A stretch of DNA of 64,000 nt from Streptomyces sp. SID13031. GTDB lineage: Bacteria > Actinomycetota > Actinomycetes > Propionibacteriales > Kribbellaceae. Below the pieces are notes generated by a model, which worked only from the letters and a program-made list of their open reading frames with translations, ran no database searches and was not told the DNA's origin. Numbering within the stretch: position 1 is the stretch's first letter; each line of letters begins with the position of its first letter. A program made the translations under genes and the position numbers. This document shows positions 1 through 64,000 of this stretch, piece after piece. Where the stretch lies: positions 1 through 64,000 of the forward strand of contig NZ_JAAGLV010000008.1 in assembly GCF_010548305.1 (NCBI RefSeq). The letters are read 5' to 3'.

Positions 1-37
1 CCAACTCACGCACGAACACCTCAGGCTGTCGAGCCAT
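1..37 (-). CDS. IS630-type transposase, N-terminal 12 codons only (runs off the window)
   Basis: Reading leftwards from an ATG at 37-35, the peptide is MARQPEVFVREL, which resembles the opening of actinobacterial IS630-family (DDE) transposases or their derived helix-turn-helix proteins. A good ribosome site (GGAGGT, reverse strand, about 43-48) sits 5-6 bases upstream. Only the first 12 residues are in the window, so no catalytic residue can be checked. The flanking kilobases hold gene fragments, which fits an insertion-prone region. It could equally be an IS630-derived domesticated gene. The family call rests on a short N-terminal motif and is tentative. Confidence 0.45.
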   Translation of the reverse strand, partial: MARQPEVFVREL

Positions 38-367
38 CACCACCTCCGACAGCCAGCCTCCAAAACCCACACCGCCCAGGTCAAGCCGACACGATTACAA
101 CGCCAACGTTGCTTGACGAGGCACTAGATCGGCTCAGCGCGGGAAGTGGTACGGCTCAGTCGAACAACTTGGTTTTGCCTGAAGGCATCGATCTCATGTT
201 GGATCGCTCCGTTCGGGGGAGGTGACCTGGTGCTGCTCTGCACAGCAGGTACGGCTCACTCCCTGGCTCAACTGGTCGACGTTCAGCACCTTTGAGGCGG
301 CGCGGCAGCATCTGGCGGGTCTACTAATCGGCAGCGGCGAGATCCGAGTCGACGCCATGATCCGCTG
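38..367. other. Gene-poor stretch between the transposase start and the Imm1-like gene
   Basis: No reading frame here has convincing composition. The first bases are the transposase leader, and one end of the insertion sequence probably lies within about 100 bases, but I could not identify terminal inverted repeats without the other end. An in-frame stop at 293 limits how far the following Imm1-like frame can extend upstream. Confidence 0.4.
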
Positions 368-754
368 GTGATTGCCACGCCTGATGATCTCGACCAGTTC
401 GTTGCAGGACTGATCGAGGACTATGGCAGCCACGCAGCCTACGCCCGAGTGCTGGACACGCCGGTGGACGTAGACACCGGATTCCCACCCCAGAGCCTGA
501 TGTCCGCCGTGGACCGAAACGGCAAGGTCGGCAGTCTGAAGTACGACGACGAAGGCACCGTTTGGTACCCCCCGGGCGATCCTGTCGACGATGAGGTCAG
601 CTACGCCCTCTTCGGCAACTCCGCACCCTGGCCCCCCGATTCGGAGATCCCACTCGATCAGGTCAAGGCCGCAGTCAACTACTTCCGCGAGCATGCCGGC
701 GAGCGCTGGGACGGCGTCGATTGGACGCTCTGGCCCGTAGAGGGGCCGACCTGA
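368..754 (+). CDS. Imm1-like immunity protein, orphan
   Basis: This 128-residue acidic protein resembles the Imm1 immunity family. It has an N-terminal helix after a T/A-PDDLD motif, a middle GTVWYPPGDP turn, and a C-terminal segment IPLDQVKAAVNYF followed by W-x3-DW. Imm1 proteins bind and neutralise secreted polymorphic toxins in the cytoplasm. The GTG start used here lacks a clear ribosome site, and the frame stays open back to a stop at 293; the residues just upstream (HDPLV) look like the first strand of the family, so the native N-terminus may be lost. No toxin gene lies next to it. The family match is by eye, from motif order and length. Confidence 0.6.
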   Translation: MIATPDDLDQFVAGLIEDYGSHAAYARVLDTPVDVDTGFPPQSLMSAVDRNGKVGSLKYDDEGTVWYPPGDPVDDEVSYALFGNSAPWPPDSEIPLDQVKAAVNYFREHAGERWDGVDWTLWPVEGPT

Positions 755-1084
755 CCTGGCTAGTTGCCCAAGACAATCAGCCGTCGAGTGTGCACATGAC
801 CTATTGGCCGCCAATAGTGCCTGGCCGGCGGTGTCAGACGCCGGGCTCGCTGGTGGGCGCACCCACTCGGCCGCCTGTCACCCACCGAGGCGCACCTGGT
901 AGCTATGACTTGGGCCCAGTCCGCCGAAGAGTTCGGCGCACGGCCGACGCCCGGAATCTTGTGGCGATGGTCGCAGGCGCCATGCAGCTCTGGCGTCATC
1001 CTCCGCGCCGCCGGTCGGCCTCCAGAATGATTGCATCTGGCGTCAGGCCTCGGACGCTGCGATTTCGACGGTTCCGGGTCTCCG
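755..1084. other. Non-coding or decayed interval
   Basis: Frames open here on either strand are arginine- and proline-rich and look like translation of non-coding GC-rich DNA. I see no protein family, promoter or hairpin that I can defend. Confidence 0.4.
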
Positions 1085-1939
1085 CTAGTCGGTGGGGTGG
1101 TTGCGAGCAGGGCAAGGTTTCAGTTCTGCGCCGCGGATCCCCAATGCCACCTGAACGACGCTTCGCCCGTAAAAGAGTTGATCAGTGCCAAACATTAGTT
1201 GCGGCCAAACCCGCGTGTTGAGTTTCGTGCGGGCACACAGCGCCCGCTGTGTCTTCTGAACTGGCAGCCGCATAAGCTCGATCCGGCGTCCTGAGGTCAC
1301 GACAATCAGTTCATCATTCTTTGACCCCACAACCTGTCCAGTGAATGACTGTAAACCAGTTGTGGTGAGCTCTTCGTAGGGAATCCATGTGTTGTTGGTG
1401 GATAATAGTGGAAAGATTGCAAGTACAGTAATAAGCATCGCGCGGCCGGATCGCTTGCGGACGTCGGTCGACGCGGCTCTGACAGGTCTGCTGCCTCGAT
1501 CCCGTTCGTGATATGCCACGTATAGGGCGAGTAGAAGTGACTCTGCGAGGAGTATGGACAACAGGATCCAAGGCGTGACGAACACTGCGAGGATCAGCAA
1601 GCCAAGGAACATAGGAGAATATTTCTCAAGTAGCTCTATTTCACGAGTAGAGGCTACTTGTCCACCGAACACGCCAAGATGGGAGATAAGTAAGAATGAG
1701 CAGGCAATGCCGGCGATGATAGTGCCGAAAAACTGAAGCGACACCAGCCCTGCACTAATGGCAATGTTTGCCGTACTCTCGGTTGCCGATAGTATCGCAA
1801 GCGAAACCTGCATATCGTAGCCAGCCAGCGACGAGATCTGGAAGATTGCGACCGCGGGCACGACAACTGCAACCGGTATGCCAAGGTGGCCACGCCGCCC
1901 GGATCCCACTGCATCGGGCTTCGCTGCGTCGTCAGCCAT
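1085..1939 (-). CDS. Polytopic membrane protein of unknown function
   Basis: A 284-residue protein with about four or five hydrophobic segments (roughly residues 22-42, 58-85, 107-140 and 170-185) followed by a C-terminal soluble part of about 90 residues. I do not recognise a family. The ATG at 1939 is used; the ribosome site upstream is weak (GGGGGA). Its 5' end overlaps the reading frame of a broken M48-like gene on the same strand, so the two may once have formed an operon or this start may have arisen at a deletion junction. The A/T content is higher than in most of the window. Confidence 0.55.
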   Translation of the reverse strand: MADDAAKPDAVGSGRRGHLGIPVAVVVPAVAIFQISSLAGYDMQVSLAILSATESTANIAISAGLVSLQFFGTIIAGIACSFLLISHLGVFGGQVASTREIELLEKYSPMFLGLLILAVFVTPWILLSILLAESLLLALYVAYHERDRGSRPVRAASTDVRKRSGRAMLITVLAIFPLLSTNNTWIPYEELTTTGLQSFTGQVVGSKNDELIVVTSGRRIELMRLPVQKTQRALCARTKLNTRVWPQLMFGTDQLFYGRSVVQVALGIRGAELKPCPARNHPTD

Positions 1940-2000
1940 CTGTCCCCCGGCGAGGTCGAACCTCGCTCAATCTTCTCACTGCTAGTCCATCCATGCCAGC

Positions 2001-2205
2001 CTCCGCCGGCCGCTCGGCAGACGGCCAGCCAGGCCGGAGCGATCCGCGCCAGCTCCTGGTCGGAAGGCTCCCGCAACCGCCACCACTTCGTCGCTAGGAA
2101 CGACTCTGCCTGGTGGAAGAAGATTCCGACCTCAGACACCAGGGCCACCGTCAGCACCACCCGGTACGCGGTGGTGCTGAACAAACCGATGAACTGGATC
2201 GACAT
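2001..2205 (-). pseudogene. Truncated M48-peptidase-like gene, N-terminal part only
   Basis: From an ATG at 2205, with a good AGAAGG ribosome site, the frame encodes a membrane segment and then a stretch containing WRLREPSDQELARIAPAWL. This matches in pattern the region before the catalytic core of actinobacterial M48-like proteins, and resembles RRPTMVEAQRLAPSWL in the complete M48-like protein at 58.6-59.7 kb. After about 68 residues similarity ends and the frame becomes a shadow of the next gene, closing at 1654. No HExxH segment remains. I read it as a 3'-truncated remnant; the right-hand limit given is where family-like sequence stops. Confidence 0.5.
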
Positions 2206-2595
2206 CCATGACCTTCTCTGCACTAAAGCCGAGGCTGGCGGCAGCCAGCTGAGAACGCGCTGTTAGCCGACGCACCGTGGGGAGCCAACATCGCAGCGCG
2301 GGGCGCCGACCCGCCCCTCCGGGAGGCGACGTTCGTCGTGGCCGGGGGCTGCTGTCGTTCCGGGTCGATGACGCTGCCGAGATGATCCACATGATGGTCA
2401 GCCGGGACTGCTCCGGGGAGCGTCGCGGATCCGGGTCAGTGCAGCCTCGACCTGCTCGGGTTTGCGGCCGAGCATCACCGCCGGCCTCATGCGAGGCGCA
2501 GGGGTTTCGGCCCTTTCGGGCAGAGTTCGAAGCCGCCACGGGGTGCCGGCTGACTTATCGTGAGAGCTGGGACCTGGGGGGATTGGTGGGGTCCA
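2206..2595. other. Gene-poor interval, possible remnants
   Basis: No convincing gene. A short reverse-strand stretch near 2398-2500 (RPAVMLGRKPEQVEAALTRI) has protein-like composition and may be the relic of a lost gene, but I cannot assign it. Confidence 0.3.
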
Positions 2596-3216
2596 ATGGC
2601 GACACGACAATCGTCGCGGCCGGTTCAACTGCCGACCGTCAGTCGGACGACGCTGCTCGCCTTGGGCGCGCTCGGCGGATTCGCCTGGGCAGCCGGACTG
2701 CGCGGGTTCATGTCTCAGGTCGCGGGCAACGAGGCAGACGTCCACTGGGTCGGCACCTTCGTCTGGGTCCTGCTGCCCGGCACTCTCACCGGCATCCTCC
2801 TCGCGTGGGCCGAGTCCATCCGACGTACTGGCGGCCGTCCGCATTGGCGCTGGCTGGCACTCTCGCCGTTGCTTTTCGCGGCCGTGCTCACCCCGGACCC
2901 GCTCGGCATCCTCGAGAGCGGCATCGGTGGCGGCGCCATCGGCGTACCGCTGTACGGCATACTCGGCGGTTATGCCATCTCTGGCCGCGGCCCGCTGTGG
3001 GGACGACTGATCGCCGGCCTCGTGGCTTTCAGCGTCGTACCGATCTGGGCTTTCACGGTCGAGTCCTTCGCCCCGCACCTCGCACTCGACACACCGGCAG
3101 GGCTTTGGGTCGCGCTGTACTACTACGCGTTCATGGCTCTACTCATGCTGGCCTGCGCGATCCCTCACCGCCCGGTCGAACGGTACGACGACCAAGCCGG
3201 GCTGGAGCAGAGATGA
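2596..3216 (+). CDS. Multi-pass membrane protein, unknown function
   Basis: A 206-residue protein with about six hydrophobic segments, spread from residue 22 to near the C-terminus. It has a LRGFM motif after the first segment, a GTFVWVLLPG loop and an RRTGGRPHWRWL basic loop, a pattern seen in a common but uncharacterised actinobacterial membrane family. The ATG at 2596 is chosen because a purine-rich GGTGGGG site precedes it; the frame could also start at a GTG at 2560. No neighbour suggests a role. Confidence 0.65.
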   Translation: MATRQSSRPVQLPTVSRTTLLALGALGGFAWAAGLRGFMSQVAGNEADVHWVGTFVWVLLPGTLTGILLAWAESIRRTGGRPHWRWLALSPLLFAAVLTPDPLGILESGIGGGAIGVPLYGILGGYAISGRGPLWGRLIAGLVAFSVVPIWAFTVESFAPHLALDTPAGLWVALYYYAFMALLMLACAIPHRPVERYDDQAGLEQR

Positions 3217-3851
3217 ACCAATCCGCGACCGAGGGTCCACGGTTTCGGTCCGGCGCACTCGCTTTCATGGTGGCAGTACGCCGTCGTCGTACCTGCTTTT
3301 GGGGTCCAGCTCTGGCAGGGCAAGGAGGGCGTCGTCAGCCTCCTCGACCAGGCCTTCAAGGAATCGGCGTTGATCCCGGTGCTCTTCGGCGGCCTGATCC
3401 TTCAACATAGGGCAGGTCGTGATGAGTGTTGCGGTCTGGCGCTAGGGCACGCTGTCCCGTGGGCGCCGCACTGCTGGCCCTGGCCTGCCTGATCGGTCTC
3501 GCCGCCTTCCTCGACGTCGTCCAGATCATCGCAAATGCTAGCGCGCCCAACCAACTCGGTAGGGCCGTTGGTGCAGTCAACTGACCAAGCCGCTCACCAG
3601 CCTGGGGGTGGTGCGCGTATAGCGCGAGCTCCCCGTACATGTCATAGAAGTTCAACCGCTCGCGCAGATGCTCGCACGCCGGACGACGCGATTCGCGAGT
3701 TGCGGCAGTAGCGTGCGGCGCCGCGCGCCCGCACGCACGCAGAGCGGCATGACAGGGCGGGTTGCCCTTGCAAAACCATTGGTGAACCGACTTGCTCCGC
3801 TGATGTACTGATGTGCGACCGTGAGTCTGCCCCGTGTCGGAGGTAGTAGTT
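3217..3851. other. Decayed interval with frameshifted coding traces
   Basis: An ATG at 3213 opens a frame that soon becomes arginine-rich, while a shifted frame from about 3272 reads as plausible protein (PAFGVQLWQGKEGVVSLLDQ and on to FGGLI) with no good start. This looks like a frameshifted remnant. Nothing recognisable follows up to the methyltransferase ribosome site at 3839-3843. Confidence 0.35.
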
Positions 3852-4607
3852 GTGACGAGCTATAACGCGCTTGCCGAGGTGTACGAGTGGCTCATCTCGG
3901 ATGCAAAGCTGGCCCCGGCCGAGTTCGCTGCGTCGTTCGACGACGTCCTCAGTCTCCTGCCGTCGAACGCTCACGTCCTCGATTGTTCGTGCGGAACCGG
4001 ACAGTTGGCGGTCGGCCTCGCCGGTCTTGGCATGCAGGTGGTCGCAACTGACGCCAGCGAAACGATGGTTCGTCGGACTGCGGAGTTGTCTGAGGAATTC
4101 AGGGCACCTGTCCGGACAGTGCGGGCGGACTGGCAAGAGTTGCCCGACCATTTCGATGACGACACCTTCGACATGGTGTTCTGCGTTGGCAACTCGCTGC
4201 ACCATGCCGTGGGCGCGAGAGGCAGGGTTGCTGCTCTGGAGTCGATGTCACGGCTTCTGCGCCGTGGCGGGCGCTTGGTACTCACCTCCCGCACCTGGGA
4301 ACTCGTGAGGGCCAGAGGTTCCCGGCTGGACATCAGTGACCGTCTTGTCCGCCGGAACGGGCGCAATGCCGTCGTGGTCTACCGCTGGGAGATTGCGTCA
4401 CATTGGGAGGATGAGCACCACATCGAGATTGCGGTCGCGCAAGTTGATGCGGCTGGGTCGGTTCTTGTCCGCTCGGAACTGCTGTCGTGCTGGCCCTACC
4501 GATACGACGAACTCGCAGCCGAGTTGCACCAGGTCGGACTCCGGACGGAAAGGAGCACGTACAACCCTGAGGCCGAGAACTACATGGTGGTCGCGAGCAA
4601 GGTATAG
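3852..4607 (+). CDS. Class I SAM-dependent methyltransferase
   Basis: A 251-residue Rossmann-fold methyltransferase. Motif I is VLDCSCGTG (residues 42-50), motif II ends in the acidic VVATDAS (63-69), and a DMVFCVGNSLHH segment (107-118) corresponds to motif IV. The product is probably cytoplasmic; the substrate cannot be inferred. The GTG at 3852 is chosen because GGAGG lies eight bases upstream; a further GTG at 3834 is in frame but lacks a ribosome site. It stands alone, with a gene-poor stretch on either side. Confidence 0.8.
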   Translation: MTSYNALAEVYEWLISDAKLAPAEFAASFDDVLSLLPSNAHVLDCSCGTGQLAVGLAGLGMQVVATDASETMVRRTAELSEEFRAPVRTVRADWQELPDHFDDDTFDMVFCVGNSLHHAVGARGRVAALESMSRLLRRGGRLVLTSRTWELVRARGSRLDISDRLVRRNGRNAVVVYRWEIASHWEDEHHIEIAVAQVDAAGSVLVRSELLSCWPYRYDELAAELHQVGLRTERSTYNPEAENYMVVASKV

Positions 4608-4923
4608 ACAACGGGCTCACAGTCCCTGGCCGGACCGCGCGGGTGCTCGCAGGAGGCTTGCGCCCCCTCATCGGCATGTGAGTGCGCTTCCGTGTGCAGT
4701 CTGGACGGTCAGGTCAACATCGGCAGACAACCCTCTAACTGGCCTCAGACGGGTGTACGAGACTGCAACTCGTCGCATCTCGACATGTCGCTTCGCCAGT
4801 TATTCAACGGGAGTCACGCGAAAGACGCCGCGACCAGCTACGCCACCTACGTTGCCACTCGCCGCTGACGGATGCTGCCGATTCCTCGCTAGCGTTCGAT
4901 CATGACCGCACAAGAGCAGTTCA
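4608..4923. other. Gene-poor interval
   Basis: No credible frame. An overlapping ATG at 4902 begins a frame with implausible composition; the usable frame starts at 4924. Confidence 0.35.
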
Positions 4924-5163
4924 TTGCCGCAGCCGGAAACACCCGTCGTGCCCTCAATCCTGGCCCTCGAGGCAGCCGGCTTTCAGGTCGAACAAATAGG
5001 CGAGGACCTTCTGCGGGCGGCGTCCCCGACAGGACGATACGTCGCTGCCGACCCGCTCGAACTCCTTGGAATGATCAAACTGATCGAGGTTCGCGGCTGG
5101 TCTTGGCAAGCCACAGACAGCCAAATCGACTCCGTACTGGAACGGTTCGGCTGGACAGGCTGA
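4924..5163 (+). CDS. Small hypothetical protein
   Basis: A 79-residue protein with balanced composition and third-position GC bias. The core contains a GRYVAADPLELLGMIKLIEV stretch followed by a helical SQIDSVLERFGW tail. I do not recognise the family. The TTG at 4924 or a GTG near 4948 could start it; neither has a strong ribosome site. It lies downstream of, and convergent with, the SARP regulator gene. Confidence 0.5.
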   Translation: MPQPETPVVPSILALEAAGFQVEQIGEDLLRAASPTGRYVAADPLELLGMIKLIEVRGWSWQATDSQIDSVLERFGWTG

Positions 5164-5266
5164 CCAGCTACTCCCGGCACTCCAACATCCGCCGTTACCA
5201 GTTTTAGAAGGTCAGTGATAGTGATTGGCGCCACGAGCTGAGGCCGGCCGCGCGCACTCGGCTGGG

Positions 5267-6031
5267 TCAGCCTGAGCCGAGCGGCACCTCGCCGCGGCGG
5301 GGCGAGTGCCGAGCCAGCAACTCCTGGAAGCCGACCGCGGGCGTGAGGCGCAGTTCGTCCCAAAGCAGCTCACAATACCGTCGGAAGTCTCGGTGCGCCG
5401 CGGCGTAGTTCCCCTCCCCGAGTTCGGCGGCAATCAGCGCGTAGTGTGCTGATTCGCGTAGCGGTTCGGCCGCAATCGAGGCTAGCGCCGCCTGGACTGC
5501 CAGGCCGTATCGGCCGTCAGCCAGCAGCCGGGAGGAGAGCGCTTCGAGGGCGTGCAAGCGAGTCTGGCGGACCCGCTCGCGTTCCAGGATCAGCCATTCC
5601 TCGTCCCAGCCGGGCAGTAGATCGAGGGTGAGCGGGTCGAGGCGCTCGTCGTCCCTCTCTAACTGCTCTTCTTGCCTGAGCAACCGTTCTGCCTGTGCCA
5701 GGCTCTCGTGCACGTCGACCCGGACGAGTGGGCCGAGCCGGACCTGGTCGTGCGCCGCGCTGACCAGCCAGCGGTCGACCTGCCGGATCCGCCATAGCGC
5801 GGTACGTAGGTTGCCTTGGGCTCTCTTTGCCGGGCTAGCCGCCCACACCCGCTCGGCCAACGCAGCCCGGGACTGCGGCAGGCGAGGCCGCCCGACTATG
5901 CAGAGCCCTACCAGCACCCGCTGGGCGTTGGTAGGGAGGAAGACTTCGGCGTTATCCACCATGACCGCGAAGGTGCCCAGTAGAAGGATGCGCGGCGGCG
6001 CGCGGGTTCCAATCTTCCGGGAATCGGACAT
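5267..6031 (-). CDS. SARP-type transcriptional regulator (OmpR-like HTH plus BTAD)
   Basis: A 254-residue regulator. The first 95 residues have the winged-helix pattern of AfsR/SARP proteins (ILLLGTFAVMVD, then ALAERVW and NLRTALWRIRQ). Residues about 98-245 are the bacterial transcriptional activator domain, including LLPGWDEEWLILERERVRQ, and end LWDELRLTPAVGF. SARPs bind short repeats near the -35 box and recruit RNA polymerase. The ATG at 6031 is preferred because GGGGGC precedes it; an in-frame TTG at 6043 is possible. It is transcribed away from the five-gene module at 6.1-12.6 kb and is its likely activator. Confidence 0.85.
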   Translation of the reverse strand: MSDSRKIGTRAPPRILLLGTFAVMVDNAEVFLPTNAQRVLVGLCIVGRPRLPQSRAALAERVWAASPAKRAQGNLRTALWRIRQVDRWLVSAAHDQVRLGPLVRVDVHESLAQAERLLRQEEQLERDDERLDPLTLDLLPGWDEEWLILERERVRQTRLHALEALSSRLLADGRYGLAVQAALASIAAEPLRESAHYALIAAELGEGNYAAAHRDFRRYCELLWDELRLTPAVGFQELLARHSPRRGEVPLGSG

Positions 6032-6110
6032 GGTGCCCCCCAAAAAATGCGCCTTATCGCCGAATGCCGATCCTCACTATGATCGATCCGCGTGTACCTA
6101 TGCGTCTACG

Positions 6111-6140
6111 CCCCGTCAATGCCGATACATGCCGTTGACG
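6111..6140. promoter_or_regulatory. Inverted CGTCAA/TTGACG element upstream of the module
   Basis: CCCCGTCAA at 6111-6119 and CCGTTGACG at 6132-6140 are inverted copies of the same core in the SARP/module intergenic region. TTGACG also matches a -35 box. A third copy lies at 6375-6388. They may be regulator sites; no binding is shown. Confidence 0.35.
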
Positions 6141-6161
6141 CCCGGGTACGAACGTCTTGGC

Positions 6162-6350
6162 ATGACGGCGTACCCCTGGCGAGTGATCGTGGTTCGGGCC
6201 TGGCCGGACAACGGGCAGCTGCGGGCCCGGATCCTGGTTGAGGGCGACGGCCAGCGCACCTGGGTCGTCGTCGGCCTGCCCGAAGTGGTCGAGCGGCTCC
6301 GTCAGCTCCTGGCAGAGATCGAACTGCAGGCGGACGAGGGCGGCACCTGA
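6162..6350 (+). CDS. Small basic/acidic protein, first gene of the module
   Basis: A 62-residue protein (starting MTAYPWRVIVVRAW) with two predicted beta strands, a QRTWVVVG strand and a C-terminal helix rich in leucine and glutamate. I do not recognise it. An in-frame ATG at 6129 would add 11 residues; the one at 6162 is chosen because the conserved-looking part starts there. It lies between the divergent SARP gene and the glycine-zipper gene, and probably belongs to the same transcription unit. Confidence 0.5.
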   Translation: MTAYPWRVIVVRAWPDNGQLRARILVEGDGQRTWVVVGLPEVVERLRQLLAEIELQADEGGT

Positions 6351-6374
6351 ACGGGTGAAACGCCACCGGCTACA

Positions 6375-6388
6375 CCCCGTTGACGGGG
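6375..6388. promoter_or_regulatory. CCCCGTTGACGGGG palindromic element
   Basis: A 14-base near-palindrome (CCCCGT, TG, ACGGGG) in the 111-base gap before the glycine-zipper gene. It shares TTGACGGGG with the inverted element at 6111-6119. It could be a regulator site or a small hairpin. Confidence 0.35.
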
Positions 6389-6461
6389 CGAGGGACGCCA
6401 GAAAGACGGTGAGCCGGAACAGTGGCCTGCGTCAAGGCCCGGCCGGAGGATGTGATGTCCC

Positions 6462-7187
6462 GTGACCTCTTACCCGCTCGTCGAGGACACCTGGACCGAC
6501 GTGCTACGCCGGACTCTGCACGAGTCCTACGCGGACGCCGGCGACGAGGAACTGGAGGAAGCCCTGGCCGGGATGCTCGACACGATGAGCCCTGCCGAGT
6601 CCTTCAACTTCTCGCAGGCACTGAACCAGATCGGACGCAGCACCGGACGCGTCCTCTCCGATCCGACGGTCGCGTCGATCTCGCGACAGGCGCTACCAGT
6701 GGCCGGCGGTGCGCTCGGCACCGTCATCGGCGGCCCGGCAGGCACCGCAATCGGCGGTCAACTCGGCACCCGGGCGGCCGCGGCGCTACCGGCATCAGCC
6801 CGGCCCAGTCCCACCGGTGTTCCCCCTGCCTTCGGCCGGGCAGCTGGGTCGCCAGTGGCCGGGGGGTCCGACGCCGCGCTCCAGGCATTGGTGCTCTCCC
6901 AGCAGCCCCAGTTGCTGCAGAGCCTGCTCGCCGCAGCTCTCGGCGGGCACGGCCAGCCGCAGGTGGCCGGAGTCCCGGTGGCGAAGATGCTCGGCATGTT
7001 CAGCGAGGTGATCGGCCAGGCCGCCGCCGACGCCGACGAATTGCTGTACCTCGAGCAGGGCGACCCGGACGCGGAGAGCGGTGGCGAGCCGGTCGAGCCG
7101 GCCCGTTCCCTGTACACCGCGCTGCTGGACGCCGACAACCTCGAACTGGCCGAGGCCTTCGACGACCGTGAGGAGGACTTCGCATGA
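6462..7187 (+). CDS. Glycine-zipper hypothetical protein
   Basis: A 241-residue protein with no family I recognise. Residues 81-102 form a glycine zipper (GG spaced every three to four residues), as in helices that pack tightly in membranes or pore-forming proteins. The rest is helical: an acidic N-terminal helix bundle (residues 10-45), a Pro/Ala linker (108-130), a Gln/Leu-rich helix (136-160) and an acidic C-terminus. There is no signal peptide. It starts at GTG 6462; a GGAGG is 14 bases upstream, which is long. It overlaps the next gene by ATGA, so translation is probably coupled. Confidence 0.6.
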   Translation: MTSYPLVEDTWTDVLRRTLHESYADAGDEELEEALAGMLDTMSPAESFNFSQALNQIGRSTGRVLSDPTVASISRQALPVAGGALGTVIGGPAGTAIGGQLGTRAAAALPASARPSPTGVPPAFGRAAGSPVAGGSDAALQALVLSQQPQLLQSLLAAALGGHGQPQVAGVPVAKMLGMFSEVIGQAAADADELLYLEQGDPDAESGGEPVEPARSLYTALLDADNLELAEAFDDREEDFA

Positions 7188-7645
7188 CCGCCACCGAACT
7201 CGACGAGGTGACTGCACTGCTGGAACACGTGCTGCCCGACCCGGCAGGTTTCGCCCAGCGGTTGCTGGATCAGGTCCTGACACAGTTCTCCAGCGTCCTG
7301 GACCAGGCCGGCACTACGCCGTTCCCATCCCCGCCCGGCACTTACCGGACGGCGAACACCGTCGCGGGGGAGCCCGTGGCGACCGACGCACCTGGGCCCT
7401 CCCCGCGCGACCCGCGCCTCCTGCTGGAAGCTGCGCTCGGCGCCTGCGACTGCTGGGGAACCCGATCCGACTGTCCGGCGTGCGCCGGCCAGGGCTCGTC
7501 GGGGTGGGCCGAGCCCGACCCGGACCTCTTCCGGGAGTTCATCGGACCCGCCGCCGCTCGGATGGCCCCGGCCACCGCTCCCGCTCCTGACGGCCCGACC
7601 ACTGAGGACAACCACGACGACGAAGGGAACGACGGGGATGACTAG
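7184..7645 (+). CDS. Cysteine-cluster protein with J-protein-like zinc motif
   Basis: A 153-residue protein. Residues 85-105 contain C88-x-C90 and C97-P-A-C100-A-G-Q-G, the CxxCxGxG pattern of DnaJ zinc fingers, which suggests one bound zinc and a protein-binding role. The N-terminal 40 residues are helical; the C-terminus is an acidic tail of Asp, Asn and Glu. The start overlaps the upstream stop (ATGA) and the end overlaps the next gene by eight bases. No enzymatic signature is seen. An adaptor or assembly factor for the large terminal protein is a reasonable guess. Confidence 0.6.
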   Translation: MTATELDEVTALLEHVLPDPAGFAQRLLDQVLTQFSSVLDQAGTTPFPSPPGTYRTANTVAGEPVATDAPGPSPRDPRLLLEAALGACDCWGTRSDCPACAGQGSSGWAEPDPDLFREFIGPAAARMAPATAPAPDGPTTEDNHDDEGNDGDD

Positions 7646-8477
7646 CTGGCCCGACGACTACGACTCCGAGGCGTACTACGACACCGAGGACTACGACACC
7701 GAGGACTACGACAGCGGGGACTACGACAGCGAGGCCACCCGCGCGGATGCCCTTCGCAAGCGCGAGGCCGAGGCTCGGCGGATCGTGGCCCTCCGTCAGA
7801 AGTCGCAGCGCCGGCCAGGCGTCCGAGCGCCTGTGTCCCGCCGGGTGCCTGCGTCCCGCCGGGCGACCCCGGCCACGGCGGTCGCCGCGGTCCGCAACCT
7901 GGATCTGGAGACCAAGGTCGGGCAGGACTCGCTGCGCCGGGGTATCGAGCAGGCGAACGCGCGCTCCGCGCGGGCCCGGCTGACGGCGATGGCGAGTCTG
8001 GGCGTCGACCAGGCCCTGGACACGTTCGGCGAGAAGTTGAAGGAACACGAATTTGTCCGGGCCGGCCTGCGGCTCGCCCCGCTGGCCCTCCTGGGAAAAC
8101 AGCACACGAAACCCGGCGCGGCGGGGTGGCTGCTCTCTCCGCAGGTAATCGGCGTAGCCAGCGTGGCCGGCATCGTAGCCGCCGGCCATTTCTTCAAGCC
8201 CGGCGCTTCCGTCTCGCAGATTGACCTTACCCCGCGCAAGATCTCAGCAGCCGGAGCCGCCGGTCCCACCGCTGGCAAATTCAAGCCCCGGATTAAGGAC
8301 ACAAGCGGCAACCTACTCAACCTGAAGCCGTTCGCGTACGACTCGGACGACGACAAGGCGCTGGTGGTGGAGGACGACGGCACTTTCACAGTGCCGCCGG
8401 GCACATCTGCCAAGACCGTGACCGTGACCGTCACCGTCGGCGACCGCGTCGAGCCCTTCGTCATCGCGATCGAGTAG
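7638..8477 (+). CDS. Acidic D/Y-repeat protein with hydrophobic segment
   Basis: A 279-residue protein in three parts. Residues 6-32 are a tandem Asp-Tyr repeat (units like DTEDY and DSGDY). Residues 36-75 are strongly basic. A hydrophobic stretch at about 164-186 (LLSPQVIGVASVAGIVAAGH) may insert in or lie on a membrane. The last 80 residues look like beta strands ending in TVTVTVTVGDRVEPFVIAIE. I do not recognise a family. The gene overlaps its upstream neighbour by eight bases and is followed after 11 bases by the large protease-phospholipase gene. Confidence 0.6.
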   Translation: MTSWPDDYDSEAYYDTEDYDTEDYDSGDYDSEATRADALRKREAEARRIVALRQKSQRRPGVRAPVSRRVPASRRATPATAVAAVRNLDLETKVGQDSLRRGIEQANARSARARLTAMASLGVDQALDTFGEKLKEHEFVRAGLRLAPLALLGKQHTKPGAAGWLLSPQVIGVASVAGIVAAGHFFKPGASVSQIDLTPRKISAAGAAGPTAGKFKPRIKDTSGNLLNLKPFAYDSDDDKALVVEDDGTFTVPPGTSAKTVTVTVTVGDRVEPFVIAIE

Positions 8478-8488
8478 CGGCCGGACGA

Positions 8489-11400
8489 ATGGATCCGGCG
8501 CTCCGAGAATTGCTTCGGGATCGGTCGGACCCGGATCGGGTGATCGAGGCGATCATCCGGCTCGACCGGCCAGGGATCGAGATTCCCGGGGTGCGGCAGG
8601 TAGCGCATTTCGGCCCGATCGCCACCTGCCGGCTACGGGCCTGCGACGTGACCGCCGTGCACGCCCACCCCGACGTGAGGAGCCTCAAGGCGGCCCGCGG
8701 TCTGAGCCCCGGCCATGTCCCGCGCGGGAGTGTTGAAGATTCCATGGTCAAGGGGGAGAGCCGGGCGGCCGACGTCCGGCGGCCAGCGGGGGCGACCGTC
8801 ACCGGCGCGGGTGTCGTGGTGGGCGTCGTGGACTGGGGTGTGGACGTGGGCTCGTCTGCGTTACGGCATGCCTCCGGCGCCACCCGGTTCCTGGCCGTTT
8901 GGGATCAGCGCGACCTCGCACGGGGCCGGCGGGCACAGCCGTACGGCTACGGCGCGGTGCACGACCGGGCCGGGATCGACCGGGCGCTGCGTAGCGATCA
9001 CCCGTATGCTGCCCTCGGCCTCCACCCATCGGTCGCCGACGGCGGCGGCAACGGCGCGCACGGCGCCCACGTGATCGACATCGCGGCTGGCAACGGCCGG
9101 GCCGCCGGGCCGGTCGGCGTCGCCCCGGAGGCGGACCTGGTGTTCGTGCACCTTGCCGACCGCGGCACCGGCGGGCTGGCCACTCTGGGCGATTCCGTGC
9201 GGTTGCTCGAGGCCGTCGATTTCGTCCGCCGTGCAGCCGGTCCGAGGCCCTGGGTGGTGAACACCAGCATGGGCCGCGAGGGCGGACCGCACGACGGCTG
9301 CACGTTAGTCGAGCAGGCGTTCGGGGAACTCCTCAACGCGGCGCCAGGCCGGTTCATCGTGCAGAGCGCGGGCAACTACTACGGCGCCCGCACGCACGCA
9401 CACGGTGTCGTCCATGCAGGCGAGTCCTGCTCGCTGACGTTCGTGACCGAGCCGGGGGATCTGACGCCCAACGAACTGGAGATCTGGTACGGCGGGGACG
9501 ACGAGTTCGTGGTCCGCATCGAGCCTCCCGGCGCGCGGCCCGGCGACCCGATGCGGGCCGTCGAGCTCGGCGGATGGGCCGACATCGTCGCCGCCGGGCA
9601 GGTGGTCGGGCGGATCTACCACCGGGCTCACGACCCGAACAACGGTGACCACCACATCGACGCGTTCCTGGAACCAATCGAGGGCGCTTGGACGGTCACT
9701 CTGCAGGCGCGGCGTACGGATAGCGGGCGGTTCGACGCCTGGCTGGAGCGTGACGACGCCCGCCCGCACACCCAGGCCCGATTCGCCCCCGGCACGAGCT
9801 CGCCGAGGTCGACCATCGGCACGATAGCGAACGGCCGACTGCCCCTGGTGGTCGGTGCCTATGACGCGCACGACCCCGACCGGCCGCCGGCCCGGTTCTC
9901 CAGTGCCGGCCCGACCCGTGACGGCCGGTCGAAGCCCGACCTTGCTGCGCCGGGGGTCGACGTGCTCGCGGCCCGGTCCACCCCGGCCGGTGAACCCCGT
10001 CCCGTTTCTGGCCTGGTCCGGAAGTCCGGCACCAGCATGGCCGCCCCGCACGTGACCGGCGCCGTCGCTCTCTGCCTCGAAGCCAGCCTGCACGCCGGCC
10101 GTCCGCTGGCCGCACGCGCGGTCCGCGACCTCCTGCTCGCCACCACCGACCCCATCGTCGGTATCGACCCCGAATGCCGCCTGGGGCGCGGGTACCTCGA
10201 CATCGCCCGGCTGCTCGACCACATCCCGAAGGAGCCAATCATGGACGACGACAGCAGCATCGTGCTACGTGCCCCAGGGATCGCATACCGCGAGTGCATG
10301 TACCGGCCGAACGGCGCTCTGGCCCGCCGGATCGGTGAACGGTACGAGGTGCTCGCCCGACCCGGGGAGCGGGTCTCCCAGACACCTCGCAACGGCGATC
10401 TCGTGCTTGAGATCACCTTCGGGCAGTTGCGTTCGGGCCGCTCCATCGAGGTGCGCGATGCCGAACCCGACACGCCGTCCGTCGGCCGAACGCTGACCCC
10501 GGGCCGACTCCTGCTGCGCCCAACCGACGACCTGGAGCTTCCGGCTGAGGACACTCCCCAACGGGCGCCCGCCCAGGTGAAGGCTCAGGACCGGTGGACG
10601 AAGTTGTTCGGCACGGACCTGCTGCTCAAGGACGTCATCATTCGCGACTATAGGGTCGTGCCCTCGAAGGCGGTTCTCGGCGAGAAGTACAACGGTTGGA
10701 CGAATTCCAGCACCCGGATCTACATACCCGAGACCGCGACCACACCGGAATACGCCCTGGACGTGATCCTGCGCCACGAGGCGGTCCACATATATCAGTT
10801 CTCAATTGTCGGGCGGCCCACTAGATATCAACAGATGGTGGCGTACGAACTGATGGCTTACCGCAAGACGCTCCTGGACCTGAACACCCAGTACGGGCAG
10901 CTCAACAAGTTGGCCCGGCGCAACCCGGCCCAGAAGGAGCAGCTGAACTGGACCGACTCTCGCCTGGATGGGGTGGAGGAGACCATTGCGCTGCTGCAGA
11001 AGGCCGATCAAGAGAACAGTTCGGAGAAGGTGGAGGCCGAGCGTGAGCGCGGCTACAAGGTCTTCCTGATCGAGAACAAACTTCTGCCTCCACACAAGAA
11101 ACTGATCGACCTCTACGTACCGTCGAAGAATGACCGCAACCCCGCGGCTATCGAATCGGAGGAGTTCGCGGACGGCTCGGGCGATGACGCCGAGTTCGCC
11201 GGGCCGGAGCACAAACTGATCGGGGACGCCGCCTCGAAGGGATTGCTCTCGGACATCCCGTACGACAACCCGCCCCAGCAGTTGACATTCGGCGACATGA
11301 TCAGCCTGGCCGGCGACTACTTCGAGACCTACGACGAGATGAACCGTCTAGGCGAGACTCCGGCGGGGCGGGCGGAGCTGGCCTGGGCCCGCTGGCGCGC

Positions 11401-12574
11401 CCTGAACCTTAAGGAGCAGGGGATTCCCGAGCCGAGGTTCGACCCGAAGCTCGACGCGAACATCCACCAGACGGTGGCTGACCGGTACTACGACCTGGCG
11501 GCCCACAACCTGACCCATTTCAACACCGGCGGCACGGCCATGTCGGAATACTTCCGGTGGCACGGCCGCGCTCTCGCCACCGCCCTCGAGGCCGGTCAGA
11601 CGTCCGACCCGGCGATCTGGCAGCGAGCCGTGACCCAGGAGGCGTTCAGCGACCACTTCCTGACTGACATGTTCGCCGGCGGCCACGTGCGCACCCCACG
11701 CTTCGAGATCAAGGCCTGGCATCGCGAGCACTTCGACGGCAGCGGAGAGAGGTTCGTGGAATACCTGGCGAAGAACCTGTTCCACCAACTGAGCGCGCGC
11801 GACAAGCTACCCCTTCCCTCACTGCTCGGACTAATCGAACGATGGCTGATCCGGCGTCGGATCCGGAAGATGGGCGGCGCGGCCCTGCGGTCATTCTCCC
11901 TCGGCGACATCGTGTCCCTCGCCCTGCATGACCACGACAACAAGGGCCTCGGGGTGATATCCGACGCCGATCCGTCGGGGCGCCGCGTTCCCGGGGGTTA
12001 TCAGTGGAAGGTTGTCGGGGACGGCCACCTCCTGAAGCCGAAGCTGGGAGAGCCGACCCTGATCATGGTCAAGGCTGCCGTGACATCGTCGCTGCGCGAT
12101 CTGGACCGGGTCCGGGCGGCTGGCGCCCATCTGCCCCGTGCCCCGGTCTCGTTGTCAGAGAAGACCACCCGGGTGCGGGCCGCGCTCAGCCCGGAAGGCT
12201 TCTCAGCTCGGCGCTTCATCCCGCGGGAGGATATGTCGCCGTCATCCCCGAACGAACGCCTCAACGGAAAGCTGGAATGGCGCTGGGGCCAACTCGGGGA
12301 AGCGGCCTACCAGGCGGTGGACGAGGCTGTGAAGGGCACCGTCGCCGCCGAGATCGCCGAGGTCGCGGATGAAGTGAAGGGTCCTCCACCCGGCGTGCGG
12401 GAATCTCTACGCGTCATCGCCGCTCAACTTCGCCTGGAAGGCATTCTCGCCATCGAGGCCGCCATCGGTACCAAGGCCGGTCAACGCCCGAAGCCCGCGC
12501 AAAGGCGGACCTCCCGTACCCCCGTCGGTGGCGTTGGCCTTCCGACGCCGATCCAGGGCTCGGAGGGATCGTGA
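8489..12574 (+). CDS. S8 subtilase / HExxH metallopeptidase / zinc phospholipase C-like multidomain protein
   Basis: A 1361-residue protein with three enzyme-like parts. Residues about 105-575 are an S8 subtilase: Asp115 (VVDWG), His191 (HGAHV), the oxyanion Asn296 (QSAGN) and Ser516 (SGTSMAAP). A non-catalytic insert lies at about 305-440. Residues about 700-790 hold HEAVH (763-767) with Glu787 as a possible third zinc ligand. Residues about 930-1070 hold FGDMISLAGD and EAFSDHFLTD...GGH (1051-1066), matching the H-[FY]-x-T-D-x5-H pattern of zinc phospholipase C and P1 nuclease. There is no signal peptide. An in-frame ATG (Met585) at 10241 has AAGGAG six bases upstream, so the C-terminal half may also be made alone. 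Domain calls are by motif; substrates are unknown. Confidence 0.8.
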   Translation: MDPALRELLRDRSDPDRVIEAIIRLDRPGIEIPGVRQVAHFGPIATCRLRACDVTAVHAHPDVRSLKAARGLSPGHVPRGSVEDSMVKGESRAADVRRPAGATVTGAGVVVGVVDWGVDVGSSALRHASGATRFLAVWDQRDLARGRRAQPYGYGAVHDRAGIDRALRSDHPYAALGLHPSVADGGGNGAHGAHVIDIAAGNGRAAGPVGVAPEADLVFVHLADRGTGGLATLGDSVRLLEAVDFVRRAAGPRPWVVNTSMGREGGPHDGCTLVEQAFGELLNAAPGRFIVQSAGNYYGARTHAHGVVHAGESCSLTFVTEPGDLTPNELEIWYGGDDEFVVRIEPPGARPGDPMRAVELGGWADIVAAGQVVGRIYHRAHDPNNGDHHIDAFLEPIEGAWTVTLQARRTDSGRFDAWLERDDARPHTQARFAPGTSSPRSTIGTIANGRLPLVVGAYDAHDPDRPPARFSSAGPTRDGRSKPDLAAPGVDVLAARSTPAGEPRPVSGLVRKSGTSMAAPHVTGAVALCLEASLHAGRPLAARAVRDLLLATTDPIVGIDPECRLGRGYLDIARLLDHIPKEPIMDDDSSIVLRAPGIAYRECMYRPNGALARRIGERYEVLARPGERVSQTPRNGDLVLEITFGQLRSGRSIEVRDAEPDTPSVGRTLTPGRLLLRPTDDLELPAEDTPQRAPAQVKAQDRWTKLFGTDLLLKDVIIRDYRVVPSKAVLGEKYNGWTNSSTRIYIPETATTPEYALDVILRHEAVHIYQFSIVGRPTRYQQMVAYELMAYRKTLLDLNTQYGQLNKLARRNPAQKEQLNWTDSRLDGVEETIALLQKADQENSSEKVEAERERGYKVFLIENKLLPPHKKLIDLYVPSKNDRNPAAIESEEFADGSGDDAEFAGPEHKLIGDAASKGLLSDIPYDNPPQQLTFGDMISLAGDYFETYDEMNRLGETPAGRAELAWARWRALNLKEQGIPEPRFDPKLDANIHQTVADRYYDLAAHNLTHFNTGGTAMSEYFRWHGRALATALEAGQTSDPAIWQRAVTQEAFSDHFLTDMFAGGHVRTPRFEIKAWHREHFDGSGERFVEYLAKNLFHQLSARDKLPLPSLLGLIERWLIRRRIRKMGGAALRSFSLGDIVSLALHDHDNKGLGVISDADPSGRRVPGGYQWKVVGDGHLLKPKLGEPTLIMVKAAVTSSLRDLDRVRAAGAHLPRAPVSLSEKTTRVRAALSPEGFSARRFIPREDMSPSSPNERLNGKLEWRWGQLGEAAYQAVDEAVKGTVAAEIAEVADEVKGPPPGVRESLRVIAAQLRLEGILAIEAAIGTKAGQRPKPAQRRTSRTPVGGVGLPTPIQGSEGS
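10229..10243 (+). promoter_or_regulatory. Internal ribosome binding site and in-frame ATG inside the multidomain gene
   Basis: AAGGAG at 10229-10234 is followed six bases later by ATG at 10241, in frame with the large gene and exactly between the subtilase domain and the metallopeptidase/phospholipase-like half. The downstream start MDDDSSIVLRAPG looks like a native N-terminus. This suggests either a second product or a recent fusion of two genes. Confidence 0.6.
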
Positions 12575-13019
12575 TCACCTGCCCGCCACTTCACCAGTTG
12601 GCAGGTCTACCTTCGATGGCCGCGGAGGAAGCCTGATTCATCAGTAGCATCTACGCAAATTGCATCTGACATAAGAACTGTTATGGGCTCAGCCGCAAGG
12701 TGCCTGGCTCCGATGGCCGGTCCGAACGCGACTGTTGTTCACTACGTCTGCATCCCGTTCGGGTCATAGAACACTCTGCCCTGCGGCCCGACAGACGGCC
12801 GTCGCATGACGCGAGTCATGACGCGAAGTACTGCCAAACAGCGTTGGTCGAGTGGCTGGATGAGGCGAGAATCCTGACTAGCGGAGTCTGAAGTTGTTCA
12901 GTGTTGGTGTTGCCATGGCTCTCATAATCCCTGGGTCGTCTGAGCCTCAGCCTTGCTGCGCTCTCGACTTTCTCGAAGGCGGGTCCTGCGCATAGGGTCA
13001 TTCCTGGGCTCGGGATGAT
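12575..13019. other. Intergenic region between convergent units
   Basis: No credible gene. The stretch has lower GC than its flanks. CCTGCC at 12580-12585 and GGCAGG at 12600-12605 could form a weak stem after the large gene. A ten-base direct repeat, CATGACGCGA, occurs twice near 12805-12830. Neither is compelling. Confidence 0.35.
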
Positions 13020-13517
13020 CTATGGGTGTTCCTGCCAGGCGTGTTCGGCGAAGCTGAATAGGCGGTGGGGGGTCATTCGTAGCCAGGCTGTTGCCCAGTC
13101 GAGGGTGGCGCCGCGGTTGCGTAGTTCGGTGGCGTGTGTGACGTCTGCCGGGACTGTAGTCAGGACTTCGGCTGGGCCTTCGGTGAGTACTGCGGCGTGG
13201 GTTTCGTGCTCGCCCTCGAGTACGGACAGGGCGAGCCACGGATGGGCCTGCACATTGCGGAGGCGGGTCGCACCGCCGAGCGTGGGGAGCCAGAATGCCT
13301 CTGCGTAGATCGTGAACAGGGTCGGTGCGGCGTGGGCGCGGCCGTCGGGGCGGGTGGAGGATGCGAGCGCGTATGTTCGGCGTCCCAGGTACGTGGCCAG
13401 CTGGGGTCCGGTCAGTCGTCGTTCCGGTGGGTATGCCTTGCGCACGGCCTGCCCGCCCTGACTGAAGGACGACTCCTGCAGCCGGCCCAGCCAAGTCGAC
13501 AGGTTCGGATCATCCAC
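13020..13517 (-). CDS. Pyridoxamine 5'-phosphate oxidase-family FMN/F420 protein
   Basis: A 165-residue split-barrel protein of the PNPOx-like superfamily, with the typical YLGRRTYALASSTRPDGRAHAAP strand-loop-strand region, a FWLPTLGGATRLRNVQAHP stretch and LSVLEGEHETHAAVLTEGPAEV. Such proteins bind flavin or F420 and often reduce small molecules; the substrate is unknown. The GTG at 13517 (VDDPNLSTWLG) is chosen because upstream frame sequence looks untranslated. It lies 71 bases downstream of the MFS gene on the same strand and is likely cotranscribed with it. Confidence 0.75.
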   Translation of the reverse strand: MDDPNLSTWLGRLQESSFSQGGQAVRKAYPPERRLTGPQLATYLGRRTYALASSTRPDGRAHAAPTLFTIYAEAFWLPTLGGATRLRNVQAHPWLALSVLEGEHETHAAVLTEGPAEVLTTVPADVTHATELRNRGATLDWATAWLRMTPHRLFSFAEHAWQEHP

Positions 13518-13588
13518 GCTTCGGATCCTACGCGTTGACGGCGGCTTCACCCTGACTGTCGATTGACCACACAATTCCCAAGGACCGG

Positions 13589-14833
13589 TCAGAGATCGGG
13601 GCCGGCTGAGCGCGTCATGACGGCCAGACCGATGACTGCGAGGAGCCCCAGGGCGGCCGGGATGAGGAAGACCAGCGGGAGTCCGAGGGTAGCGGCTCCG
13701 ATGCCTCCGGCGGCTCCGCCCACGGCGGAGGCAAGAGCTGTGGAGCTGAGGAAGATGGCGGAGGCGGTGGCGACGGCCGTCGGGAGAAGACGCTGGGCGA
13801 CGATGATCCCGAGGGCGGCGAAGACTCCCCACACACCGCCCATCAGAATCTGTCCTGCGAAGAGCCCGGCGGCGGTGCCGGTGGTGGCGAAGCAGATGTT
13901 GGCGGCGACCCCGAACACCGCGCCGACCACCATCAGCCGCATCATCCCGACCCGGCGCGCCGCCAGCACGGCCAGGGGCATCAGGATGATCTCGACCAGC
14001 GGCTGAATTCCGATGATTGCGCCGCTGAGCCCGGAGGGGAGATCCAGTGGCCCGTTCATGTAGATCGGCAGATACGCGTACTTGATCGGTTCCCCGGCGT
14101 AGACGAGCATGAAGAGCGCTGTGAAGGCGAGCAACGGCGCCATCGCCCGCAAGCCGGGGGCGCGAGTCCGCGGTTCGGCCGTCGACGGTGCGGCGGGCGG
14201 TGTCCTGAGAACTCCGAGCGGGACGACTTGGGCGAGGGTGCAGATCGCCGTCGCGAGAAGCATGGTCCGCAGCGAGGTGTGGGCTGCCAGGAATGATCCT
14301 GCGACCGGACCGACTACCCAACCTCCGGTCAGTGCCATCCGTACTCCGGCGACCACGCCGTCGTTGCCGGGGTTCGGGAGCGCCTCCAGTTCGTCGTGGA
14401 CAGCAGCGAAGAGCTGAGACGTCGCGGCGCCGGCGAAGCCGAGCACGACTGCACTGATGACGTAGGGCATCCACAGCTGGGTCGAGAAGGCGATGCCCGC
14501 CCAGCCCGCGAACCCGGCGACGGCGCAGACGCGGAACAGACCCAGCCGTGCGCCGCTGCGGTCGGACCGGGCACCGACCAGGTAGCCGAACACCGGTGCG
14601 GTCAGGCTCGTGAGATAGAACAGTCCGGCGGCGGTGAGCGAGGCCCCCAAGTCGTTGACCAGGAACGATGCGATCTGGGGTGCGGCTGCCGAGAAGCCGA
14701 GGCCCGACAGGAAGAGCGCGATGGTGGCGCTGCGGTAGAACGGCGTGACGAGGATGAGCCGCAGCGCCGACCTGCGCACCACCGGCTCGTCCAGTGCCAG
14801 GTCTGTGGTCTCGCCCTGCTCATCGTCTGCCAT
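13589..14833 (-). CDS. MFS transporter, sugar-efflux (SET)-like
   Basis: A 414-residue major facilitator protein with 12 predicted membrane helices and the loop 2-3 motif GARSDRSGARLG. The overall pattern is close to the sugar efflux transporter (SET) group. The ATG at 14833 is preferred over the one at 14851, because GGAGG is nine bases upstream of it. It starts 20 bases after the LacI stop, so the regulator and transporter form one operon. Given that pairing, a carbohydrate or glycoside substrate is likely, but it is not determined by sequence. Confidence 0.8.
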   Translation of the reverse strand: MADDEQGETTDLALDEPVVRRSALRLILVTPFYRSATIALFLSGLGFSAAAPQIASFLVNDLGASLTAAGLFYLTSLTAPVFGYLVGARSDRSGARLGLFRVCAVAGFAGWAGIAFSTQLWMPYVISAVVLGFAGAATSQLFAAVHDELEALPNPGNDGVVAGVRMALTGGWVVGPVAGSFLAAHTSLRTMLLATAICTLAQVVPLGVLRTPPAAPSTAEPRTRAPGLRAMAPLLAFTALFMLVYAGEPIKYAYLPIYMNGPLDLPSGLSGAIIGIQPLVEIILMPLAVLAARRVGMMRLMVVGAVFGVAANICFATTGTAAGLFAGQILMGGVWGVFAALGIIVAQRLLPTAVATASAIFLSSTALASAVGGAAGGIGAATLGLPLVFLIPAALGLLAVIGLAVMTRSAGPDL

Positions 14834-14853
14834 CTCTGCCTGCCTCCGCATGT

Positions 14854-15849
14854 TCAGTTCGGGGTGCTCTCACGGACGACGAGCTCGACCGGAAACAGTT
14901 GTCGGTGGCCGCTTGCCGGGCTTCCCCCCAGCAGCAGGCGGGTGGCGGCTGCGGCCATTTCCTCGACCGGCAGGCGCATCGTGGTCAGGGGTGGGTTGGC
15001 GCAGACGGCGGCGATGCTGTCGTCGAAGCCGATGATGCTCACGTCGTCGGGCACCCGTCTGCCGCCGGCGGTGATGGCCTGGACGGCTCCGGCGGCCATC
15101 AGGTCGCAGGCGACGAACATCGCGTCGATGTCCGGGTGTTGTTCGAGCAGCCGGCGCGCGGCGTGGTAACCGCCGTCGCGGTGGAAGTCGCCGTCGGCAC
15201 CCACGCCGGTCAGGCCAAGACGTTCCACCGCTCGCCGGTATCCGGTACGTCGGTCGATGGCGCAGGGATTGAGGGCCGGTCCGTGGATGGCGGCGATCCG
15301 GCGGCGGCCCAGCTCATGCAGATGGTTGACCGCGGCGTACGCGCCGCCGATGTTGTCGGCTTGTATGCCGGGCACGGACGAAGCGGTGGGCACCATCGAA
15401 ACGACGCGGCCGCACCGGCGGTAGTAGCGGGCAGCCAAGGCTGGAGTGATGTCGGCGAGAATGGCCCCGAGGGTAGCGTTCGCGGCGAGCTCGTCGATCG
15501 CTTCGGCGGCGTTCTCCTGGCCTACGGCGTGCAATCGCAGTTGTGCGTTGGCGCCTTCCAGGACGGGCATGATGCCGGCCAGGACGCGGCTGAAGTACGG
15601 ATGTGTACCGAGCCAGCCGATGCCGGGGCCATAGGTCACCGCGATGACGTCGACGGCGCGCCGGCGGCCGGTGGCCAGGGCTCTGGCGGTCTCGTTGGGC
15701 TGGTAGCCCAGCTCAGCCACGGCCGCGTTGACCCGATTGCGCAGCGGCTCCGACGCGCCGGGCACCTTGTTGATCACGCGGGACGCGGTCGCTCGGGACA
15801 CGCCGGCCGCGCGCGCGACGTCCTCGATCGTGGGCTTGTAGCTGCTCAT
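14854..15849 (-). CDS. LacI-family transcriptional regulator
   Basis: A 331-residue repressor. The helix-turn-helix is at residues 7-27 (TIEDVARAAGVSRATASRVI), followed by the hinge helix NETARALATGRRR and a periplasmic-binding-protein-like sensor domain ending in GFDDSIAAVCANPPLTTMR. It heads the operon with the MFS and PNPOx genes. A perfect 16-base palindrome 61 bases upstream of its start is the likely operator, implying autorepression and induction by the transported ligand. Confidence 0.9.
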   Translation of the reverse strand: MSSYKPTIEDVARAAGVSRATASRVINKVPGASEPLRNRVNAAVAELGYQPNETARALATGRRRAVDVIAVTYGPGIGWLGTHPYFSRVLAGIMPVLEGANAQLRLHAVGQENAAEAIDELAANATLGAILADITPALAARYYRRCGRVVSMVPTASSVPGIQADNIGGAYAAVNHLHELGRRRIAAIHGPALNPCAIDRRTGYRRAVERLGLTGVGADGDFHRDGGYHAARRLLEQHPDIDAMFVACDLMAAGAVQAITAGGRRVPDDVSIIGFDDSIAAVCANPPLTTMRLPVEEMAAAATRLLLGGSPASGHRQLFPVELVVRESTPN

Positions 15850-15909
15850 TTGGGGGCTGCACTCTCCATCACGGCGCGTTCAAGTCGCGTAGTGCACCGA
15901 ACGGTAGAC

Positions 15910-15925
15910 CTGAGAGCGCTCTCAG
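15910..15925. promoter_or_regulatory. LacI-type operator palindrome CTGAGAGCGCTCTCAG
   Basis: A perfect 16-base palindrome with the central CG step typical of LacI/CebR-type operators (compare TGGGAGCGCTCCCA). It lies 61 bases upstream of the LacI start codon, in the only regulatory space of the operon. Confidence 0.75.
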
Positions 15926-16064
15926 GCGAAGCGGTCAGGCTGCGGCGAGGAGGCCGGTGTTGGGCTACGGCGGTGGCTTCGGTGCGGGTGGTGACGGTGT
16001 CCGTTCGTTCTGGAGCAGCTATGGTCGTCGGTCCGAGTCAGCAGGTAGGACAGTCGAGTAGGTC

Positions 16065-16736
16065 ATGGAGTCGCTCATGCCAGATCCGGTCAGCACAGCC
16101 TCCTGGACGACCGTTGTCACCGTGGCCTTCGGCTCTTCCGTGCTGGGGACCACGGTCGGCAAGTTGCTGGATCGCACCGGTTCCCGGACCGAAACGATCC
16201 GTGCGGGGTATGCCGACGCCACGAAGGCATTGAATGCGTGGGGGCAGTTCCCGTACCGGATACGCCGGCGAGTCGATGACACTGCGGAGACCTTGGTCAG
16301 GCTGGAGGCGCTCGGGGCCGAGATCCAGGAGGCGCTCGCCTATGCAACCGGCTGGGTGAGCGCGGAGAGCAGTGAGCTCGGCGAGATCTACAACCGTCTC
16401 GTCGAGCTGTTGCGCGCCGAAGTAACCCTGCACGCACGGGAAGCCTGGGCCAGCCCTCCGGCGGGCGTCGCGTCCGCGATGAATATCTCGGGCAACCCAC
16501 ACGACGGTGGCAAAGCTGTCCGCACCACCGGGGTCATCCCCGCCGAGTGGGTGGTGGTCCAGCTCTTCTCCACGACCATCCAGTACCGCATCGGCTGGCG
16601 CCGCTATCTCTGGATCCGGCCGCTACTGCGTCGGCGCCTTGCCCGGCGTCGCATCACCGCGCAAGCCGAGGCCGCATTCGGTGAGCGATCGGGCCGTCTC
16701 CTCGCGCTGCAACTGAGCGAGTCGAAGACACCTTGA
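16065..16736 (+). CDS. Hypothetical protein with N-terminal membrane anchor
   Basis: A 223-residue protein. Residues about 12-33 (STASWTTVVTVAFGSSVLGTTV) form one hydrophobic segment; the rest is helical, basic and soluble, with a KALNAWGQFPYRIRRRVDD region and a C-terminal WRRYLWIRPLLRRRLARRR cluster. I do not recognise a family. ATG 16065 and ATG 16077 are both possible; GGAG precedes the second by six bases. It stands alone between the LacI operon and a cupin remnant. Confidence 0.6.
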   Translation: MESLMPDPVSTASWTTVVTVAFGSSVLGTTVGKLLDRTGSRTETIRAGYADATKALNAWGQFPYRIRRRVDDTAETLVRLEALGAEIQEALAYATGWVSAESSELGEIYNRLVELLRAEVTLHAREAWASPPAGVASAMNISGNPHDGGKAVRTTGVIPAEWVVVQLFSTTIQYRIGWRRYLWIRPLLRRRLARRRITAQAEAAFGERSGRLLALQLSESKTP

Positions 16737-16779
16737 GAAGCGCCCGCGCGTGATCAGCCCGAGGTTATGGGTGTGCAGG

Positions 16780-17045
16780 TCAGTCGCGGTTGGTAGTGGC
16801 TCGAATGTGGGCTGTTTCGCCTTGCTTGCCGATCAGGCTCAGGGATTCGACTGAGCTGGTGGGGGTGGAGCCGAACCAGTGGGGGGTGCGGGTGTCGAAT
16901 TCGGCTGCTTCGCCGGGGAGTAGGAGCATGTCGTGTTCGCCCAGGACCAAGCGCAGGGTGCCGTTGAGAACGTAGACCGCCTACGTCATCGCCCGCGGCC
17001 CGCGCCGGTCGCCGGGCTCGGAGAAGTCCGCAGTACCGCCCGATG
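16780..17045 (-). pseudogene. Cupin-domain remnant with in-frame stop
   Basis: On the reverse strand the frame ending at the TGA at 16780-16782 reads AVYVLNGTLRLVLGEHDMLL, then PGEAAEFDTRTPHWFG, a typical cupin barrel of the XRE-cupin type. Immediately upstream the frame is broken by a TAG near 16980, and before that continues as GGTADFSEPGDRRGPRAMT, again cupin-like. No helix-turn-helix part or start is left. It is the 3' end of a dead gene that probably encoded a small-molecule-sensing regulator. Confidence 0.6.
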
Positions 17046-17168
17046 AACAACACGCGATACACGCTGAGCCACTTTGACGGGCTGCGCACAGTTGGGCACG
17101 CTGTGTGCGGGACGCCTCGGATCCGCACCGCCCAGCCGGATCGAGGTGATACGCCGGAGGTACCTGAG

Positions 17169-18476
17169 ATGGTTCTTCGCACAGTCCGATTGCTCAGTGC
17201 CGCCCTACTCGCGATGGTCTGCGCAGTAGGGACAGCACAAGCGAGTCCGGCCGCCGATCCACCGACCGGGGCGGTGATCTTGGTGAGCGTGCCCAACGGA
17301 CGGGTCGCCGACCTGGACGGGGGCGGGGTCGACGAGGGCCACAAGCTCCAGGAGTGGCCCGCGAACGGGACTACCGCTCAGCAGTGGCAGGTAGTGCGAG
17401 AAGGAGACCGCTACAAGATCAAGCTCGCCTCCAACCAGGCCTGGTGCCTGTCCCGCGATCAGGCGAGAGCGGTACTGCGCAGCTGTGGTAACGCCTTGTC
17501 CGCTTGGGATTTCGAGGATCTCGGGGGTCGCTACCGGATCAAGCATCCGTCCGGTGGCTACCTGCACGTCGTTACGACCAGCCCGTCCAACGGGCGCGAG
17601 TTGGTCGTGAACGACGACTCGGGAGCCGGTGCCGAGTGGTATCTCAACGGGCTCGACGTCCCGCGCCGGGCGATGCCGGCGGACCCCCGGCTCGACCAGG
17701 TCACCTTCCTGGCCGCGCACAACGCGATGGCCAACACGGACGAGGGGTTCTGGGGCCGGTTCCCCAACCAGTCGTACCGGTTGAAGGACCAGCTGACCCA
17801 GGGGGTGCGCGGTCTGCAGATCGATGCCTACGCGTACCAAGGTGACGTCCGGATGTGCCACGGCAGTTGCTGGGGCAACGAGCGCACGCTGACGGCGGGC
17901 CTGCAGGACGTGGTCGACTTCCTCAACGCCAATCGCGACGCGGTCGTCACGTTGTTCATCGAGGACTACACCAGCGTCGAGGAACTGCGCACGGTCGTTG
18001 CCCGCGTCAACGGGTTCGCCGATCGCGTCTTCAACCCCGGCCAGGCCGGCGTCCGGCAGAACGGCTGGCCGCGCGTCTCCGAGCTGGTCGCCCAGAACCG
18101 CCGTCTGCTGGTCTTCTCGCAGCGCTCCGGTCGCGACTCGTACGGCGTGATGTTCGACCGGGACTGGACCGCCGAGAACTACTGGTCACTCGGCTCGGGC
18201 GGCGGTGACGTCCAGTGCTACAGCCGTTGGGACGAGGTGCCGCTCGCCAAGGAGGAGCCCGGCTTCCGTCGCCTGTACTCGATGAACCACTACCGCGACA
18301 TCCCGTCTGAGGGCTCGGCCACCGCCGACAACGGCACCAAGCTCAGCGACCGCGTACGCCGTGTCTGCGGCCCCGTCGCCGGCCGCAAACCCAACTACGT
18401 CGCCCTCGACTTCTACCAGAAGCCCGAAGGCGGCGCCGTCCGCAACCTGATCGCCGACCTCAACACCTACTGGTAG
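17169..18476 (+). CDS. Secreted PI-PLC X-domain protein with ricin-type lectin domain
   Basis: A 435-residue exported protein. Residues 1-25 are a signal peptide (basic VLRTVR, then a hydrophobic core and AQA-S). Residues about 34-160 are a ricin-type beta-trefoil (repeats of QQWQV and LSAWDFEDL). From about 175 it is a phosphatidylinositol-specific phospholipase C X-domain, with His184 (FLAAHNAM) and His231 (MCHG) as catalytic histidines and the QIDAY strand between. It probably cleaves phosphoinositides or glycosyl-PI in the environment. The start is ATG 17169, with GGAGG eight bases upstream; the longer frame from 17043 lacks a ribosome site and would bury the signal peptide. Confidence 0.8.
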   Translation: MVLRTVRLLSAALLAMVCAVGTAQASPAADPPTGAVILVSVPNGRVADLDGGGVDEGHKLQEWPANGTTAQQWQVVREGDRYKIKLASNQAWCLSRDQARAVLRSCGNALSAWDFEDLGGRYRIKHPSGGYLHVVTTSPSNGRELVVNDDSGAGAEWYLNGLDVPRRAMPADPRLDQVTFLAAHNAMANTDEGFWGRFPNQSYRLKDQLTQGVRGLQIDAYAYQGDVRMCHGSCWGNERTLTAGLQDVVDFLNANRDAVVTLFIEDYTSVEELRTVVARVNGFADRVFNPGQAGVRQNGWPRVSELVAQNRRLLVFSQRSGRDSYGVMFDRDWTAENYWSLGSGGGDVQCYSRWDEVPLAKEEPGFRRLYSMNHYRDIPSEGSATADNGTKLSDRVRRVCGPVAGRKPNYVALDFYQKPEGGAVRNLIADLNTYW

Positions 18477-18484
18477 CGGCTCTC

Positions 18485-18517
18485 CAGCTATGCGGACGTA
18501 CATCGTCCGCATAGCTG
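18485..18517. terminator. 13-bp perfect inverted repeat after the PI-PLC gene
   Basis: CAGCTATGCGGAC (18485-18497) and GTCCGCATAGCTG (18505-18517) are exact inverted copies around a seven-base loop. It begins nine bases after the PI-PLC stop and ends 16 bases before the VOC gene start, with no T-run. It may act as a terminator, or as an operator for the VOC gene. Confidence 0.55.
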
Positions 18518-18532
18518 GGTACCGTGCAAGGC

Positions 18533-18889
18533 ATGGCTATTGGACGATTTCCGAGTGTTGTTCTCGACTGCGCGGATCCGGTCGCGCTCGCGGAGTTCTA
18601 TGGTGCGCTGTTCGATTGGGAGGTGAAGGCCTCTCCGGAGTGGGGCGAGGTGCGGGCGGACTATGGGCAATGCATCTGCTTCCAGCCCGTCGAGGGCTAC
18701 CGGCCGCCCGCATGGCCGGGGCAGGACGTACCGCAGCAGATGCACCTCGACGTGATGGTCGAAGACCTCGACACCGCGGAGGCAGCTGTGCTCGAGCTCG
18801 GCGCGACCAAACCCGACCACCAACCCGGTACGACGTTCCGCGTGTACCTCGACCCGGCCGGGCACCCCTTCTGCTTCTGCGTCGACTAG
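18533..18889 (+). CDS. VOC-superfamily (glyoxalase-fold) protein
   Basis: A 118-residue glyoxalase/bleomycin-resistance fold protein: FPSVVLDCADPVALAEFYGA at the N-terminus, the middle MHLDVMVEDLDTAEAAVLELGA, and a C-terminal VYLDPAGHPFCFC. This single beta-alpha-beta-beta-beta module pair is common in actinobacteria; metal and substrate are unknown. The ATG at 18533 is used; an in-frame GTG at 18524 is possible. It is convergent with the AlkZ-like gene that follows. Confidence 0.75.
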   Translation: MAIGRFPSVVLDCADPVALAEFYGALFDWEVKASPEWGEVRADYGQCICFQPVEGYRPPAWPGQDVPQQMHLDVMVEDLDTAEAAVLELGATKPDHQPGTTFRVYLDPAGHPFCFCVD

Positions 18890-20016
18890 CCGGCCAGCAG
18901 GCGCGTGTCTCCTGCCGGGAGGCTTGACCACCAGCGGTTGTAGCGCGTGTAGACGCCGGGCTCGCGGTCGGCCAGGAAGGTGACGAGCGCTTCGGCCTCG
19001 GCGGCTAAGGCCTTCCAGACCTTGGCCGGTAGCGGGCGGAAGGCCGTCGCCTCGATGCCGTCGGGGGTCGGGCGCCAGAGGCCGGCGACGTGGCCGTCGA
19101 CCAGAAGCGTGGGCAGGACGTCGCCGTTGGTGCGGGTAACGACGGACTTGTACTCCGCGGGCACGATCCGCGAGCGATCGTCGTACGCGAGCAGCGTGCT
19201 GTCCCACATCGCCATCAGGCGCGGGGGAGCAGGCGTGTTGGCCGGCGGCCGTGGCGCATCCGGTACGTCGTACAGGTCCTTGCCGTCGGGTCCTTGGAGG
19301 ACCGTGAGCCTGTCCCGCAGCGACTCGACGGCGTCGCGGGCCCGGGCTCGCTGGACCGAGGCGAACTGGGCGATGTCGGGGATCGACGCCGGCCCGAAGC
19401 CTTCGAGATAGCGCCAGACGAGCGACTCCAGCGCGGTCGCGGCGTGCTCGGCGGAGTACAGGCCGGGGAGACGGGCCGCGGCGACGTACGCCGGCCGCTG
19501 GCCGAACGACCAAGGGCCGCCGGTCGGGGCGTGGAACATGGGCGCGAAGCTGCGGATGCCCCACCACGCGTCCTTGCCGGGGATCTCGCTGTGCTCGCCG
19601 ATCCACCCCTCGATCTGCGCGTTGCTGCGTGGCTCCGCGAGGAACTCCAGCAACCCCGGGACCAGCTCGTGCGCCTGTTCAAGCGTCAACCCACCGGCGC
19701 GCTCTTTGGGAAGCCGGGTCCGCAACGTCGGCTGCATCGCGACGTGCATCGGCAGGTGGTCGTCCAGATGCACCGTATGCAAGGTGAAACGCATCAGCGT
19801 CGCCTTCACCAGCTGCCCTTCGGCGAAGGCGGTGTCCAGCTCGACCGGATCGAAGTCGATCAGCCGGTTCCACAGCGCGATGTACGGCGACGCCGGGTGC
19901 TGCGCCTGGATCGCGACGATCCGCCGCGTTCCCTCGACAGCACCGACCGCCTCCCGCTCGAGCAGCAACTGTCGGGCCAGCGTCGCCCGGTTGAGTTCTT
20001 GGGCAGTGATTCTCAT
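18886..20016 (-). CDS. Winged-helix DNA-binding protein, AlkZ/YcaQ-like (HTH_42)
   Basis: A 376-residue protein of the HTH_42 family, which includes the DNA glycosylases AlkZ and YcaQ that remove bulky or crosslinked bases. It has the typical opening LNRATLARQLLLER, then IVAIQAQHPASPYIALWNRL, and the C-terminal AMWDSTLLAYDDRSRIVP motif. A catalytic QxQ-like signature is reduced here to IQAQ. The start is the ATG at 20016. A diverged paralogue sits at 59.7-60.8 kb. The gene overlaps the VOC stop by four bases on the opposite strand. Confidence 0.8.
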   Translation of the reverse strand: MRITAQELNRATLARQLLLEREAVGAVEGTRRIVAIQAQHPASPYIALWNRLIDFDPVELDTAFAEGQLVKATLMRFTLHTVHLDDHLPMHVAMQPTLRTRLPKERAGGLTLEQAHELVPGLLEFLAEPRSNAQIEGWIGEHSEIPGKDAWWGIRSFAPMFHAPTGGPWSFGQRPAYVAAARLPGLYSAEHAATALESLVWRYLEGFGPASIPDIAQFASVQRARARDAVESLRDRLTVLQGPDGKDLYDVPDAPRPPANTPAPPRLMAMWDSTLLAYDDRSRIVPAEYKSVVTRTNGDVLPTLLVDGHVAGLWRPTPDGIEATAFRPLPAKVWKALAAEAEALVTFLADREPGVYTRYNRWWSSLPAGDTRLLAG

Positions 20017-20029
20017 CGAGTGGATTCGC

Positions 20030-21286
20030 TCATGCCGGTGGGAGGTCTGCCGCGATGGCGAGCAGGCGATCCAGTACCGACCCGCCGGACGCGCGACCGC
20101 CGTCGTGCTCCCACTCGTTGGTGACCCAAGCCTTGAGGTTGCCGATTCGCGCGGCCGTCTCCAGGGACAGCCCGGCGTCGACGTACATGTCGTCATGCCA
20201 GACGGCGGCTGCCACGGGGACACGGTTGGCCTGCAGTCGCGGTACGTCGTACAGGGGAGTCCAGTCGGTCGCCGTGGCGAGCAGGTCGGCCGCCTCCTTG
20301 AAAGGGCGCAGCAACGCGGTCTCCTCGAGCATCCAGGGGTAGATCATCTCGCCGGTGAACAGCAGCGGCGAGCCGTCGCCGTCGAACTCCGAAGGGCGCA
20401 GCCGCGAGGCGGACCAGTTGGTCGGGCGCTCATCCTGCCCGTAGATGCTCTCGTGCAGCACTGTGAAGATCGGGTTGAGGAGCGTGCGGTTCATGACGCT
20501 GTAGAGGAAGTCGGCGGCCAGTTCGCCGTCGTCCCAGGCCTCGTCGATCAGCCAGTGCAAGGTTTCGGCGTGGTCGCCCATGCCGAGTCCGAGGCCGAGC
20601 AACTGGAACCGCCGGACGGTCAGCGGGTCGCCATCAGGGAGCCGTACGTCGTTGTCGCGCAGGTGATCCGCGATCCGGCGTACCCGCTCGACGTCCTCGG
20701 GGTAGCGCTGGTAGTACGTCTCCACCTTGGCGCGCACTCGCGGATATGTGCGGCTGTAGACGTCGTCGGCCGTCGTGTCGAGGCCGGGCAGGCCGCCCAT
20801 GATCAGGCAGGTCTTGAGCCCTTCGGGTGCGAGCGAGAGGTAGGTCAGCGTGATGAAGCCGCCGTAGCTCGTACCGAGGGTGGTCCACGGCTTGTCGGGG
20901 CTGAGCTGTGCCCGGATGAGCTCTGCGTCCCGCACGATCGAGTCGGCGCGGAAGTGGCGCAGGTACGCCGCCAGGTCGGCTGGCGCGAGTCTGGACGCAG
21001 TACGGGCTGTCACCGGAGTACTGCGTCCTGTGCCGCGCTGGTCGAGCAGGAGCACCCGGTAGTCCTGGGTGGCCCGGCCGAGCCAGCCACTGGCCGACAT
21101 GGGCCGAGGGGAGGCGCCGCCTGGACCGCCTTGTAGGTATACGAGCCAGGGGAGATCAGCATCGACCTTGGTCGCGGCAACAGCCTCACGAGCCAGTACT
21201 TCGATGGTCGGCCCGTCCGGTTGCGAGTGGTCGAGCGGAACGGTGAACACGTGATCGGTGACAACAAGTCCAGGAAGTCTCGGCAC
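20030..21286 (-). CDS. S33 alpha/beta-hydrolase, proline iminopeptidase-like
   Basis: A 418-residue alpha/beta hydrolase close to the proline iminopeptidases. It shows the oxyanion loop LQGGPGG, DQRGTGRS, the nucleophile elbow GTSYGG and, near the C-terminus, EWEHDGG carrying the probable catalytic His. Family members release N-terminal proline or cleave small amides or esters. The start is GTG 21286, with GGAGAA upstream; a longer frame to 21469 has no ribosome site and would run into exonuclease III. The gene is divergent from exonuclease III and just downstream in direction of the AlkZ-like gene. Confidence 0.85.
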   Translation of the reverse strand: MPRLPGLVVTDHVFTVPLDHSQPDGPTIEVLAREAVAATKVDADLPWLVYLQGGPGGASPRPMSASGWLGRATQDYRVLLLDQRGTGRSTPVTARTASRLAPADLAAYLRHFRADSIVRDAELIRAQLSPDKPWTTLGTSYGGFITLTYLSLAPEGLKTCLIMGGLPGLDTTADDVYSRTYPRVRAKVETYYQRYPEDVERVRRIADHLRDNDVRLPDGDPLTVRRFQLLGLGLGMGDHAETLHWLIDEAWDDGELAADFLYSVMNRTLLNPIFTVLHESIYGQDERPTNWSASRLRPSEFDGDGSPLLFTGEMIYPWMLEETALLRPFKEAADLLATATDWTPLYDVPRLQANRVPVAAAVWHDDMYVDAGLSLETAARIGNLKAWVTNEWEHDGGRASGGSVLDRLLAIAADLPPA

Positions 21287-21341
21287 CGACCCATTCTCCC
21301 AGCCGCCTGAGGTCAGCCGGTCAGCGGCTAACGTAGGGCGG

Positions 21342-22220
21342 GTGCGAGTAGCCACCTGGAACGTCAATTCAGTGAAGCAGCGGATGCCGAGGTTGTTGGA
21401 CTGGCTGGACGAACGGCAACCGGACGTCGTCTGCCTGCAGGAGACCAAGCTGGCCGACGACGCATTCACGAAGCTGCTCGGTGACGAGCTGTCCGGCCGC
21501 GGGTACGAGACCGCCGTCTACGGCCAGGCGCAGTGGAACGGTGTTGCGCTGCTGTCCAAGGTCGGGCTCGAGGACGTCGTCACCGGAGTCGCCGGGGCGC
21601 CGGGCTTCCCCGACCCGGAGGCGCGAGCCATCGCCGCGACGTGTGGAGGGATCAGGATCCACTCGCTGTACGTGCCGAACGGGCGCGAGCCGGACTCGGA
21701 CCACTACCAGTACAAGCTGGCCTGGCTCGCCGCGTTGCGGGACGTCGTCGTCGCCGCCGGCCCGGCCGAGCAGATCGTCTGCGGTGACATGAACATCGCG
21801 CCGACCGATGCCGACGTCTTCGACCCGGCGGCGTTCGCCGGGTCGACCCATGTGACCGCGCCGGAGCGGCAGGCGCTCGCCGACCTGATGGCGACCGGGC
21901 TGCACGACGTCGTCCGCGATCGCTGGCCGACCGAGCGGGTGTTCAGCTACTGGGACTACCGTGCCGGTATGTTCCACCAGGACCTCGGGATGCGGATCGA
22001 CCTGATGCTCGCGTCCAGCCCGGTGGCCGAGCGGGTGAAGGCGGCCTGGATCGACCGGAAGGCGCGCAAGGGCACCGGCCCGAGCGACCATGCACCGGTG
22101 ATGATCGACCTGGACACCGCGCCCGACGGCGATATCGGTCCGGTCGTACCACCGCCGTCGGCGCCGCGTGGTGCGCGTGGCGCGAAGAAGACGACCCCCA
22201 AGCTCCCGCAGAATCGCTGA
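21342..22220 (+). CDS. xthA: Exodeoxyribonuclease III (AP endonuclease)
   Basis: A 292-residue exonuclease III of the EEP fold, which cuts DNA at abasic sites and trims 3' blocking groups in base excision repair. Motifs are VATWNVNSVKQR near the start, QETKL, SLYVPNGREP, GDMNIAP, GMRIDLML and SDHAPVMIDL, so all catalytic residues (Asn, Glu, Asp, His) are present. The GTG at 21342 is used with a GGGCGG site; the earlier ATG at 21258 adds a proline-rich extension. It is followed immediately by a lipoprotein gene, so the two probably share a transcript. Confidence 0.92.
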   Translation: MRVATWNVNSVKQRMPRLLDWLDERQPDVVCLQETKLADDAFTKLLGDELSGRGYETAVYGQAQWNGVALLSKVGLEDVVTGVAGAPGFPDPEARAIAATCGGIRIHSLYVPNGREPDSDHYQYKLAWLAALRDVVVAAGPAEQIVCGDMNIAPTDADVFDPAAFAGSTHVTAPERQALADLMATGLHDVVRDRWPTERVFSYWDYRAGMFHQDLGMRIDLMLASSPVAERVKAAWIDRKARKGTGPSDHAPVMIDLDTAPDGDIGPVVPPPSAPRGARGAKKTTPKLPQNR

Positions 22221-23387
22221 ATGAACGGCCTCCGCCTGGCCGCGCTCGTCAGCGCGCTCGTACTCGTGATCTCGGGCTGCACCGATGACAAGGCTGCGCC
22301 GCCGCCACCGAAGCCGGTGGTGTGGACCAAGGTCGAGTTGCCGGCCGAGCCCGTCGTACTGACCGGGCACGGCGATCAGTTGCTGATCGGGCTGCGTGAT
22401 CGCGGTGCGAAGGTCGTGCCGAGATTGCTGCTCCAGCAGGCGGACGGCAGTCGGCAGGAGATTCGGGTGGCGGCCAAGAGTCCGTACGCCTTCGAGGCGG
22501 TCTGGCACTCGATCGCGTACGACGGTGAGCGGTTGCTCGCGCTGGGTGGTGCTGCGGGTGGGGCGCACTCCAACATCCGCTGGACGGTGTGGAGCGGCTC
22601 GGCCAAGAGGTTGACGGAGTACCCACAGGAGTTCGACACGTTCGGGGGGCAGGCTGCGGGGCCGTTGTACTCGGCGATCATCACGCCCGCCGGTGAGGCG
22701 CTGGCTGGTGCGTGGGGGAGTGCGCAGACCGGTCTGGATGGCGCCGTCTGGTTGCCGGTGTCCAGCACCAAGTGGGTGCGGCAGTCGTCGGCGAAGACTC
22801 CGCTGGAGAGCGTGCCGTCGCTGCTGCTCAGCCCGGGCTACGGCGTCGCTGTCGGCAACGGAATCCTGCTGACCGGCTCGCAGACGCGGCTCGCTCCGAA
22901 CGTCGTCAAGGAGGAGGCGGTGATGTGGCGATCGACCAGCATCAACCAGGGGTGGAGCCGGATCGAGCTTCCGGAGCTCGGGGAGCGTAGTCAGGGCAAC
23001 TCGCTGTCCTGTACGACGCCGGCGTCCTGCACGATCGCCGGGTTCGCCGACGGCAAACTCGCGCTCTGGCAGCTCGACGGGAATCAGGGCAAGCGGCTGC
23101 ACAACGTGCCGCCGATCGCGGTCGGCGACAACGCCAAGCTGCCGCCACCGGTCGACGACGGTGGGCACCTCTACCAGGTCGTTGCGGAAGGCAACAAGGT
23201 GAAGGTGGTCAGTGGCCACGGCGACAGCTGGACGGTGCAGGAATCTATCGGACAGGAGTCGGCCGGGCAGGAGTCGAGCGGGCCGGCAGGCGTCGTGACG
23301 GATGCCACCCTGGTCGGCAAGACGCTCTACCTGATCGCCGGTCCGGCCGGCCAGCCCGCGTCCCTCTGGAAAACCACGCTCAGCTGA
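22221..23387 (+). CDS. Putative lipoprotein with beta-propeller-like C-terminal part
   Basis: A 388-residue protein with a lipoprotein signal: hydrophobic LAALVSALVLVI then the lipobox ISGC (Cys20), followed by an acidic TDDKA and a proline-rich linker. The mature part is rich in beta strands and WTVWSGS-type repeats, suggesting a propeller. I do not recognise a named family. The gene abuts the exonuclease III stop and runs convergent into the DinB-like gene with an eight-base overlap. The product should be anchored outside the membrane. Confidence 0.75.
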   Translation: MNGLRLAALVSALVLVISGCTDDKAAPPPPKPVVWTKVELPAEPVVLTGHGDQLLIGLRDRGAKVVPRLLLQQADGSRQEIRVAAKSPYAFEAVWHSIAYDGERLLALGGAAGGAHSNIRWTVWSGSAKRLTEYPQEFDTFGGQAAGPLYSAIITPAGEALAGAWGSAQTGLDGAVWLPVSSTKWVRQSSAKTPLESVPSLLLSPGYGVAVGNGILLTGSQTRLAPNVVKEEAVMWRSTSINQGWSRIELPELGERSQGNSLSCTTPASCTIAGFADGKLALWQLDGNQGKRLHNVPPIAVGDNAKLPPPVDDGGHLYQVVAEGNKVKVVSGHGDSWTVQESIGQESAGQESSGPAGVVTDATLVGKTLYLIAGPAGQPASLWKTTLS

Positions 23388-23880
23388 GCAGGCCCCGGAC
23401 GTACGCGGCTTGGCCGGCGTGTTGGAGGTCGTCGGCCAGGACGCTGATCAGGCGCACGCCGAGGGTCACCGGCGGGTCCCAGCGCTTGTCGACGACTCGG
23501 TCCAGGTCGTCGTCGGTCAGGCCCTTCAGGTACTCGAGGCTGCGGGCGTGCACCGCGGCGTAGTACCCGAGTAGTTGCTCGCTCGACAGGTGGACCGCGG
23601 CAACGTCGGCGGAAGTGTGTGCGTAGCCCGTGTCGGCGGCGTCGAACGGTAGGCCGAGCCGCTCATGCCAGCCGTCGGCCGTGTGGACCTGCTCATACCC
23701 GCCCGCGTCGGCGAGGTGGTCGTCCTGGATCCGGCTCAGGTGCCAGACGAGCCAGGCGATCGAGTTGCCGGTCTGCCCGGGCCGGGTGGCGAGCACTTTG
23801 TCGTCGAGCCCGTCGGCCGCCTCATGCACGGCCTCCTGGATCCGGCCGAACGCGTCGAGCAGCAGTTCGCTGGTGTTCAT
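23380..23880 (-). CDS. DinB/DUF664-family protein (mycothiol transferase-like)
   Basis: A 166-residue four-helix-bundle protein. The N-terminal LLLDAFGRIQEAVHEAADGL, the helix with NSIAWLVWHLSRIQDDHL (His48-x-x-x-x-Asp) and the C-terminal LADDLQHAGQAAYVRGLL give the His-x3-His/Asp pattern of DinB-like thiol-S-transferases using mycothiol. The substrate is unknown. It is divergent from the aldo/keto reductase gene, with about 106 bases between starts. Confidence 0.75.
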   Translation of the reverse strand: MNTSELLLDAFGRIQEAVHEAADGLDDKVLATRPGQTGNSIAWLVWHLSRIQDDHLADAGGYEQVHTADGWHERLGLPFDAADTGYAHTSADVAAVHLSSEQLLGYYAAVHARSLEYLKGLTDDDLDRVVDKRWDPPVTLGVRLISVLADDLQHAGQAAYVRGLLS

Positions 23881-23960
23881 CTTTTCCCCTTCGTCACGCG
23901 GACATCGTCAGGCTACTTGCCGCCTCCGACAATCCGAGCCAGGTCTAGTGTTGTCAGCAC

Positions 23961-23970
23961 AAACCGGTTT
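23961..23970. promoter_or_regulatory. AAACCGGTTT palindrome between divergent DinB-like and aldo/keto reductase genes
   Basis: A perfect ten-base palindrome 17 bases upstream of the reductase start. It could be a small operator; there is no other support. Confidence 0.3.
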
Positions 23971-23986
23971 CGAGCGAGGAGCAGTC

Positions 23987-25018
23987 GTGGAATACCGCAC
24001 TCTGGGCAGCAGTGGCACGGTCGTGTCGACGTATGCGCTGGGCACGATGACGTTCGGCAACGAGACCGACGAGGCCGGCGCGCACGAGCAGCTCGACCGG
24101 TACGTCGAGGCCGGTGGCAATTTCATCGACACGGCCGACGTGTACACGGCCGGCGCCTCGGAGAACATCATCGGCGGCTGGCTGGGCAAGTCGGGCGCGC
24201 GCGACAACGTCGTACTGGCGACCAAGGGGCGCTTCCCGATGGGGGACGGGCCCAACGACATCGGTACTTCGCGGCGGCACCTGCGCAAGGCGCTCGACGC
24301 GTCGCTGACCCGCCTCGGCGTCGACCACGTCGACCTGTACCAGCTGCACGCGTGGGACCCGATCACCCCGCTCCAGGAGAGCCTGAGCTTCCTGGAGGAT
24401 GCAGTACGGGCCGGGAAGATCCTGTACGGCGGCCTGTCCAACTTCACCGGGTGGCAGCTGCAGAAGGCGTGCGACCTGATCGACCGGCGCGGGTGGTCGC
24501 CCCTGGTGACGCTGCAGCCGCAGTACAACCTGCTGGTGCGGGAAATCGAGTGGGAGATCGTCCCGGCCGCGCAGGAGAACGGCCTCGGGCTGCTGCCGTG
24601 GTCGCCGCTCGGTGGTGGCTGGCTGACCGGCAAGTACTCGTTCGACGAGGCGCCGACCGGCGAGACCCGGCTGGGTGAGGACCCGGACCGTGGCGTCGAG
24701 TCCTGGCACCGCCGCAGCCAGAACCAGCGCGTGCGCGACGTCGTGGACGCGGTCCGCGCGATCGCCGAAGCACGCGGCATCTCGATGGCGCAGATCGCGC
24801 TCGCCTGGCTCGTCGACCGCCCGGCGATCACCTCGGTGATCCTCGGCGCCCGCACGATGACGCAGCTCGACGACAACCTCGCCGCGGCCGGCCTGCACCT
24901 CACGCCCGAGGAGACCCAGCGCCTCGACGAGGCGAGCGACCCGGGCGCGGCCGACTACCCGTACGGCGGCCCGGGCGTCGACCAGCGCGACCGACCGATC
25001 GCGGGCGGCCGGGGCTAG
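23987..25018 (+). CDS. Aldo/keto reductase
   Basis: A 343-residue (beta/alpha)8 NADPH-dependent reductase of the AKR superfamily. It shows the opening YRTLGSSGTVVSTYALGTMTFG, FIDTADVYTAGASE with catalytic Asp and Tyr, the catalytic Lys in LATKGRF, and HVDLYQLHAWD with the catalytic His. The C-terminal GARTMTQLDDN is the nicotinamide/phosphate-binding region. The GTG start at 23987 has a GAGGAG site five bases upstream. The substrate is not predictable from sequence. Confidence 0.88.
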   Translation: MEYRTLGSSGTVVSTYALGTMTFGNETDEAGAHEQLDRYVEAGGNFIDTADVYTAGASENIIGGWLGKSGARDNVVLATKGRFPMGDGPNDIGTSRRHLRKALDASLTRLGVDHVDLYQLHAWDPITPLQESLSFLEDAVRAGKILYGGLSNFTGWQLQKACDLIDRRGWSPLVTLQPQYNLLVREIEWEIVPAAQENGLGLLPWSPLGGGWLTGKYSFDEAPTGETRLGEDPDRGVESWHRRSQNQRVRDVVDAVRAIAEARGISMAQIALAWLVDRPAITSVILGARTMTQLDDNLAAAGLHLTPEETQRLDEASDPGAADYPYGGPGVDQRDRPIAGGRG

Positions 25019-25030
25019 TACAGCAGGGCA

Positions 25031-25603
25031 CTAGTTGCTAATGGCCAGGCGGAGAGCGGCGTACGAGGAGACCAGCGCGCGCCGCTCTTCGACCAGCAGC
25101 CGGTCGTCGAGGTTGCAGCCGGCTGCGACCCAGCTGTCGGAGTAGTCCATCGCGTCGACGCGATGAGCGGCCGCTGGTCGTACCGCGTCCTGGTCGGCGC
25201 CGTAGACATACGAATAGAGCTCGACCAGCGCGTCTTCCAGCTGTGCCCGGGTGACGCTGTCGTCGTGCTGATGCGCGCGGTGGATCCGCCACCACTCGAC
25301 CTCGAGCCTCGCCGCCTTGGCCGGATCGAGGTCTTCGGTCTCGGCGACCAGCGCGTAGAAGCGGCGCATGTACGCCCGCGCGCCGTCTGGCTGATTGTCG
25401 GGGAAGGGCGCCCACAACTGGTTGGCCTTGAGGACGTACCAGGCGCCGATGAGCGTTTGCGTCGGACTCATCCCGAACCCGGCGGCGACCAGCCCGACGG
25501 AGCTCCGCAGGAACTTGAGCCAGTCGCGGCGGTAGTACGCCACCCAGGCGTCGGTCTCCCGGTTGCCCACCAGGACGGGATCGAACGAGCGCGGACCCGC
25601 CAT
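25031..25603 (-). CDS. Hypothetical protein coupled to an M50-type peptidase
   Basis: A 190-residue helical protein (W-rich, with LIGAWYVLKANQLWAPFPDN and a C-terminal YSDSWVAAGCN). The start overlaps the stop of the upstream metallopeptidase gene (ATGA), so it should be translated with it. I recognise no family and see no membrane segment. Similar proteins may occur alongside this peptidase in related actinomycetes. Confidence 0.65.
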   Translation of the reverse strand: MAGPRSFDPVLVGNRETDAWVAYYRRDWLKFLRSSVGLVAAGFGMSPTQTLIGAWYVLKANQLWAPFPDNQPDGARAYMRRFYALVAETEDLDPAKAARLEVEWWRIHRAHQHDDSVTRAQLEDALVELYSYVYGADQDAVRPAAAHRVDAMDYSDSWVAAGCNLDDRLLVEERRALVSSYAALRLAISN

Positions 25604-26307
25604 CAGCTCGGCAGCAGGCCGGACCACGCCACGCCGATGGCCAGGCAGGCGAGGGTGAGGATGCCGAAGAAGCCGACCCAGAGGATCGCCGGTACGCCGG
25701 TGAGCCGGCGAAGCTGATCGGCATCGGAGCTCCGGCCGCCACCGTGCCGGCGGGAGCGCTGCAGCTCCAGTACTGCGCGCGGAGCCGCGAGGAGCAGGAA
25801 CCAGGTGAGGAGATGCGCGAACCCGGACTGCACCTGCTCCGAGCCCCACCAGGAGACGCCGAAGACGATGGCCCCGAAGGCGAGCACCGACCAGAGGCCG
25901 AAGAGGTTGCGGATCTGGAGTAGCAGCAGGAGCAGTGCGAGCAGGAGACCCCAGAGGATGGCGACCGCGTAACCGCGGCTGAGAACGAATGCGGCCGCGA
26001 GACCGAAGAGCGCCGGGCCCGGATAGCCGACCAGGAGCACGGCGATCATGCCCACGCCATCGGGCTTACCGCGGGAGACCGTGACGCCCGACGTGTCCGA
26101 GTGCAGCCGGATACCGGCCAACTGACGCCCCACCAGCAACGCGATCAGCCCGTGCGCACCCTCATGAGCAATCGTCACAACTTGCCGAGTCTGCCGCCAC
26201 ACGGGACGCCACGCGATCAGCAGCAACGCGGCGATCCCGGTACCGATCACCAAAGCCGTCGAGGCGTCCGGCTGCACGCTCGTAATGTTGTCCCAAACCT
26301 CACCCAT
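25603..26307 (-). CDS. M50-type membrane metallopeptidase
   Basis: A 234-residue intramembrane metalloprotease candidate. The HEGAH motif (His48-Glu49-...-His52) sits at the start of a hydrophobic region, followed by VSRGKPDGVGMIAVLLVGYPGPALFGL, which resembles the second M50 motif region. It has about six membrane segments. The ATG at 26307 is used. M50 enzymes cut membrane-anchored substrates. It is divergent from the S41 peptidase gene and coupled to the downstream 190-residue protein. Confidence 0.75.
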   Translation of the reverse strand: MGEVWDNITSVQPDASTALVIGTGIAALLLIAWRPVWRQTRQVVTIAHEGAHGLIALLVGRQLAGIRLHSDTSGVTVSRGKPDGVGMIAVLLVGYPGPALFGLAAAFVLSRGYAVAILWGLLLALLLLLLQIRNLFGLWSVLAFGAIVFGVSWWGSEQVQSGFAHLLTWFLLLAAPRAVLELQRSRRHGGGRSSDADQLRRLTGVPAILWVGFFGILTLACLAIGVAWSGLLPS

Positions 26308-26509
26308 CACCCCATCCTTGCAGGCAGGTGGGTAACCCCCACCCAAGGCATCCCCCAGTTAGTTACCACGTAGGTCCGGCCGTCAGCCGCTCCAAGGGAG
26401 ATGGACAGGTTTTTGGTCGGGACAACGAGCCGTTGACATCGCCTGGGGTCCGCAGGACGGTGGACTGATCGCGGCCCAGGGGTGGGGCTGCTCTCGATGG
26501 GGGAAAGTC

Positions 26510-28477
26510 ATGTCGCAACCACGCAAGACCGCTACGAAACCTGCCAGGCAGCGCCTGACCAGGAAAACGACCGCCGGCAAAGCAGCTGAGGCCGCAACCG
26601 TCCCGCTGTCACAGTTCCTCAAGACGGCGGGATCGCTGACGCTGGGGCAACGCAGACTGCTCGTCGACCAGGCTCTGCTGCTGCTCGACCAGAACTACGT
26701 GCACCTGCCGCTCAAGGTCGCGATGCACGCCGTCAATCCGTTGCAGCGCCTACGGGTGATGCGCGCCAGGCTGGAACGCCAGACCGCCGAGGAGATGGGG
26801 GCGGAGTGGATCTTCCACCGGCAGATGTCGAGCATCTTCCACTCGGTCCGGGATCTGCACACCAACTACCTGCTGCCGGCGCCGTTCGCGGGCAAGATCG
26901 CCTTTCTCCCGTTCATGATCGAGAAGTGCTTCGACCAGACCGGTGAGCACTACCTGGTCGCTCGGGTCGTCACCGGTTACGCCGCCCCCCAGTTCGGGGC
27001 CGGCGCCGAGGTGACGCACTGGAACGGTACGCCGATCGCCCGCGCCGTCGCTCTCAACGGAGCCCAGTTCGCCGGCAGCAACGAGGCCGCGAACCTGGCC
27101 CGCGGACTGGAGTCGCTGACGCTGCGCCCGCTCGTGATCCAGTCGCCACCGGACGAGGACTGGGTGAGCTTGAGCTATCTCGGCCTCGACGGCTCCGCCC
27201 AGGAGCTGCGCGAGCAGTGGAAGGTGACGACCAACCTGCCACCGATGACCGACCTCGACGCGCTCGCGCCGGCCTCGGCCCTGATGGGGCTCGACCTGGA
27301 TTCCGACGAGAAGGCACGGGCCAAGAAGGCGCTCTATGTCCGCGAGGTCGTCGAGCTGGAGCGCGGCCAGAGCTCTGCCGAGCTGGCCAAACCTCAGGCG
27401 GTCGGCGGCGCGGACCTGCCGACGACGATGCCCGGTGTCTTCCGCGCCCGCGAAGTCGTCACCGCGCACGGCACCTTCGGTCAGCTGCGCATCTTCACGT
27501 TCAGCGTGAACGACCCGATCGCCTTCCGCGACGAGTTCGTCCGGCTCGCCGCGGCGCTGCCACAGAACGGCCTGATCGTGGACGTCCGCGACAACGGCGG
27601 CGGGCATATCTTCGCGAGCGAGTTCACCCTGCAGACGATGACGCCGCGGCACATCTCACCGGAGCCGGTGCAGTTCATCAGCACACCGCTCAACCTGCGG
27701 ATCTGCCGCCGGCACAAGGACAACCCGGCCGGTATCGACCTCGGACCGTGGTTCGACTCGCTCGACCTCGCCACCGAGACCGGCGCCGCGTACTCCGCTG
27801 CGAAGCCGATCACCCCCGAAGACGGCGCGAACGCGATCGGCCAGACGTACTACGGCCCGGTCGTGCTCATCACCGACGCGCGCGTCTACTCGGCGACGGA
27901 CATCTTCGCGGCCGGGTTCGCCGACCACCAGATCGGCCGGATCCTCGGCGTCGACGACAACACCGGCGCGGGTGGCGCGAACGTCTGGACGCACGGCCTG
28001 CTCGCCACGCTGCTCAACGAGCCGCCGCCACCGGACTCGACCTCGCCGTACGAGGCGCTGCCCAACGGCGCGAACATGCGGGTGGCGATCCGCCGCACCC
28101 TGCGCGTCGGTGAGTTGTCCGGCAGTCCGGTCGAAGACCTCGGTGTCCGGCCGGACTCGACCCACAAGATGACCCGCCGGGATCTGCTGGAGGGCAATGT
28201 CGATCTGCTCGACGCCGCCGGCGCGATCCTCGCGGCGATGCCGAACCGCCGGCTCGATGTCTCCACCTCACGCGCCGGTACGACGCTGACGGTCGGACTG
28301 GACGTGGACGGCCTCGACCGGGTCGACCTGTACCTCGACGACCGCCCGATCAGCTCCGAAGACCTGGCCGGGGCCCCGATCAGCATCGACATCCTCGACG
28401 TCGCCGCCGGCCAGCTCCTTCGAGCAGACGGCTACTCCACCGGCGAGCTGGTCGCGTCCAGGCGGCTAACCGTCTGA
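26510..28477 (+). CDS. S41-family peptidase
   Basis: A 655-residue protein. The C-terminal half has the tail-specific protease (TSPc) fold: GQLRIFTFSVNDPIAF, LIVDVRDNGGGHIF, a VLITDARVYSATDIFAAGF segment with candidate nucleophile Ser461, and GVDDNTGAGGANVWTHG. The first 250 residues are helical with an N-terminal basic tail and no signal peptide, so a cytoplasmic role is possible, unlike secreted CtpA proteins. The ATG at 26510 has GGGGGAAA six bases upstream. A strong hairpin terminator follows at 28519-28548. Confidence 0.78.
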   Translation: MSQPRKTATKPARQRLTRKTTAGKAAEAATVPLSQFLKTAGSLTLGQRRLLVDQALLLLDQNYVHLPLKVAMHAVNPLQRLRVMRARLERQTAEEMGAEWIFHRQMSSIFHSVRDLHTNYLLPAPFAGKIAFLPFMIEKCFDQTGEHYLVARVVTGYAAPQFGAGAEVTHWNGTPIARAVALNGAQFAGSNEAANLARGLESLTLRPLVIQSPPDEDWVSLSYLGLDGSAQELREQWKVTTNLPPMTDLDALAPASALMGLDLDSDEKARAKKALYVREVVELERGQSSAELAKPQAVGGADLPTTMPGVFRAREVVTAHGTFGQLRIFTFSVNDPIAFRDEFVRLAAALPQNGLIVDVRDNGGGHIFASEFTLQTMTPRHISPEPVQFISTPLNLRICRRHKDNPAGIDLGPWFDSLDLATETGAAYSAAKPITPEDGANAIGQTYYGPVVLITDARVYSATDIFAAGFADHQIGRILGVDDNTGAGGANVWTHGLLATLLNEPPPPDSTSPYEALPNGANMRVAIRRTLRVGELSGSPVEDLGVRPDSTHKMTRRDLLEGNVDLLDAAGAILAAMPNRRLDVSTSRAGTTLTVGLDVDGLDRVDLYLDDRPISSEDLAGAPISIDILDVAAGQLLRADGYSTGELVASRRLTV

Positions 28478-28518
28478 CCGGCGGCCACCGGCCGCTCACT
28501 GTCTGACCGGGTTCGCCC

Positions 28519-28548
28519 GCTGCCCCTTCCGTTGCCGGAAGGGGCAGC
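28519..28548 (+). terminator. Hairpin terminator after the S41 peptidase gene
   Basis: GCTGCCCCTTCCG and CGGAAGGGGCAGC form a perfect 13-base stem with a TTGC loop, 42 bases after the stop. There is no long T-run, as is usual in actinobacteria. Confidence 0.7.
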
Positions 28549-28568
28549 TCCGCTGTGATCTCCTTCAT

Positions 28569-28583
28569 ATAGTTCGCAACTAT
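28569..28583. promoter_or_regulatory. ATAGTTCGCAACTAT inverted repeat upstream of the PAP2 gene
   Basis: Six-base arms with a three-base centre, resembling MarR/HxlR-type operators. A -10-like GATAAT (28595-28600) follows. It lies 139 bases upstream of the PAP2 start. Confidence 0.4.
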
Positions 28584-28690
28584 CAGCAAGTTACGATAAT
28601 TTGAAAGGACGGCAGTGCGGTCCAGATCACACAGCAAAACGAATGACCGTTCTTGATTTCCCCTCGCCTCCAGGCGCAGGCTGACTCATA

Positions 28691-28702
28691 GAACGAGCGT
28701 TC
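28691..28702. promoter_or_regulatory. GAACG-AG-CGTTC operator-like repeat
   Basis: A short inverted repeat of the TetR-operator type, 20 bases upstream of the PAP2 start codon and overlapping the leader. The regulator is not in the window. Confidence 0.35.
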
Positions 28703-28721
28703 GGTTTCCAGGGAGGGCAAC

Positions 28722-29600
28722 ATGGCGCACACAACTCTCTGCCGGCCACTGGCTGTACCGCTGGAGGGTCTGCCGCCGCTGTCTCCACCCTCGGAGCACC
28801 ACACCCGGTTCAAGCGCATCGCCCGCGAGATCGCCCTGCTGGCCGTGCTCTTCGGCATCTACAACCTCGGCCGGCTGTTCTCGGCTCATCACGCCGGCTC
28901 CGCCTTCGTGCACGCGGACACGGTGCGGCACGTCCAGGACTGGCTCGGTCTGCCCACCGAGGCGCAGGTCCAGCACCTCGCGCTGCAGGTCCCCGACCTC
29001 GCGCGGGCAGCCAACCGGTACTACGCGAGCGTGCACTTCCCGCTGACCGCGATCGTGCTGGTCTGGTTGCTGATCCGCCGGCCCGTCGAGTACGCGAAGT
29101 TTCGCTGGGCGCTCGCATCGCTGACTGGGCTGGCGCTGATCGGGCACCTGGTCTTCCCGCTGGCGCCGCCGCGGATGTTCCCGCAGTACGGGCTGGTCGA
29201 CACCGCGCAGCTGCTCGGGCAGTCGGTCTACAACGCCGATGCCGAGAGCGGGCTGGCGAATCAGTTCGCGGCGATGCCGAGCCTGCACGTCGGCTGGGCG
29301 TTCCTGGTCGCGGTGTTCCTCATCCGCACCACCAAGTCCCGCTGGCGCTGGCTGTGGATCGCCCATCCGGTGATCACGTTCGCGGTGGTCGTCGTGACGG
29401 CCAACCACTACTGGCTCGACGGCCTGATCGCGATCGGGCTGGCGATCCCGCTGGTACTGATCTTCGACAGCCGGCGGGTGCGCCGGGACAGCACACCCGC
29501 CGGTGCCACTCAGTTGACGGCCACTCAGTTGGCGGCCGCTCAGGTATCGGCCGGTGGCGGCGCCGTCGTGGCCAGCTCCTCGTCGGCACGGACCAGGTAG
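28722..29600 (+). CDS. PAP2-family phosphatase / inositol-phosphotransferase-like membrane enzyme
   Basis: A 292-residue membrane protein with about six helices. PAP2 active-site signatures are present: PPRMF (149-153), MPSLHVGW with His189, and ANHYWLDG with His229 and Asp233. The sequence resembles the AUR1/phosphatidylinositol-type branch rather than soluble acid phosphatases, so it may transfer or remove a phosphate head group on the outer membrane face. GGGAGGG precedes the ATG. Its last 61 bases overlap, tail to tail, the SulP-carbonic anhydrase gene. Confidence 0.75.
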   Translation: MAHTTLCRPLAVPLEGLPPLSPPSEHHTRFKRIAREIALLAVLFGIYNLGRLFSAHHAGSAFVHADTVRHVQDWLGLPTEAQVQHLALQVPDLARAANRYYASVHFPLTAIVLVWLLIRRPVEYAKFRWALASLTGLALIGHLVFPLAPPRMFPQYGLVDTAQLLGQSVYNADAESGLANQFAAMPSLHVGWAFLVAVFLIRTTKSRWRWLWIAHPVITFAVVVVTANHYWLDGLIAIGLAIPLVLIFDSRRVRRDSTPAGATQLTATQLAAAQVSAGGGAVVASSSSARTR

Positions 29601-31762
29601 GGCTCGCGCTCGAGGACCAGCCGGGCAGCGGCCGCGCCGATGTCGAAGTACAGGCCGACCAGTTCCAGCCGGCCGGCCTCCTCGGCCTTGCGGACGCAGG
29701 CGAAGCTGCGCAGATTCTCCAGCTGGACCGCCACGTTGGTGACGGACAGCTTGTCGGCCGGTGACAGTTTGATGCCCGTCACCGGGTCGATGATGTCGGG
29801 CAGCGCGGCGGACCGGCGGACCGACTTCTCGAGATGCTTCAGCCAGGTCCGCAACGCGGAACCGTCCTGACCCGATGCCCCCAGCGCGGCTCCGGCCGCA
29901 CCGCAGTGCGAGTGACCGCAGACGACGATCTGGGCGACGCCCAGTACTTCGACCGCGTACTCGACCGCCGCGTCGACAGAGTTGCTGTTCGACCCGTACG
30001 GCGGGACGAGGTTGCCCACGTTGCGGACGCAGAACTGGTCGCCCGGTCCGGTCGTGGTGATCATGTTCGGCACGATCCGCGAATCGGCGCAGGTGATGAA
30101 CAACTGCGTCGGTTTCTGGCCGTCGGCCGCGAGCCGCGCCATCATCGGCCGGATCGGATCGGCCGACGCCTCGAACTCGCGGATCCCGTCCAGCATCGCG
30201 GCCCGCTGGTCGAGCTCCGGTACCACCTGGTGCTGCGGCTGCCAGGGGATGATCCGGCGCCCGATGTCGCCCTTCATTGCGGCCCGGAACGCCGCCCGAT
30301 TGAGGACGACCGAACCGCCGCGCGCGAGATGCCCGCGTCGCCAGTCCTCGATCGCCTCGTACGCCGCGTGGTCCAGGTGGTTGACCTGGAGATCCACCTT
30401 GACGGCCGCACCTACCGGGATAGTGCGCAGCGTCCGGATCAGCGACGCCACCCCGAGGAAGACCAGCGTGCCGCGGATCCGGACGACCCACACGCCGTCC
30501 TCCTCGGTCGCGGTGACCGTTGCCTTGGTCAACCGGTAGAGCACCCGGCCGAGCGCGAGGACGAGCCCGGCGAGCACTCCCTCGGCCAGCCCGAGAACGG
30601 CGACGCCGGCCGCCGTCACGACGTACACGAGAAGCTCGTCGTGACGCCGAAGGGTTCGGATGTGGGCCATCTGGACAAGCCGCAGGCCGGTGACGAGCAG
30701 GACGCCGGCCAGTGCGGCCATCGGGATCAGCTCGAGCATCGCGCCCGCGGCGAGCACGAAGACCGCGATCCAGATGCCGTGCAGGATCGCCGACGCCCGG
30801 GTGCGGGCACCCGCGGCGACGTTGGTGGAACTGCGCACGATCACCCCGGTGACGGGCATGCCGCCGAGGGCGCCGGAGATCGCGTTCGCGGCGCCCTGGC
30901 CGATCAGTTCGCGATCGAGGTTGCTGCGCTTGCCGCGATGAAGCTTGTCCACGGCAACGGCCGAGAGCAGCGACTCGACGCTGGCGACGAGTGCGACGGT
31001 CAGGATGGCCGTCGCGATCTGGAGCGGGCCGCCGTGCGGCACCGCGGGAGGGATGAGCTCCTTCAGGGGCGAGTCCGGCAGGTTGACGCGGGTGACGTCG
31101 ACCATGAACGTGGCGGCCAGCGCGGTGACGGCGACCACCGCGACCAGCGGCGCGGGAACGATGCTGACCCGGGGCAGTCTGGGCCAGACGAGCAGGATCA
31201 CGACGGTCAGGATCCCGACCAGTACGGAGCCGGCGTGATGGGCCAGCAACTGCTCGGGAAGCCCTGCCACGTTGGCGATCAGGGAACTCTGGGCCTGGCC
31301 GCCGAGCACCACGTGCAGCTGCTGGACGGCGATGGTGACACCGATTCCAGCCAGCATGCCGTGCACCACGGCGGGGGACAGGGAGAGGGCGAGCCGGCCG
31401 ATGCGGGTGACGCCCAGCAGGATCTGCAGGAGGCCGGCTGCGCAGGTGATACCCGCGGTGGCGGCCCAGCCGAACTGCGTGGCCAACCCGGCCACGACGA
31501 CCGTGAGGCCGGCGGCGGGGCCGCTGACCTGCAACGGGGAGCCGCCGAGCGCGCCGGCGACGATGCCACCGACGACGGCGGCGACGAGCCCGGCGATCAG
31601 CGGGGCTCCGGATGCTGCGGCGATCCCCAGCGACAACGGGATCGCGATCAGGAAGACGACCAGCGAGGCCGGTACGTCATGTCGAAGGATGGACCTCCAG
31701 GAACTGCGGTCGCGCGCAGGCTCGCCTGAAGGCGGTGAGTGGTTGTGAGAGATGCTCGGCAC
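29540..31762 (-). CDS. SulP-family anion transporter fused to beta-carbonic anhydrase
   Basis: A 740-residue protein. The first 400 residues are a SulP/SLC26 transporter (SWRSILRHDVPASLVVFLIAIPLSLGIA, about 11-12 membrane helices, ALGGMPVTGVIVRSSTNVAAGAR in the transport core), followed by a STAS-like region (VWVVRIRGTLVFLGV). The C-terminal 190 residues are a beta-carbonic anhydrase with Cys558-x-Asp-x-Arg (CADSR), His617 and Cys620 (GHSHCG). It should couple bicarbonate or sulfate transport to carbonate chemistry, as in known SulP-CA fusions. GTG 31762 has GGAGG five bases upstream; the longer frame to 32329 is not needed. Confidence 0.9.
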   Translation of the reverse strand: MPSISHNHSPPSGEPARDRSSWRSILRHDVPASLVVFLIAIPLSLGIAAASGAPLIAGLVAAVVGGIVAGALGGSPLQVSGPAAGLTVVVAGLATQFGWAATAGITCAAGLLQILLGVTRIGRLALSLSPAVVHGMLAGIGVTIAVQQLHVVLGGQAQSSLIANVAGLPEQLLAHHAGSVLVGILTVVILLVWPRLPRVSIVPAPLVAVVAVTALAATFMVDVTRVNLPDSPLKELIPPAVPHGGPLQIATAILTVALVASVESLLSAVAVDKLHRGKRSNLDRELIGQGAANAISGALGGMPVTGVIVRSSTNVAAGARTRASAILHGIWIAVFVLAAGAMLELIPMAALAGVLLVTGLRLVQMAHIRTLRRHDELLVYVVTAAGVAVLGLAEGVLAGLVLALGRVLYRLTKATVTATEEDGVWVVRIRGTLVFLGVASLIRTLRTIPVGAAVKVDLQVNHLDHAAYEAIEDWRRGHLARGGSVVLNRAAFRAAMKGDIGRRIIPWQPQHQVVPELDQRAAMLDGIREFEASADPIRPMMARLAADGQKPTQLFITCADSRIVPNMITTTGPGDQFCVRNVGNLVPPYGSNSNSVDAAVEYAVEVLGVAQIVVCGHSHCGAAGAALGASGQDGSALRTWLKHLEKSVRRSAALPDIIDPVTGIKLSPADKLSVTNVAVQLENLRSFACVRKAEEAGRLELVGLYFDIGAAAARLVLEREPYLVRADEELATTAPPPADT

Positions 31763-31988
31763 GGGTGCCTCCGGCGTTGGGTGCTGACAGCAACAGAACG
31801 TCGAAACAAAGAGTGTCGATCTGAGTACCCATAGTAACCGGGCGATCAAGGGCCAGCGAGCAGTAATTCCAATTCGTTGCCGATCGCCCCTAGATAGTTG
31901 CCTTCTGCACCCGGCTTCGGTGACCGAAGCTGCGGGGATACGCTCGCGATCGGCACACAAACGCGCAGAGAGTCCGGAGGAACGCGAA

Positions 31989-32762
31989 GTGGATCTGCAA
32001 CTGTCCGGTCGGATCGCAGTGGTTACCGGGGCGAGCAAGGGGATCGGGCTGGCCTGTGTCGAGGCGCTGGCCTGGGAGGGGGTGCGGGTGATCGGGATGT
32101 CGCGTGATGCCGGCAACCTTGCTGCCGCGCAGGAGAAGCTGGCGGAGAAGGGGTTGGAGTTCGAGGTCGAGGCGGTCGATCTGACGGATCCGGAGGCGAC
32201 GGCCGCGGCGTTCGAGCGGGTCGGTGTTCCGGACATCCTGATCAACTGCGCCGGGGCTGCCCGGCGTACGCCGGCGGCTGAGTTGGACAGCAAGGCGCTG
32301 CATGCGGCGATGGAGGCGAAGTACTTCACCTACATGCACGCCACCGAGGCGGTCATCCGGGGGATGGCCGAGCGGGGCACGGGCGCGATCGTGAACGTCG
32401 TCGGTCAGGGCGGCCGGGCGGCGAACCCGATGCACATCGGCGGCGGCGCGGCCAACGCGGCGCTGATGCTCGCCTCCGTCGGCTATGCCAAGGCATACGC
32501 CGACCGTGGCGTCCGGGTGAACGTGATCAACCCCGGGCTGACCAAGACCGGACGCGTCGACGAGGGCCTCGAGGCCGCGGTCCGGGCGACCGGGCGGCCG
32601 AAGGAGGAGTTGCTCACCGAGCTGGTCGCCGAGATCCCCTTGGGCCGGGCGTGCGAACCGGCCGAGGTGGCCAATGTCGCGGTCTTCCTTGCCTCACCGC
32701 GGGCCAGCTACGTCACCGGCTCGATCATCACGATGGACGGCGGCCTCACCTCAGCGATCTGA
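31989..32762 (+). CDS. SDR-fold oxidoreductase lacking the Tyr-x3-Lys motif
   Basis: A 257-residue short-chain dehydrogenase. The cofactor motif TGASKGIG (13-20) and the NAG-like NCAGA (86-90) are intact, and the end MDGGLTSAI is typical. Where classical SDRs have YxxxK, this one reads GGGAANAAL: the Tyr position is Gly152 and the Lys position Asn156. It belongs to a subfamily with HIGGGAANAALM in that place. Activity may differ from the family or be absent. GTG 31989 has GGAGG eight bases upstream. Confidence 0.8.
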   Translation: MDLQLSGRIAVVTGASKGIGLACVEALAWEGVRVIGMSRDAGNLAAAQEKLAEKGLEFEVEAVDLTDPEATAAAFERVGVPDILINCAGAARRTPAAELDSKALHAAMEAKYFTYMHATEAVIRGMAERGTGAIVNVVGQGGRAANPMHIGGGAANAALMLASVGYAKAYADRGVRVNVINPGLTKTGRVDEGLEAAVRATGRPKEELLTELVAEIPLGRACEPAEVANVAVFLASPRASYVTGSIITMDGGLTSAI

Positions 32763-32774
32763 TCCCAACGCAGA

Positions 32775-32807
32775 GGGCCGGTGCCGCGCAGCGCGCAGTA
32801 CCGGCCC
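32775..32807. terminator. Bidirectional hairpin between the SDR and GH27 genes
   Basis: GGGCCGGT (32775-32782) pairs with ACCGGCCC (32800-32807); an inner GCGC stem is possible. It lies between convergent genes and could serve both. Confidence 0.7.
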
Positions 32808-32823
32808 TTCGCGGAGGGATTGA

Positions 32824-34971
32824 CTAGACGGTGATCCAGTCGATGTCGGCGATGTAGCCCGACGGATTGGAGACCTTGATCGAGTTGGCGCCGGCGGCCA
32901 GCTTGATCGGCAGGTAGACGACCTGCGGCGTACCCCAGTCGTTGTCGCCGAGGCCGTGGTAGTTCACCCAGTAGCTGTCGGCGTCGTTGATCGTGAGCAT
33001 GCTCTGCCGGCTCGTATCGCCGTCGGTATAGGCGATCTTGACCAGGTAGGTGCCGGCGGTCGGCACGGTGATGTCGTTCAGCGTCACCGAGGCGTCGTAG
33101 CCGATGTTGCCGACCTTCTTGCCACCTGAGCAGAGCGTGCAGCCGTTGGCGCTCGCGTTACCGGTCAGTGTGCTGTTCGCGGCCTCCGCCTCGTATCGGA
33201 CCGGGCCGCCCGACTTGGCCGTGAACATCGTGACCGCGGCGCTGGCGTCGGACGACTTGTTGCCGTTGACACCCTTCACCTCGAACTTGTACTGCGTCTG
33301 CGGCAGCAGCCCACTGACGACGGCACTCGTCGTCGTGCTGGTCGCCACCTGCTTGCCATTGGCATAGACCTTGTACGACTTGGCCTTCGTACTCGGCTGC
33401 CAGGTCAGCGACACCGTGGTGCGGCTGACATCGGTCGCCGTCAGGTCGGCCGGCTTGCTCACCGAGCCGGCGCTGTTCGGGGTGATCTTGTAGAGCTTCG
33501 AGCCGTGCGCGGGCAGCGCCGCGGAGACCTGGCCGGACACGTTCTTGGTGTTCTGGTTCGCCCAGATGTCGCGGACGGTCGCCTTGCCGGAGACGCCCAG
33601 CTGCCCGAAGTCACCGGTCACCGTGGCCGGAGTCTCGGCCAGGTTGAACAGACCGACAGTGATGCTGCCGTCGGCGTTCTTGGCGTACCAGGTCTGCTGC
33701 AACTGGTCCTGGTTCAGCGGCCGCGCGGGGTTGCCGCTCTGGTTGATCGCGATCACCTCGCGGTTGGTCAGCAGCTTGAGACCGTACGCGTCGAGCTTGG
33801 TCAGGTCGTCACCGACGAACAGCGGGGCCGCGTTGATCGCCCAGAAGGTCATGTAGCTCTGCCGCTCGGCCTCGTTCAGGCCGTCCATCTCGCCGACGCC
33901 GACGTTGATCGCGTCCAGGTTGTTCCAGTGCCCCGGTCCGGCGTCGTCGATCCACTGCGGCAGGTCCCACCAGCGCTGCTTCACCGAGCCGTCCCAGCGG
34001 ACGATGGTGTCGCAGTAGCACTCCACGTCGGTGTCGATCCGCCAGCCGTTCGAGTTCGCCTTCCAGGTGTCGGCGTACCGGTGGCTGAGCGACCAGGACA
34101 GCGTGTACTGCATCGGGCGGCCGGCGTTCTGGACCGAGCGCCACCAGGTCTCGACGTCCTCGGTGTTGTTGTGGTTCGGGTCGTCCGGCGCACCCTTCCA
34201 GGAGCCGGGGCCGACGCCGTCCATCTTGATGAAGTCGACGCCCCAGCTCGCGAACAGCTTGGTGATCGAGTCCGCGTACTTCGCCGCACACGGGCTGGCG
34301 TAGTTGATCTTGTACGCCTGGTCCCAGCCGTTCGTGGTGCGGAGGTCGGGGTAGACGATGTCGCGGGTGAAGCAGCCCGGCGCGTTGTAGATCGGCGTGT
34401 TGCCCTCGCGGTAGACGTCGAAGCCGAGGCCGACCACGGTGTAGATGCCGAACTTCAGGCCGAGCTTGTGGATGTCGTCGCCGACGGCCTTCATCCCGCG
34501 CGGGAACCGGGTCGGGCTCGCGATCGGTCGGCCGTACTCGTCACCGCCGCCCTGCCAGCCGGCGTCCACGTTGATGTACTCGTAGCCGAAGGCCTTGAGC
34601 TTGGTGGCCATCGCGTTGGCCTGGGCGAGGATGTTCTTCTCGCTGATGAAGCTGCCCGGCCCGTCGGGGTTCACCCCGGGATAGTTGGTGGACTGGAGGC
34701 TCCAGCTGCTCCAGCCCAGGTACGGCTTCGCGGCGACCTGCGGGTACTTCGCCGGTACCGGTGCTTTGGCGTTGGGCGCCTCGACCGGGGCCTTGCCCTG
34801 GAAGCTCTTGTCCGGCTCGACCAGGGACGGCTTGGGACCGGGCAGTCCGGCGGTCTGAACGCTCGCGTTCGCGTTGGCGTACGAGGCTGCTGCCGATACC
34901 AGGGCGACAGCGGCCACGGTGACCACACCGGTACGGCGCAGGCGGCGCCTCGGCGGTCGGAGTTCTGACAT
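32824..34971 (-). CDS. Secreted GH27 alpha-galactosidase with FN3 and carbohydrate-binding module
   Basis: A 715-residue exported glycosidase. It has a basic N-terminus with a hydrophobic segment ending near ASA, then a GH27 barrel: LGWSSWS, the GYEYINVDAGW strand, nucleophile Asp251 in DFIKMDG, and acid/base Asp313/Asp315 in WRIDTD. A beta-sandwich follows, then a fibronectin type III module (about 497-584) and a C-terminal CBM6/35-like module (about 595-715, starting PVRYEAEAANS). It should release terminal alpha-galactosyl or related residues from plant polymers outside the cell. Confidence 0.9.
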   Translation of the reverse strand: MSELRPPRRRLRRTGVVTVAAVALVSAAASYANANASVQTAGLPGPKPSLVEPDKSFQGKAPVEAPNAKAPVPAKYPQVAAKPYLGWSSWSLQSTNYPGVNPDGPGSFISEKNILAQANAMATKLKAFGYEYINVDAGWQGGGDEYGRPIASPTRFPRGMKAVGDDIHKLGLKFGIYTVVGLGFDVYREGNTPIYNAPGCFTRDIVYPDLRTTNGWDQAYKINYASPCAAKYADSITKLFASWGVDFIKMDGVGPGSWKGAPDDPNHNNTEDVETWWRSVQNAGRPMQYTLSWSLSHRYADTWKANSNGWRIDTDVECYCDTIVRWDGSVKQRWWDLPQWIDDAGPGHWNNLDAINVGVGEMDGLNEAERQSYMTFWAINAAPLFVGDDLTKLDAYGLKLLTNREVIAINQSGNPARPLNQDQLQQTWYAKNADGSITVGLFNLAETPATVTGDFGQLGVSGKATVRDIWANQNTKNVSGQVSAALPAHGSKLYKITPNSAGSVSKPADLTATDVSRTTVSLTWQPSTKAKSYKVYANGKQVATSTTTSAVVSGLLPQTQYKFEVKGVNGNKSSDASAAVTMFTAKSGGPVRYEAEAANSTLTGNASANGCTLCSGGKKVGNIGYDASVTLNDITVPTAGTYLVKIAYTDGDTSRQSMLTINDADSYWVNYHGLGDNDWGTPQVVYLPIKLAAGANSIKVSNPSGYIADIDWITV

Positions 34972-35072
34972 AGGTGTTCCTCCGTCTTGAGGCGGGACGT
35001 GGGCCGAGCCTAGGGCTGTTTAATTTACGGGGTCAAGTAACAGGAGGCGGTAACTGTGGGTGATGGCTGTAA

Positions 35073-35082
35073 CGCAATTGCG
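35073..35082. promoter_or_regulatory. CGCAATTGCG palindrome in the GH27/lysyl-oxidase divergent region
   Basis: A perfect ten-base palindrome between the two divergent starts (34971 and 35141), suited to a LacI- or GntR-type site. Only the symmetry supports it. Confidence 0.3.
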
Positions 35083-35140
35083 ACGCAACTGAGATCAACA
35101 TTCGGGGGGAGCCAGAGGTCAGTACTCACGTAAGGGATCG

Positions 35141-36733
35141 ATGGCCCGTGTGAGGCGGGCCGGCCCGAACGGGAGGGGATTGATCATCAACATTTCACGC
35201 AAGTTCGGTCGTACGGCGGTGGCCGTGACCGGAGCCGCGACGCTCGTGGCACTCGCGGCGGGGGCCGCGGGAGCCGCGACCTCGACCACGCAGGCAGCCG
35301 CCGAGCCGCAGTTGAAGCTCGTCGCCGGCGCCACCGAGGTGACGCTGGACCGGTACCCGGAGGGCGGTGGCGTCGTCCTGGACCTCGGCACCCACCTGGT
35401 GGCCGGGAAGAACCCGATCGAGGTGCGCGCGACCCGCAAGACCTACAACGACCCGGTCGTCGCGAACCAGATCGTCAACGGGAAGCCGAAAGCCCTGCCG
35501 AAGGGTGCGGTCACGGACTTCGGTGGCCTGGCCAAGTTCCTGCACCTGACCATCACCGATGCCAAGGGTAAGAAGGTCTACGACAAGGACCGCAGCTTCT
35601 GCCTCAACGGCGAGGGTTCGCGGACCCGGCCGGACGCGCCGGCCACCTCGCCGTACCCGTCGGGATGCGGGGGGAACCCGTTCACGCTCGGCGCGGTCTG
35701 GGGCCTGCAGGCCGGCTGGTCGTCGAACACCACCAGCTACTACAACAACGAGGAGGTGGACCTGCCGGTCGGCAAGTACACCGCCAAGGTGTCGGTCAAC
35801 AAGGTCTACAAGGACTACTTCAAGATCGGCGCCTACGACTCGGCCGTGACGGTCAACGTCACCGTCAAGGACGTCGAGGACTGTCACGGTGACGGTCACA
35901 CCGACGGCTGCAAGCAGGCGTTCGCGCAGGCCAAGGCCAAGGCGCTGACCAACGCCGGCGTCGCGTCGAAGACTGCCAAGACCGCGGCGAAGCCGCACGC
36001 GCAGCGGCCGGCCGGGAAGGGCGCGGTGCCGAAGGGCCCGAAGCCGGACCTGCGGTCGGTACCGGCCTGGGGGATCGAGATCGCTCCTGGCGACGAGGGC
36101 ACCCCGGATGCCGACAAGGACTTCCTGGCCTTCTCGGCGACTGTGTGGAACGCGGGTCCGTCGCCGCTGGTGCTGGACGGGTTCCGGCAAAAGGGCAAGG
36201 ACCTGATGGACGCGTACCAGTACTTCTACGACGCGAACGGCAAGGAGATCGGCTACCAGAACACCGGCACGATGGAGTGGGACCCGCGCGAAGGCCACAC
36301 CCACTGGCACTTCACCGACTTCGCCCGCTACAGCCTGCTGAACGCCAAGCAGACCGAGGTCGTCCGCAGCCAGAAGGAGGCCTTCTGCCTGGCCGCGACC
36401 GACGCCATCGACTACACGGTCAAGAACGCCAACTGGAAGCCGGACAACACCGACCTGCACACCGCCTGCGGCGGCCACACGTCGCTGTCGGTCCGCGAGG
36501 TGCTGGACGTCGGATCCGGCGACACCTACGCGCAGTTCCGGCCCGGTCAGTCCTTCGACGTGACGAACCTGCCGAACGGTGAGTACTTCATCGAGGTACT
36601 GGCGAACCCGGAGAAGAAGCTGTTCGAGGCCAGCACGACGAACAACGTGGCCCTCCGCAAGGTGATCCTGGGCGGCACCCTGCACCACCGCACGGTCAAG
36701 GTTCCGCCGGTCGGCGTGATCGACGCTCCTTGA
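35141..36733 (+). CDS. Secreted bacterial lysyl oxidase-like protein
   Basis: A 530-residue exported protein. The N-terminus has a basic stretch, a hydrophobic segment (about 25-46) and a cleavage-like AAGAA. The C-terminal third contains the lysyl oxidase copper motif His386-Thr-His388-Trp-His390 (HTHWHF) followed by the DFARYSL strand. Bacterial members oxidise lysyl side chains or other amines. A spacer (residues about 265-300) is lysine/alanine-rich. An alternative TTG start near 35177 with GGGAGG directly upstream would remove about 12 residues. Confidence 0.8.
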   Translation: MARVRRAGPNGRGLIINISRKFGRTAVAVTGAATLVALAAGAAGAATSTTQAAAEPQLKLVAGATEVTLDRYPEGGGVVLDLGTHLVAGKNPIEVRATRKTYNDPVVANQIVNGKPKALPKGAVTDFGGLAKFLHLTITDAKGKKVYDKDRSFCLNGEGSRTRPDAPATSPYPSGCGGNPFTLGAVWGLQAGWSSNTTSYYNNEEVDLPVGKYTAKVSVNKVYKDYFKIGAYDSAVTVNVTVKDVEDCHGDGHTDGCKQAFAQAKAKALTNAGVASKTAKTAAKPHAQRPAGKGAVPKGPKPDLRSVPAWGIEIAPGDEGTPDADKDFLAFSATVWNAGPSPLVLDGFRQKGKDLMDAYQYFYDANGKEIGYQNTGTMEWDPREGHTHWHFTDFARYSLLNAKQTEVVRSQKEAFCLAATDAIDYTVKNANWKPDNTDLHTACGGHTSLSVREVLDVGSGDTYAQFRPGQSFDVTNLPNGEYFIEVLANPEKKLFEASTTNNVALRKVILGGTLHHRTVKVPPVGVIDAP

Positions 36734-36804
36734 TCCGGTCTCGCTTCCCCGTTGCGCTCGGGGACGCGAGCCCGCTCCTTGGCAGCCCCTGACGGGTTGC
36801 CCAC

Positions 36805-36835
36805 AAGGCGGCCCTTCCTGGGGGAGGGCCGCCTT
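36805..36835 (+). terminator. Hairpin terminator after the lysyl oxidase gene
   Basis: AAGGCGGCCCT (36805-36815) and AGGGCCGCCTT (36825-36835) form a perfect 11-base stem with a nine-base loop, 72 bases downstream of the stop. Confidence 0.75.
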
Positions 36836-36885
36836 CGCGTTGCCCGACTAGGCTGGCCACCTTCGAGGACCACGGGAGGCTCACG

Positions 36886-37584
36886 ATGACCGAGGAACGC
36901 CGGATCGAGGCCGAGATCCCGCTGGACGCAACACCCGAGCAGGTCTGGGACGCGATCGCGACCGAGGCCGGGCTGACCGCATGGTTCGCGCCGATGGACC
37001 CGGCGCCGGACGAGAACGGGCGGATCGCCGACGGCGAAGTACTGCGCTGGGAGCCGGGTCGCGGGTTCGCCATCCAGACCGGGACGGGTGCGTTCGAGTA
37101 TCTGATCGAGGCGCAGGACGGTGGCTCGACGGTCCTGCGCTTCGTCCAGACCGGGTTCCAGGGAGACGACTGGGAAGCGGAGTACGAAGCGACCGCGCGC
37201 GGCTGGGATCTCTACTTCCACACCCTGCAGGTCTATCTGTCCGGCTTCCACGGTGAGCCGGCCACCTATGTCGTTGCCGAAGGCCCCGCCTGGTCGGGCA
37301 CGGCGGAGGCCTGGCAGAAGCTGTGCGAGGCCGTCGGTGGCGAGGTCGGCGCGAAGGTCGAGCTGGACGTCTACGGGCTGGGAGTGGTGGTCGGCGAGGT
37401 CGACTACCAAGGTCCGAGCCATCTGGGCATCACGACCGAGCACGCGCTGCTGCGCTTCCACGACCGCAGCCTGCTCGGCATGCCCGTTGCCCTCGGCCAC
37501 CATTACTTCGGTGCGAACCAGGATGCCAAGCGCCTGGAGGACGCCTGGCAGTCCTGGCTGACCGAGTTCTTCCTGGCTCAGTGA
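36886..37584 (+). CDS. SRPBCC/AHSA1-domain protein
   Basis: A 232-residue protein with a START-like AHSA1 fold: EIPLDATPEQVWDAIATEAG at the N-terminus, FAPM, the strand DGEVLRWEPG and LRFVQTGF. The second half is a helical extension of unknown function. Such proteins bind hydrophobic ligands or act in stress response. ATG 36886 follows a GGGAGG site. It is convergent with the MFS gene, overlapping it by seven bases. Confidence 0.75.
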   Translation: MTEERRIEAEIPLDATPEQVWDAIATEAGLTAWFAPMDPAPDENGRIADGEVLRWEPGRGFAIQTGTGAFEYLIEAQDGGSTVLRFVQTGFQGDDWEAEYEATARGWDLYFHTLQVYLSGFHGEPATYVVAEGPAWSGTAEAWQKLCEAVGGEVGAKVELDVYGLGVVVGEVDYQGPSHLGITTEHALLRFHDRSLLGMPVALGHHYFGANQDAKRLEDAWQSWLTEFFLAQ

Positions 37585-39095
37585 TTCAGCGGTTTCCTTC
37601 TGGTACGCCGAGGGTGCGGGTGATCGCCGGAGCGCTGATGCTGCCGCCTGGCGATCGTGCGTGGCCGCTCGACCCGCGGCGCCGCCGGCCGCTCGACCAG
37701 TACTTCGGTCTGCGTCAGCCCGAGTCGCGGCGGCAGCAACCACGGTGAGCGGGTCTGCGGCCGGACCACGACCACCCGGAACCGGCCGGCCCGGGCGAGC
37801 TTGATCCCGATCGCGATCGTCGCGACGGCCGGGACCATCCCGGCGAGCAGCAGCCCGGTCCGGGCACCCCAGTGCTCGGCGACCCAGCCGACGGTCGGTC
37901 CGCCGATCGCGCCGCCACCGATGAAGACCAGGTTGTAGATGCCGGCGACCCGGCCGCGGAGTCCGTCGGGAGTGGTCAGCTGAACCATCGACTGGGCCGC
38001 GGTCAGGAACATCAGCGTCGCCATCCCGAGCGCGGCGAGCAGCGGCAGGAACGTCCACAGCGACGGCTGGAGCGCGGCCGCCATCTCGGTCACCGCGAGG
38101 ATCGAGGCGATCCCGACCAGGTTGCGCAGTCTGGTCGGCCGGACTCTCCTTGCCGACAGCAACGCTCCGGTCAGGGAGCCGACGGCAACGACGGAGTTCA
38201 GTACGCCGTACCCGGTCGCACCGGTGTGGAAGACGCGGTCGGCGAACGCGGTGAGCGTCACTGGGAGGCTGATCGTGAACATGCCGTAGACGCCGACCAG
38301 AGCGATCGCCCACCGGACGGCCGGCTCATGGAACGCGTACCGCACGCCGTCTCGCAGACCGTCGCGGATCCGGATGCCGGCGCTGGCCCGACGGGCCGCT
38401 TGCAGCCCGGGCATCTCGTGCTCGCGCATCATCAGCAGCGCGGAGATCGAGCCGAAGAAGGTCACCGCGTTGAGCGCGAAGGCCCAGCCGGTACCGACCG
38501 TGCCGAGCAGCACGCCGCCGAGCGCCGGGCCGATCAGGCTGCCGAGTTGGAACGTCGACGAGACCATGCTGATCGCGTTGCGCAGTCGTTCCTTGCCGAC
38601 CAGTTCGGTGACGAAGGACTGCCGGGTCGGGTTGTCGACGGCGGTCGCGAGTCCGAGGAACAGTGCCAGCGAGTAGACCTGCCAGACCTGGACGCTGCCG
38701 ACGAACGCCAGCGTGGCGAGGATTGCGGCCGCCGTGCCCATCGTGGCCTGGGTGACCAGCAGGACCTTGCGCTTGGGGAAACGGTCGGCGATCACCCCGC
38801 CGTACAGGCCGAGCAGGAGAGTGGGCAGAAACTGCAGGGCGGTGGTGATGCCGACCGCGGTGGCGCTGCCGGTCAGCGTCAGGACCAGCCAGTCCTGGGC
38901 GATGCGCTGGACCCAGCCGCCGGTCGAACTGACGAACAGGCCGCTGACCAGGAGGCGGAAGTTGCGGACCTGCAGAGCGCTGAAGGTCTCCCGGAAGCCC
39001 GGTCGTTTGCGGGCGTCTTCGGGGCTGCTGCCGGCGGTGCGATGGGTATGGAAATCGGGGACGGGGTGGACAGAACCGGTGGCCCGGGTGGTCAA
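37578..39095 (-). CDS. MFS exporter, EntS-like
   Basis: A 505-residue transporter with 12 helices. It opens FSALQVRNFRLLVSGLFVSSTGGWVQRIAQDWL, characteristic of the EntS/TMEM-type MFS branch, and contains GGVIADRFPKRKVLL (loop 2-3). The C-terminal 70 residues are basic and proline-rich, probably disordered. The start is TTG 39095, with AGGGA six bases upstream. It is divergent from a LysR gene, with a 15-base LysR-box-like palindrome between, so export of a small molecule sensed by LysR is a reasonable model. Confidence 0.82.
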   Translation of the reverse strand: MTTRATGSVHPVPDFHTHRTAGSSPEDARKRPGFRETFSALQVRNFRLLVSGLFVSSTGGWVQRIAQDWLVLTLTGSATAVGITTALQFLPTLLLGLYGGVIADRFPKRKVLLVTQATMGTAAAILATLAFVGSVQVWQVYSLALFLGLATAVDNPTRQSFVTELVGKERLRNAISMVSSTFQLGSLIGPALGGVLLGTVGTGWAFALNAVTFFGSISALLMMREHEMPGLQAARRASAGIRIRDGLRDGVRYAFHEPAVRWAIALVGVYGMFTISLPVTLTAFADRVFHTGATGYGVLNSVVAVGSLTGALLSARRVRPTRLRNLVGIASILAVTEMAAALQPSLWTFLPLLAALGMATLMFLTAAQSMVQLTTPDGLRGRVAGIYNLVFIGGGAIGGPTVGWVAEHWGARTGLLLAGMVPAVATIAIGIKLARAGRFRVVVVRPQTRSPWLLPPRLGLTQTEVLVERPAAPRVERPRTIARRQHQRSGDHPHPRRTRRKPLNH

Positions 39096-39191
39096 GAGTC
39101 ATCCCTAGGGAAGTGGACTTGGCAGGGGAGGTCTCCTCCATCCTCACGGGCTGAGACTGGATTCCGATAGCGAATTACTCCTATTAGTCTT

Positions 39192-39206
39192 ATTGCGTAC
39201 CGCAAT
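39192..39206. promoter_or_regulatory. LysR-box palindrome ATTGCGTACCGCAAT
   Basis: Fifteen bases with six-base inverted arms around TAC, matching the T-N11-A form of LysR sites. It lies 25 bases upstream of the LysR start and in the MFS promoter region. Confidence 0.65.
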
Positions 39207-39230
39207 GACCCTGCTTGGTGAGGAGTGCTG

Positions 39231-40103
39231 GTGGCCTACGATCCGGACCAGTTGCGAACGTTCCTGGCGGTCGCGCAGTCACTGAGCTTTACCCAGGCCG
39301 CGGAACGGCTGGGCATCCGGCAGCCGACGGTCAGCCAGCATGTGCGCAAACTCGAGACGGCGGTCGGGCGGCCGCTGTTCGTCCGCGACACCCGGACCGT
39401 CACGCTGACCGCCGACGGGGAGGCGATGGCGGGTTTCGCGCGGACGATCCTCGCGGCGCACGAGGAGGCGATGGGGTATTTCACCGGCTCGGAGCTGCGT
39501 GGCCGGCTGCGCTTCGGCGTCACCGACGACCTCGCGCTGACGCCGTTGCCGCGGATCCTGCGCGACTTCCGCCAGCTCTACCCGCGGATCGATCTCGAGC
39601 TGACCGTTGCGCAGAGCCCCAATCTGCTCCGCCGGGTCGAGTCGGGTCACCTGGACCTTGCCTACGTCAAGCACAGCCTCGGCGGCGGGTACGAACCCAA
39701 CGGCCGCGTCGTCCGCCGAGACCCGCTGGTGTGGGCCGGCATCTCGGGCACTCGCATCGCTCCCGATGGTCCGGTGCCGCTCGTCGCCTATCAGGCGCCC
39801 AGCATCAGCCGCTCGCTCGGCGTCCAAACTCTGGAGCAGGCCGGTCGCTCCTGCCGGATCACCTGCATCGTGCGAGGCGTCAACGGAGTGCTGGCCGCGG
39901 TTCGGGCCGGGCTTGGGATCGCCATCTTCGCCCGCTCGCTGATGCCGGCCGACCTGGTGGAGCCCCCACCCAGCGCCGGGCTGCCCGAGCTCCCTCCCAT
40001 CGACCTGGTCCTGATCACCAATCCCCGAGCCGCCAAGGAGCCTGCCGAGGCGCTCACGGCGGCGATCTTGGGCAGCAACGCTCCGCTCAAGCCGGCCGAC
40101 TAG
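39231..40103 (+). CDS. LysR-family transcriptional regulator
   Basis: A 290-residue regulator. The helix-turn-helix is residues 3-60 (DQLRTFLAVAQSLSFTQAAERLGIRQPTVSQHVRKLE), followed by the substrate-binding domain of the periplasmic-binding type. The GTG at 39231 is chosen because GAGGAG lies five bases upstream (a GTG at 39225 overlaps it). It is divergent from the MFS exporter and probably controls it and itself through the palindrome at 39192-39206. Confidence 0.88.
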   Translation: MAYDPDQLRTFLAVAQSLSFTQAAERLGIRQPTVSQHVRKLETAVGRPLFVRDTRTVTLTADGEAMAGFARTILAAHEEAMGYFTGSELRGRLRFGVTDDLALTPLPRILRDFRQLYPRIDLELTVAQSPNLLRRVESGHLDLAYVKHSLGGGYEPNGRVVRRDPLVWAGISGTRIAPDGPVPLVAYQAPSISRSLGVQTLEQAGRSCRITCIVRGVNGVLAAVRAGLGIAIFARSLMPADLVEPPPSAGLPELPPIDLVLITNPRAAKEPAEALTAAILGSNAPLKPAD

Positions 40104-40927
40104 CGAGTCAGGGCGTCGCCGCGGAGTACTAGGGCGAAGATGCTGACCGCGGCCACGGCGATGGTCACCAGGAACGGGGCGTTCTTCCACAGCACGATTG
40201 CCGCGAGCAGTACGGCGACAACAACGAGGGTGGCCCAGCCGATTGCGCCCACGGCGCCCGGTGGAGCGACGACCAGGAGCGCCGTGGCGACGGCGAGTGG
40301 CAGCGGCGCGGCGTACCGGGCTAGGCGGCCCAAGCGCTGCGGCCAGCCGTCGACTCCGGTGGCCAGATCATCGGCAAGGTCAGGTACGACGTTGGCCAGG
40401 TGCGCCCCGACGCCCAGGAGGGCCGTGGCGGCGGAGGCCCACCATGGTGCCCACGTGTCGGAGGTACCGAGGGTGACGAAGGACGGCAGCAGGCCGAAGG
40501 CGACGGCGTAGGGGAGCCACGAGATGCGCGTCGACTTGAGCCTCAGGTTGTAGCCCCACGCGGCCGCCACGCCGACCAGGTGCGCCAACCCGGCGAGCAC
40601 GCCGCTGGCCAGGGAGAGTGGGACGCAGGCAACGACCATCAGCGTGGCGCCGATCCACAAGGTCCGGCGACTCACCAGTCCGAGCACGATTGGTTTGTCG
40701 TTTCGGTGGACACTGGTGTCGCGGGGTGCGTCAATCGCGTCATTGCTCCAGCCGATCGAGAGGTGGCCGGTGAGGATTGCTGCGGCGACTAACAAGCATC
40801 CGAGGGCGTCTCGGCCTGCGGACCATGCGACGACGGTGACCAAGGTGGTGACGGCAACAGTTGGTCCGGGATGGCTCGCCATGGCGAGGCCCCGTGATAC
40901 ACGCAGTTCGACGCTGAGCCGGGTCAC
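40100..40927 (-). CDS. UbiA-family prenyltransferase
   Basis: A 275-residue membrane enzyme with about eight helices. Both aspartate motifs of UbiA proteins are present: SNDAIDAPRDT (first Asp-rich motif) and DLADDLATGVDG (second). These bind the Mg-prenyl diphosphate and transfer it to an aromatic or quinone acceptor. GTG 40927 starts only 18 bases from the type III PKS ATG on the other strand; an ATG at 40882 is a plausible shorter start. The head-to-head layout with the phenolic-lipid genes suggests the acceptor is their product. Confidence 0.82.
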   Translation of the reverse strand: MTRLSVELRVSRGLAMASHPGPTVAVTTLVTVVAWSAGRDALGCLLVAAAILTGHLSIGWSNDAIDAPRDTSVHRNDKPIVLGLVSRRTLWIGATLMVVACVPLSLASGVLAGLAHLVGVAAAWGYNLRLKSTRISWLPYAVAFGLLPSFVTLGTSDTWAPWWASAATALLGVGAHLANVVPDLADDLATGVDGWPQRLGRLARYAAPLPLAVATALLVVAPPGAVGAIGWATLVVVAVLLAAIVLWKNAPFLVTIAVAAVSIFALVLRGDALTR

Positions 40928-40945
40928 CGACCCAACGATGCCACG

Positions 40946-41992
40946 ATGACGCGGATCGCCGCGGTGCAGGCCGCGTTGCCGCCGCACCGCTATGCGCAGT
41001 CGGAGTTGACGGATGCCTTCGCAGAGATCTGCCTGCCCGACGGCAAGGGCATCGGGCTGCTCCGCCGGCTGCACGCGAACGCGGGGGTGTCGCACCGGCA
41101 TCTGGCGCTGCCGCTCGAGCAGTACGGCGTACTGAAGGACTTCGGCGAGGCCAACGACGCGTGGATCTCGGTGGCGGTCGACCTGGGCGCCGAGGCCATC
41201 TCGGGGGCGCTCGCGGCGGCCGGGCTGACGGTGGATGACGTAGACGTGCTGATGTTCACCACCGTAACGGGGATTGCCGCGCCGTCGATCGACGCGCGGG
41301 TCGCCATGCGGCTCGGGCTGCGGGAGGACGTCAAGCGTCTGCCGCTGTTCGGGTTGGGGTGTGTCGGGGGAGCGGCGGGGATCGCGCGGTTGCACGACTA
41401 CCTCAAGGCCTGGCCGGGGCAGGTCGCAGTACTGCTCTCGGTGGAGCTCTGTTCGCTGACGCTGCAGCGCGACGACTCGTCCCTGCCCAACCTGGTCGGT
41501 GGGGCGCTCTTCGGTGATGGGGCGGCGGCGGTAGTACTGACCGGGTCGGAGCATCCCGCGGCGGCGGGTCCGTCGGTGGTGGCGACGCGGTCGCGGCTCT
41601 ACCCCGACTCGGAGCGGGTGATGGGGTGGGACATCGGGTCGGGCGGGTTCCGGATCGTGCTCGGCGCCGACGTACCGCAGGTGGTCCGGAAGTACCTCGG
41701 TGGCGACGTGACCGCGTTCCTCGCGGCGCACGGCCTGACCATTCCGGAGATCGGGACGTGGGTGAGTCATCCGGGTGGACCGAAGGTGCTCGAGGCTGTC
41801 GCGGAGACGCTGGAGTTGAGACCGGGCGCGCTCGACCTGACCTGGAAATCACTCGCCGCCGTCGGCAACTTGTCGTCGTCGTCGGTGCTGCACGTGCTCG
41901 GTGACACCCTGCGCCTGGATCCTTCGGGGATGGGTGTGTTGCTCGCGATGGGCCCAGGCTTCTGTTCCGAGCTCGTACTCCTGGAGTGGTGA
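40946..41992 (+). CDS. srsA: Type III polyketide synthase (alkylresorcinol-synthase-like)
   Basis: A 348-residue chalcone-synthase-fold enzyme. The catalytic triad is visible: Cys139 (GLGCVGG), His275 (VSHPGG) and Asn308 (GNLSSSS). It condenses a fatty-acyl starter with malonyl units to form resorcinol or pyrone lipids. The order PKS, ICMT-like methyltransferase, FAD hydroxylase matches the srsABC phenolic-lipid operon of Streptomyces griseus, so the product is probably an alkylated quinol or resorcinol. Assignment as SrsA is by family and operon order, not by biochemistry. Confidence 0.85.
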   Translation: MTRIAAVQAALPPHRYAQSELTDAFAEICLPDGKGIGLLRRLHANAGVSHRHLALPLEQYGVLKDFGEANDAWISVAVDLGAEAISGALAAAGLTVDDVDVLMFTTVTGIAAPSIDARVAMRLGLREDVKRLPLFGLGCVGGAAGIARLHDYLKAWPGQVAVLLSVELCSLTLQRDDSSLPNLVGGALFGDGAAAVVLTGSEHPAAAGPSVVATRSRLYPDSERVMGWDIGSGGFRIVLGADVPQVVRKYLGGDVTAFLAAHGLTIPEIGTWVSHPGGPKVLEAVAETLELRPGALDLTWKSLAAVGNLSSSSVLHVLGDTLRLDPSGMGVLLAMGPGFCSELVLLEW

Positions 41993-42519
41993 TGGACTCG
42001 TCGTTGTGGTGGTACGTCGCCCTGGTGCTCGTCGTCGGGCTCGAACGGGTGGCCGAGCTGGTCGTCTCGCTGCGCAATGCGGCGTGGAGTTTCAAGCAGG
42101 GCGGGGTGGAGTCCGGCAAGGGGCACTACCCGTTCATGGTGGTGCTGCACACCGGGTTCCTGGTCGGCTGTCTGGTCGAGGCGATCGTGGCGGACCGGCC
42201 GTTCATCCCGGCGCTGGGGTGGTCGATGTTCGCGGTGGTGTTGCTGGCGCAGGGGTTGCGCTGGTGGTGCATCGGGGTGCTCGGGCAGCAGTGGAACACG
42301 CGCGTGATCGTCGTACCGGGGTTGCGATTGGTTGCTGCTGGCCCCTATAAGTTCCTGCGCCATCCGAACTACGTGGCGGTGGTCGCGGAGGGGGTCGCGC
42401 TGCCGCTGGTGCACACGTCGTGGGTGACCGCCGTGGTGTTCCTGCTGCTGAACATCCCGTTGCTGACAGTCCGGATCCGTGCGGAGGAAGCGGCGTTGGA
42501 CACTGCGCTGACCAAGTGA
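41992..42519 (+). CDS. srsB: ICMT-like membrane methyltransferase
   Basis: A 175-residue membrane protein with the isoprenylcysteine carboxyl methyltransferase pattern GPYKFLRHPNYVAVVAEGVALPL (substrate and SAM binding) and about five hydrophobic segments. It matches SrsB, which O-methylates the resorcinol made by the type III PKS. The ATG overlaps the PKS stop by one base (TGATG). Confidence 0.82.
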   Translation: MDSSLWWYVALVLVVGLERVAELVVSLRNAAWSFKQGGVESGKGHYPFMVVLHTGFLVGCLVEAIVADRPFIPALGWSMFAVVLLAQGLRWWCIGVLGQQWNTRVIVVPGLRLVAAGPYKFLRHPNYVAVVAEGVALPLVHTSWVTAVVFLLLNIPLLTVRIRAEEAALDTALTK

Positions 42520-43553
42520 TCGACCTCCTCGTCGCAGGTTGCGGCCCAGCCGGCGCCGCCACCGCCATCCGCGCAGCGTTAGCCGGCCTGTCGGTGGCCA
42601 TCGTCGAGCCACGGGCGTCCCCGATCGACAAGGCCTGCGGCGAGGGCATCGCTTTCAGCGCGGTGGAGTATCTGACCCGCCTGGGCGTGCAGCTGGACGG
42701 CCGCCCCTTCCACGGCATCCGCTACTTGGATTCATCGCACGTCGTCGACGCCCGTTTCCGCCTGGGTCCAGGCCTCGGGGTACGCCGTACTGCCCTCCAG
42801 CGCGCCCTCGCCAACCGCCTGGCCGAGCTAGAGGTGCCGATCATCCGCACCCGCGTCGAAACCATCACCCAAAACCAGCAGTCAGTCACGGCCGCTGGCA
42901 TCACCGCCCGCTACCTAGCGGCAGCCGACGGCCTCCACTCCCCAATCCGGCGACAGTTACACCTGTCCTCCTTGCCTCGCCCTTCCGCAGCCCGCGACGC
43001 GGCTGCGTTGCGTCGCGGGCTGCGGCGGCATTACAGCGTCCGGCCGTGGTGCGATCTCGTGGAGGTCTACTGGTCTTCCCTCGGCGAGGCCTACGTGACT
43101 CCGGTCGCCGACGACCTCGTCGGCGTCGCCATCCTCACCTCTGCCCGGGGGTCCTTCGACTCTCACCTCGAAGCCTTCCCTGCGCTCAAGCGCCGACTGG
43201 CCGGAGCCTCCGAGGCGACCTCGGTGCTGGGCGCTGGTCCACTACGCCAGCGGGTGCGCGGTCGGGTTGCCGGGCGGGTGTTGCTGGTCGGTGACGCGGC
43301 GGGTTATGTCGACGCGTTGACCGGCGAAGGCATCGCAGTAGCTTTGCGGACCTCTGCCGAACTGGTCCGGTGCATCCAGGCCGACCAGCCGGCGGCGTAC
43401 GACGCGGCCTGGCGGCGGGTCTCCTGGGAGTGCCGGTTCCTCACCGGTTCGTTGCTCTGGGCCCGCAACAGGTCGTTGCTCGCTCCCCGTATCGTCCCGG
43501 CGGCGGCGCGACTGCCGAAGATTTTCGGTGCCATCGTCAACCAACTCGCCTGA
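42516..43553 (+). CDS. srsC: FAD-dependent oxidoreductase (SrsC-like hydroxylase)
   Basis: A 345-residue flavoprotein. The N-terminal Rossmann motif GCGPAGAATA (8-17) and the FAD-binding motif GRVLLVGDAAGYVDALTGEG place it in the p-hydroxybenzoate hydroxylase superfamily. Start GTG overlaps the ICMT stop by four bases, so the three genes form one operon. It likely hydroxylates the aromatic lipid made upstream. A sharp hairpin terminator and a three-hairpin array lie just downstream. Confidence 0.82.
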   Translation: MIDLLVAGCGPAGAATAIRAALAGLSVAIVEPRASPIDKACGEGIAFSAVEYLTRLGVQLDGRPFHGIRYLDSSHVVDARFRLGPGLGVRRTALQRALANRLAELEVPIIRTRVETITQNQQSVTAAGITARYLAAADGLHSPIRRQLHLSSLPRPSAARDAAALRRGLRRHYSVRPWCDLVEVYWSSLGEAYVTPVADDLVGVAILTSARGSFDSHLEAFPALKRRLAGASEATSVLGAGPLRQRVRGRVAGRVLLVGDAAGYVDALTGEGIAVALRTSAELVRCIQADQPAAYDAAWRRVSWECRFLTGSLLWARNRSLLAPRIVPAAARLPKIFGAIVNQLA

Positions 43554-43574
43554 AAGCCCCTGAAAACGCGCGTT

Positions 43575-43606
43575 GGCCCGGCGATCGCTCAGACAATCGC
43601 CGGGCC
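43575..43606 (+). terminator. Hairpin terminator after the phenolic-lipid operon
   Basis: GGCCCGGCGAT (43575-43585) and ATCGCCGGGCC (43596-43606) are exact inverted copies with a ten-base loop, 21 bases after the stop codon. Confidence 0.75.
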
Positions 43607-43616
43607 CACACGCGAC

Positions 43617-43709
43617 CGAGCATCCTGGTGAAATGCTCGCTCGGGTTGCTCCAGCCTCCTGGTGAAAGGCTGGAACGATCTGGCCCCAGCCTCCTGGTGA
43701 AAGGCTGGG
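43617..43709. repeat. Three tandem hairpins with an identical nine-base loop
   Basis: Hairpins at 43617-43639, 43651-43673 and 43685-43709 all have the loop CCTGGTGAA. The stems are CGAGCAT/ATGCTCG, CCAGCCT/AGGCTGG and CCCAGCCT/AGGCTGGG. Loop starts are 34 and 35 bases apart. Stem sequence differs while pairing is kept, so RNA structure seems selected. They lie between the convergent phenolic-lipid operon and PucR gene. Confidence 0.75.
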
Positions 43710-43808
43710 ACAAGCTCTCGGTGTTTCTGAGTTAAAGATTGCCAGCCTCATGTTGCCCATCCATTGCCGGAATATGAAGCCTTGTTACCTAGCTCTGTGG
43801 CCTACGTC

Positions 43809-45362
43809 TCAGTGCTCCGTGCGAACAGCCGCGATCTGCAGCTGCAGCGCCAGCCGTTCACGGGGGTTGGTCAGGTCCAGCCGGGCGATCTCGCCGATCC
43901 GTTTCATCCGGTGCCGCAGCGTGTTCGTGTGCAGATGCAGCTCCCTGGCCGCCTGCTGCGGCTGGCCGGGATAGTTCAGCCAGGCCTGCAGGGTGTCGAC
44001 GAAGGCGGTGTCGTGCTCGATGTCATGCCGTAACAAAGTCGCGAGCGGCCCGTCCAGCTTGGTCGTGTCAAGCGAGGTCACCGCCCGATGAACGGTCAGG
44101 ATGTGCCAGGCCTGCTCCACCCGCAGCGCCGGGCCAGGCGCGAGCCCACGGCGTACCAGGCCTAGTAGCTCGACCGCCTCAGCCCGCGAGCTGGGGAGGT
44201 CTGCGGCACCACGGGCACGCCCGCCGGCCGCGGCCGTAGTACCGGGGGACTCTTTGGTGAGGTCTATGACGAGTTTGCGGAGCCAGCGCCAGGAGCCGGG
44301 GCCGTCGCCGTCCGAGACGACTGCCAGGACAGTCCCGTCCAGGTCGGCCAGCTGTGGCTCGCTCCATCCATGGCGGCGACCAGTGGACTCCCAGAGGTCC
44401 AGCTCCTGCGGTACGTCGTACGCGCCGGGTGAACCGAGCGCGACCACCCGCCACGGCGGCGCCGGCAGCCGTACGTCGAGCGGAGCGTCGGGGGAGAACT
44501 GCCGCAGGACAGTGCGCAGCCGGTCGATCGCACTGCGCCTGGCGACGTCAGCCTGAGCCCTGAGCCGCAGTAGGTGCAGCGCGAGGACAGATGCGGCGTT
44601 ACTGAGCTCAGTAGTCACCTCTGCACTCACAGGACCATCCACCACGGCCCAGATGGACCCCAGCCACTCACCACCCGCCCGAACCGGTACTACGAGACGC
44701 GGGCGGATCCCATTAGGCCCGTCGGGGACCAGGAAGGGCTCACTCGACCGGGCGAGGCGCCGGAAGATCCCTCGGGCCCTGAAGTGCGCTATGACCTCAG
44801 CAGGCACCCGACGGCCAACGATCGTCGACACCCGGGTTGGGTCGGTGTCCGTGAGGTTATGGAGGCTCGAGTAGGCAAGCACTCGGGACTGGTTGTCCTC
44901 GATCGTCACTGGAGCGTCGACGATGGCGGCAGCGGCATCGGCCAGTGCGAAGAGCTCCTGATGTACTCCGGCGTCACCTGCGACGGGGGAGTCCGGAGAG
45001 GCCGCCCTGTCGATTACGCCTCGCAGTAGCCACACCACGTGGGCCCAGGTGACCGTCGGCTGCAGCGCGACCAGGGTGATGTGCCTCTTCTCCGCCTGGG
45101 TCACCACGGCGGGGTCCCGGGCGAGTGTTGTGCGCAGGATGATGCCCGAGGCGCTACCGACGGCACAGCGCTCCACCAGCTCTACTGCGTCCTCCGAGCT
45201 GCCCAGGCCGAAGCCCAGGACCAGGTCGCCCGCCTGGCCGGTCGAGTCCTCCTGCGGGTCGGCCAGGAAAACGTCACGCACCTCACCGTCGCCCTGGCCG
45301 GCGACGACGATCTCGAAAAGGGCCGGTCCGACGGCAACGACCAGGTCAGGGACGGTGATCAT
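43809..45362 (-). CDS. PucR-type transcriptional regulator (CdaR-like)
   Basis: A 517-residue regulator: a PucR-like N-terminal sensory region, a GAF-like middle region (SSEPFLVPDGPNGIRPRLVVPVRAGGEWLG) and a C-terminal PucR/CdaR helix-turn-helix ending QPQQAARELHLHTNTLRHRMKRIGEIA. It starts at the ATG at 45362 without an obvious ribosome site and may be leaderless. It is divergent from a DadA-like oxidase, with a perfect palindrome between, which suggests control of amino-acid or amine catabolism by that substrate. Confidence 0.85.
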   Translation of the reverse strand: MITVPDLVVAVGPALFEIVVAGQGDGEVRDVFLADPQEDSTGQAGDLVLGFGLGSSEDAVELVERCAVGSASGIILRTTLARDPAVVTQAEKRHITLVALQPTVTWAHVVWLLRGVIDRAASPDSPVAGDAGVHQELFALADAAAAIVDAPVTIEDNQSRVLAYSSLHNLTDTDPTRVSTIVGRRVPAEVIAHFRARGIFRRLARSSEPFLVPDGPNGIRPRLVVPVRAGGEWLGSIWAVVDGPVSAEVTTELSNAASVLALHLLRLRAQADVARRSAIDRLRTVLRQFSPDAPLDVRLPAPPWRVVALGSPGAYDVPQELDLWESTGRRHGWSEPQLADLDGTVLAVVSDGDGPGSWRWLRKLVIDLTKESPGTTAAAGGRARGAADLPSSRAEAVELLGLVRRGLAPGPALRVEQAWHILTVHRAVTSLDTTKLDGPLATLLRHDIEHDTAFVDTLQAWLNYPGQPQQAARELHLHTNTLRHRMKRIGEIARLDLTNPRERLALQLQIAAVRTEH

Positions 45363-45403
45363 GAAGGTTATTGTGCTCTTGCCACTGTCCTTGGGGCCAG
45401 CTG

Positions 45404-45419
45404 TGGTGCGATCGCACCA
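45404..45419. promoter_or_regulatory. TGGTGCGATCGCACCA operator between PucR and DadA-like genes
   Basis: A perfect 16-base palindrome centred at 45411.5, with an additional half-site GCACCAT at 45441-45447. It lies in the 91-base divergent interval and is the natural PucR site. Confidence 0.75.
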
Positions 45420-45453
45420 TGACAGCGGTTCCGGGCGGCCGCACCATCGATAC

Positions 45454-46722
45454 ATGGTCGCTTCCGTGCAAGGCACTCACATCGTCCCGGACCGGGTCGC
45501 CGTAGTCGGCGCCGGCATGGTCGGTCTCGCCACCGCCTGGTTCCTCCAGGAGGCCGGCGTAGAGGTCACCGTGCTTGATCGCGAGGGTGTCGCCGCGGGC
45601 GCCTCCTGGGGCAACGCGGGCTGGCTGACCCCCGGCCTGGCGACTCCGCTGCCGGAGCCGGCGGTCCTCAAGTACGGCGTCCGTGCGGTCCTGAGCCCCT
45701 CCTCGCCGGTCTATGTACCGCCGACGGCGAGCCCGCGGCTCATCTCGTTCCTGACCCGCTTCGCTCGCAACAGCACCGCCGGACGCTGGAAGACCGCGAT
45801 GGAGGCGCTCGTCCCGATCAACCGGCAGGCGCTCAACGGCTTCGATGCGCTGGCCAAGGCGGGGGTCGAGGCCGAGACGTACGAGGCCAAGTCGTTCCTC
45901 GCGGCGTACCGGACCGAGGCCGAGCGCTCGGTGCTGCTCGAGGAGATCGAGCACATCCACGCGGCCGGCCAGGGGATCGAGTTCGAGGCCATCACCGGTG
46001 ACGACGCTCGCGAGATCGAGCCGTCGCTGTCGGACGAGATCGGTGCGGCGATCCGGCTGCACGGTCAGCGCTTCATCAACCCGGGCGAGTACGTGAACAT
46101 GCTCGCCGACTCGGTCCGCGCTCGTGGCGGCAAGATCGTCACCGGCGTGACGGTGAAGGACATCGTGGACGAGATCCGCGGCGTCCGGATCGTCACCGCC
46201 GACGGCGAGAGCACGCCGTACGACGCGGTCGTGATGGCCACCGGCGCGTGGCTCGGCGACCTGGCCCGGCAGTTCGGCGTACGGACCGTCGTGCAGGCGG
46301 GTCGCGGCTACAGCTTCAGCGTGCCGATCGCGCACGTACCGGCCGGTCCTGTCTACTTCCCGGCGCAGCGGATCGCCTGTACGCCGCTGGGCGACCGGTT
46401 GCGCGTGGCCGGGATGATGGAGTTCCGCAAGCCCGACGCGAAGCTCGACCCGCGCCGGATCGACGCGATCGTGGAGGCGGCCCGGCCGCTGCTGCGGGAC
46501 GCCGACCTGGACGCTCGCACCTTCGAGTGGGTCGGCCCGCGTCCCTGCACCCCGGACGGCCTGCCGCTGATCGGCGCCACCTCCTCACCCCGCGTCTTCG
46601 CCGCCGGCGGCCACGGCATGTGGGGCATCACCCTCGGCCCGATCACTGGCCAACTGCTCGCCGAGACCATCACCACCGGCCGTACGCCGGTCGAGCTGGC
46701 CCCCTTCAACCCACTCCGCTGA
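45454..46722 (+). CDS. D-amino-acid dehydrogenase-like FAD oxidoreductase
   Basis: A 422-residue DadA/DAO-family flavoprotein. The N-terminal FAD motif VAVVGAGMVGLATAWFLQEAG (15-35), the GASWGNAGWLTPG loop and the C-terminal PRPCTPDGLPLIG-AAGGHGMWGITLGP region are typical. It should deaminate D-amino acids or oxidise secondary amines, passing electrons to the chain. The ATG at 45454 has little room for a leader, so it may be leaderless. It is controlled from the shared promoter region with PucR. Confidence 0.85.
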   Translation: MVASVQGTHIVPDRVAVVGAGMVGLATAWFLQEAGVEVTVLDREGVAAGASWGNAGWLTPGLATPLPEPAVLKYGVRAVLSPSSPVYVPPTASPRLISFLTRFARNSTAGRWKTAMEALVPINRQALNGFDALAKAGVEAETYEAKSFLAAYRTEAERSVLLEEIEHIHAAGQGIEFEAITGDDAREIEPSLSDEIGAAIRLHGQRFINPGEYVNMLADSVRARGGKIVTGVTVKDIVDEIRGVRIVTADGESTPYDAVVMATGAWLGDLARQFGVRTVVQAGRGYSFSVPIAHVPAGPVYFPAQRIACTPLGDRLRVAGMMEFRKPDAKLDPRRIDAIVEAARPLLRDADLDARTFEWVGPRPCTPDGLPLIGATSSPRVFAAGGHGMWGITLGPITGQLLAETITTGRTPVELAPFNPLR

Positions 46723-46742
46723 CCGGCCACACCTGACCACAC

Positions 46743-47582
46743 GAGTCCGGCCACAGACGGACTCCTCCCAGCCCGGCTGCAGCCGGCCACCCAGAGCACG
46801 GCTGCAGCCGAGCTCACCACCCAACCGACCACCCTCGAACTCCCGTCGCGGCCGAGTCGTACCCCAGCCGCCTCACCGCGACGGGACCAGGCGGCCTCCA
46901 CCCTGCAGGAGACCACCAGCCGGCCCCGTACATCTCCCGGGGCTCCGGCAGCACCACCCCGGGTCCGCGATTCCGCGGCAACCCGGCGCACCACCCGATC
47001 CGCTCACCACGGACCGGTCAGCACCACCCGGCCCACCGTGACCCCACGGAGCCGGCGCACGACCCCGGGTTCCCTCACCACGGACCCGGCAGCATCACCC
47101 GGGCCACAGTCCGGCGTACGACCCGAGTTGCTCACCACGGCTCGGTAGCACCACCCGCGACTCCCGCCCTGCCGGGAAGCCGCAGCACCACCGGCCCCGC
47201 CTCAGCGGGAGCCAGCACCACCAGCGACGTCCCGGCCCCTGTCGGGAAGCCGCAGCACCACCCGGTATCCGCACGGCGCCTGCTCTGTGGATACCGGCCG
47301 CAGCACCCGCGACTCCCGCCCAGTTGGGAGACCCGCGGTGCAGGACCCGGGTTCCGCGAAGCCTCACTCGCGGAACCCGGCAGCGGTCCACACCGAGCGC
47401 CTGGCGGGGACCGCGAGTGCATGACCCGGCTCCCGCGATGCCGCGCGGGAGCCGGCCGCACCACCTGGTACTCCGACCCCGGAGTACCAGCGGTCCTCGG
47501 GCGGAGGACCGTCGCACCGCCTGCCTCGGCCAACGACGCCGAGCCAGAAGAGAGCGTGGCTCCCCTCGGGGAGCCACGCTCT
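46743..47582. repeat. Non-coding array of about 17 different hairpins with CAGCACCACC-type linkers
   Basis: Between the DadA-like gene and trxA lies a stretch with no credible gene and a series of stem-loops about 30-45 bases apart. Clear examples: 46743-46764, 46773-46786, 46841-46886, 47065-47089, 47264-47295, 47349-47378 (11 bp), 47426-47455 (12 bp), 47465-47490 (11 bp), 47491-47511, 47551-47582 (up to 15 bp). Stem sequences all differ; the spacers repeat GCAGCACCACCCG or close variants at about 46949, 47019, 47089, 47146, 47182, 47212 and 47252. Three loops read CTCACCAC. It is not a CRISPR array. Confidence 0.75.
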
Positions 47583-47605
47583 GTCTACGTAAGCTCGGTG
47601 AAAAC

Positions 47606-47646
47606 AGAAGCGGTCCGGACCTGATGACCAGGTCCGGACCGCTTCT
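47606..47646 (-). terminator. 18-bp hairpin terminator of the thioredoxin gene
   Basis: Arms 47606-47623 and 47629-47646 pair perfectly around a five-base loop. On the reverse strand a GTTTT run follows, giving an intrinsic terminator for trxA; on the forward strand it may also stop read-through from the hairpin array. Confidence 0.85.
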
Positions 47647-47671
47647 TCAGCTATGACTGCAGCGCTGAGGC

Positions 47672-48061
47672 TCAGTGCGTGTGCGGCTCCGTGCCGTGCT
47701 CGGCCTCGTGGGCCGCGATCTGCGCGCGGACCTCTTCCATGTCGACCGCGCGAAGCTGGGTGATCAGGTCCTCCAGCGCCGCGGCCGGCAGGGCGCCGGG
47801 CTGCGAGTACAGAACGACACCGTCGCGGACAGCCATCAGCGTCGGGATGGAGCTGATCTGGAACGCCTGGGCCAGCTCGACCTGGGCCTCCGTGTCCACC
47901 TTGCCGAAAGTGATGTCCTCATGCGTCTCGGACGATTTCTCGAACACCGGTCCGAACATCTTGCACGGACCGCACCACTCCGCCCAGAAATCCACCAGGA
48001 CGAGCCCGTCGGAACCGACGGTCTTGTCGAAGTTCTCCTGGGACAGCTCGACCGTTGCCAC
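47672..48061 (-). CDS. trxA: Thioredoxin
   Basis: A 129-residue thioredoxin with the active site WCGPC (Cys30, Cys33) in VDFWAEWCGPCK and the cis-proline SSIPTLM. The C-terminal 25 residues (AAHEAEHGTEPHTH) form a histidine-rich tail beyond the usual fold. It reduces protein disulfides in the cytoplasm. GTG 48061 has GGAGG about six bases upstream. A strong terminator follows. Confidence 0.9.
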   Translation of the reverse strand: MATVELSQENFDKTVGSDGLVLVDFWAEWCGPCKMFGPVFEKSSETHEDITFGKVDTEAQVELAQAFQISSIPTLMAVRDGVVLYSQPGALPAAALEDLITQLRAVDMEEVRAQIAAHEAEHGTEPHTH

Positions 48062-48149
48062 TACGACCTCCGAAGTTAGACGAATACCCCCTACACAACA
48101 GCACGGGAGCCGTCAGTGTTCCCGGCCCCGCGCACCGCGGTACGGGGGA

Positions 48150-49025
48150 TCAGAACGGCATGTCGGCGAACGGGGACTCGTAGTCCCGCACCTCGTCAAG
48201 GATGGCAGCCGCGTCCTCCGGACTGAGCCCGGCGCGCTCCTGCTCGGCCTGAATCATCTGCTTGAGCAGTTTCGTCTCACCGGCGGTCGCGAGCCCGGTG
48301 ATCTCCGGATGCCCGTTCAGCAGCCAGGCTGTGGCGGCCGTCACATACCGCTGGTCGTCGAAGGGCTGGTACCAGGTGTCGTACGCCTTGTTCTCGCCTT
48401 CGCGCCAGTTCCGCCGGGCGATCATCTTGATCGTCATCAGCGCAGCGTCACTGGCCTGGACGGCCTCCACCAGCGCTGCGTAGTCGTCGGCGTACCGCGA
48501 ATCGGTGGACAGCTTGTAGTTCAGCGGCGTCAGCACGCTGTCGAAGTCGAACCGGCGCAACCCCTCGCGATGCACCGACGGCGCCTCGGCGGTGTGCCCG
48601 GTGATGCCGATCGCCGACACCATGCCCTCCTCCTTGGCCCGGATCGCGGCCTCGAGCGAGCCGCCCTTGCCGGTGACCAGGTCGAGGTTCTCCAGATCGC
48701 AGACGGCGTGCATCTGGATCAGGTCGAGATGATCGGTCTGCAGCCGCTCCAGTGAGCGGTTGATCTCCGACCACGCCTCGTCGTACGTGCGCCGTCCGGT
48801 CTTGGTGGCCAGGAAGATCCGGTCCCGGATCTCCGGCATCCGCGGCCCGAGCCGCAGCTCGGCGTCGCCGTAGTCGGCCGCCACGTCGAAATGGTTGATC
48901 CCGGCGTCGAGCGCCTCCTGGATCGAGGCGTCGGCGCGGTCTTGGTCCACTCCGCCGAGCGATGCCGCGCCGTAGATCAGTACCGAGCTCTGGTGCTCCA
49001 GCCGCCCGAGTCGACGAGTCTCCAT
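48150..49025 (-). CDS. Aldo/keto reductase-like protein
   Basis: A 291-residue (beta/alpha)8 protein: METRRLGRLEHQSSVLIYGAASLGG, then HFDVAADYGDAELRLG with the catalytic Asp/Tyr region, ATKTGRR (Lys) and HLDLIQMHAVCD (His). The C-terminus EQERAGLSPEDAAAILDEVRDY differs from classical AKRs, as in a common actinobacterial subgroup. ATG 49025 has an AAGGA site. A GGTCAAA/TTTGACC inverted repeat lies 28 bases upstream. Confidence 0.82.
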   Translation of the reverse strand: METRRLGRLEHQSSVLIYGAASLGGVDQDRADASIQEALDAGINHFDVAADYGDAELRLGPRMPEIRDRIFLATKTGRRTYDEAWSEINRSLERLQTDHLDLIQMHAVCDLENLDLVTGKGGSLEAAIRAKEEGMVSAIGITGHTAEAPSVHREGLRRFDFDSVLTPLNYKLSTDSRYADDYAALVEAVQASDAALMTIKMIARRNWREGENKAYDTWYQPFDDQRYVTAATAWLLNGHPEITGLATAGETKLLKQMIQAEQERAGLSPEDAAAILDEVRDYESPFADMPF

Positions 49026-49052
49026 GCTTGTCCTTCCAAAGGTCCGCAGGTT

Positions 49053-49075
49053 GGTCAAACACTAGTACTTTGACC
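49053..49075. promoter_or_regulatory. GGTCAAA-n9-TTTGACC inverted repeat upstream of the aldo/keto reductase
   Basis: Exact seven-base inverted arms around CACTAGTAC, in the reductase promoter region. TTGACC on the reverse strand could be a -35 box within it. The regulator is not identified. Confidence 0.5.
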
Positions 49076-49431
49076 CCGCGCCACGGGAGAGTTTTCCACA
49101 GGGCGGACCGGCAGATCGGTTACTATCTGTGATCAGTTGGATCGTTCCGCTTACCATGTTGTTCGCACGGATTTTCGAACCTGTCGGGACCGTGTGGCAT
49201 GGTTTGCGCTGCCTGATCGACCGGTCGGGCATGAGAGAGGAGTTATGGAGACGGTACCGAAGGTGTCACGCTTCACCCGTGAATGTGCACCGAGCGCGGA
49301 AGCGGGTAACAGTATGGCTGCGGGGAGCGATGCAACATCCGGATCCTGGTCTGGGGTCTCCCGATGGACAGTTGCTTGCCGTATTCTCCCGGCTACTGTC
49401 CGCGTAACTGCTGTCTGAGGGGCGGGTAGCG
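49076..49431. other. Leader region of the Tcp/T4SS-like operon
   Basis: Mostly non-coding. A small frame from an ATG at 49245 (57 codons) ends at 49418, but its ribosome site is two bases away and the composition is unconvincing. CAGAT-n8-ATCTG near 49112 could be a promoter operator. The operon promoter should lie here. Confidence 0.35.
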
Positions 49432-50763
49432 ATGAGTTGGTGGCGAACGTTGCTGAATCTGCCGCCAAAAGGTGAGCACTGGGCGGACCAGAAGCGCACT
49501 AAGAAGCCGGGCAAGCAACGCCCGCAGAGCAACACCGCACCGGAGTGGTGGTCCCACCCCGATGGCCCGGTGTCACCCACGCCTCGCCAGGCGCAGGGGG
49601 TAGCAGCGCAGTACAGCCAACCCCAGCCGCCGAACACCGGTGGACTGATGGCACCGCCGCGCCGTCCGCAGCAGCCCGGCGCCCAGCCACCGGCCGGCCA
49701 GGCGCCGCCGGGGCAGGTACCGCCAGGTCAGGCGCCCGGCCAGCCCCCGGCAGCCCGTAGTACGGGCCAGCCGCCGGTGCCCGGGAACAGGCAGCCCGAG
49801 CGACTCCGGCAGCGATCGCCGCACGGCGCCCACGCGGCGCCCGGTCCGGTCCGCGAGCCGATCCTCGAGCCCAACCAGACTCCTTGGTCGACCGAGCCGG
49901 AGACGTCCTTCTCAATTTGGGGCAAACGTTTCCTTCGCGGCTTGGCGGTCGCGGTCCTGCTGCTCGCCGCGATCAGCGGCGTCCGGTCCTGGGTCCGGCC
50001 GAACTCGACCACCACGACCAACGGCGGAGTCAGCCAGACCGGCTTCCCGGCGGACGAGGCCCGCGCGGTCGCGAGCCGGTACGCGGTCTCGTACCTGAAC
50101 TGGGACGAGGCCAACCCTGACGCGCGCCCGGCCCAGATCGGCCTCGACCTCGCCGCCGGCCTGGATACCCGGGCCGGCTGGAACGGCCGCGGCAAGCAGA
50201 CCGCGGGTAACCCCTACCCGGGTGAGGTCAAGGTCGACGCCGGCGGCGTGGTCGCGGTCGTCGACGTCCGGGTCCAGATCCGGGTGTTCACCAAGTCGGG
50301 CCGCAGCTACCTGCCCGGTCCGTACACCTGGCAACGCGTCTCCGTGCCGGTGGTGCGGACGGCGTCGCGGGTCGTCGCCAGCGGCCCGCCCACCTTCGTC
50401 GCCGACGAGCGGGCCGCCCTGCCCGACAACATGCCGGAAGCCGGCGTACCGGACGACGATCTGACCGCGGTGACGATGAAGGACGCCGAGGCCTTCTTCA
50501 GCGCGTACGCCGAGTCCGACGCGAAGGTGGAAGCGGTGACCGCACCAGGCGCCGCGATCCGCAGCCTCAACGGTGTCGTCAAGCTCGGCGACCTGAAATC
50601 CTGGCAGGTCTACACCGGAAACGATAACGAGCGCCGAGCCACGGCTGCCGTTACCTGGGACGGGGCCGGGGACACCACCCTCGACCAGACCTATTCGCTC
50701 ACTCTTCGGCGTACTGTCGCCGCGGACGGAGCACAGCGATGGCAAGTGGCTGCCGTCGGATGA
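49432..50763 (+). CDS. TcpC-like conjugal transfer/secretion protein
   Basis: A 443-residue bitopic protein. Residues 1-145 are proline/glutamine-rich and disordered; a membrane segment lies at about 165-185 (FLRGLAVAVLLLAAISGVRSW); then two NTF2-like domains (about 205-330 and 345-443) as in TcpC and VirB8. It should sit in the inner membrane with its body outside, as a scaffold of the secretion complex. GGGGCGGG precedes the ATG. It heads an eight-gene operon. Confidence 0.8.
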   Translation: MSWWRTLLNLPPKGEHWADQKRTKKPGKQRPQSNTAPEWWSHPDGPVSPTPRQAQGVAAQYSQPQPPNTGGLMAPPRRPQQPGAQPPAGQAPPGQVPPGQAPGQPPAARSTGQPPVPGNRQPERLRQRSPHGAHAAPGPVREPILEPNQTPWSTEPETSFSIWGKRFLRGLAVAVLLLAAISGVRSWVRPNSTTTTNGGVSQTGFPADEARAVASRYAVSYLNWDEANPDARPAQIGLDLAAGLDTRAGWNGRGKQTAGNPYPGEVKVDAGGVVAVVDVRVQIRVFTKSGRSYLPGPYTWQRVSVPVVRTASRVVASGPPTFVADERAALPDNMPEAGVPDDDLTAVTMKDAEAFFSAYAESDAKVEAVTAPGAAIRSLNGVVKLGDLKSWQVYTGNDNERRATAAVTWDGAGDTTLDQTYSLTLRRTVAADGAQRWQVAAVG

Positions 50764-50812
50764 CCACAGCAGACTGCCGTCGGATGATCAGAGCACCAAG
50801 GGAGATACCGCA

Positions 50813-51100
50813 ATGATGACGCACCAACTCGTCGCGAGCGTGGTGGAGCTCACCGCGCCGATGGCCGACAGCAACGTCCCCACGGGGGCGGACTTCAAGG
50901 ACTGGGTCCTGGTCATCGCGGGGAACATCTTCATCGCGATCCTGGTCCTGCGCGCGATCGGGCACTACTTCAAGCGCGAGTGGGGCGAGCTGTTCGGTCA
51001 CATCGCGGCCGGTGTCCTGGTCGGTGGCCTGATCTACGCCAACAACCAGACGATCAACGTGCTCAAGGGCTTCTGGGGATTGCTGGCCGGAGGTAATTGA
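50813..51100 (+). CDS. TcpD-like small membrane protein
   Basis: A 95-residue protein with two hydrophobic segments (about 33-50 WVLVIAGNIFIAILVLRAI and 62-85), as in TcpD/VirB3-like partners. It probably assists assembly of the envelope channel. The stop overlaps the next start (TGATG), and it lies 49 bases after the TcpC-like gene. Confidence 0.7.
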   Translation: MMTHQLVASVVELTAPMADSNVPTGADFKDWVLVIAGNIFIAILVLRAIGHYFKREWGELFGHIAAGVLVGGLIYANNQTINVLKGFWGLLAGGN

Positions 51101-51672
51101 TGCGTGTCGGTCGCACCCTGACCCACCACTTCGAGATCGAGACCCGGCAGTACGACCTGCTCGGCATCGACCTCGGAGAAGGCGCCCGTCGGCGGATGAT
51201 CATCTTCGGTGCGGTGATCATCCTCGTCTGGATCGCCCTGCTCGTCCCGTTCATCGGGGTGCCGCAGAAGGCCACCGTCAGCCTGTACGTCGTACCGCCG
51301 TTCGTGATCACCGCGTTCGGCTGGCGGGCCGGTAAGCACCACGAACGCCGCCGCCGCGTGACCGAGTGGGCGCTCGCCGTCCGCTATGCGTTGCGCGCCC
51401 ACCGCCCGATCATCGGACTTGGCGCCCGGGCCGCCGACAAGACGGAGTACCTGCCCTGGCGTGAGCGCGTCGCAACCCAGAAGGTGGCCAACCTGGCGAA
51501 GGCCAGAGTGACGCCCGAATGGGAACGCGAGGACGTGGTGGAGCTCGACCCGCAGATCCGCGCCGGCGCGGAGATCACCGTGAACCAGCGGGCCCGCCTC
51601 CTCGGGGCGGACCACGTGCAGAGGGTCAGTCGCAGGACATCGTCGGGACACAGCCGAAATAAGGGGCACTGA
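51100..51672 (+). CDS. TcpE-like conjugal transfer membrane protein
   Basis: A 190-residue protein. Residues about 32-55 and 66-80 are hydrophobic (IIFGAVIILVWIALLVPFIGV); the rest is basic, ending DHVQRVSRRTSSG. It matches the TcpE family, a short inner-membrane component. ATG 51100 has GGAGG six bases upstream; the earlier TTG frame is not needed. Its stop overlaps the ATPase start (TGATG). Confidence 0.75.
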   Translation: MRVGRTLTHHFEIETRQYDLLGIDLGEGARRRMIIFGAVIILVWIALLVPFIGVPQKATVSLYVVPPFVITAFGWRAGKHHERRRRVTEWALAVRYALRAHRPIIGLGARAADKTEYLPWRERVATQKVANLAKARVTPEWEREDVVELDPQIRAGAEITVNQRARLLGADHVQRVSRRTSSGHSRNKGH

Positions 51673-54557
51673 TGAAGATCGCTGACAAGCTCCTGAACCT
51701 GGTCGGTGTCGGCCGCGAGCGCGGCCTGCCGCCGCCACGCCTGGTCGCCATCGCCGACGGTCTGCTGGTGACCGAGCGCAGCGCCGAGGCATGGTTCCTG
51801 ATCTCGGTCGCGAACACCGACCTGGCCACCGAGGGCGAGCAGGACGCCGCTCTCGACGCCGCGGTCAGTGCCGCCGCGACCATCCTCGGTGACCGGCTCA
51901 GCCACCTGAAGGTGGTCTGGGGCCGATCCACCGGCCAGGACTACATCGACAGCATCGCCGGTCACTACCGGATCGGCGACCACGAGGGCTGGGCGCAGAC
52001 CCGCGCCGACCGGATCGACGAGATGCGGATGCCGGAGCGCTACGTCGCGCTCGGCGTCCACCTCAGCGACCGCGACCCGCGCGCGACCGCCCAGGTCCGC
52101 GGCTCGATCAGCGACGCCCTCGGTACGACGTCGTGGCGGGTGAGCGCGCGCGAGCTCGCGCACCTGGACGAGCGCGTCCACAAGCTCGCCCGTCAGCTCG
52201 GCTCGACCGTCTGGCGCGCGCACACGGCTCCGGCCGAGGTGATCTCCTGGCTGATCAGCCGTGAGATGCACCGCGGCGCGGTAGCCGCACCCCGTCGCGG
52301 CCTGATCACCGGCGCCTCGCTGGCCCGCCTCACGTCCGGCCGGGTCGTGCCCTACACCGACCACCTGCGCATCTACGACTCCCGCGGTCAGATCGCGGCG
52401 TACACGAGTGTGCTGGCGATGACGGACTTCCCCGAGGAGCTCGAGACCCCGGGCGCGGGGGAGTGGCTGCGGACGCTGTCCGAGATCAAGGCGATCGACG
52501 ACGACGGCGACGAGATCGACGTCACCGTCGAGGCCTCGGTACGGTTCCGGGTACTGACCAAGAAGACCGCGCGGCACTTAGTCGACGAGACCCGCAAGAG
52601 CGCCAAGGAACAGCGCCGCTCCGCCGCGAAGGGCACCGCCGAGGAGACCGCCGACGAGATCGTCGAGACCGAGCGGATCATGCGCGAGGTCAAGCGCGAC
52701 ATCAACCGCAGCGGCCTCACCCTGGTCGAGGACCACCCCCGCCTACTGGTCAGCGCGGACACCCGCGAGGACCTCGAGGCGTACGTCGACGCCGTCGTCG
52801 CGCACTACGCCGACCGAGGCATCACGGTGGCCGCCGGCGCGGACGAGCAGCGCGACCTCTGGCTGGAATCGCTGCCAGGCGACCAGCTCCGGGTGCCCGA
52901 CCTCGGCCATGTCCGGGAGTCGACCGCGTTCTTCGGATCCTGGTTCTGGGGCGGCGCGTCGATCGGTGACGCGACCGGTCCGTCGATCGGCTACCTGACC
53001 GGCTCGACGCCTGGCCTGGTGCGTTTCGACGCGGCTGCCGGTTCGGCCCTGGGCGACGCGACGACCACCTTGTTCCTCGGCCGGTCGGGTCGAGGCAAGA
53101 CGACTGCTGCCATGCTCGGTGGCCTCGACTCGGCTTTCGCCGGGGCATGGGTGCCATTGCTGGATCTGAAGGGTGATGCGGCAGGCGTTTCGGCGGTAGC
53201 CGCGGAGTACGGCGTACCGACTGCCGTCATCGAGATCACCGCGCAGTTCTCCGGTGCTGCCGACCTGCTGCGCGTACTACCTGTGGACGACGCCTTGCTG
53301 CAGGCGCCGTCGCAGTTGATGTTGCTGCTGCCGCCGCACCTGCGTGGTGCCGCGGAAGCTCCGGTGATGGCGGCGACGCGTGCGGAGATCCAGTCGCCCG
53401 ACCCGTCGTCGTGGGGAGTCATCCAGCGGCTGTGCGCGGCCGAGTCGGAGACCACCCGGACGGTCGGTTTCGCGTTGCGCGACCTGGTCGAGACGGGCCT
53501 CGGTTCGGTCGTCGCCGGCCCGCCGTCCGGCCTCTCGTCGCTGACCACCAACCCGGGCCTGTGGGTAGTACAGATGCCTGGCCTGACTCTGCCCTCGCCG
53601 GAGTCCGCGCCTGAGTCGTGGTCCCCGATCGAACGGGTCGGCATGGCCTGCCTGCGCGGCTGCCTTGCCTGGATGGTCCGTACCACCGGCCGCCGCGAGT
53701 TCCGTGGCCGCTCCAAGGTCGTCATCGTCCCCGAGGTCCACCTGCTCACCAAGACGCCCGACGGCGCCTCGTTCCTCGACTACATCGCCCGAGTAGGCCG
53801 TGCCCTGGGCGCCTCCCTGGTCCTGGACACCCAGGACCCAGCCTCAATCCTGAAGCTCCCCGGCCTGGTCGAGCAGATCACCACCCTGTTCGCCTTCAGC
53901 CTCCGCTCCCGCGAACAGGTCGACTCCCTGCTGGAGCTCCTCGGCCGCCCCCAAACAGCGCCGTACCAAACCCTCGTCCGAGGCATCAACACGGCAGCCA
54001 ACGGCAAGAGCATCCGCCACGGCCACTGCATCATGCGAGACCGCTGGGACGAGGTCGCCACCGTCCAGATCGACATCCCCAGCCAACGGGTCGCCGAACT
54101 CCTCCGCACCACCCCCGAGTCCGAACACGACCTGGAACCCACCCAGCCGATCCTCGCCCCCTACGAAGACCCAGACCCCTTCGCCGAAGACGACGAAGAC
54201 CGCGCCAACGCCCTACAACCGGCCGCCGCCGCAACAGCCCAAGCCGAAGCCCACACCCAGGACCCCACCCAAGACGCCCCCCTCCCCTCAGTCCCAGTAG
54301 TAGAAACCTCCTCCCACCACGCCCCCACCAGCACCTCACACACGCTTTCCAACGGCGTCACCGCCCCACCCCCGCCCCCACCCCCCAACGGCGTAGACCA
54401 CCACCACCCACCCCGCTACGAAGAACCAATCGGCCCCAGCGAGGTCTACGACCAAGAAGCCGACGAAGCCTCCTACAACGAAGCGATGTACCCCGCCAGC
54501 GACCCGGACCCCACCAAGTCCAACAACAGCTCCGGCAAGAAGGAGCACGTCGCATGA
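51672..54557 (+). CDS. VirB4-like AAA+ ATPase (TcpF/ConE-type)
   Basis: A 961-residue ATPase. Walker A is GRSGRGKTT at 470-478 and the Walker B-like VVIVPE at 683-688, where the usual Asp is replaced by Pro-Glu. The N-terminal 440 residues form the VirB4-type dimer domain. Residues 840-961 are acidic and proline/histidine-rich and probably disordered. It should power assembly or transport of the complex. The C-terminal tail is strikingly C-biased at third positions. It overlaps the next gene (ATGA). Confidence 0.85.
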   Translation: MKIADKLLNLVGVGRERGLPPPRLVAIADGLLVTERSAEAWFLISVANTDLATEGEQDAALDAAVSAAATILGDRLSHLKVVWGRSTGQDYIDSIAGHYRIGDHEGWAQTRADRIDEMRMPERYVALGVHLSDRDPRATAQVRGSISDALGTTSWRVSARELAHLDERVHKLARQLGSTVWRAHTAPAEVISWLISREMHRGAVAAPRRGLITGASLARLTSGRVVPYTDHLRIYDSRGQIAAYTSVLAMTDFPEELETPGAGEWLRTLSEIKAIDDDGDEIDVTVEASVRFRVLTKKTARHLVDETRKSAKEQRRSAAKGTAEETADEIVETERIMREVKRDINRSGLTLVEDHPRLLVSADTREDLEAYVDAVVAHYADRGITVAAGADEQRDLWLESLPGDQLRVPDLGHVRESTAFFGSWFWGGASIGDATGPSIGYLTGSTPGLVRFDAAAGSALGDATTTLFLGRSGRGKTTAAMLGGLDSAFAGAWVPLLDLKGDAAGVSAVAAEYGVPTAVIEITAQFSGAADLLRVLPVDDALLQAPSQLMLLLPPHLRGAAEAPVMAATRAEIQSPDPSSWGVIQRLCAAESETTRTVGFALRDLVETGLGSVVAGPPSGLSSLTTNPGLWVVQMPGLTLPSPESAPESWSPIERVGMACLRGCLAWMVRTTGRREFRGRSKVVIVPEVHLLTKTPDGASFLDYIARVGRALGASLVLDTQDPASILKLPGLVEQITTLFAFSLRSREQVDSLLELLGRPQTAPYQTLVRGINTAANGKSIRHGHCIMRDRWDEVATVQIDIPSQRVAELLRTTPESEHDLEPTQPILAPYEDPDPFAEDDEDRANALQPAAAATAQAEAHTQDPTQDAPLPSVPVVETSSHHAPTSTSHTLSNGVTAPPPPPPPNGVDHHHPPRYEEPIGPSEVYDQEADEASYNEAMYPASDPDPTKSNNSSGKKEHVA

Positions 54558-56560
54558 AGTGGTCTCGCCGCCTCAGAACGGCGCTGACCACCCTCGCGAT
54601 CTCCTTCATAGTCACCGCCCAACTAGCCCTAGCAGCCGACCCCACCGGCCCCACCAACCCCACCGGCTTCGGCGACCTGCTCCCGACCCCGGATCTGACC
54701 GGCGGGGACACCCGAACCTTGTTCGAGCAGTACAGTCCTACGGTTTACGGGCTCGACTTCGAGACGAGCTTCAGGGACCCGATCCAGGCCGTGTTCAACG
54801 GCTACGCGCACATGGTGATGATGTACATCGTGGCGATCACGCGGGCCGCGATCTCGGTCGGATGGTGGCTCTTCTCGTTCACCGACATCAAGCCGCTGAC
54901 ACAAACAGCATCCGCGGCCATCGGCGCGGTGAATACCGAGTTCGTCGGCTGGTTGTTGCCGTCCGCTTTGGCTTTCGGTGCGATCGCCGCCTACGCCCAG
55001 AAGCGTGCGAGCGGAAGCGCGATGGGGCAACTGGTGTGGGTCTTCGCCGCCGGGCTGCTGGCAACAAGTTTCGCGGTTGCGCCATCGACCTGGCTGACCG
55101 GCGTTGACGGAGCTCGCCAGATCGGTTCAGATGCCGTGGTCGGTACTTCGACACATGTGCTCGGCGACACCGTCAAGGTGCCGATCACTATGCCGGAACC
55201 AAGCTTTTCCGGCACTGACCGCGACACTCTGCTACGGAAGTCCGGCGACGCGACCTGGAGGGCGTTTGCGGCCACTCCGTGGTGTGTCGCGGAATTCGGC
55301 TCGCTCGCCGCTTGCCAGCGCTACGGCAAGGCCCTGCTGGACAAGGGAACTGATGGTGACGCTCGCAAGGAGTACATCGACAACGAGGTCAGCAAGGCCG
55401 AAGGTGGCGGCGACGCTGCCACAGTCAAGTGGGCCAAAGGGGACAATCCGTTCGGTCGAGTCGGAGTACTCACGCTCGGCGCTATCGCCGCGACCCTCTT
55501 CGCCTTCCTGACGATCTCGTTGGCGTTCACTGCCTTGATGGCCTTCGTCGGATGCATGTTGTTGCTGGTTGTCGGCGTCCTGTTCGCCTGTCTCTGGGCC
55601 GTGCCGGGCCGAACCAGACAATGGGGGATGAACTGGTTCGAGGCTCTCCTCGGCCTCGTCCTGCAATCGATCCTCGCGCTCCTCGTGTTCTCGACGACCC
55701 TGGCCTTGGTGACAGCAGTCTTCGGGCTCACTGACACGCTCGGCTGGCTGCCTGTCAGCGGCCTCGCGATCGCTGTTCTGATCGCTGGGTTCCGGCTTCG
55801 CAGACTCTTCGAGAGCATGAGTTCGATGATGCGGCCTGGAGCGGGCAGTCTGCTGATGGGTGGGTTGGCCCGCCGTGGTGCGACATCGGCCGTTCGTCGG
55901 TTGATGGGTGCTGTGGGCAGTCGTGCAGCCAGTCCGACCATTGGTGAACGGGTGGCCGGCAAGGGAGGCGCTCGAGAGGCCAGCGTCGAGAGGGTGGCAT
56001 CTGTACGAATCTTCCGGCAGGCACCTGTGCTTGGCGGAGCCCGAGGCGCCGCCGGATCACCACAGCGGCCCGCCCAAGAGTTGGCAGCAGGAAACGACCG
56101 ACGCGCAATCGAGGCAGCTGGTAGTTCCAAGGGCGCCGGATCAATCGGCCGGGCCGATGCTCAGTCGACCAGGGCGAAGGACCAGGCTCAGTACGTCCAG
56201 GCAGCTGCATCTGGTCCAAACCAGGGTGGCGATGGCCGTGGTTCTTCTCGACGAAAGACGATCTCTGTCGGCTATAGCTCCGGTGGTGGCGTGACTTCCT
56301 CAGCGGTGGCGCCGACGACCTCCAGTGGCGGCAGCCCTGCTGAGTCGAAGCGTCCTCGCCATGCCCGGGATACCCCTCAACCGCAGGGGGGTAGCCGTTT
56401 CGAACCCCGAGTAAACGCACACTCGGCCAGCCTGCGTGATGGTCCGCCCAAGGTGGCGCGGGAACGGCGACGTCCGGCGCCTGGTGGCACACGTCGATTC
56501 CGCGAGTACTCCAAGGTGACCAAGGACGGAGTGACCGTCATGGTGCCGACCCGCAGGTGA
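54554..56560 (+). CDS. Polytopic channel protein, VirB6/TrbL-like
   Basis: A 668-residue protein with an N-terminal signal-like segment (1-28), then about eight hydrophobic helices between residues 85 and 430, and a basic, serine/glycine-rich cytoplasmic tail of about 230 residues. This is the expected layout of VirB6/TrbL/TcpH-type channel subunits. The ATG overlaps the ATPase stop; AGGAG precedes it by eight bases. No enzymatic motif. Confidence 0.75.
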   Translation: MKWSRRLRTALTTLAISFIVTAQLALAADPTGPTNPTGFGDLLPTPDLTGGDTRTLFEQYSPTVYGLDFETSFRDPIQAVFNGYAHMVMMYIVAITRAAISVGWWLFSFTDIKPLTQTASAAIGAVNTEFVGWLLPSALAFGAIAAYAQKRASGSAMGQLVWVFAAGLLATSFAVAPSTWLTGVDGARQIGSDAVVGTSTHVLGDTVKVPITMPEPSFSGTDRDTLLRKSGDATWRAFAATPWCVAEFGSLAACQRYGKALLDKGTDGDARKEYIDNEVSKAEGGGDAATVKWAKGDNPFGRVGVLTLGAIAATLFAFLTISLAFTALMAFVGCMLLLVVGVLFACLWAVPGRTRQWGMNWFEALLGLVLQSILALLVFSTTLALVTAVFGLTDTLGWLPVSGLAIAVLIAGFRLRRLFESMSSMMRPGAGSLLMGGLARRGATSAVRRLMGAVGSRAASPTIGERVAGKGGAREASVERVASVRIFRQAPVLGGARGAAGSPQRPAQELAAGNDRRAIEAAGSSKGAGSIGRADAQSTRAKDQAQYVQAAASGPNQGGDGRGSSRRKTISVGYSSGGGVTSSAVAPTTSSGGSPAESKRPRHARDTPQPQGGSRFEPRVNAHSASLRDGPPKVARERRRPAPGGTRRFREYSKVTKDGVTVMVPTRR

Positions 56561-56567
56561 GCACGGG

Positions 56568-57458
56568 ATGAGTAGGCGGGAAGGCAAACGGCAACGCGGG
56601 AGTAAGCGTCCCCACGAGGCCGACGATGCGGCCAGCGACCGGCCACGCCCAGAAGCGCCGGAGAACTGGCGTGATGTGGTGCGTCCGGACTATTCCTATC
56701 CCGACGAGATTGACGACCTCCGGCGGAGGGATAGGCGTCGGGCAAAACGATCCTGGCGACGCGATGACCAGGCAGAGCGGATGGCGTGGCTGCGTCAGCA
56801 GAGACAGGCCGAGCCGACCAGTCCGGTGACGGTGATCGTTGCAATCGTCATCCTGGCGATTGTCGTGCTCGGTCTGGGTGGTGGCCTGCCGCGGTTGCTC
56901 GGCCAGGATGAGCCCGCGGGTAAGGACGTCGGGCTACTCACGCCTTCACTGCCCCCGGAACCGCCTGGCCAATCTGAGCCGGCACCAACCGCACCCGCTT
57001 CTACTCTGTCGCCAAGCTCCTCGATCTCCACGCCACCGGTGCTTACGGAGCGGCCGTCCGCTCTGGCGACTACCGGGGCGGTCGATGTGGTTACGAGGTG
57101 GGCTCGAACGTTCTACACGCGAGACCCCGGTGCTGAGACCTACGGCGATCTGGTCGCGAAGACCGACCCGATGATCAGTGGTGAGGTGGCCGACAGCCTG
57201 CTTGCCGCTGGAGATTCGACCTATGACGCTTTGAAAGCCGATGGGGACAAGTCGAGCGTTGCTTCCGTGGTCGTCAGTGCGCCGAAGCCGGACTCGGCAC
57301 CGGTCGACACGCCGACCCGGATAAGCCGTCTGGTTACCGTCACAATCGATATCACCGGCAAGCATCCGGACCGGATCGTTCTGCCGCTGGTGGTGACGTT
57401 GGTGCCGGAAGGCACTGTCTGGGTCGTGAGCGACTTGAATGGTGGGTCAGGCCCGTGA
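56568..57458 (+). CDS. Bitopic NTF2-like conjugal transfer protein
   Basis: A 296-residue protein: a basic cytoplasmic N-terminus (residues 1-82), one membrane helix (VTVIVAIVILAIVVLGLGGGL, about 86-106), a Pro/Ser linker and a C-terminal NTF2-like domain (about 165-296). This is a second VirB8/TcpC-type scaffold. It starts eight bases after the channel gene. Confidence 0.7.
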   Translation: MSRREGKRQRGSKRPHEADDAASDRPRPEAPENWRDVVRPDYSYPDEIDDLRRRDRRRAKRSWRRDDQAERMAWLRQQRQAEPTSPVTVIVAIVILAIVVLGLGGGLPRLLGQDEPAGKDVGLLTPSLPPEPPGQSEPAPTAPASTLSPSSSISTPPVLTERPSALATTGAVDVVTRWARTFYTRDPGAETYGDLVAKTDPMISGEVADSLLAAGDSTYDALKADGDKSSVASVVVSAPKPDSAPVDTPTRISRLVTVTIDITGKHPDRIVLPLVVTLVPEGTVWVVSDLNGGSGP

Positions 57459-57477
57459 CGGAGTGGGTGAGCTGCTC

Positions 57478-58626
57478 ATGTTGACGGAGCGAGAAGCCGG
57501 CGGCGTCCTGGGCGCGATGGTGGGTAAGTCGATGGTGTTGAAAGCAATCGGCTTGATGGCGATTGCTGGCTTGCTCGGACTGGCGCTCATCCTGCCCTTC
57601 GGAGCAGGCGGCGACCGGTTCGTCGCAAGCTGCCCGGCAGGAGATGGCGGCCGGGTCGATGACCCAGGTGCGGATGCGCCGACCCGTGCGCGACAGGTCG
57701 CTTTCGCCAAGATCATCGATGGTGTAGCGGTTGCTCGCGGTCTCCCAGGAAGAGCCACCCTGGTCGCCCTGATGACTGCTTTGCAGGAGTCCCAATTGGA
57801 GAACATCGACTACGGAGACCGGGACTCTGTCGGGCTCTTCCAGCAGAGGCCGTCAGCGGGCTGGGGGACGGTTCAGCAGATTCTCGACCCGACCTATGCG
57901 GCCGAGGCCTTCTTCGGCGGTGCCAAACCGCCGAGCCCGCCTGGGCTGGTAGACATCGACGGATGGCCGACGATGGCATACACCGAAGCCGCACAGGCGG
58001 TTCAGGTCTCGGCCTTCCCGAACGCCTATGCCCGACACGAGCGCACCGCTCGAGCGATCGCTACAGAGGCTGGTATCGACATCGATCGCGCCGGCGATCC
58101 GTATGCCGGCCGGTCCGGCGTCAAACCGACAGCGGGTCCTGCCGACGGTGGATTTACGCTCGATGATTGCGATGAAGGGCAAGGCCTGATCGCGGGGCAA
58201 CCGGTCAACGGTGTCTGGCCTCCTCAGGAGCAGACAGTGACCGATCCGACCGGTACCGGCGGCATGGTGACGCCTCGAACCGCGCTCTGGGTCAGCCAGG
58301 CAAGGGCTGCACTGGGCAATCCGCCGATGAGCTGCTGGGATCGCCACGCGTGGAACCCGACCAGCGATCATCCCAAGGGCAAGGCCTGCGATGTGATGGT
58401 TGGTGGTGACGCACGCAGATCGGCCCCCTTGCGGGTCAAGGGCGATCAGATTGCGAACTGGGCGATTCAGACTGCCGGGACAACCGGCGTCAGGTACCTG
58501 ATCTGGTATGGCAAGATCTGGAGCTCTCGTACCGGGAGCTGGAAGCCCTACAACGGGGGCGGGGTCTACGATCCGAACGACGCGACAGGTGGTCACTACG
58601 ATCATGTCCATGTGTCGATGTACTGA
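57478..58626 (+). CDS. Bifunctional cell-wall hydrolase (lytic transglycosylase-like plus M15-like)
   Basis: A 382-residue exported protein with one membrane segment (about 16-43). Residues about 75-150 resemble a lytic transglycosylase-like domain (ALMTALQESQLENIDYGDRDSVGLFQQRP). Residues about 275-382 resemble an M15-type metallopeptidase (HPKGKACDVMVGG, then HYDHVHVSM), with a His/Asp/His zinc set. It should open peptidoglycan for the secretion complex. Its 5' end overlaps the previous gene if the earlier ATG at 57439 is used; 57478 is preferred. Confidence 0.7.
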   Translation: MLTEREAGGVLGAMVGKSMVLKAIGLMAIAGLLGLALILPFGAGGDRFVASCPAGDGGRVDDPGADAPTRARQVAFAKIIDGVAVARGLPGRATLVALMTALQESQLENIDYGDRDSVGLFQQRPSAGWGTVQQILDPTYAAEAFFGGAKPPSPPGLVDIDGWPTMAYTEAAQAVQVSAFPNAYARHERTARAIATEAGIDIDRAGDPYAGRSGVKPTAGPADGGFTLDDCDEGQGLIAGQPVNGVWPPQEQTVTDPTGTGGMVTPRTALWVSQARAALGNPPMSCWDRHAWNPTSDHPKGKACDVMVGGDARRSAPLRVKGDQIANWAIQTAGTTGVRYLIWYGKIWSSRTGSWKPYNGGGVYDPNDATGGHYDHVHVSMY

Positions 58627-58641
58627 TGGCAGAGGCGAAGT

Positions 58642-59697
58642 GTGAGTACTCCTGAGGGACCGATCGACAACTCGCCCCCGGATCCTCAGGCCTCGGGTCC
58701 CAACGGTCCGTGGCGAGGCCAACCGCAGGGCGGACCAGGACGGCCTCAGCTACCGCCACCGCGTCGGCCTCACGAAGCGATTCACGTGTCTGGTGGACCG
58801 TCCGGTGGGAGCCTCATCGGCGGTATCGGGCTGCTCGTCGCTGAGATCCTCAACGGCCTATTGTGGGTCGGCGTCAGTTTCATCATCATCTACTGGCTCT
58901 GTCAGGGCTTCGATCTCGAAGAACGCACGTGGGTGCTGATCATCAGCTGGCTGTGCTCTGGCCTGATCGTGCTGTGGCCCGGATCGGATGGCCTCGTCGC
59001 TCGCTATCTCTTGGGGCTCCGGCGCCCGACCATGGTCGAGGCGCAGCGGCTTGCTCCCAGCTGGCTGGCGGTCGCCGGCCGAGCTGGAGTGGATGCGAAT
59101 CGCTACACCCTCTGGATCCAAGGGGCTGAGACTCCGACCGGCGCGGCCGCCGGTGGATGCACCGTCACGGTGACGGGATGGGCGCTCTACACGTTGCCGC
59201 CCAGCCATCTCGAGGCGGTGCTGGCGCATGACCTTGCAACACATCTGCACGGGCGCGGCTGGGTCAGCCGAATTGCTCTGTGGTACTCGGTGCCGACGCG
59301 CATCGTTGCCCTGGTAGTCCGCCAGCTCCTGAAGCTCAGCCGTACGGTACCCGCAGTTGGGTGCACGATCGTCGGCTTCCTGATGGTGTCCTATTTCGGA
59401 TTCATCCTCGCTTCGCTGATCTTCTACGACAGCCTTCTGGTCCCCTTGCTCTTCCTCACCCCGCTGTTCGCTCCGCTGCTGTTCATCGGTGAGGCGAAGC
59501 TCCTCGAACGGATGGCTGACCGAGCTGTCGCCGACCTCGGCTATGCCCGCAAGCTTCTCGAGGTTCTTTACGGTTGGCAGGCTCAGCATCAAGAGACTTC
59601 GCGCAGGCTGGGGCTGATGCAGCCTGACTGGCTCGCTGGTCAGCCGTCGGTAGCCGAAAGGATCCGAGCCATCGAGGTCTACATCCAGTCTCGCTAG
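58642..59697 (+). CDS. M48-like membrane protein with degenerate zinc motif
   Basis: A 351-residue protein: a proline-rich N-terminus (1-50), a membrane pair at about 58-115, and an M48-like domain (RRPTMVEAQRLAPSWLAVAGRAGVD...PSHLEAVLAHDLATHLHG). The catalytic HExxH is replaced by HDLAT, so the Glu and second His are lost and the enzyme is probably inactive. Two further hydrophobic segments lie at about 225-285. GTG 58642 has GAGGCG upstream. It closes the operon and may be a scaffold. Confidence 0.65.
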   Translation: MSTPEGPIDNSPPDPQASGPNGPWRGQPQGGPGRPQLPPPRRPHEAIHVSGGPSGGSLIGGIGLLVAEILNGLLWVGVSFIIIYWLCQGFDLEERTWVLIISWLCSGLIVLWPGSDGLVARYLLGLRRPTMVEAQRLAPSWLAVAGRAGVDANRYTLWIQGAETPTGAAAGGCTVTVTGWALYTLPPSHLEAVLAHDLATHLHGRGWVSRIALWYSVPTRIVALVVRQLLKLSRTVPAVGCTIVGFLMVSYFGFILASLIFYDSLLVPLLFLTPLFAPLLFIGEAKLLERMADRAVADLGYARKLLEVLYGWQAQHQETSRRLGLMQPDWLAGQPSVAERIRAIEVYIQSR

Positions 59698-59715
59698 CTC
59701 TCCATCAACACAAAG

Positions 59716-60816
59716 TCACCCCAGAAACCTGACCTCACTGGCTGCGGCCTCAGTCGTGAAAGCTAGTAGCTGGTGAGCTTCGGACTCGATCGAGTTCCGG
59801 GCAGGCTTTGTCAATTTGGTGATTGGTTCGATCTCCAAGGTGGCAGACTTTTTGCCCTGTTTGGTTAGTTTCCAGAGGGCTGTTCCGCGGCCGTTGTGGA
59901 GGATGGAGCCGCGGGTTAGTACCTCTTGGAGGGTGAGGCGGGTGCGGTCGGCTTCGGTGATCCAGCGGGTGCGGTCGGCGTGGGAGAGGAGGAGGTTGTC
60001 GTATTCGGGGAGGAAGCGGGTGGGGACTTCGGTGTCCTCGTCGGGGAGAGGGGTGTCGGGGAGGTCGTAGAGGGTTCGGTTGGATTCTGCGTCTGTGTAG
60101 GTGACCAGATCCAGGCGGTCGAAGACTTCGGCCAGGCGGGTCAGGCCGGACCAGGATTGGGCGTCGGCTACTGAGGCCGGGCCGTAGGCCGCCAGGTAGC
60201 GGAGGACGACGGCGTCTACGTCGGGGGTGGGGGTGATGGGGGTGCCCAACCAGAGGTCGGCGGTGGTCATGGTGGGGTTGCCGCCCTTGCCCCAGATGCC
60301 GCGCGGGGGGACTTGGATGGTGGGGAGTAGGCAGCGGACTGCGTGCGCGAGGGAAGGGGCGTCGCGGTCGGGCCAGAGAGGGGCCAGGTGTTCGCGGAGT
60401 TCTACCGCAGTGGCTGGCGCGGTGGTCATTCGGGCTGTGCCGGCAGCGAGGACGGCGTCCATGTCGACGCCCTCCAGGCGGTGGCGGCCGTAGGTTTGGT
60501 TGGCGTAGACCTCGCGTTCCAGACGGGGCTGGATGAGCGGGCGGATGGCCAGGAAGTCGCGGCTGGAGACCAGGTGGATGGTGGCTCGCATCATCGAGCC
60601 GCGGACCGCCTGACGGGTTTCCAGCAAAGAGGCAAGTTCAGCCGGGTCGAAGTCGGTGAGGCGGGTCCAGAGACCGACGTACGGGGCGAGGGGAGACTGG
60701 GCCTGCATGCCGACCAGGTGTTCGATCGCTTCCAGGGCAGTCGCGGAGCGGCGTTCGATCAGCCACTGACGGGCGAGGGTGGCGCGGTTCAGGGCTCGCA
60801 GACTCAACTTCCTCAT
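59716..60816 (-). CDS. Winged-helix DNA-binding protein, AlkZ/YcaQ-like (second copy)
   Basis: A 366-residue HTH_42 protein, the second in the window, clearly diverged from the one at 18.9-20.0 kb but sharing LNRATLARQWLIERR, a MQAQSPLAPYVGLW motif and RFLPEYDNLLLSHADRTRW. It keeps MQAQ where AlkZ-type glycosylases have QxQ. ATG 60816 has GGAGAGGAT upstream. It is convergent with the M48-like gene, 18 bases apart. Confidence 0.8.
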   Translation of the reverse strand: MRKLSLRALNRATLARQWLIERRSATALEAIEHLVGMQAQSPLAPYVGLWTRLTDFDPAELASLLETRQAVRGSMMRATIHLVSSRDFLAIRPLIQPRLEREVYANQTYGRHRLEGVDMDAVLAAGTARMTTAPATAVELREHLAPLWPDRDAPSLAHAVRCLLPTIQVPPRGIWGKGGNPTMTTADLWLGTPITPTPDVDAVVLRYLAAYGPASVADAQSWSGLTRLAEVFDRLDLVTYTDAESNRTLYDLPDTPLPDEDTEVPTRFLPEYDNLLLSHADRTRWITEADRTRLTLQEVLTRGSILHNGRGTALWKLTKQGKKSATLEIEPITKLTKPARNSIESEAHQLLAFTTEAAASEVRFLG

Positions 60817-60857
60817 GGCAGATCCTCTCCCGGGGTCGAGGAAAAGCGCCAGGCCGG

Positions 60858-61649
60858 CTACGTGCGGCGGGTGAAGGCTTCGAGGCGGGCTGTGTAGGAG
60901 GCCCGCGCAGCAGCGTCGGCGGCCAGGCCGCGATCGTCGCCGAGGAGGCGGCGGGCGAAAGCCATCAGGGGCTCGGGCACCAACCCGTCAAGCAAGCCCC
61001 AGCCGGCCAGGAAGCCTGGTACCGGGGTTTCGGCTCGGCGGGTGCGGCAGGTGCGGATCACGGCTGCGGCGACGTCGGCAGGGTCCACGGTCGGCAAGAT
61101 GCCGCCCAGTCGGACGCCCGACGAGAGCGACGTCCGTACTGCGCTCGGCAGCACCGCGCTGACGCTGACCCCGGTCCCGTGCAGTTCCCGCCGTACCGCC
61201 GCCGACAACCCCACCGCCGCGTACTTCGAAGCGTTGTACACCGCCATCCCCGGAAACGGGATCTTGCCCGCCATCGAGGCGATGTTCACGACATGACCGT
61301 GGCCCTGGGCAACCATTCCCGGGACCACCAGCCGCATCCCGTGGATCAGCCCCCACACGTTGACGTCGAGCGTCGCCCGGCTGATCTCGTCGGGCTCGTC
61401 GAGGAACGGCCCGAGCGGCATCACCCCGGCGTTGTTCACCAGCACGTCGATCCGCCCCGCCTCGCCGAGAACCTCGTCCACGAAGGTCTTGTACGACGTA
61501 CGCGAGGTCACGTCGAGTACCCGCGGACCGTCGAGATCGCCGACGAATACCGAAGCGCCCAAAGCCGAGAAGGCCGAAGCGGTCGCCGCCCCGATTCCGC
61601 GAGCGCCGCCCGTCACCACAACCACCGACCGGGATATGTCGAGCTTCAT
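60858..61649 (-). CDS. Short-chain dehydrogenase/reductase
   Basis: A 263-residue classical SDR with TGGARGIG (13-20), NNAG (72-75), Ser125, Tyr138-x3-Lys142 (YNASK) and the standard IASMAGK strand. Cofactor is probably NAD(P)H. The start overlaps the BVMO stop (ATGA), so the two are coupled; together they may oxidise and then lactonise a ketone. Regulated by the adjacent TetR protein. Confidence 0.88.
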   Translation of the reverse strand: MKLDISRSVVVVTGGARGIGAATASAFSALGASVFVGDLDGPRVLDVTSRTSYKTFVDEVLGEAGRIDVLVNNAGVMPLGPFLDEPDEISRATLDVNVWGLIHGMRLVVPGMVAQGHGHVVNIASMAGKIPFPGMAVYNASKYAAVGLSAAVRRELHGTGVSVSAVLPSAVRTSLSSGVRLGGILPTVDPADVAAAVIRTCRTRRAETPVPGFLAGWGLLDGLVPEPLMAFARRLLGDDRGLAADAAARASYTARLEAFTRRT

Positions 61650-63109
61650 CGCACAACCTCCACACCAGAACGGATCGCGTAGTCGCCAGGGGAGAACCGG
61701 CCAACCTGAGCCCGCAGCCGCCGTGTCGACCAGGGCCAGTTGAAGCTGTTTCGGCCGTTCGCGTCGTGGTAATAGCTCGCACAGCCGCCGGTCTCGTAGA
61801 CCGTCGACCCCAGAGCCGATTGCACCGCCGAGTTGAATGCGGACTGCACTTCAGGCCGTACGTCGATGCTCGACCACCCACTCCGCACCAACGCGCTCAA
61901 AGCCGCCAGCGTGTGATCGAGTTGCGCCTCCAGAATCATGAAGGCCGAGGTGTGCCCGGTCCCCAGACTCGGACCCAGCAGGTTGAAGAGGTTGGGGAAG
62001 CCGGCCACCGTCGTCCCGAGATAGGCGGACGGGCTGCCCTGCCAGTGGTCCTGCAGACTGCGACCGGAAGCATCGAAAACCCTTGTTGCCAAGGGCAAGT
62101 CGAGGATCTTGAACCCGGTGCCCAGGACAACCACATCCACAGCGGCGACCGATCCGTCGTCGCCGGTCACGGTGGACCCCGAGACCGACGCGACACCGGT
62201 CGGATGCACCTTGACGTTGTCGGAGGCAAGTGCCGGGTAGTAGTCGTTCGACATCAGGATCCGCTTGCACCCCAGCGTGTATGACGGCGTCAGCGCCGCA
62301 CGCAGCAACGGATCACGGACCGCCCGCCGCAGGTGCCAGGCGCCCACCCGCTGGATCTGGCGCATGACCGCCGGGTGCCGGAAACCGACCCCGAGCGCCT
62401 CCATCGCGCCGTACTCCACAGCTCGCAAAGCGCGCTGAGCCGCAGGCACCCGCCGCATCAACCACCGCTCGGCCATCGGCACGGAGTGATCGGGCTTCGG
62501 CAGGACCCACTGCGCCGTCCGCTGGAAGAGATGCAGTGAGGACACCAGCGGTTGGATCGCCGGTACGAACTGCACCGCAGACGCGCCGGTGCCGATCACC
62601 GCGACCCGCTTCCCGCGGAGGTCGACCGAGTGATCCCAGCGCGACGAATGGAACAAAGGCCCGTCGAAATCCAGCGGCACCGACGGCAGCAACGGCTCAT
62701 GCCAAGGCCCGGTCCCGGTGATCAGCACCCGGGCCGTCAGCTCACCGGCCGACGTCGAGACGACCCAATGCTGCGCAGAATCCGACCAAGAGGCTCGCAG
62801 CATCTCCACCCCGAAGCTCAAATGAGAAGACACCCCGTACTGCGCCGCCGTCGACTCCAGATACGCGCGGATCTCCGCCTGCCCGGCAAACGCCCGGGTC
62901 CAGGACGGGTTCGGCGCGAAGGAATACGAGTACAACGCCGACGGTACGTCGCACGCGCACCCTGGATATGTGTTGTCCCGCCACGTCCCACCCAGGGACG
63001 AAGCCTTCTCCAGGACGACGAAGGAGGTGATCCCGGCCTGCTGCAGCCGGATCGCCGCCCCGATCCCGGAAGCGCCCGCTCCAACGATCAGTACCTCGTG
63101 GTCAGCCAT
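61646..63109 (-). CDS. Baeyer-Villiger/flavin-containing monooxygenase
   Basis: A 487-residue class B flavoprotein monooxygenase. It has the FAD motif GAGASG (10-15), the NADPH motif GTGASA (173-178) and between them the BVMO fingerprint FxGxxxHxxxWD (Phe148, Gly150, His154, Trp158, Asp159). It should insert oxygen next to a carbonyl using NADPH. It is the first gene of a two-gene unit with the SDR, divergent from a TetR regulator, with a palindrome overlapping its promoter. Confidence 0.9.
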   Translation of the reverse strand: MADHEVLIVGAGASGIGAAIRLQQAGITSFVVLEKASSLGGTWRDNTYPGCACDVPSALYSYSFAPNPSWTRAFAGQAEIRAYLESTAAQYGVSSHLSFGVEMLRASWSDSAQHWVVSTSAGELTARVLITGTGPWHEPLLPSVPLDFDGPLFHSSRWDHSVDLRGKRVAVIGTGASAVQFVPAIQPLVSSLHLFQRTAQWVLPKPDHSVPMAERWLMRRVPAAQRALRAVEYGAMEALGVGFRHPAVMRQIQRVGAWHLRRAVRDPLLRAALTPSYTLGCKRILMSNDYYPALASDNVKVHPTGVASVSGSTVTGDDGSVAAVDVVVLGTGFKILDLPLATRVFDASGRSLQDHWQGSPSAYLGTTVAGFPNLFNLLGPSLGTGHTSAFMILEAQLDHTLAALSALVRSGWSSIDVRPEVQSAFNSAVQSALGSTVYETGGCASYYHDANGRNSFNWPWSTRRLRAQVGRFSPGDYAIRSGVEVVR

Positions 63110-63122
63110 ATCCGGAGACTAG

Positions 63123-63138
63123 CGGTATCTGAATACCG
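63123..63138. promoter_or_regulatory. CGGTAT-CTGA-ATACCG TetR-type operator
   Basis: A perfect inverted repeat with a four-base centre, 14 bases upstream of the BVMO start and 51 bases from the TetR start. It is well placed to block both promoters. Confidence 0.7.
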
Positions 63139-63188
63139 ATGGAAGCCCAAACCGATCACCACCCGAAGCAACCACTAGAGTCAGCCGC

Positions 63189-63800
63189 ATGCCGAGAATG
63201 AGCCGGGTGGAGAGCCAGGCGCGCACCCGCGAGACACTCGTCGCGACCGCTACGGAGCTCTTCCTCCAGGATGGGTACGCGGCGACCAGCCTGGAGAAGG
63301 TCGCGGACGAGGCCGGCTTCTCCAAGGGCGCGGTCTACTCGAACTTCCGCAACAAGGACGAGCTCTGCCTCGCCGTCGTCGACGCGATCCGCGCCGACCA
63401 GGCGCACAAGATGGCGTCCGCACTGGAGGGCGCGGCGACCCTCGAGGCGATGCTCACCGCGTTCGAGCGGTGGGCAGACGAGACCATCGGCGACCAGGCC
63501 TGGACGGTCTTCGAGGTCGAGTTCGCGACCCGGGCCCGGCAGGACGAAGTCGTCCGCCGGGAGCTTGCCCTGCGCAACGCTCAGATACGGGCCGCTGTCA
63601 CCTTGTTGCTCACCGCACATGCCGAGGAGTTCGGCATCGTGCTTCCGATGCCGGCCGAGGACTGCGCGACGGCGCTGCTCAGCCTCGGCGTCGGCCTGGG
63701 CGTGCAGCGCGCCATCGACCCCGAGGTTGGCATCGATGTCCTAGCGGGGGTCATCCGGTTGCTTGCCGGTGGAGCGAGCCAGGCCGGCCGACTTACCTAG
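63189..63800 (+). CDS. TetR-family transcriptional regulator
   Basis: A 203-residue repressor. The helix-turn-helix is residues about 13-59 (TRETLVATATELFLQDGYAATSLEKVADEAGFSKGAVYSNF); the C-terminal domain binds a ligand and dimerises. It is divergent from the BVMO-SDR pair, with a palindrome in between, which it should repress until the substrate ketone or a related lipid appears. Confidence 0.88.
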   Translation: MPRMSRVESQARTRETLVATATELFLQDGYAATSLEKVADEAGFSKGAVYSNFRNKDELCLAVVDAIRADQAHKMASALEGAATLEAMLTAFERWADETIGDQAWTVFEVEFATRARQDEVVRRELALRNAQIRAAVTLLLTAHAEEFGIVLPMPAEDCATALLSLGVGLGVQRAIDPEVGIDVLAGVIRLLAGGASQAGRLT

Positions 63801-63932
63801 GCAGGGCTAGATGTTTTCCCTTGCCAAGCCGGGAACGCGGGAAGTTCTGCTTCCCACGAAGGTATCCGGCGAACTAGGGTCGCGACGGATCGTAGTCGTA
63901 CCACCACGGTCGTCCACCTTGGGAGGGAATGT

Positions 63933-64000
63933 ATGACGAAGCACGTGCGTCGCCGGAAGGCGATCGCGGCCATCACCGCCACTGGAGTGGTGCTGGCACT
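63933..64000 (+). CDS. Start of an exported protein (runs off the window)
   Basis: From an ATG at 63933, preceded by GGGAGGG, the peptide begins TKHVRRRKAIAAITATGVVLA: a basic n-region then a hydrophobic core, a typical signal peptide. Only about 22 residues are in view, so the mature protein cannot be identified. Confidence 0.7.
   Translation, partial: MTKHVRRRKAIAAITATGVVLA

What the first reader, a model, noticed from the sequence alone, without database searches (positions are those of the whole stretch)
5267..12574. SARP-controlled module ending in a triple-enzyme protein: candidate undescribed system
Seen: a SARP/BTAD gene divergent from five packed genes (62-aa protein, glycine-zipper protein, zinc-cluster protein, D/Y-repeat protein, 1361-aa enzyme), with ATGA and eight-base overlaps. 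Known: SARPs activate linked clusters; glycine zippers favour membrane packing; CxxCxGxG binds zinc in J proteins. Inferred: the small proteins are partners, adaptors or membrane delivery parts for the large protease-phospholipase-like protein, in antagonism or stress response. I recognise no named system with this set.
Basis: partly seen in the sequence, partly recalled or inferred. Interest (0 to 1): 0.8.

Follow-up and report, generated by a model that had tools for sequence, protein, structure and literature searches.

The report
Protease module with swappable envelope-attacking enzymes
A compact gene set seen here beside a SARP switch turns out to be an uncatalogued module carried by bacteria of many phyla: three small, nameless proteins almost always lead into a large protease whose tail end is swapped between species for different enzymes, most often ones that act on cell walls or membranes.

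Summary
The genes are real, and the module is real far beyond this genome. A scan of about 85,000 species genomes with the zinc-cluster motif gave 86 places. Outside Paracoccus, the glycine-zipper gene lies just upstream in 41 of 44 testable loci, the acidic-protein gene just downstream in 49 of 50, and a P0005-like protease follows in 41 of 42, all on one strand. The loci span at least nine phyla. The three small families have no usable Pfam or NCBIfam match (PHROGs and PADLOC were tried on the window proteins only). The protease is Csp-like, with its catalytic residues intact in 34 of 34. All 406 protease pairs align, but only 21 C-terminal pairs do. Tails and neighbours carry M23, VanY, lysozyme, muramidase, patatin, LCAT-like, PG-binding and OmpA domains. 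SARP is one of several interchangeable regulators. The window's HEAVH and PLC-like domains rest on motifs and distant relatives only. Best reading: a regulated module that delivers swappable envelope-attacking enzymes through a self-processing protease. Whether it acts on the producer (my lean) or on other cells is open. No published description was found in the searchable papers.

The parts
5267..6043 (-). SARP/BTAD regulator (P0006); more likely start is the ATG at 6029-6031
   Evidence: Pfam BTAD E 5.7e-11; module-SARP HMM built without the window hits it at 9.8e-41
6044..6161 (.). Divergent SARP / 62-aa intergenic region; AATGCCGAT twice (6063, 6118), no 11-bp SARP repeats
6162..6350 (+). 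62-aa protein P0001, probable equivalent of the 71-119 aa family found only beside SARP genes
   Evidence: position; hhalign P 0.0096, 35% identity over 43 columns; family seen in 9 loci, all with SARP
6462..7187 (+). Glycine-zipper protein (GZ, P0002): helical, central Gly-rich hairpin about residues 68-107
   Evidence: family HMM built without the window: E 7.4e-27; Pseudomonadota-only HMM E 5.6e-19; AlphaFold2 helices, hairpin low confidence
7184..7645 (+). Zn-cluster protein (ZN, P0003); conserved core about 7424-7543, ALGAC-x1-C-x-G-x4-C-x2-C-x-G-x-G (one residue shorter than the family's C-x2-C)
   Evidence: family HMM built without the window: E 5.4e-19; alignments
7638..8477 (+). Acidic D/Y-repeat protein (C3 position, P0004) with hydrophobic stretch 161-183 and C-terminal beta-like tail
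   Evidence: C3 HMM E 0.0028 and 0.0071 from Pseudomonadota only, plus the conserved position
8489..12574 (+). Large protein P0005: prodomain-like N-terminus, Csp-like S8 protease, variable C-terminus
   Evidence: Pfam S8 1.4e-26; nearest solved structure CspB 4i0w E 2.8e-19 over residues 103-534
8489..8773 (+). Conserved N-terminal prodomain-like segment, residues 1-95 (MDPALxEL...)
   Evidence: occupancy 0.97 in module proteases; no N-terminal hydrophobic segment in 40/40
8774..10219 (+). Subtilase with Csp-type insertion (about residues 305-440); D115, H191, N296, S516
   Evidence: catalytic residues invariant 34/34
10274..10558 (+). Semi-conserved 'GDVLLR' segment, residues 596-690
   Evidence: occupancy 0.77-0.88; motif in most module proteases
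10556..11119 (+). HEAVH metallopeptidase-like domain (HExxH at 10775-10789)
   Evidence: 34% identical to a free-standing HEAEH protein of the same order (L010/L126, E 4e-15)
11129..12178 (+). PLC-like helical domain (AHNLTHF, WHG, DHFLTDMFAGGH, HDHDN)
   Evidence: His/Asp set invariant over 7 relatives, including one fused to eCIS_core; no Pfam or PDB match

Best explanation
A regulated, polymorphic envelope-attack module. A switch gene (SARP here; a sigma-54 activator or response regulator elsewhere) turns on the operon. A Csp-like subtilase, held inactive by its own prodomain and made without a signal peptide, carries a swappable C-terminal cargo that is often a peptidoglycan- or lipid-acting enzyme (in this window a zinc-peptidase-like and a PLC-like domain). 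The glycine-zipper protein inserts into or permeabilises the cytoplasmic membrane. The zinc-cluster and acidic proteins dock, hold or chaperone the protease. On a trigger the protease self-cleaves and frees or activates the cargo, which breaks down the envelope. I lean to self-directed action (regulated lysis or altruistic death) because export signals, delivery apparatus and a constant immunity gene are all missing from the loci. Shown here: the conserved module, the intact protease residues, the polymorphic tails and the nature of several tails and neighbours. Inferred: membrane action of GZ, partner roles, self-cleavage, target, trigger.
For: Gene order conserved across phyla: GZ 41/44, C3 49/50, S8 41/42 (cross-phylum test). 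Protease triad 34/34. N-terminal halves align in 406/406 pairs, C-terminal parts in 21/406. Tails: M23, VanY, phage tail lysozyme, extensin-like, PG_binding_1, OmpA, patatin. Neighbours: muramidase+VanY, LCAT-like lipase, PAP2, PASTA. Csp kinship; CspB retains an inhibitory prodomain and is required for processing of the cortex hydrolase SleC (PMC3567191). No N-terminal hydrophobic segment in S8, GZ or ZN sets. Mixed-phylum protease tree, plasmid copies and absence from 37 other genomes of the genus suggest transfer.
Against: No experiment. Some tails are not envelope enzymes (amine oxidase, L112; weak metallo-beta-lactamase-like hit, L028) and several have no recognisable domain. The GZ family seldom passes a hydropathy cut for a transmembrane helix (5/50) and its model is weak (pTM 0.39, no PDB match). 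PG-binding and OmpA domains without signal peptides fit delivery into other cells as well. The PLC-like assignment is motif-based only. P0004 is a marginal member of its family.
Confidence: 0.4

Rival explanations
1. An interbacterial antagonism system: the protease is the carrier of polymorphic effectors delivered into neighbouring cells by an unlinked or lysis-based route, the tails attacking the target's periplasm.
For: Swappable envelope-acting tails on a constant carrier are the hallmark of polymorphic toxins; PG-binding, OmpA and lysozyme domains without signal peptides are as expected of cargo that enters a foreign periplasm; patchy, plasmid-borne, mixed-phylum distribution; a PLC-like relative is fused to the eCIS core domain (L128).
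Against: No secretion, tail or spike gene recognised in the loci read, no constant small immunity gene, and no eCIS core domain found in the own genome (though its positive controls also stayed silent).
Confidence: 0.3
2. A developmental or housekeeping envelope-remodelling device, like Csp-SleC: the protease activates hydrolases to loosen the wall at a life-cycle step without killing.
For: Nearest relatives are germination proteases; PASTA and PG-binding parts; SARP and response regulators are developmental-type controls.
Against: Patchy: 1 of 38 genomes of the genus and 1 of 396 of the phylum by Zn profile; found in bacteria with unlike life cycles; phospholipases and extra peptidases do not fit remodelling well.
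Confidence: 0.2
3. Chance neighbours: the small genes are unrelated to the large enzyme.
For: The protease family also occurs without the module (Rhizobium, Agrobacterium, Paenibacillus, Sphingobium, Acaryochloris plasmids).
Against: Same order, strand and spacing in dozens of loci of many phyla.
Confidence: 0.01

Closest known systems
Csp germination proteases (CspB / CspBA) and their target SleC
   Same: Csp-type subtilase with a long insertion and prodomain-like N-terminus (best PDB match 4i0w, E 2.8e-19; NCBIfam CspBA E 3.3e-23 for P0005, 1.4e-39 for the Pseudomonas protein); link to peptidoglycan hydrolysis
   Different: Outside endospores, mostly in non-spore-formers; hydrolase fused or adjacent and swappable; three extra conserved partner proteins; SARP or other switch
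Polymorphic toxin systems (general)
   Same: Constant carrier region plus swappable C-terminal enzymes, many envelope-directed
   Different: Carrier is an active-looking protease with conserved small partners; no recognised secretion apparatus or constant immunity gene in the loci
eCIS cargo with the eCIS core (DUF4157) domain
   Same: A distant relative of the PLC-like domain is fused to eCIS_core in L128
   Different: P0005 has no eCIS_core and no tail genes were recognised nearby
Multi-peptidase NTP-dependent conflict systems (PMC7159879)
   Same: Peptidases, PASTA/OmpA-type parts, patchy islands
   Different: No NTPase or EAD domain recognised here; that paper has no mention of SARP or BTAD and only one of subtilisin
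SARP-controlled biosynthetic clusters
   Same: SARP gene divergent from the first gene
   Different: No biosynthetic gene among the five

Membership tests
Polymorphic toxin system | Conserved N-terminal part with non-homologous C-terminal enzymes | tested here: met
   406/406 versus 21/406 aligned pairs; tails
Polymorphic toxin system | Cognate immunity gene next to the toxin | tested here: inconclusive
   Variable small genes (PASTA-type and others) lie just before the protease in 24 loci, none in the window; no function known
Polymorphic toxin system | Dedicated secretion route | tested here: inconclusive
   None seen in the loci read; no signal peptides by hydropathy; distant genes not surveyed
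Csp protease | S8 triad with Csp-type insertion and prodomain | tested here: met
   (by sequence; no structure solved or modelled here)
Csp protease | NCBIfam CspBA cut-off | tested here: not met
   81.3 bits against a cut-off of 1250
Csp protease | Activates a peptidoglycan hydrolase by cleavage | not testable with these tools
   needs biochemistry
eCIS | eCIS core domain or tail genes | tested here: not met
   no PF13699 in P0005; none in the own genome, but the control genomes were silent too
Zinc-dependent phospholipase C (PF00882) | Pfam match | tested here: not met
   no hit up to E 1 for P0005 or 0.1 for relatives
Zinc-dependent phospholipase C (PF00882) | Conserved His/Asp metal-ligand set and all-helical fold | tested here: inconclusive
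   His/Asp set invariant in A5; fold model unusable, pLDDT 37
SARP regulator | BTAD domain above cut-off | tested here: met
   43.4 bits against 22.1
SARP regulator | 11-bp spaced direct repeats at target promoter | tested here: not met
   none in the window; present in the S. canus locus

The most novel reading that the evidence does not exclude
A so far undescribed class of bacterial conflict or programmed-lysis system, spread over at least nine phyla, in which a self-inhibited Csp-like protease works as a universal adaptor for interchangeable envelope-destroying enzymes, with three dedicated partner families and plug-in regulators.
Probability: 0.4. Interest if true: 0.85.

Novelty: new variant of a known kind. 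Interest (0 to 1): 0.72.

Why it matters
It names a recurring gene set that the annotation libraries searched here miss: three partner families without Pfam or NCBIfam models, found from actinomycetes to cyanobacteria, almost always leading to an active-looking protease with exchangeable tails. If it kills cells, it is a new class of lysis or warfare system and a source of envelope-attacking enzymes. It also extends the Csp protease fold, known from spore germination, to other biology.

Tried and rejected
First genome-contig scan with the C-terminal half found no relatives; that half is unique to this genome in its genus. SARP 11-bp repeats in the window promoter: none; the AATGCCGAT pair may be chance. 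PLC identity: no Pfam, no PDB match by single sequence or profile, single-sequence model useless. eCIS link: free-standing relatives of the HEAVH and PLC-like domains lie among ordinary-looking genes. GZ fold search: no match. Two motif hits (L039, L064) are unrelated Cys-rich proteins. An apparent P0001 match in the Rhizobium locus is out of frame with the annotated gene and was dropped. Empty-site comparison: flanking genes lie at different places in other genomes of the genus, so only the lack of DNA matches over about 4.7-13.0 kb can be stated. Literature searches found no description of the set; the library lacks many subscription papers.

Full report
Observation. SARP is at 5267-6043 (-). 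The + strand holds a 62-aa gene (6162-6350), glycine-zipper gene (6462-7187), Zn-cluster gene (7184-7645), D/Y gene (7638-8477) and 1361-aa gene (8489-12574), with the ATGA and 8-base overlaps. Pfam sees only BTAD and Peptidase_S8; NCBIfam, PHROGs and PADLOC add nothing for the small proteins. The genome is probably a Kribbella (my inference from the family and genome-size pattern; the tools name no organism).

From one genome to a module. The C-terminal half of the large protein is absent from 37 other genomes of the genus. The window has no DNA match in those genomes between about 4.7 and 13.0 kb, so it is an accessory island. The Zn-cluster protein, however, found relatives on plasmids of Gemmatirosa and Cupriavidus. 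There the same order appears: glycine-zipper, Zn-cluster, acidic protein, large subtilase 44-46% identical over residues 1-572 but with another C-terminus. A Streptomyces canus plasmid repeats the window's layout, divergent SARP included.

Breadth. A degenerate DNA pattern for LGACxxCxGx4CxxCxGxG matched 86 stretches in about 85,000 species genomes; 80 loci were read. Outside Paracoccus, where the tile was long enough, GZ is upstream in 41/44, C3 downstream in 49/50 and S8 downstream in 41/42, all on one strand. Loci come from Pseudomonadota, Cyanobacteriota, Bacteroidota, Myxococcota, Planctomycetota, Acidobacteriota, Chloroflexota and Actinomycetota (record titles), plus the Gemmatimonadota plasmid. 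Because those HMMs were trained on the same loci, I retrained on Pseudomonadota only: 22/23 (GZ) and 24/25 (C3) loci of other phyla were still found. With the window left out of training, P0002 scores 7.4e-27, P0003 5.4e-19, P0006 9.8e-41 and P0004 0.0028. P0001 is only weakly linked to the 71-119 aa family (P 0.0096), but that family occurs only beside SARPs, 9 of 9, as P0001 does. The pattern misses members with spacing changes, such as the window's own C-x1-C, so prevalence is a lower bound. A Zn-profile search hit 1 of 396 genomes of the phylum, this one.

Regulators are plug-in. Of 24 loci outside Paracoccus with enough upstream sequence, 8 have SARP, 5 a LuxR-type response regulator, 4 a sigma-54 activator, 2 only a small winged-helix-like protein and 5 none of these. 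The S. canus promoter has 11-bp direct repeats of SARP type (2 exact pairs, 0.4% of shuffles); the window does not.

The protease. P0005 is closest to the Csp germination proteases (PDB 4i0w over residues 103-534, E 2.8e-19) and NCBIfam CspBA (below cut-off). The 34 aligned module proteases keep D115, H191, N296 and S516; residues 1-560 are conserved and the rest is not. In CspB the prodomain stays bound and inhibits, a jellyroll insertion stiffens the fold, and activity is needed for germination with pro-SleC processing (PMC3567191). A 43-row tree mixes phyla; five relatives from loci without the module form one group, 100/99.

The tails. All 406 pairs of N-terminal halves align; only 21 C-terminal pairs align over half the shorter part, and the window's tail matches none. 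Tails hold PG_binding_1, OmpA, VanY, M23, phage tail lysozyme, extensin-like, patatin, amine oxidase and a weak beta-lactamase-like hit. Neighbours hold muramidase+VanY, LCAT-like lipase and PAP2; a small gene just upstream can carry PASTA repeats. Not one S8 (40), GZ or ZN protein shows an N-terminal hydrophobic segment.

This window's tail. It has a semi-conserved GDVLLR-type segment, an HEAVH domain shared with a free-standing protein of the same order, and a PLC-like helical domain whose His/Asp set is invariant over seven relatives including an eCIS_core fusion. No Pfam or PDB match supports 'phospholipase', and the single-sequence model failed. 'Triple enzyme' is therefore likely but unproven.

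GZ. The model of P0002 is helical: a confident N-terminal domain, a low-confidence Gly-rich hairpin and a C-terminal domain (pLDDT 70, pTM 0.39), with no solved-structure match. Membrane action is inference.

Mechanism and rivals. The data are best explained by a regulated module in which a self-inhibited protease carries interchangeable, mostly envelope-attacking cargo. I favour self-directed action (0.4) over delivery to other cells (0.3) and remodelling (0.2), because the loci lack export signals, apparatus and constant immunity; no experiment separates them.

Novelty. No paper found describes this set, within a library that lacks many subscription journals. Swappable effectors on a constant carrier are a known kind; the Csp-like carrier and three uncatalogued partners are new to the libraries searched.

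Noticed in passing
L042, L046, L063, L079, L100, L109 and other Paracoccus loci (23): Paracoccus carries a variant: in those read far enough, a SARP-like TPR regulator divergent from a PAP2-domain gene, a very divergent S8-like gene and the Zn-cluster gene, without GZ or C3.
   Followed up: partly
L032, L035 (Rhizobium and Agrobacterium plasmids): Protease relatives without the module lie next to phospholipase D-like genes, with caspase-family genes nearby: possibly a sister system.
   Followed up: partly
L030:6317-6349: Three 11-bp spaced direct repeats (GCGCTCACACC GCGGTCACGCA GCACTCACGCA) between SARP and module genes on the S. canus plasmid.
   Followed up: partly
L022 (Rhizobium leguminosarum plasmid p3): Free-standing relative of the PLC-like domain near a small hypothetical gene and a vWA gene.
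   Followed up: no
L128:6693-9632: Protein with eCIS_core domain, PLC-like domain and beta-propeller with no obvious tail genes nearby.
   Followed up: no
window 4924-5163: 79-aa ORF upstream of the SARP gene, no Pfam match.
   Followed up: partly
L112: Module protease in Streptomyces sp. NRRL S-87 ends in a complete amine oxidase domain, an unusual cargo.
   Followed up: no

Follow-up and report, generated by a model that had tools for sequence, protein, structure and literature searches.

A fast-evolving array of hairpins with a constant linker in the 3' region of dadA in Kribbella, a possible zone of transcription termination and RNA protection

What kind of element fills the gap between two convergent genes with hairpins whose stems keep changing while the linkers between them stay recognizable? 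The gap in question lies in a window of 64,000 nucleotides, the whole stretch of DNA analysed here. It is bounded on one side by a gene for a dadA-like FAD-dependent D-amino-acid dehydrogenase (45484-46722, + strand), recognized by the Pfam DAO profile PF01266 (E 5e-67) and matching PRK00711 with an E-value of 2.5e-66, under the NCBIfam cut-off; dadA occurs in all 38 of the 38 Kribbella genomes. Convergent to it is the thioredoxin gene trxA (47672-48061, - strand; TIGR01068 above cut-off). Between the dadA stop codon and the hairpin 3' of trxA no gene was found. That hairpin (47606-47646, - strand) has an 18-bp perfect stem followed by TGTTTTC on the - strand; as one is found directly 3' of trxA in nearly all Kribbella species examined, we assign it to trxA as its terminator and place it outside the array. 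On the other side of dadA and divergent from it is a gene for a PucR-type HTH regulator (43812-45476), likely the regulator of dadA, and a 35-bp tandem repeat of 2.5 copies is situated between the 3' ends of neighbouring genes (43619-43706 of the window).

The hairpin array (46743-47582, + strand; ~20 hairpins) begins after the dadA stop codon. When the interval 46723-47660 was folded alongside dinucleotide-preserving shuffles of both strands, the + strand gave -509 kcal/mol as against -396 +/- 6 in the shuffles (z -19), and the - strand gave a z of -14. When 1.26 Mb of this genome was scanned for folding in a strand-neutral way, windows from the array ranked 1, 2, 6 and 7 of 8345, making it the most structured stretch in the DNA so scanned. 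Within the window the next hairpin-densest stretches are 30404-30903 and 36695-37194. The left block of the array (46840-46952, + strand), kept in G024, G004 and G042 with a mean column identity of 91%, includes two interleaved palindromes, CCCGTCGCGG..CCGCGACGGG and GCCGCCT..AGGCGGC. The core (46948-47262, + strand) comprises ~9 hairpin units at a spacing of ~30-56 nt, with a GCAGCACCACC-like linker after each, and both the number and the identity of these units vary among species. The right block (47257-47460, + strand) contains five hairpins that can be aligned in four species, and the last of these (47426-47455) is identical in all four. It is followed by a perfect 11-bp hairpin (47465-47490, + strand) found at this place in this species only: by comparison, G024 and G042 have no counterpart there and G004 has other tandem units.

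The linker GCAGCACCACC is present in the array in three exact copies, in 8 copies with at most one mismatch (0.13 in shuffles) and in 14 with at most two (1.2 in shuffles). None is found on the - strand of the array, and over the seven species with such arrays 57 linkers lie on the dadA-sense strand versus 0 on the opposite strand. Elsewhere in the genome the linker is not enriched (131 occurrences versus 147 in the control). A second motif, CTCACCAC, occurs in 4 copies, 3 of them inside hairpin loops, and a Chi-like octamer, GCTGGTGG, in 0 forward and 2 reverse copies. The first-pass annotation, made from the letters of the window, had described about 18 hairpins over 46743-47646 with stems often of 7-18 bp and in many cases perfect, a recurring linker and three loops of the same sequence, and had named folding of both strands against shuffled controls as one check. 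The folding excess, the stem lengths in that span and the three shared loops were all recovered. The count is instead 23 stems when 4 or more pairs are required, or 22 when 5 or more are; the array stops at 47582, short of the trxA hairpin; and the regular linker is limited to ~46948-47465, the two ends (46743-46940 and 47465-47582) being formed by hairpins without the standard linker.

Arrays were detected at the same site, 3' of the dadA-like gene, in 7 of the 38 Kribbella species, namely this genome, G024, G004, G042, G044, G006 and G045. The DNA identity of the homologous arrays is 77% for G024, 71% for G004 and 84-87% over two pieces for G042, while the more distant G006 and G044 have the same site and the same linker with other stems. 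Units are gained and lost rapidly: their number per array ranges from ~7 to 31, with near-identical tandem copies in G004. For searching only, and never for counting pairs, we also prepared a covariance model that joins a 6-bp hairpin to the linker; it rests on 20 units whose loops had been trimmed, and in which a few bases had been idealised, by hand. Of its four best places, one lay in G044, two in G006 and one in G045; the last of these, absent from the training set, lies 397 nt after dadA and belongs to an array of ~20 hairpins. Neither the linker pattern nor the covariance model revealed another array locus in the 38 genomes, only matches at the dadA locus rising above background. The other Kribbella species have few or no hairpins in the dadA-trxA gap, with G015 and G019 entering this comparison through the DNA and covariance searches only. 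In the dadA tree, built without G045, the remaining six array species fall into two nearby groups, requiring 2 changes of state. One further candidate, a 29-bp hairpin repeat GCGGCGCTTGCGCCGGACCCAGCACCACC in at least 4 copies with an array-like linker (G044:C1:461618-461743, L277), proved to be an ordinary tandem repeat of identical copies at another locus.

To which of the two convergent genes the array belongs is indicated by a closing hairpin (47551-47582, + strand), a 14-bp perfect, U-less stem formed by AGAGCGTGGCTCCC/GGGAGCCACGCTCT, which is probably the 3' end of the dadA transcript. A strong hairpin of the form GAGAGCGTGGYTCCC..GGGARCCACGCTCTC (variants allowed) follows either the array or the bare dadA stop codon in the array species and their neighbours; it has been deleted in G042. 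Its distance from the dadA stop codon is 16 nt in G020, 65 in G043 and 117 in G049, and 621 in G045, 828 in this genome and 1069 in G006. In the species examined that carry inserted genes ahead of trxA (G024, G004, G020, G006 and G043), the closing hairpin and the array stay on the dadA side, a synteny suggesting that the array is an extension of the dadA 3' region. The structured non-coding RNA that had been envisaged here finds support only within the dadA 3' region, with neither an independent RNA gene nor a sigma-70-like promoter being found in the region.

Based on these comparisons of sequence, we tentatively propose, at a probability of roughly 0.45, that the array is a fast-evolving multi-hairpin 3' UTR of dadA acting as a U-less, possibly Rho-assisted zone of termination and RNA protection, and we favor this over a neutral satellite, a pure rut platform or a sponge. 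The unit would consist of a 5-13 bp hairpin of free sequence followed by a single-stranded C/A-rich linker with the consensus GCAGCACCACC. Transcription of dadA would enter the array, where each hairpin, by analogy with the tandem I-shaped terminators of actinobacteria, might slow or stop RNA polymerase without a U-tract, perhaps assisted by Rho loading on the C-rich linkers. The hairpins may further shield the end of the dadA mRNA and prevent collision between the convergent transcripts of dadA and trxA. Tandem duplication would multiply the units, and compensatory or template-switch mutation would restore pairing, such that the stems drift and the shape stays. Consistent with this, there are 0 sites resembling U-tract (L-shaped) terminators in 46500-48200, none of the seven arrays contains TTTT, and stable hairpins lie less than 15 nt apart 3' of the stop codon, as expected of U-less hairpin-cluster terminators. 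Multi-hairpin U-less termination clusters have been described across bacteria, including M. tuberculosis (PMC8355165), and Rho prefers C-rich unstructured RNA, with actinobacterial Rho being suited to GC-rich RNA (PMC4167861). The unpaired bases of the sense strand are indeed C-rich and G-poor as in rut sites, with 47-54% C and 9-13% G in the seven arrays and 52% C and 10% G in this one, although this richness is partly due to a skew of C over G that places the array in the top 2% of 800-nt windows. Against the proposed 3' UTR role, linkers confined to one strand are also expected from common descent, and G020 and other array-less relatives do well with a closing hairpin 16-120 nt after dadA, indicating that the array is not needed for termination.

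A comparison of pairing with sequence bears on whether the hairpins are maintained at all. In the right block of this genome, G024, G004 and G042, 95.5% of pairs are kept and 5 pairs are doubly changed in a compensatory manner, a number reached in 8 of 500 shuffles and compared with 0-1 in slid controls. Over the whole array, this genome and G004 differ by 8 compensatory changes against 2.7 in a base-matched null (P 0.0005), and a second whole-array comparison gave 6 against 1.3 (P < 0.0005); the excess is weaker for G042, which has fewer units in common. Compensatory changes between near species are ~3- to 4-fold over chance, and broken pairs are below expectation over the whole array. The rate of change is 7-15% in stems, roughly half of the 20-33% seen in those unpaired bases that belong to neither loops nor linkers. 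Linkers, in the alignable parts, change no more slowly than stems but at a similar rate, which counts against the 3' UTR reading. When distant species are compared, the match of stem 5' arms is 0.567, as against 0.566 for shuffled letters, and that of the 3' flanks 0.690-0.754, as against 0.620-0.645; the covariation test between G006 and G045 was mixed, with an alignment that is poor outside the left end. Since near species keep the pairing and distant stems are at the shuffled level, hairpins are inherited as paired structures in the short term, whereas in the long term only the linker and the shape remain. The seven-species comparison thus bears out the earlier view of a rapidly diversifying repeat family with changing stems and constant linkers, and the compensatory changes agree with its argument for selection on structure. 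Of the two results that the first-pass annotation had named as counting against it, lack of a folding excess and lack of similar arrays in relatives, neither was obtained, and its idea stands.

The same pattern admits a serious rival, a structure-preserving neutral satellite, which we consider possible but less probable than the proposed termination and protection zone. Here replication slippage would multiply units in a convergent gap free of constraint, and template switching at hairpins would repeatedly restore perfect palindromes in an array without function. Template switching has been put forward as a way in which perfect RNA hairpins arise and are kept (PMC8794818), with paired changes in perfect stems as a feature in common with the array, and could yield part of the compensatory pattern without selection; that mechanism concerns single hairpins, whereas the array has many units and constant linkers. 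The species-specific perfect hairpin at 47465-47490 is a candidate case of it, and the wide range of unit number, the near-identical tandem copies in G004 and the lack of the array in most congeners all fit such a satellite. What it accommodates poorly is the persistence of the linker across species whose stems are no more alike than shuffled letters, the slower change of stems relative to the remaining unpaired bases, the placement of all linkers on one strand and the hairpin at 47426-47455 unchanged in four species.

An unlikely but more novel possibility is a new kind of repeat, in which selection would act on single-stranded GCACCACC between hairpins of any sequence, so that the dadA transcript would offer Rho, or some other RNA-binding protein, a multivalent platform whose dose could be tuned through copy number. 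Less probable still is a pure rut platform, in which the C-rich, G-poor linkers would form a primary Rho site, the hairpins would gather the linkers, and Rho would end dadA transcription before trxA. The base composition of the unpaired sense-strand RNA resembles that of rut sites, the linker is rich in YC, the region is without a U-tract terminator, and the known preferences of Rho are in keeping with the idea. However, any sequence skewed to C over G yields C-rich unpaired bases, the hairpins should hinder Rho translocation, and rut sites are not known to consist of strong hairpins in series. A sequence-specific RNA- or DNA-binding array, be it a sponge or a nucleoid site, in which a putative factor would read GCACCACC beside a hairpin, accounts for the constant linker with free stems and for a copy number resembling a titratable array, but is improbable given a linker that is not enriched elsewhere, the lack of a second locus and the absence from most congeners.

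Among known systems, REP/BIME elements are similar in that their palindromic units, too, form arrays in convergent gaps and at 3' ends. The stem sequences of REPs are conserved, and their copies are numerous and dispersed. The array differs in its free stems, constant linker and single locus per genome, and was not identified as REP/BIME given that 5' arms are at the shuffled-letter level between species and no dispersed copies occur in the 38 genomes. Closer in kind are the hairpin-cluster terminators, tandem U- or I-shaped and U-less in actinobacteria (Gupta and Pal 2021, PMC8355165), with which the array shares closely spaced hairpins 3' of a stop codon, the lack of poly-U and a location in a convergent gap; the published clusters mostly have two hairpins and become exponentially rarer with size, as opposed to ~20-30 here, where in addition the linker is constant and stem sequences diverge until they resemble shuffled letters. 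Clusters of hairpins at 3' ends are already known, whereas the literature searched does not describe arrays in which ~20-30 hairpins share a constant linker, but not their stem sequences, at a single orthologous site. Other identities were rejected: an integron attC array, since the array contains a single RYYYAAC, GTTRRRY is absent from it and such core sites are at chance level in the locus; a CRISPR, which has long identical repeats and non-palindromic spacers of equal length, as against an 11-nt degenerate linker and palindromic variable parts of unequal length; a known RNA family, with no Rfam 15 match at gathering score for this array and its six relatives; tRNA or tmRNA, with no ARAGORN match; and a protein-coding repeat, in that the array is overlapped by minus-strand ORFs of 133 and 160 aa but its unit lengths vary (e.g. 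26-29 nt in G006 and 30-56 in this array) and are not multiples of three.

The combination of kept pairing, free stem sequence and a constant unpaired motif would amount to a natural experiment on selection in a 3' UTR. With seven species carrying ~7-31 units and close relatives without the array, termination, mRNA decay and the mutation of hairpins by template switching versus selection become testable at one locus, in a genus in which transcription termination is little studied.

Separately, we noticed an intergenic multi-hairpin block of ~360 nt with five UGAGG(A/U) loops (G000:C113:201240-201600; L304:3241-3601, L182:1240-1600). It is present in 38 of 38 Kribbella genomes with 76-94% identity over most of its length, shows compensatory changes at 9 pairs in six species, has no Rfam match at gathering score, and is a candidate genus-wide structured RNA. 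Possibly by chance, the array loops CTCACCAC / CCTCA (46995-47145) and the UGAGG / GUGGUGAG loops of this block are complementary; the complementarity is exact over 8 nt in G049, G004 and G020 and shorter in this genome.
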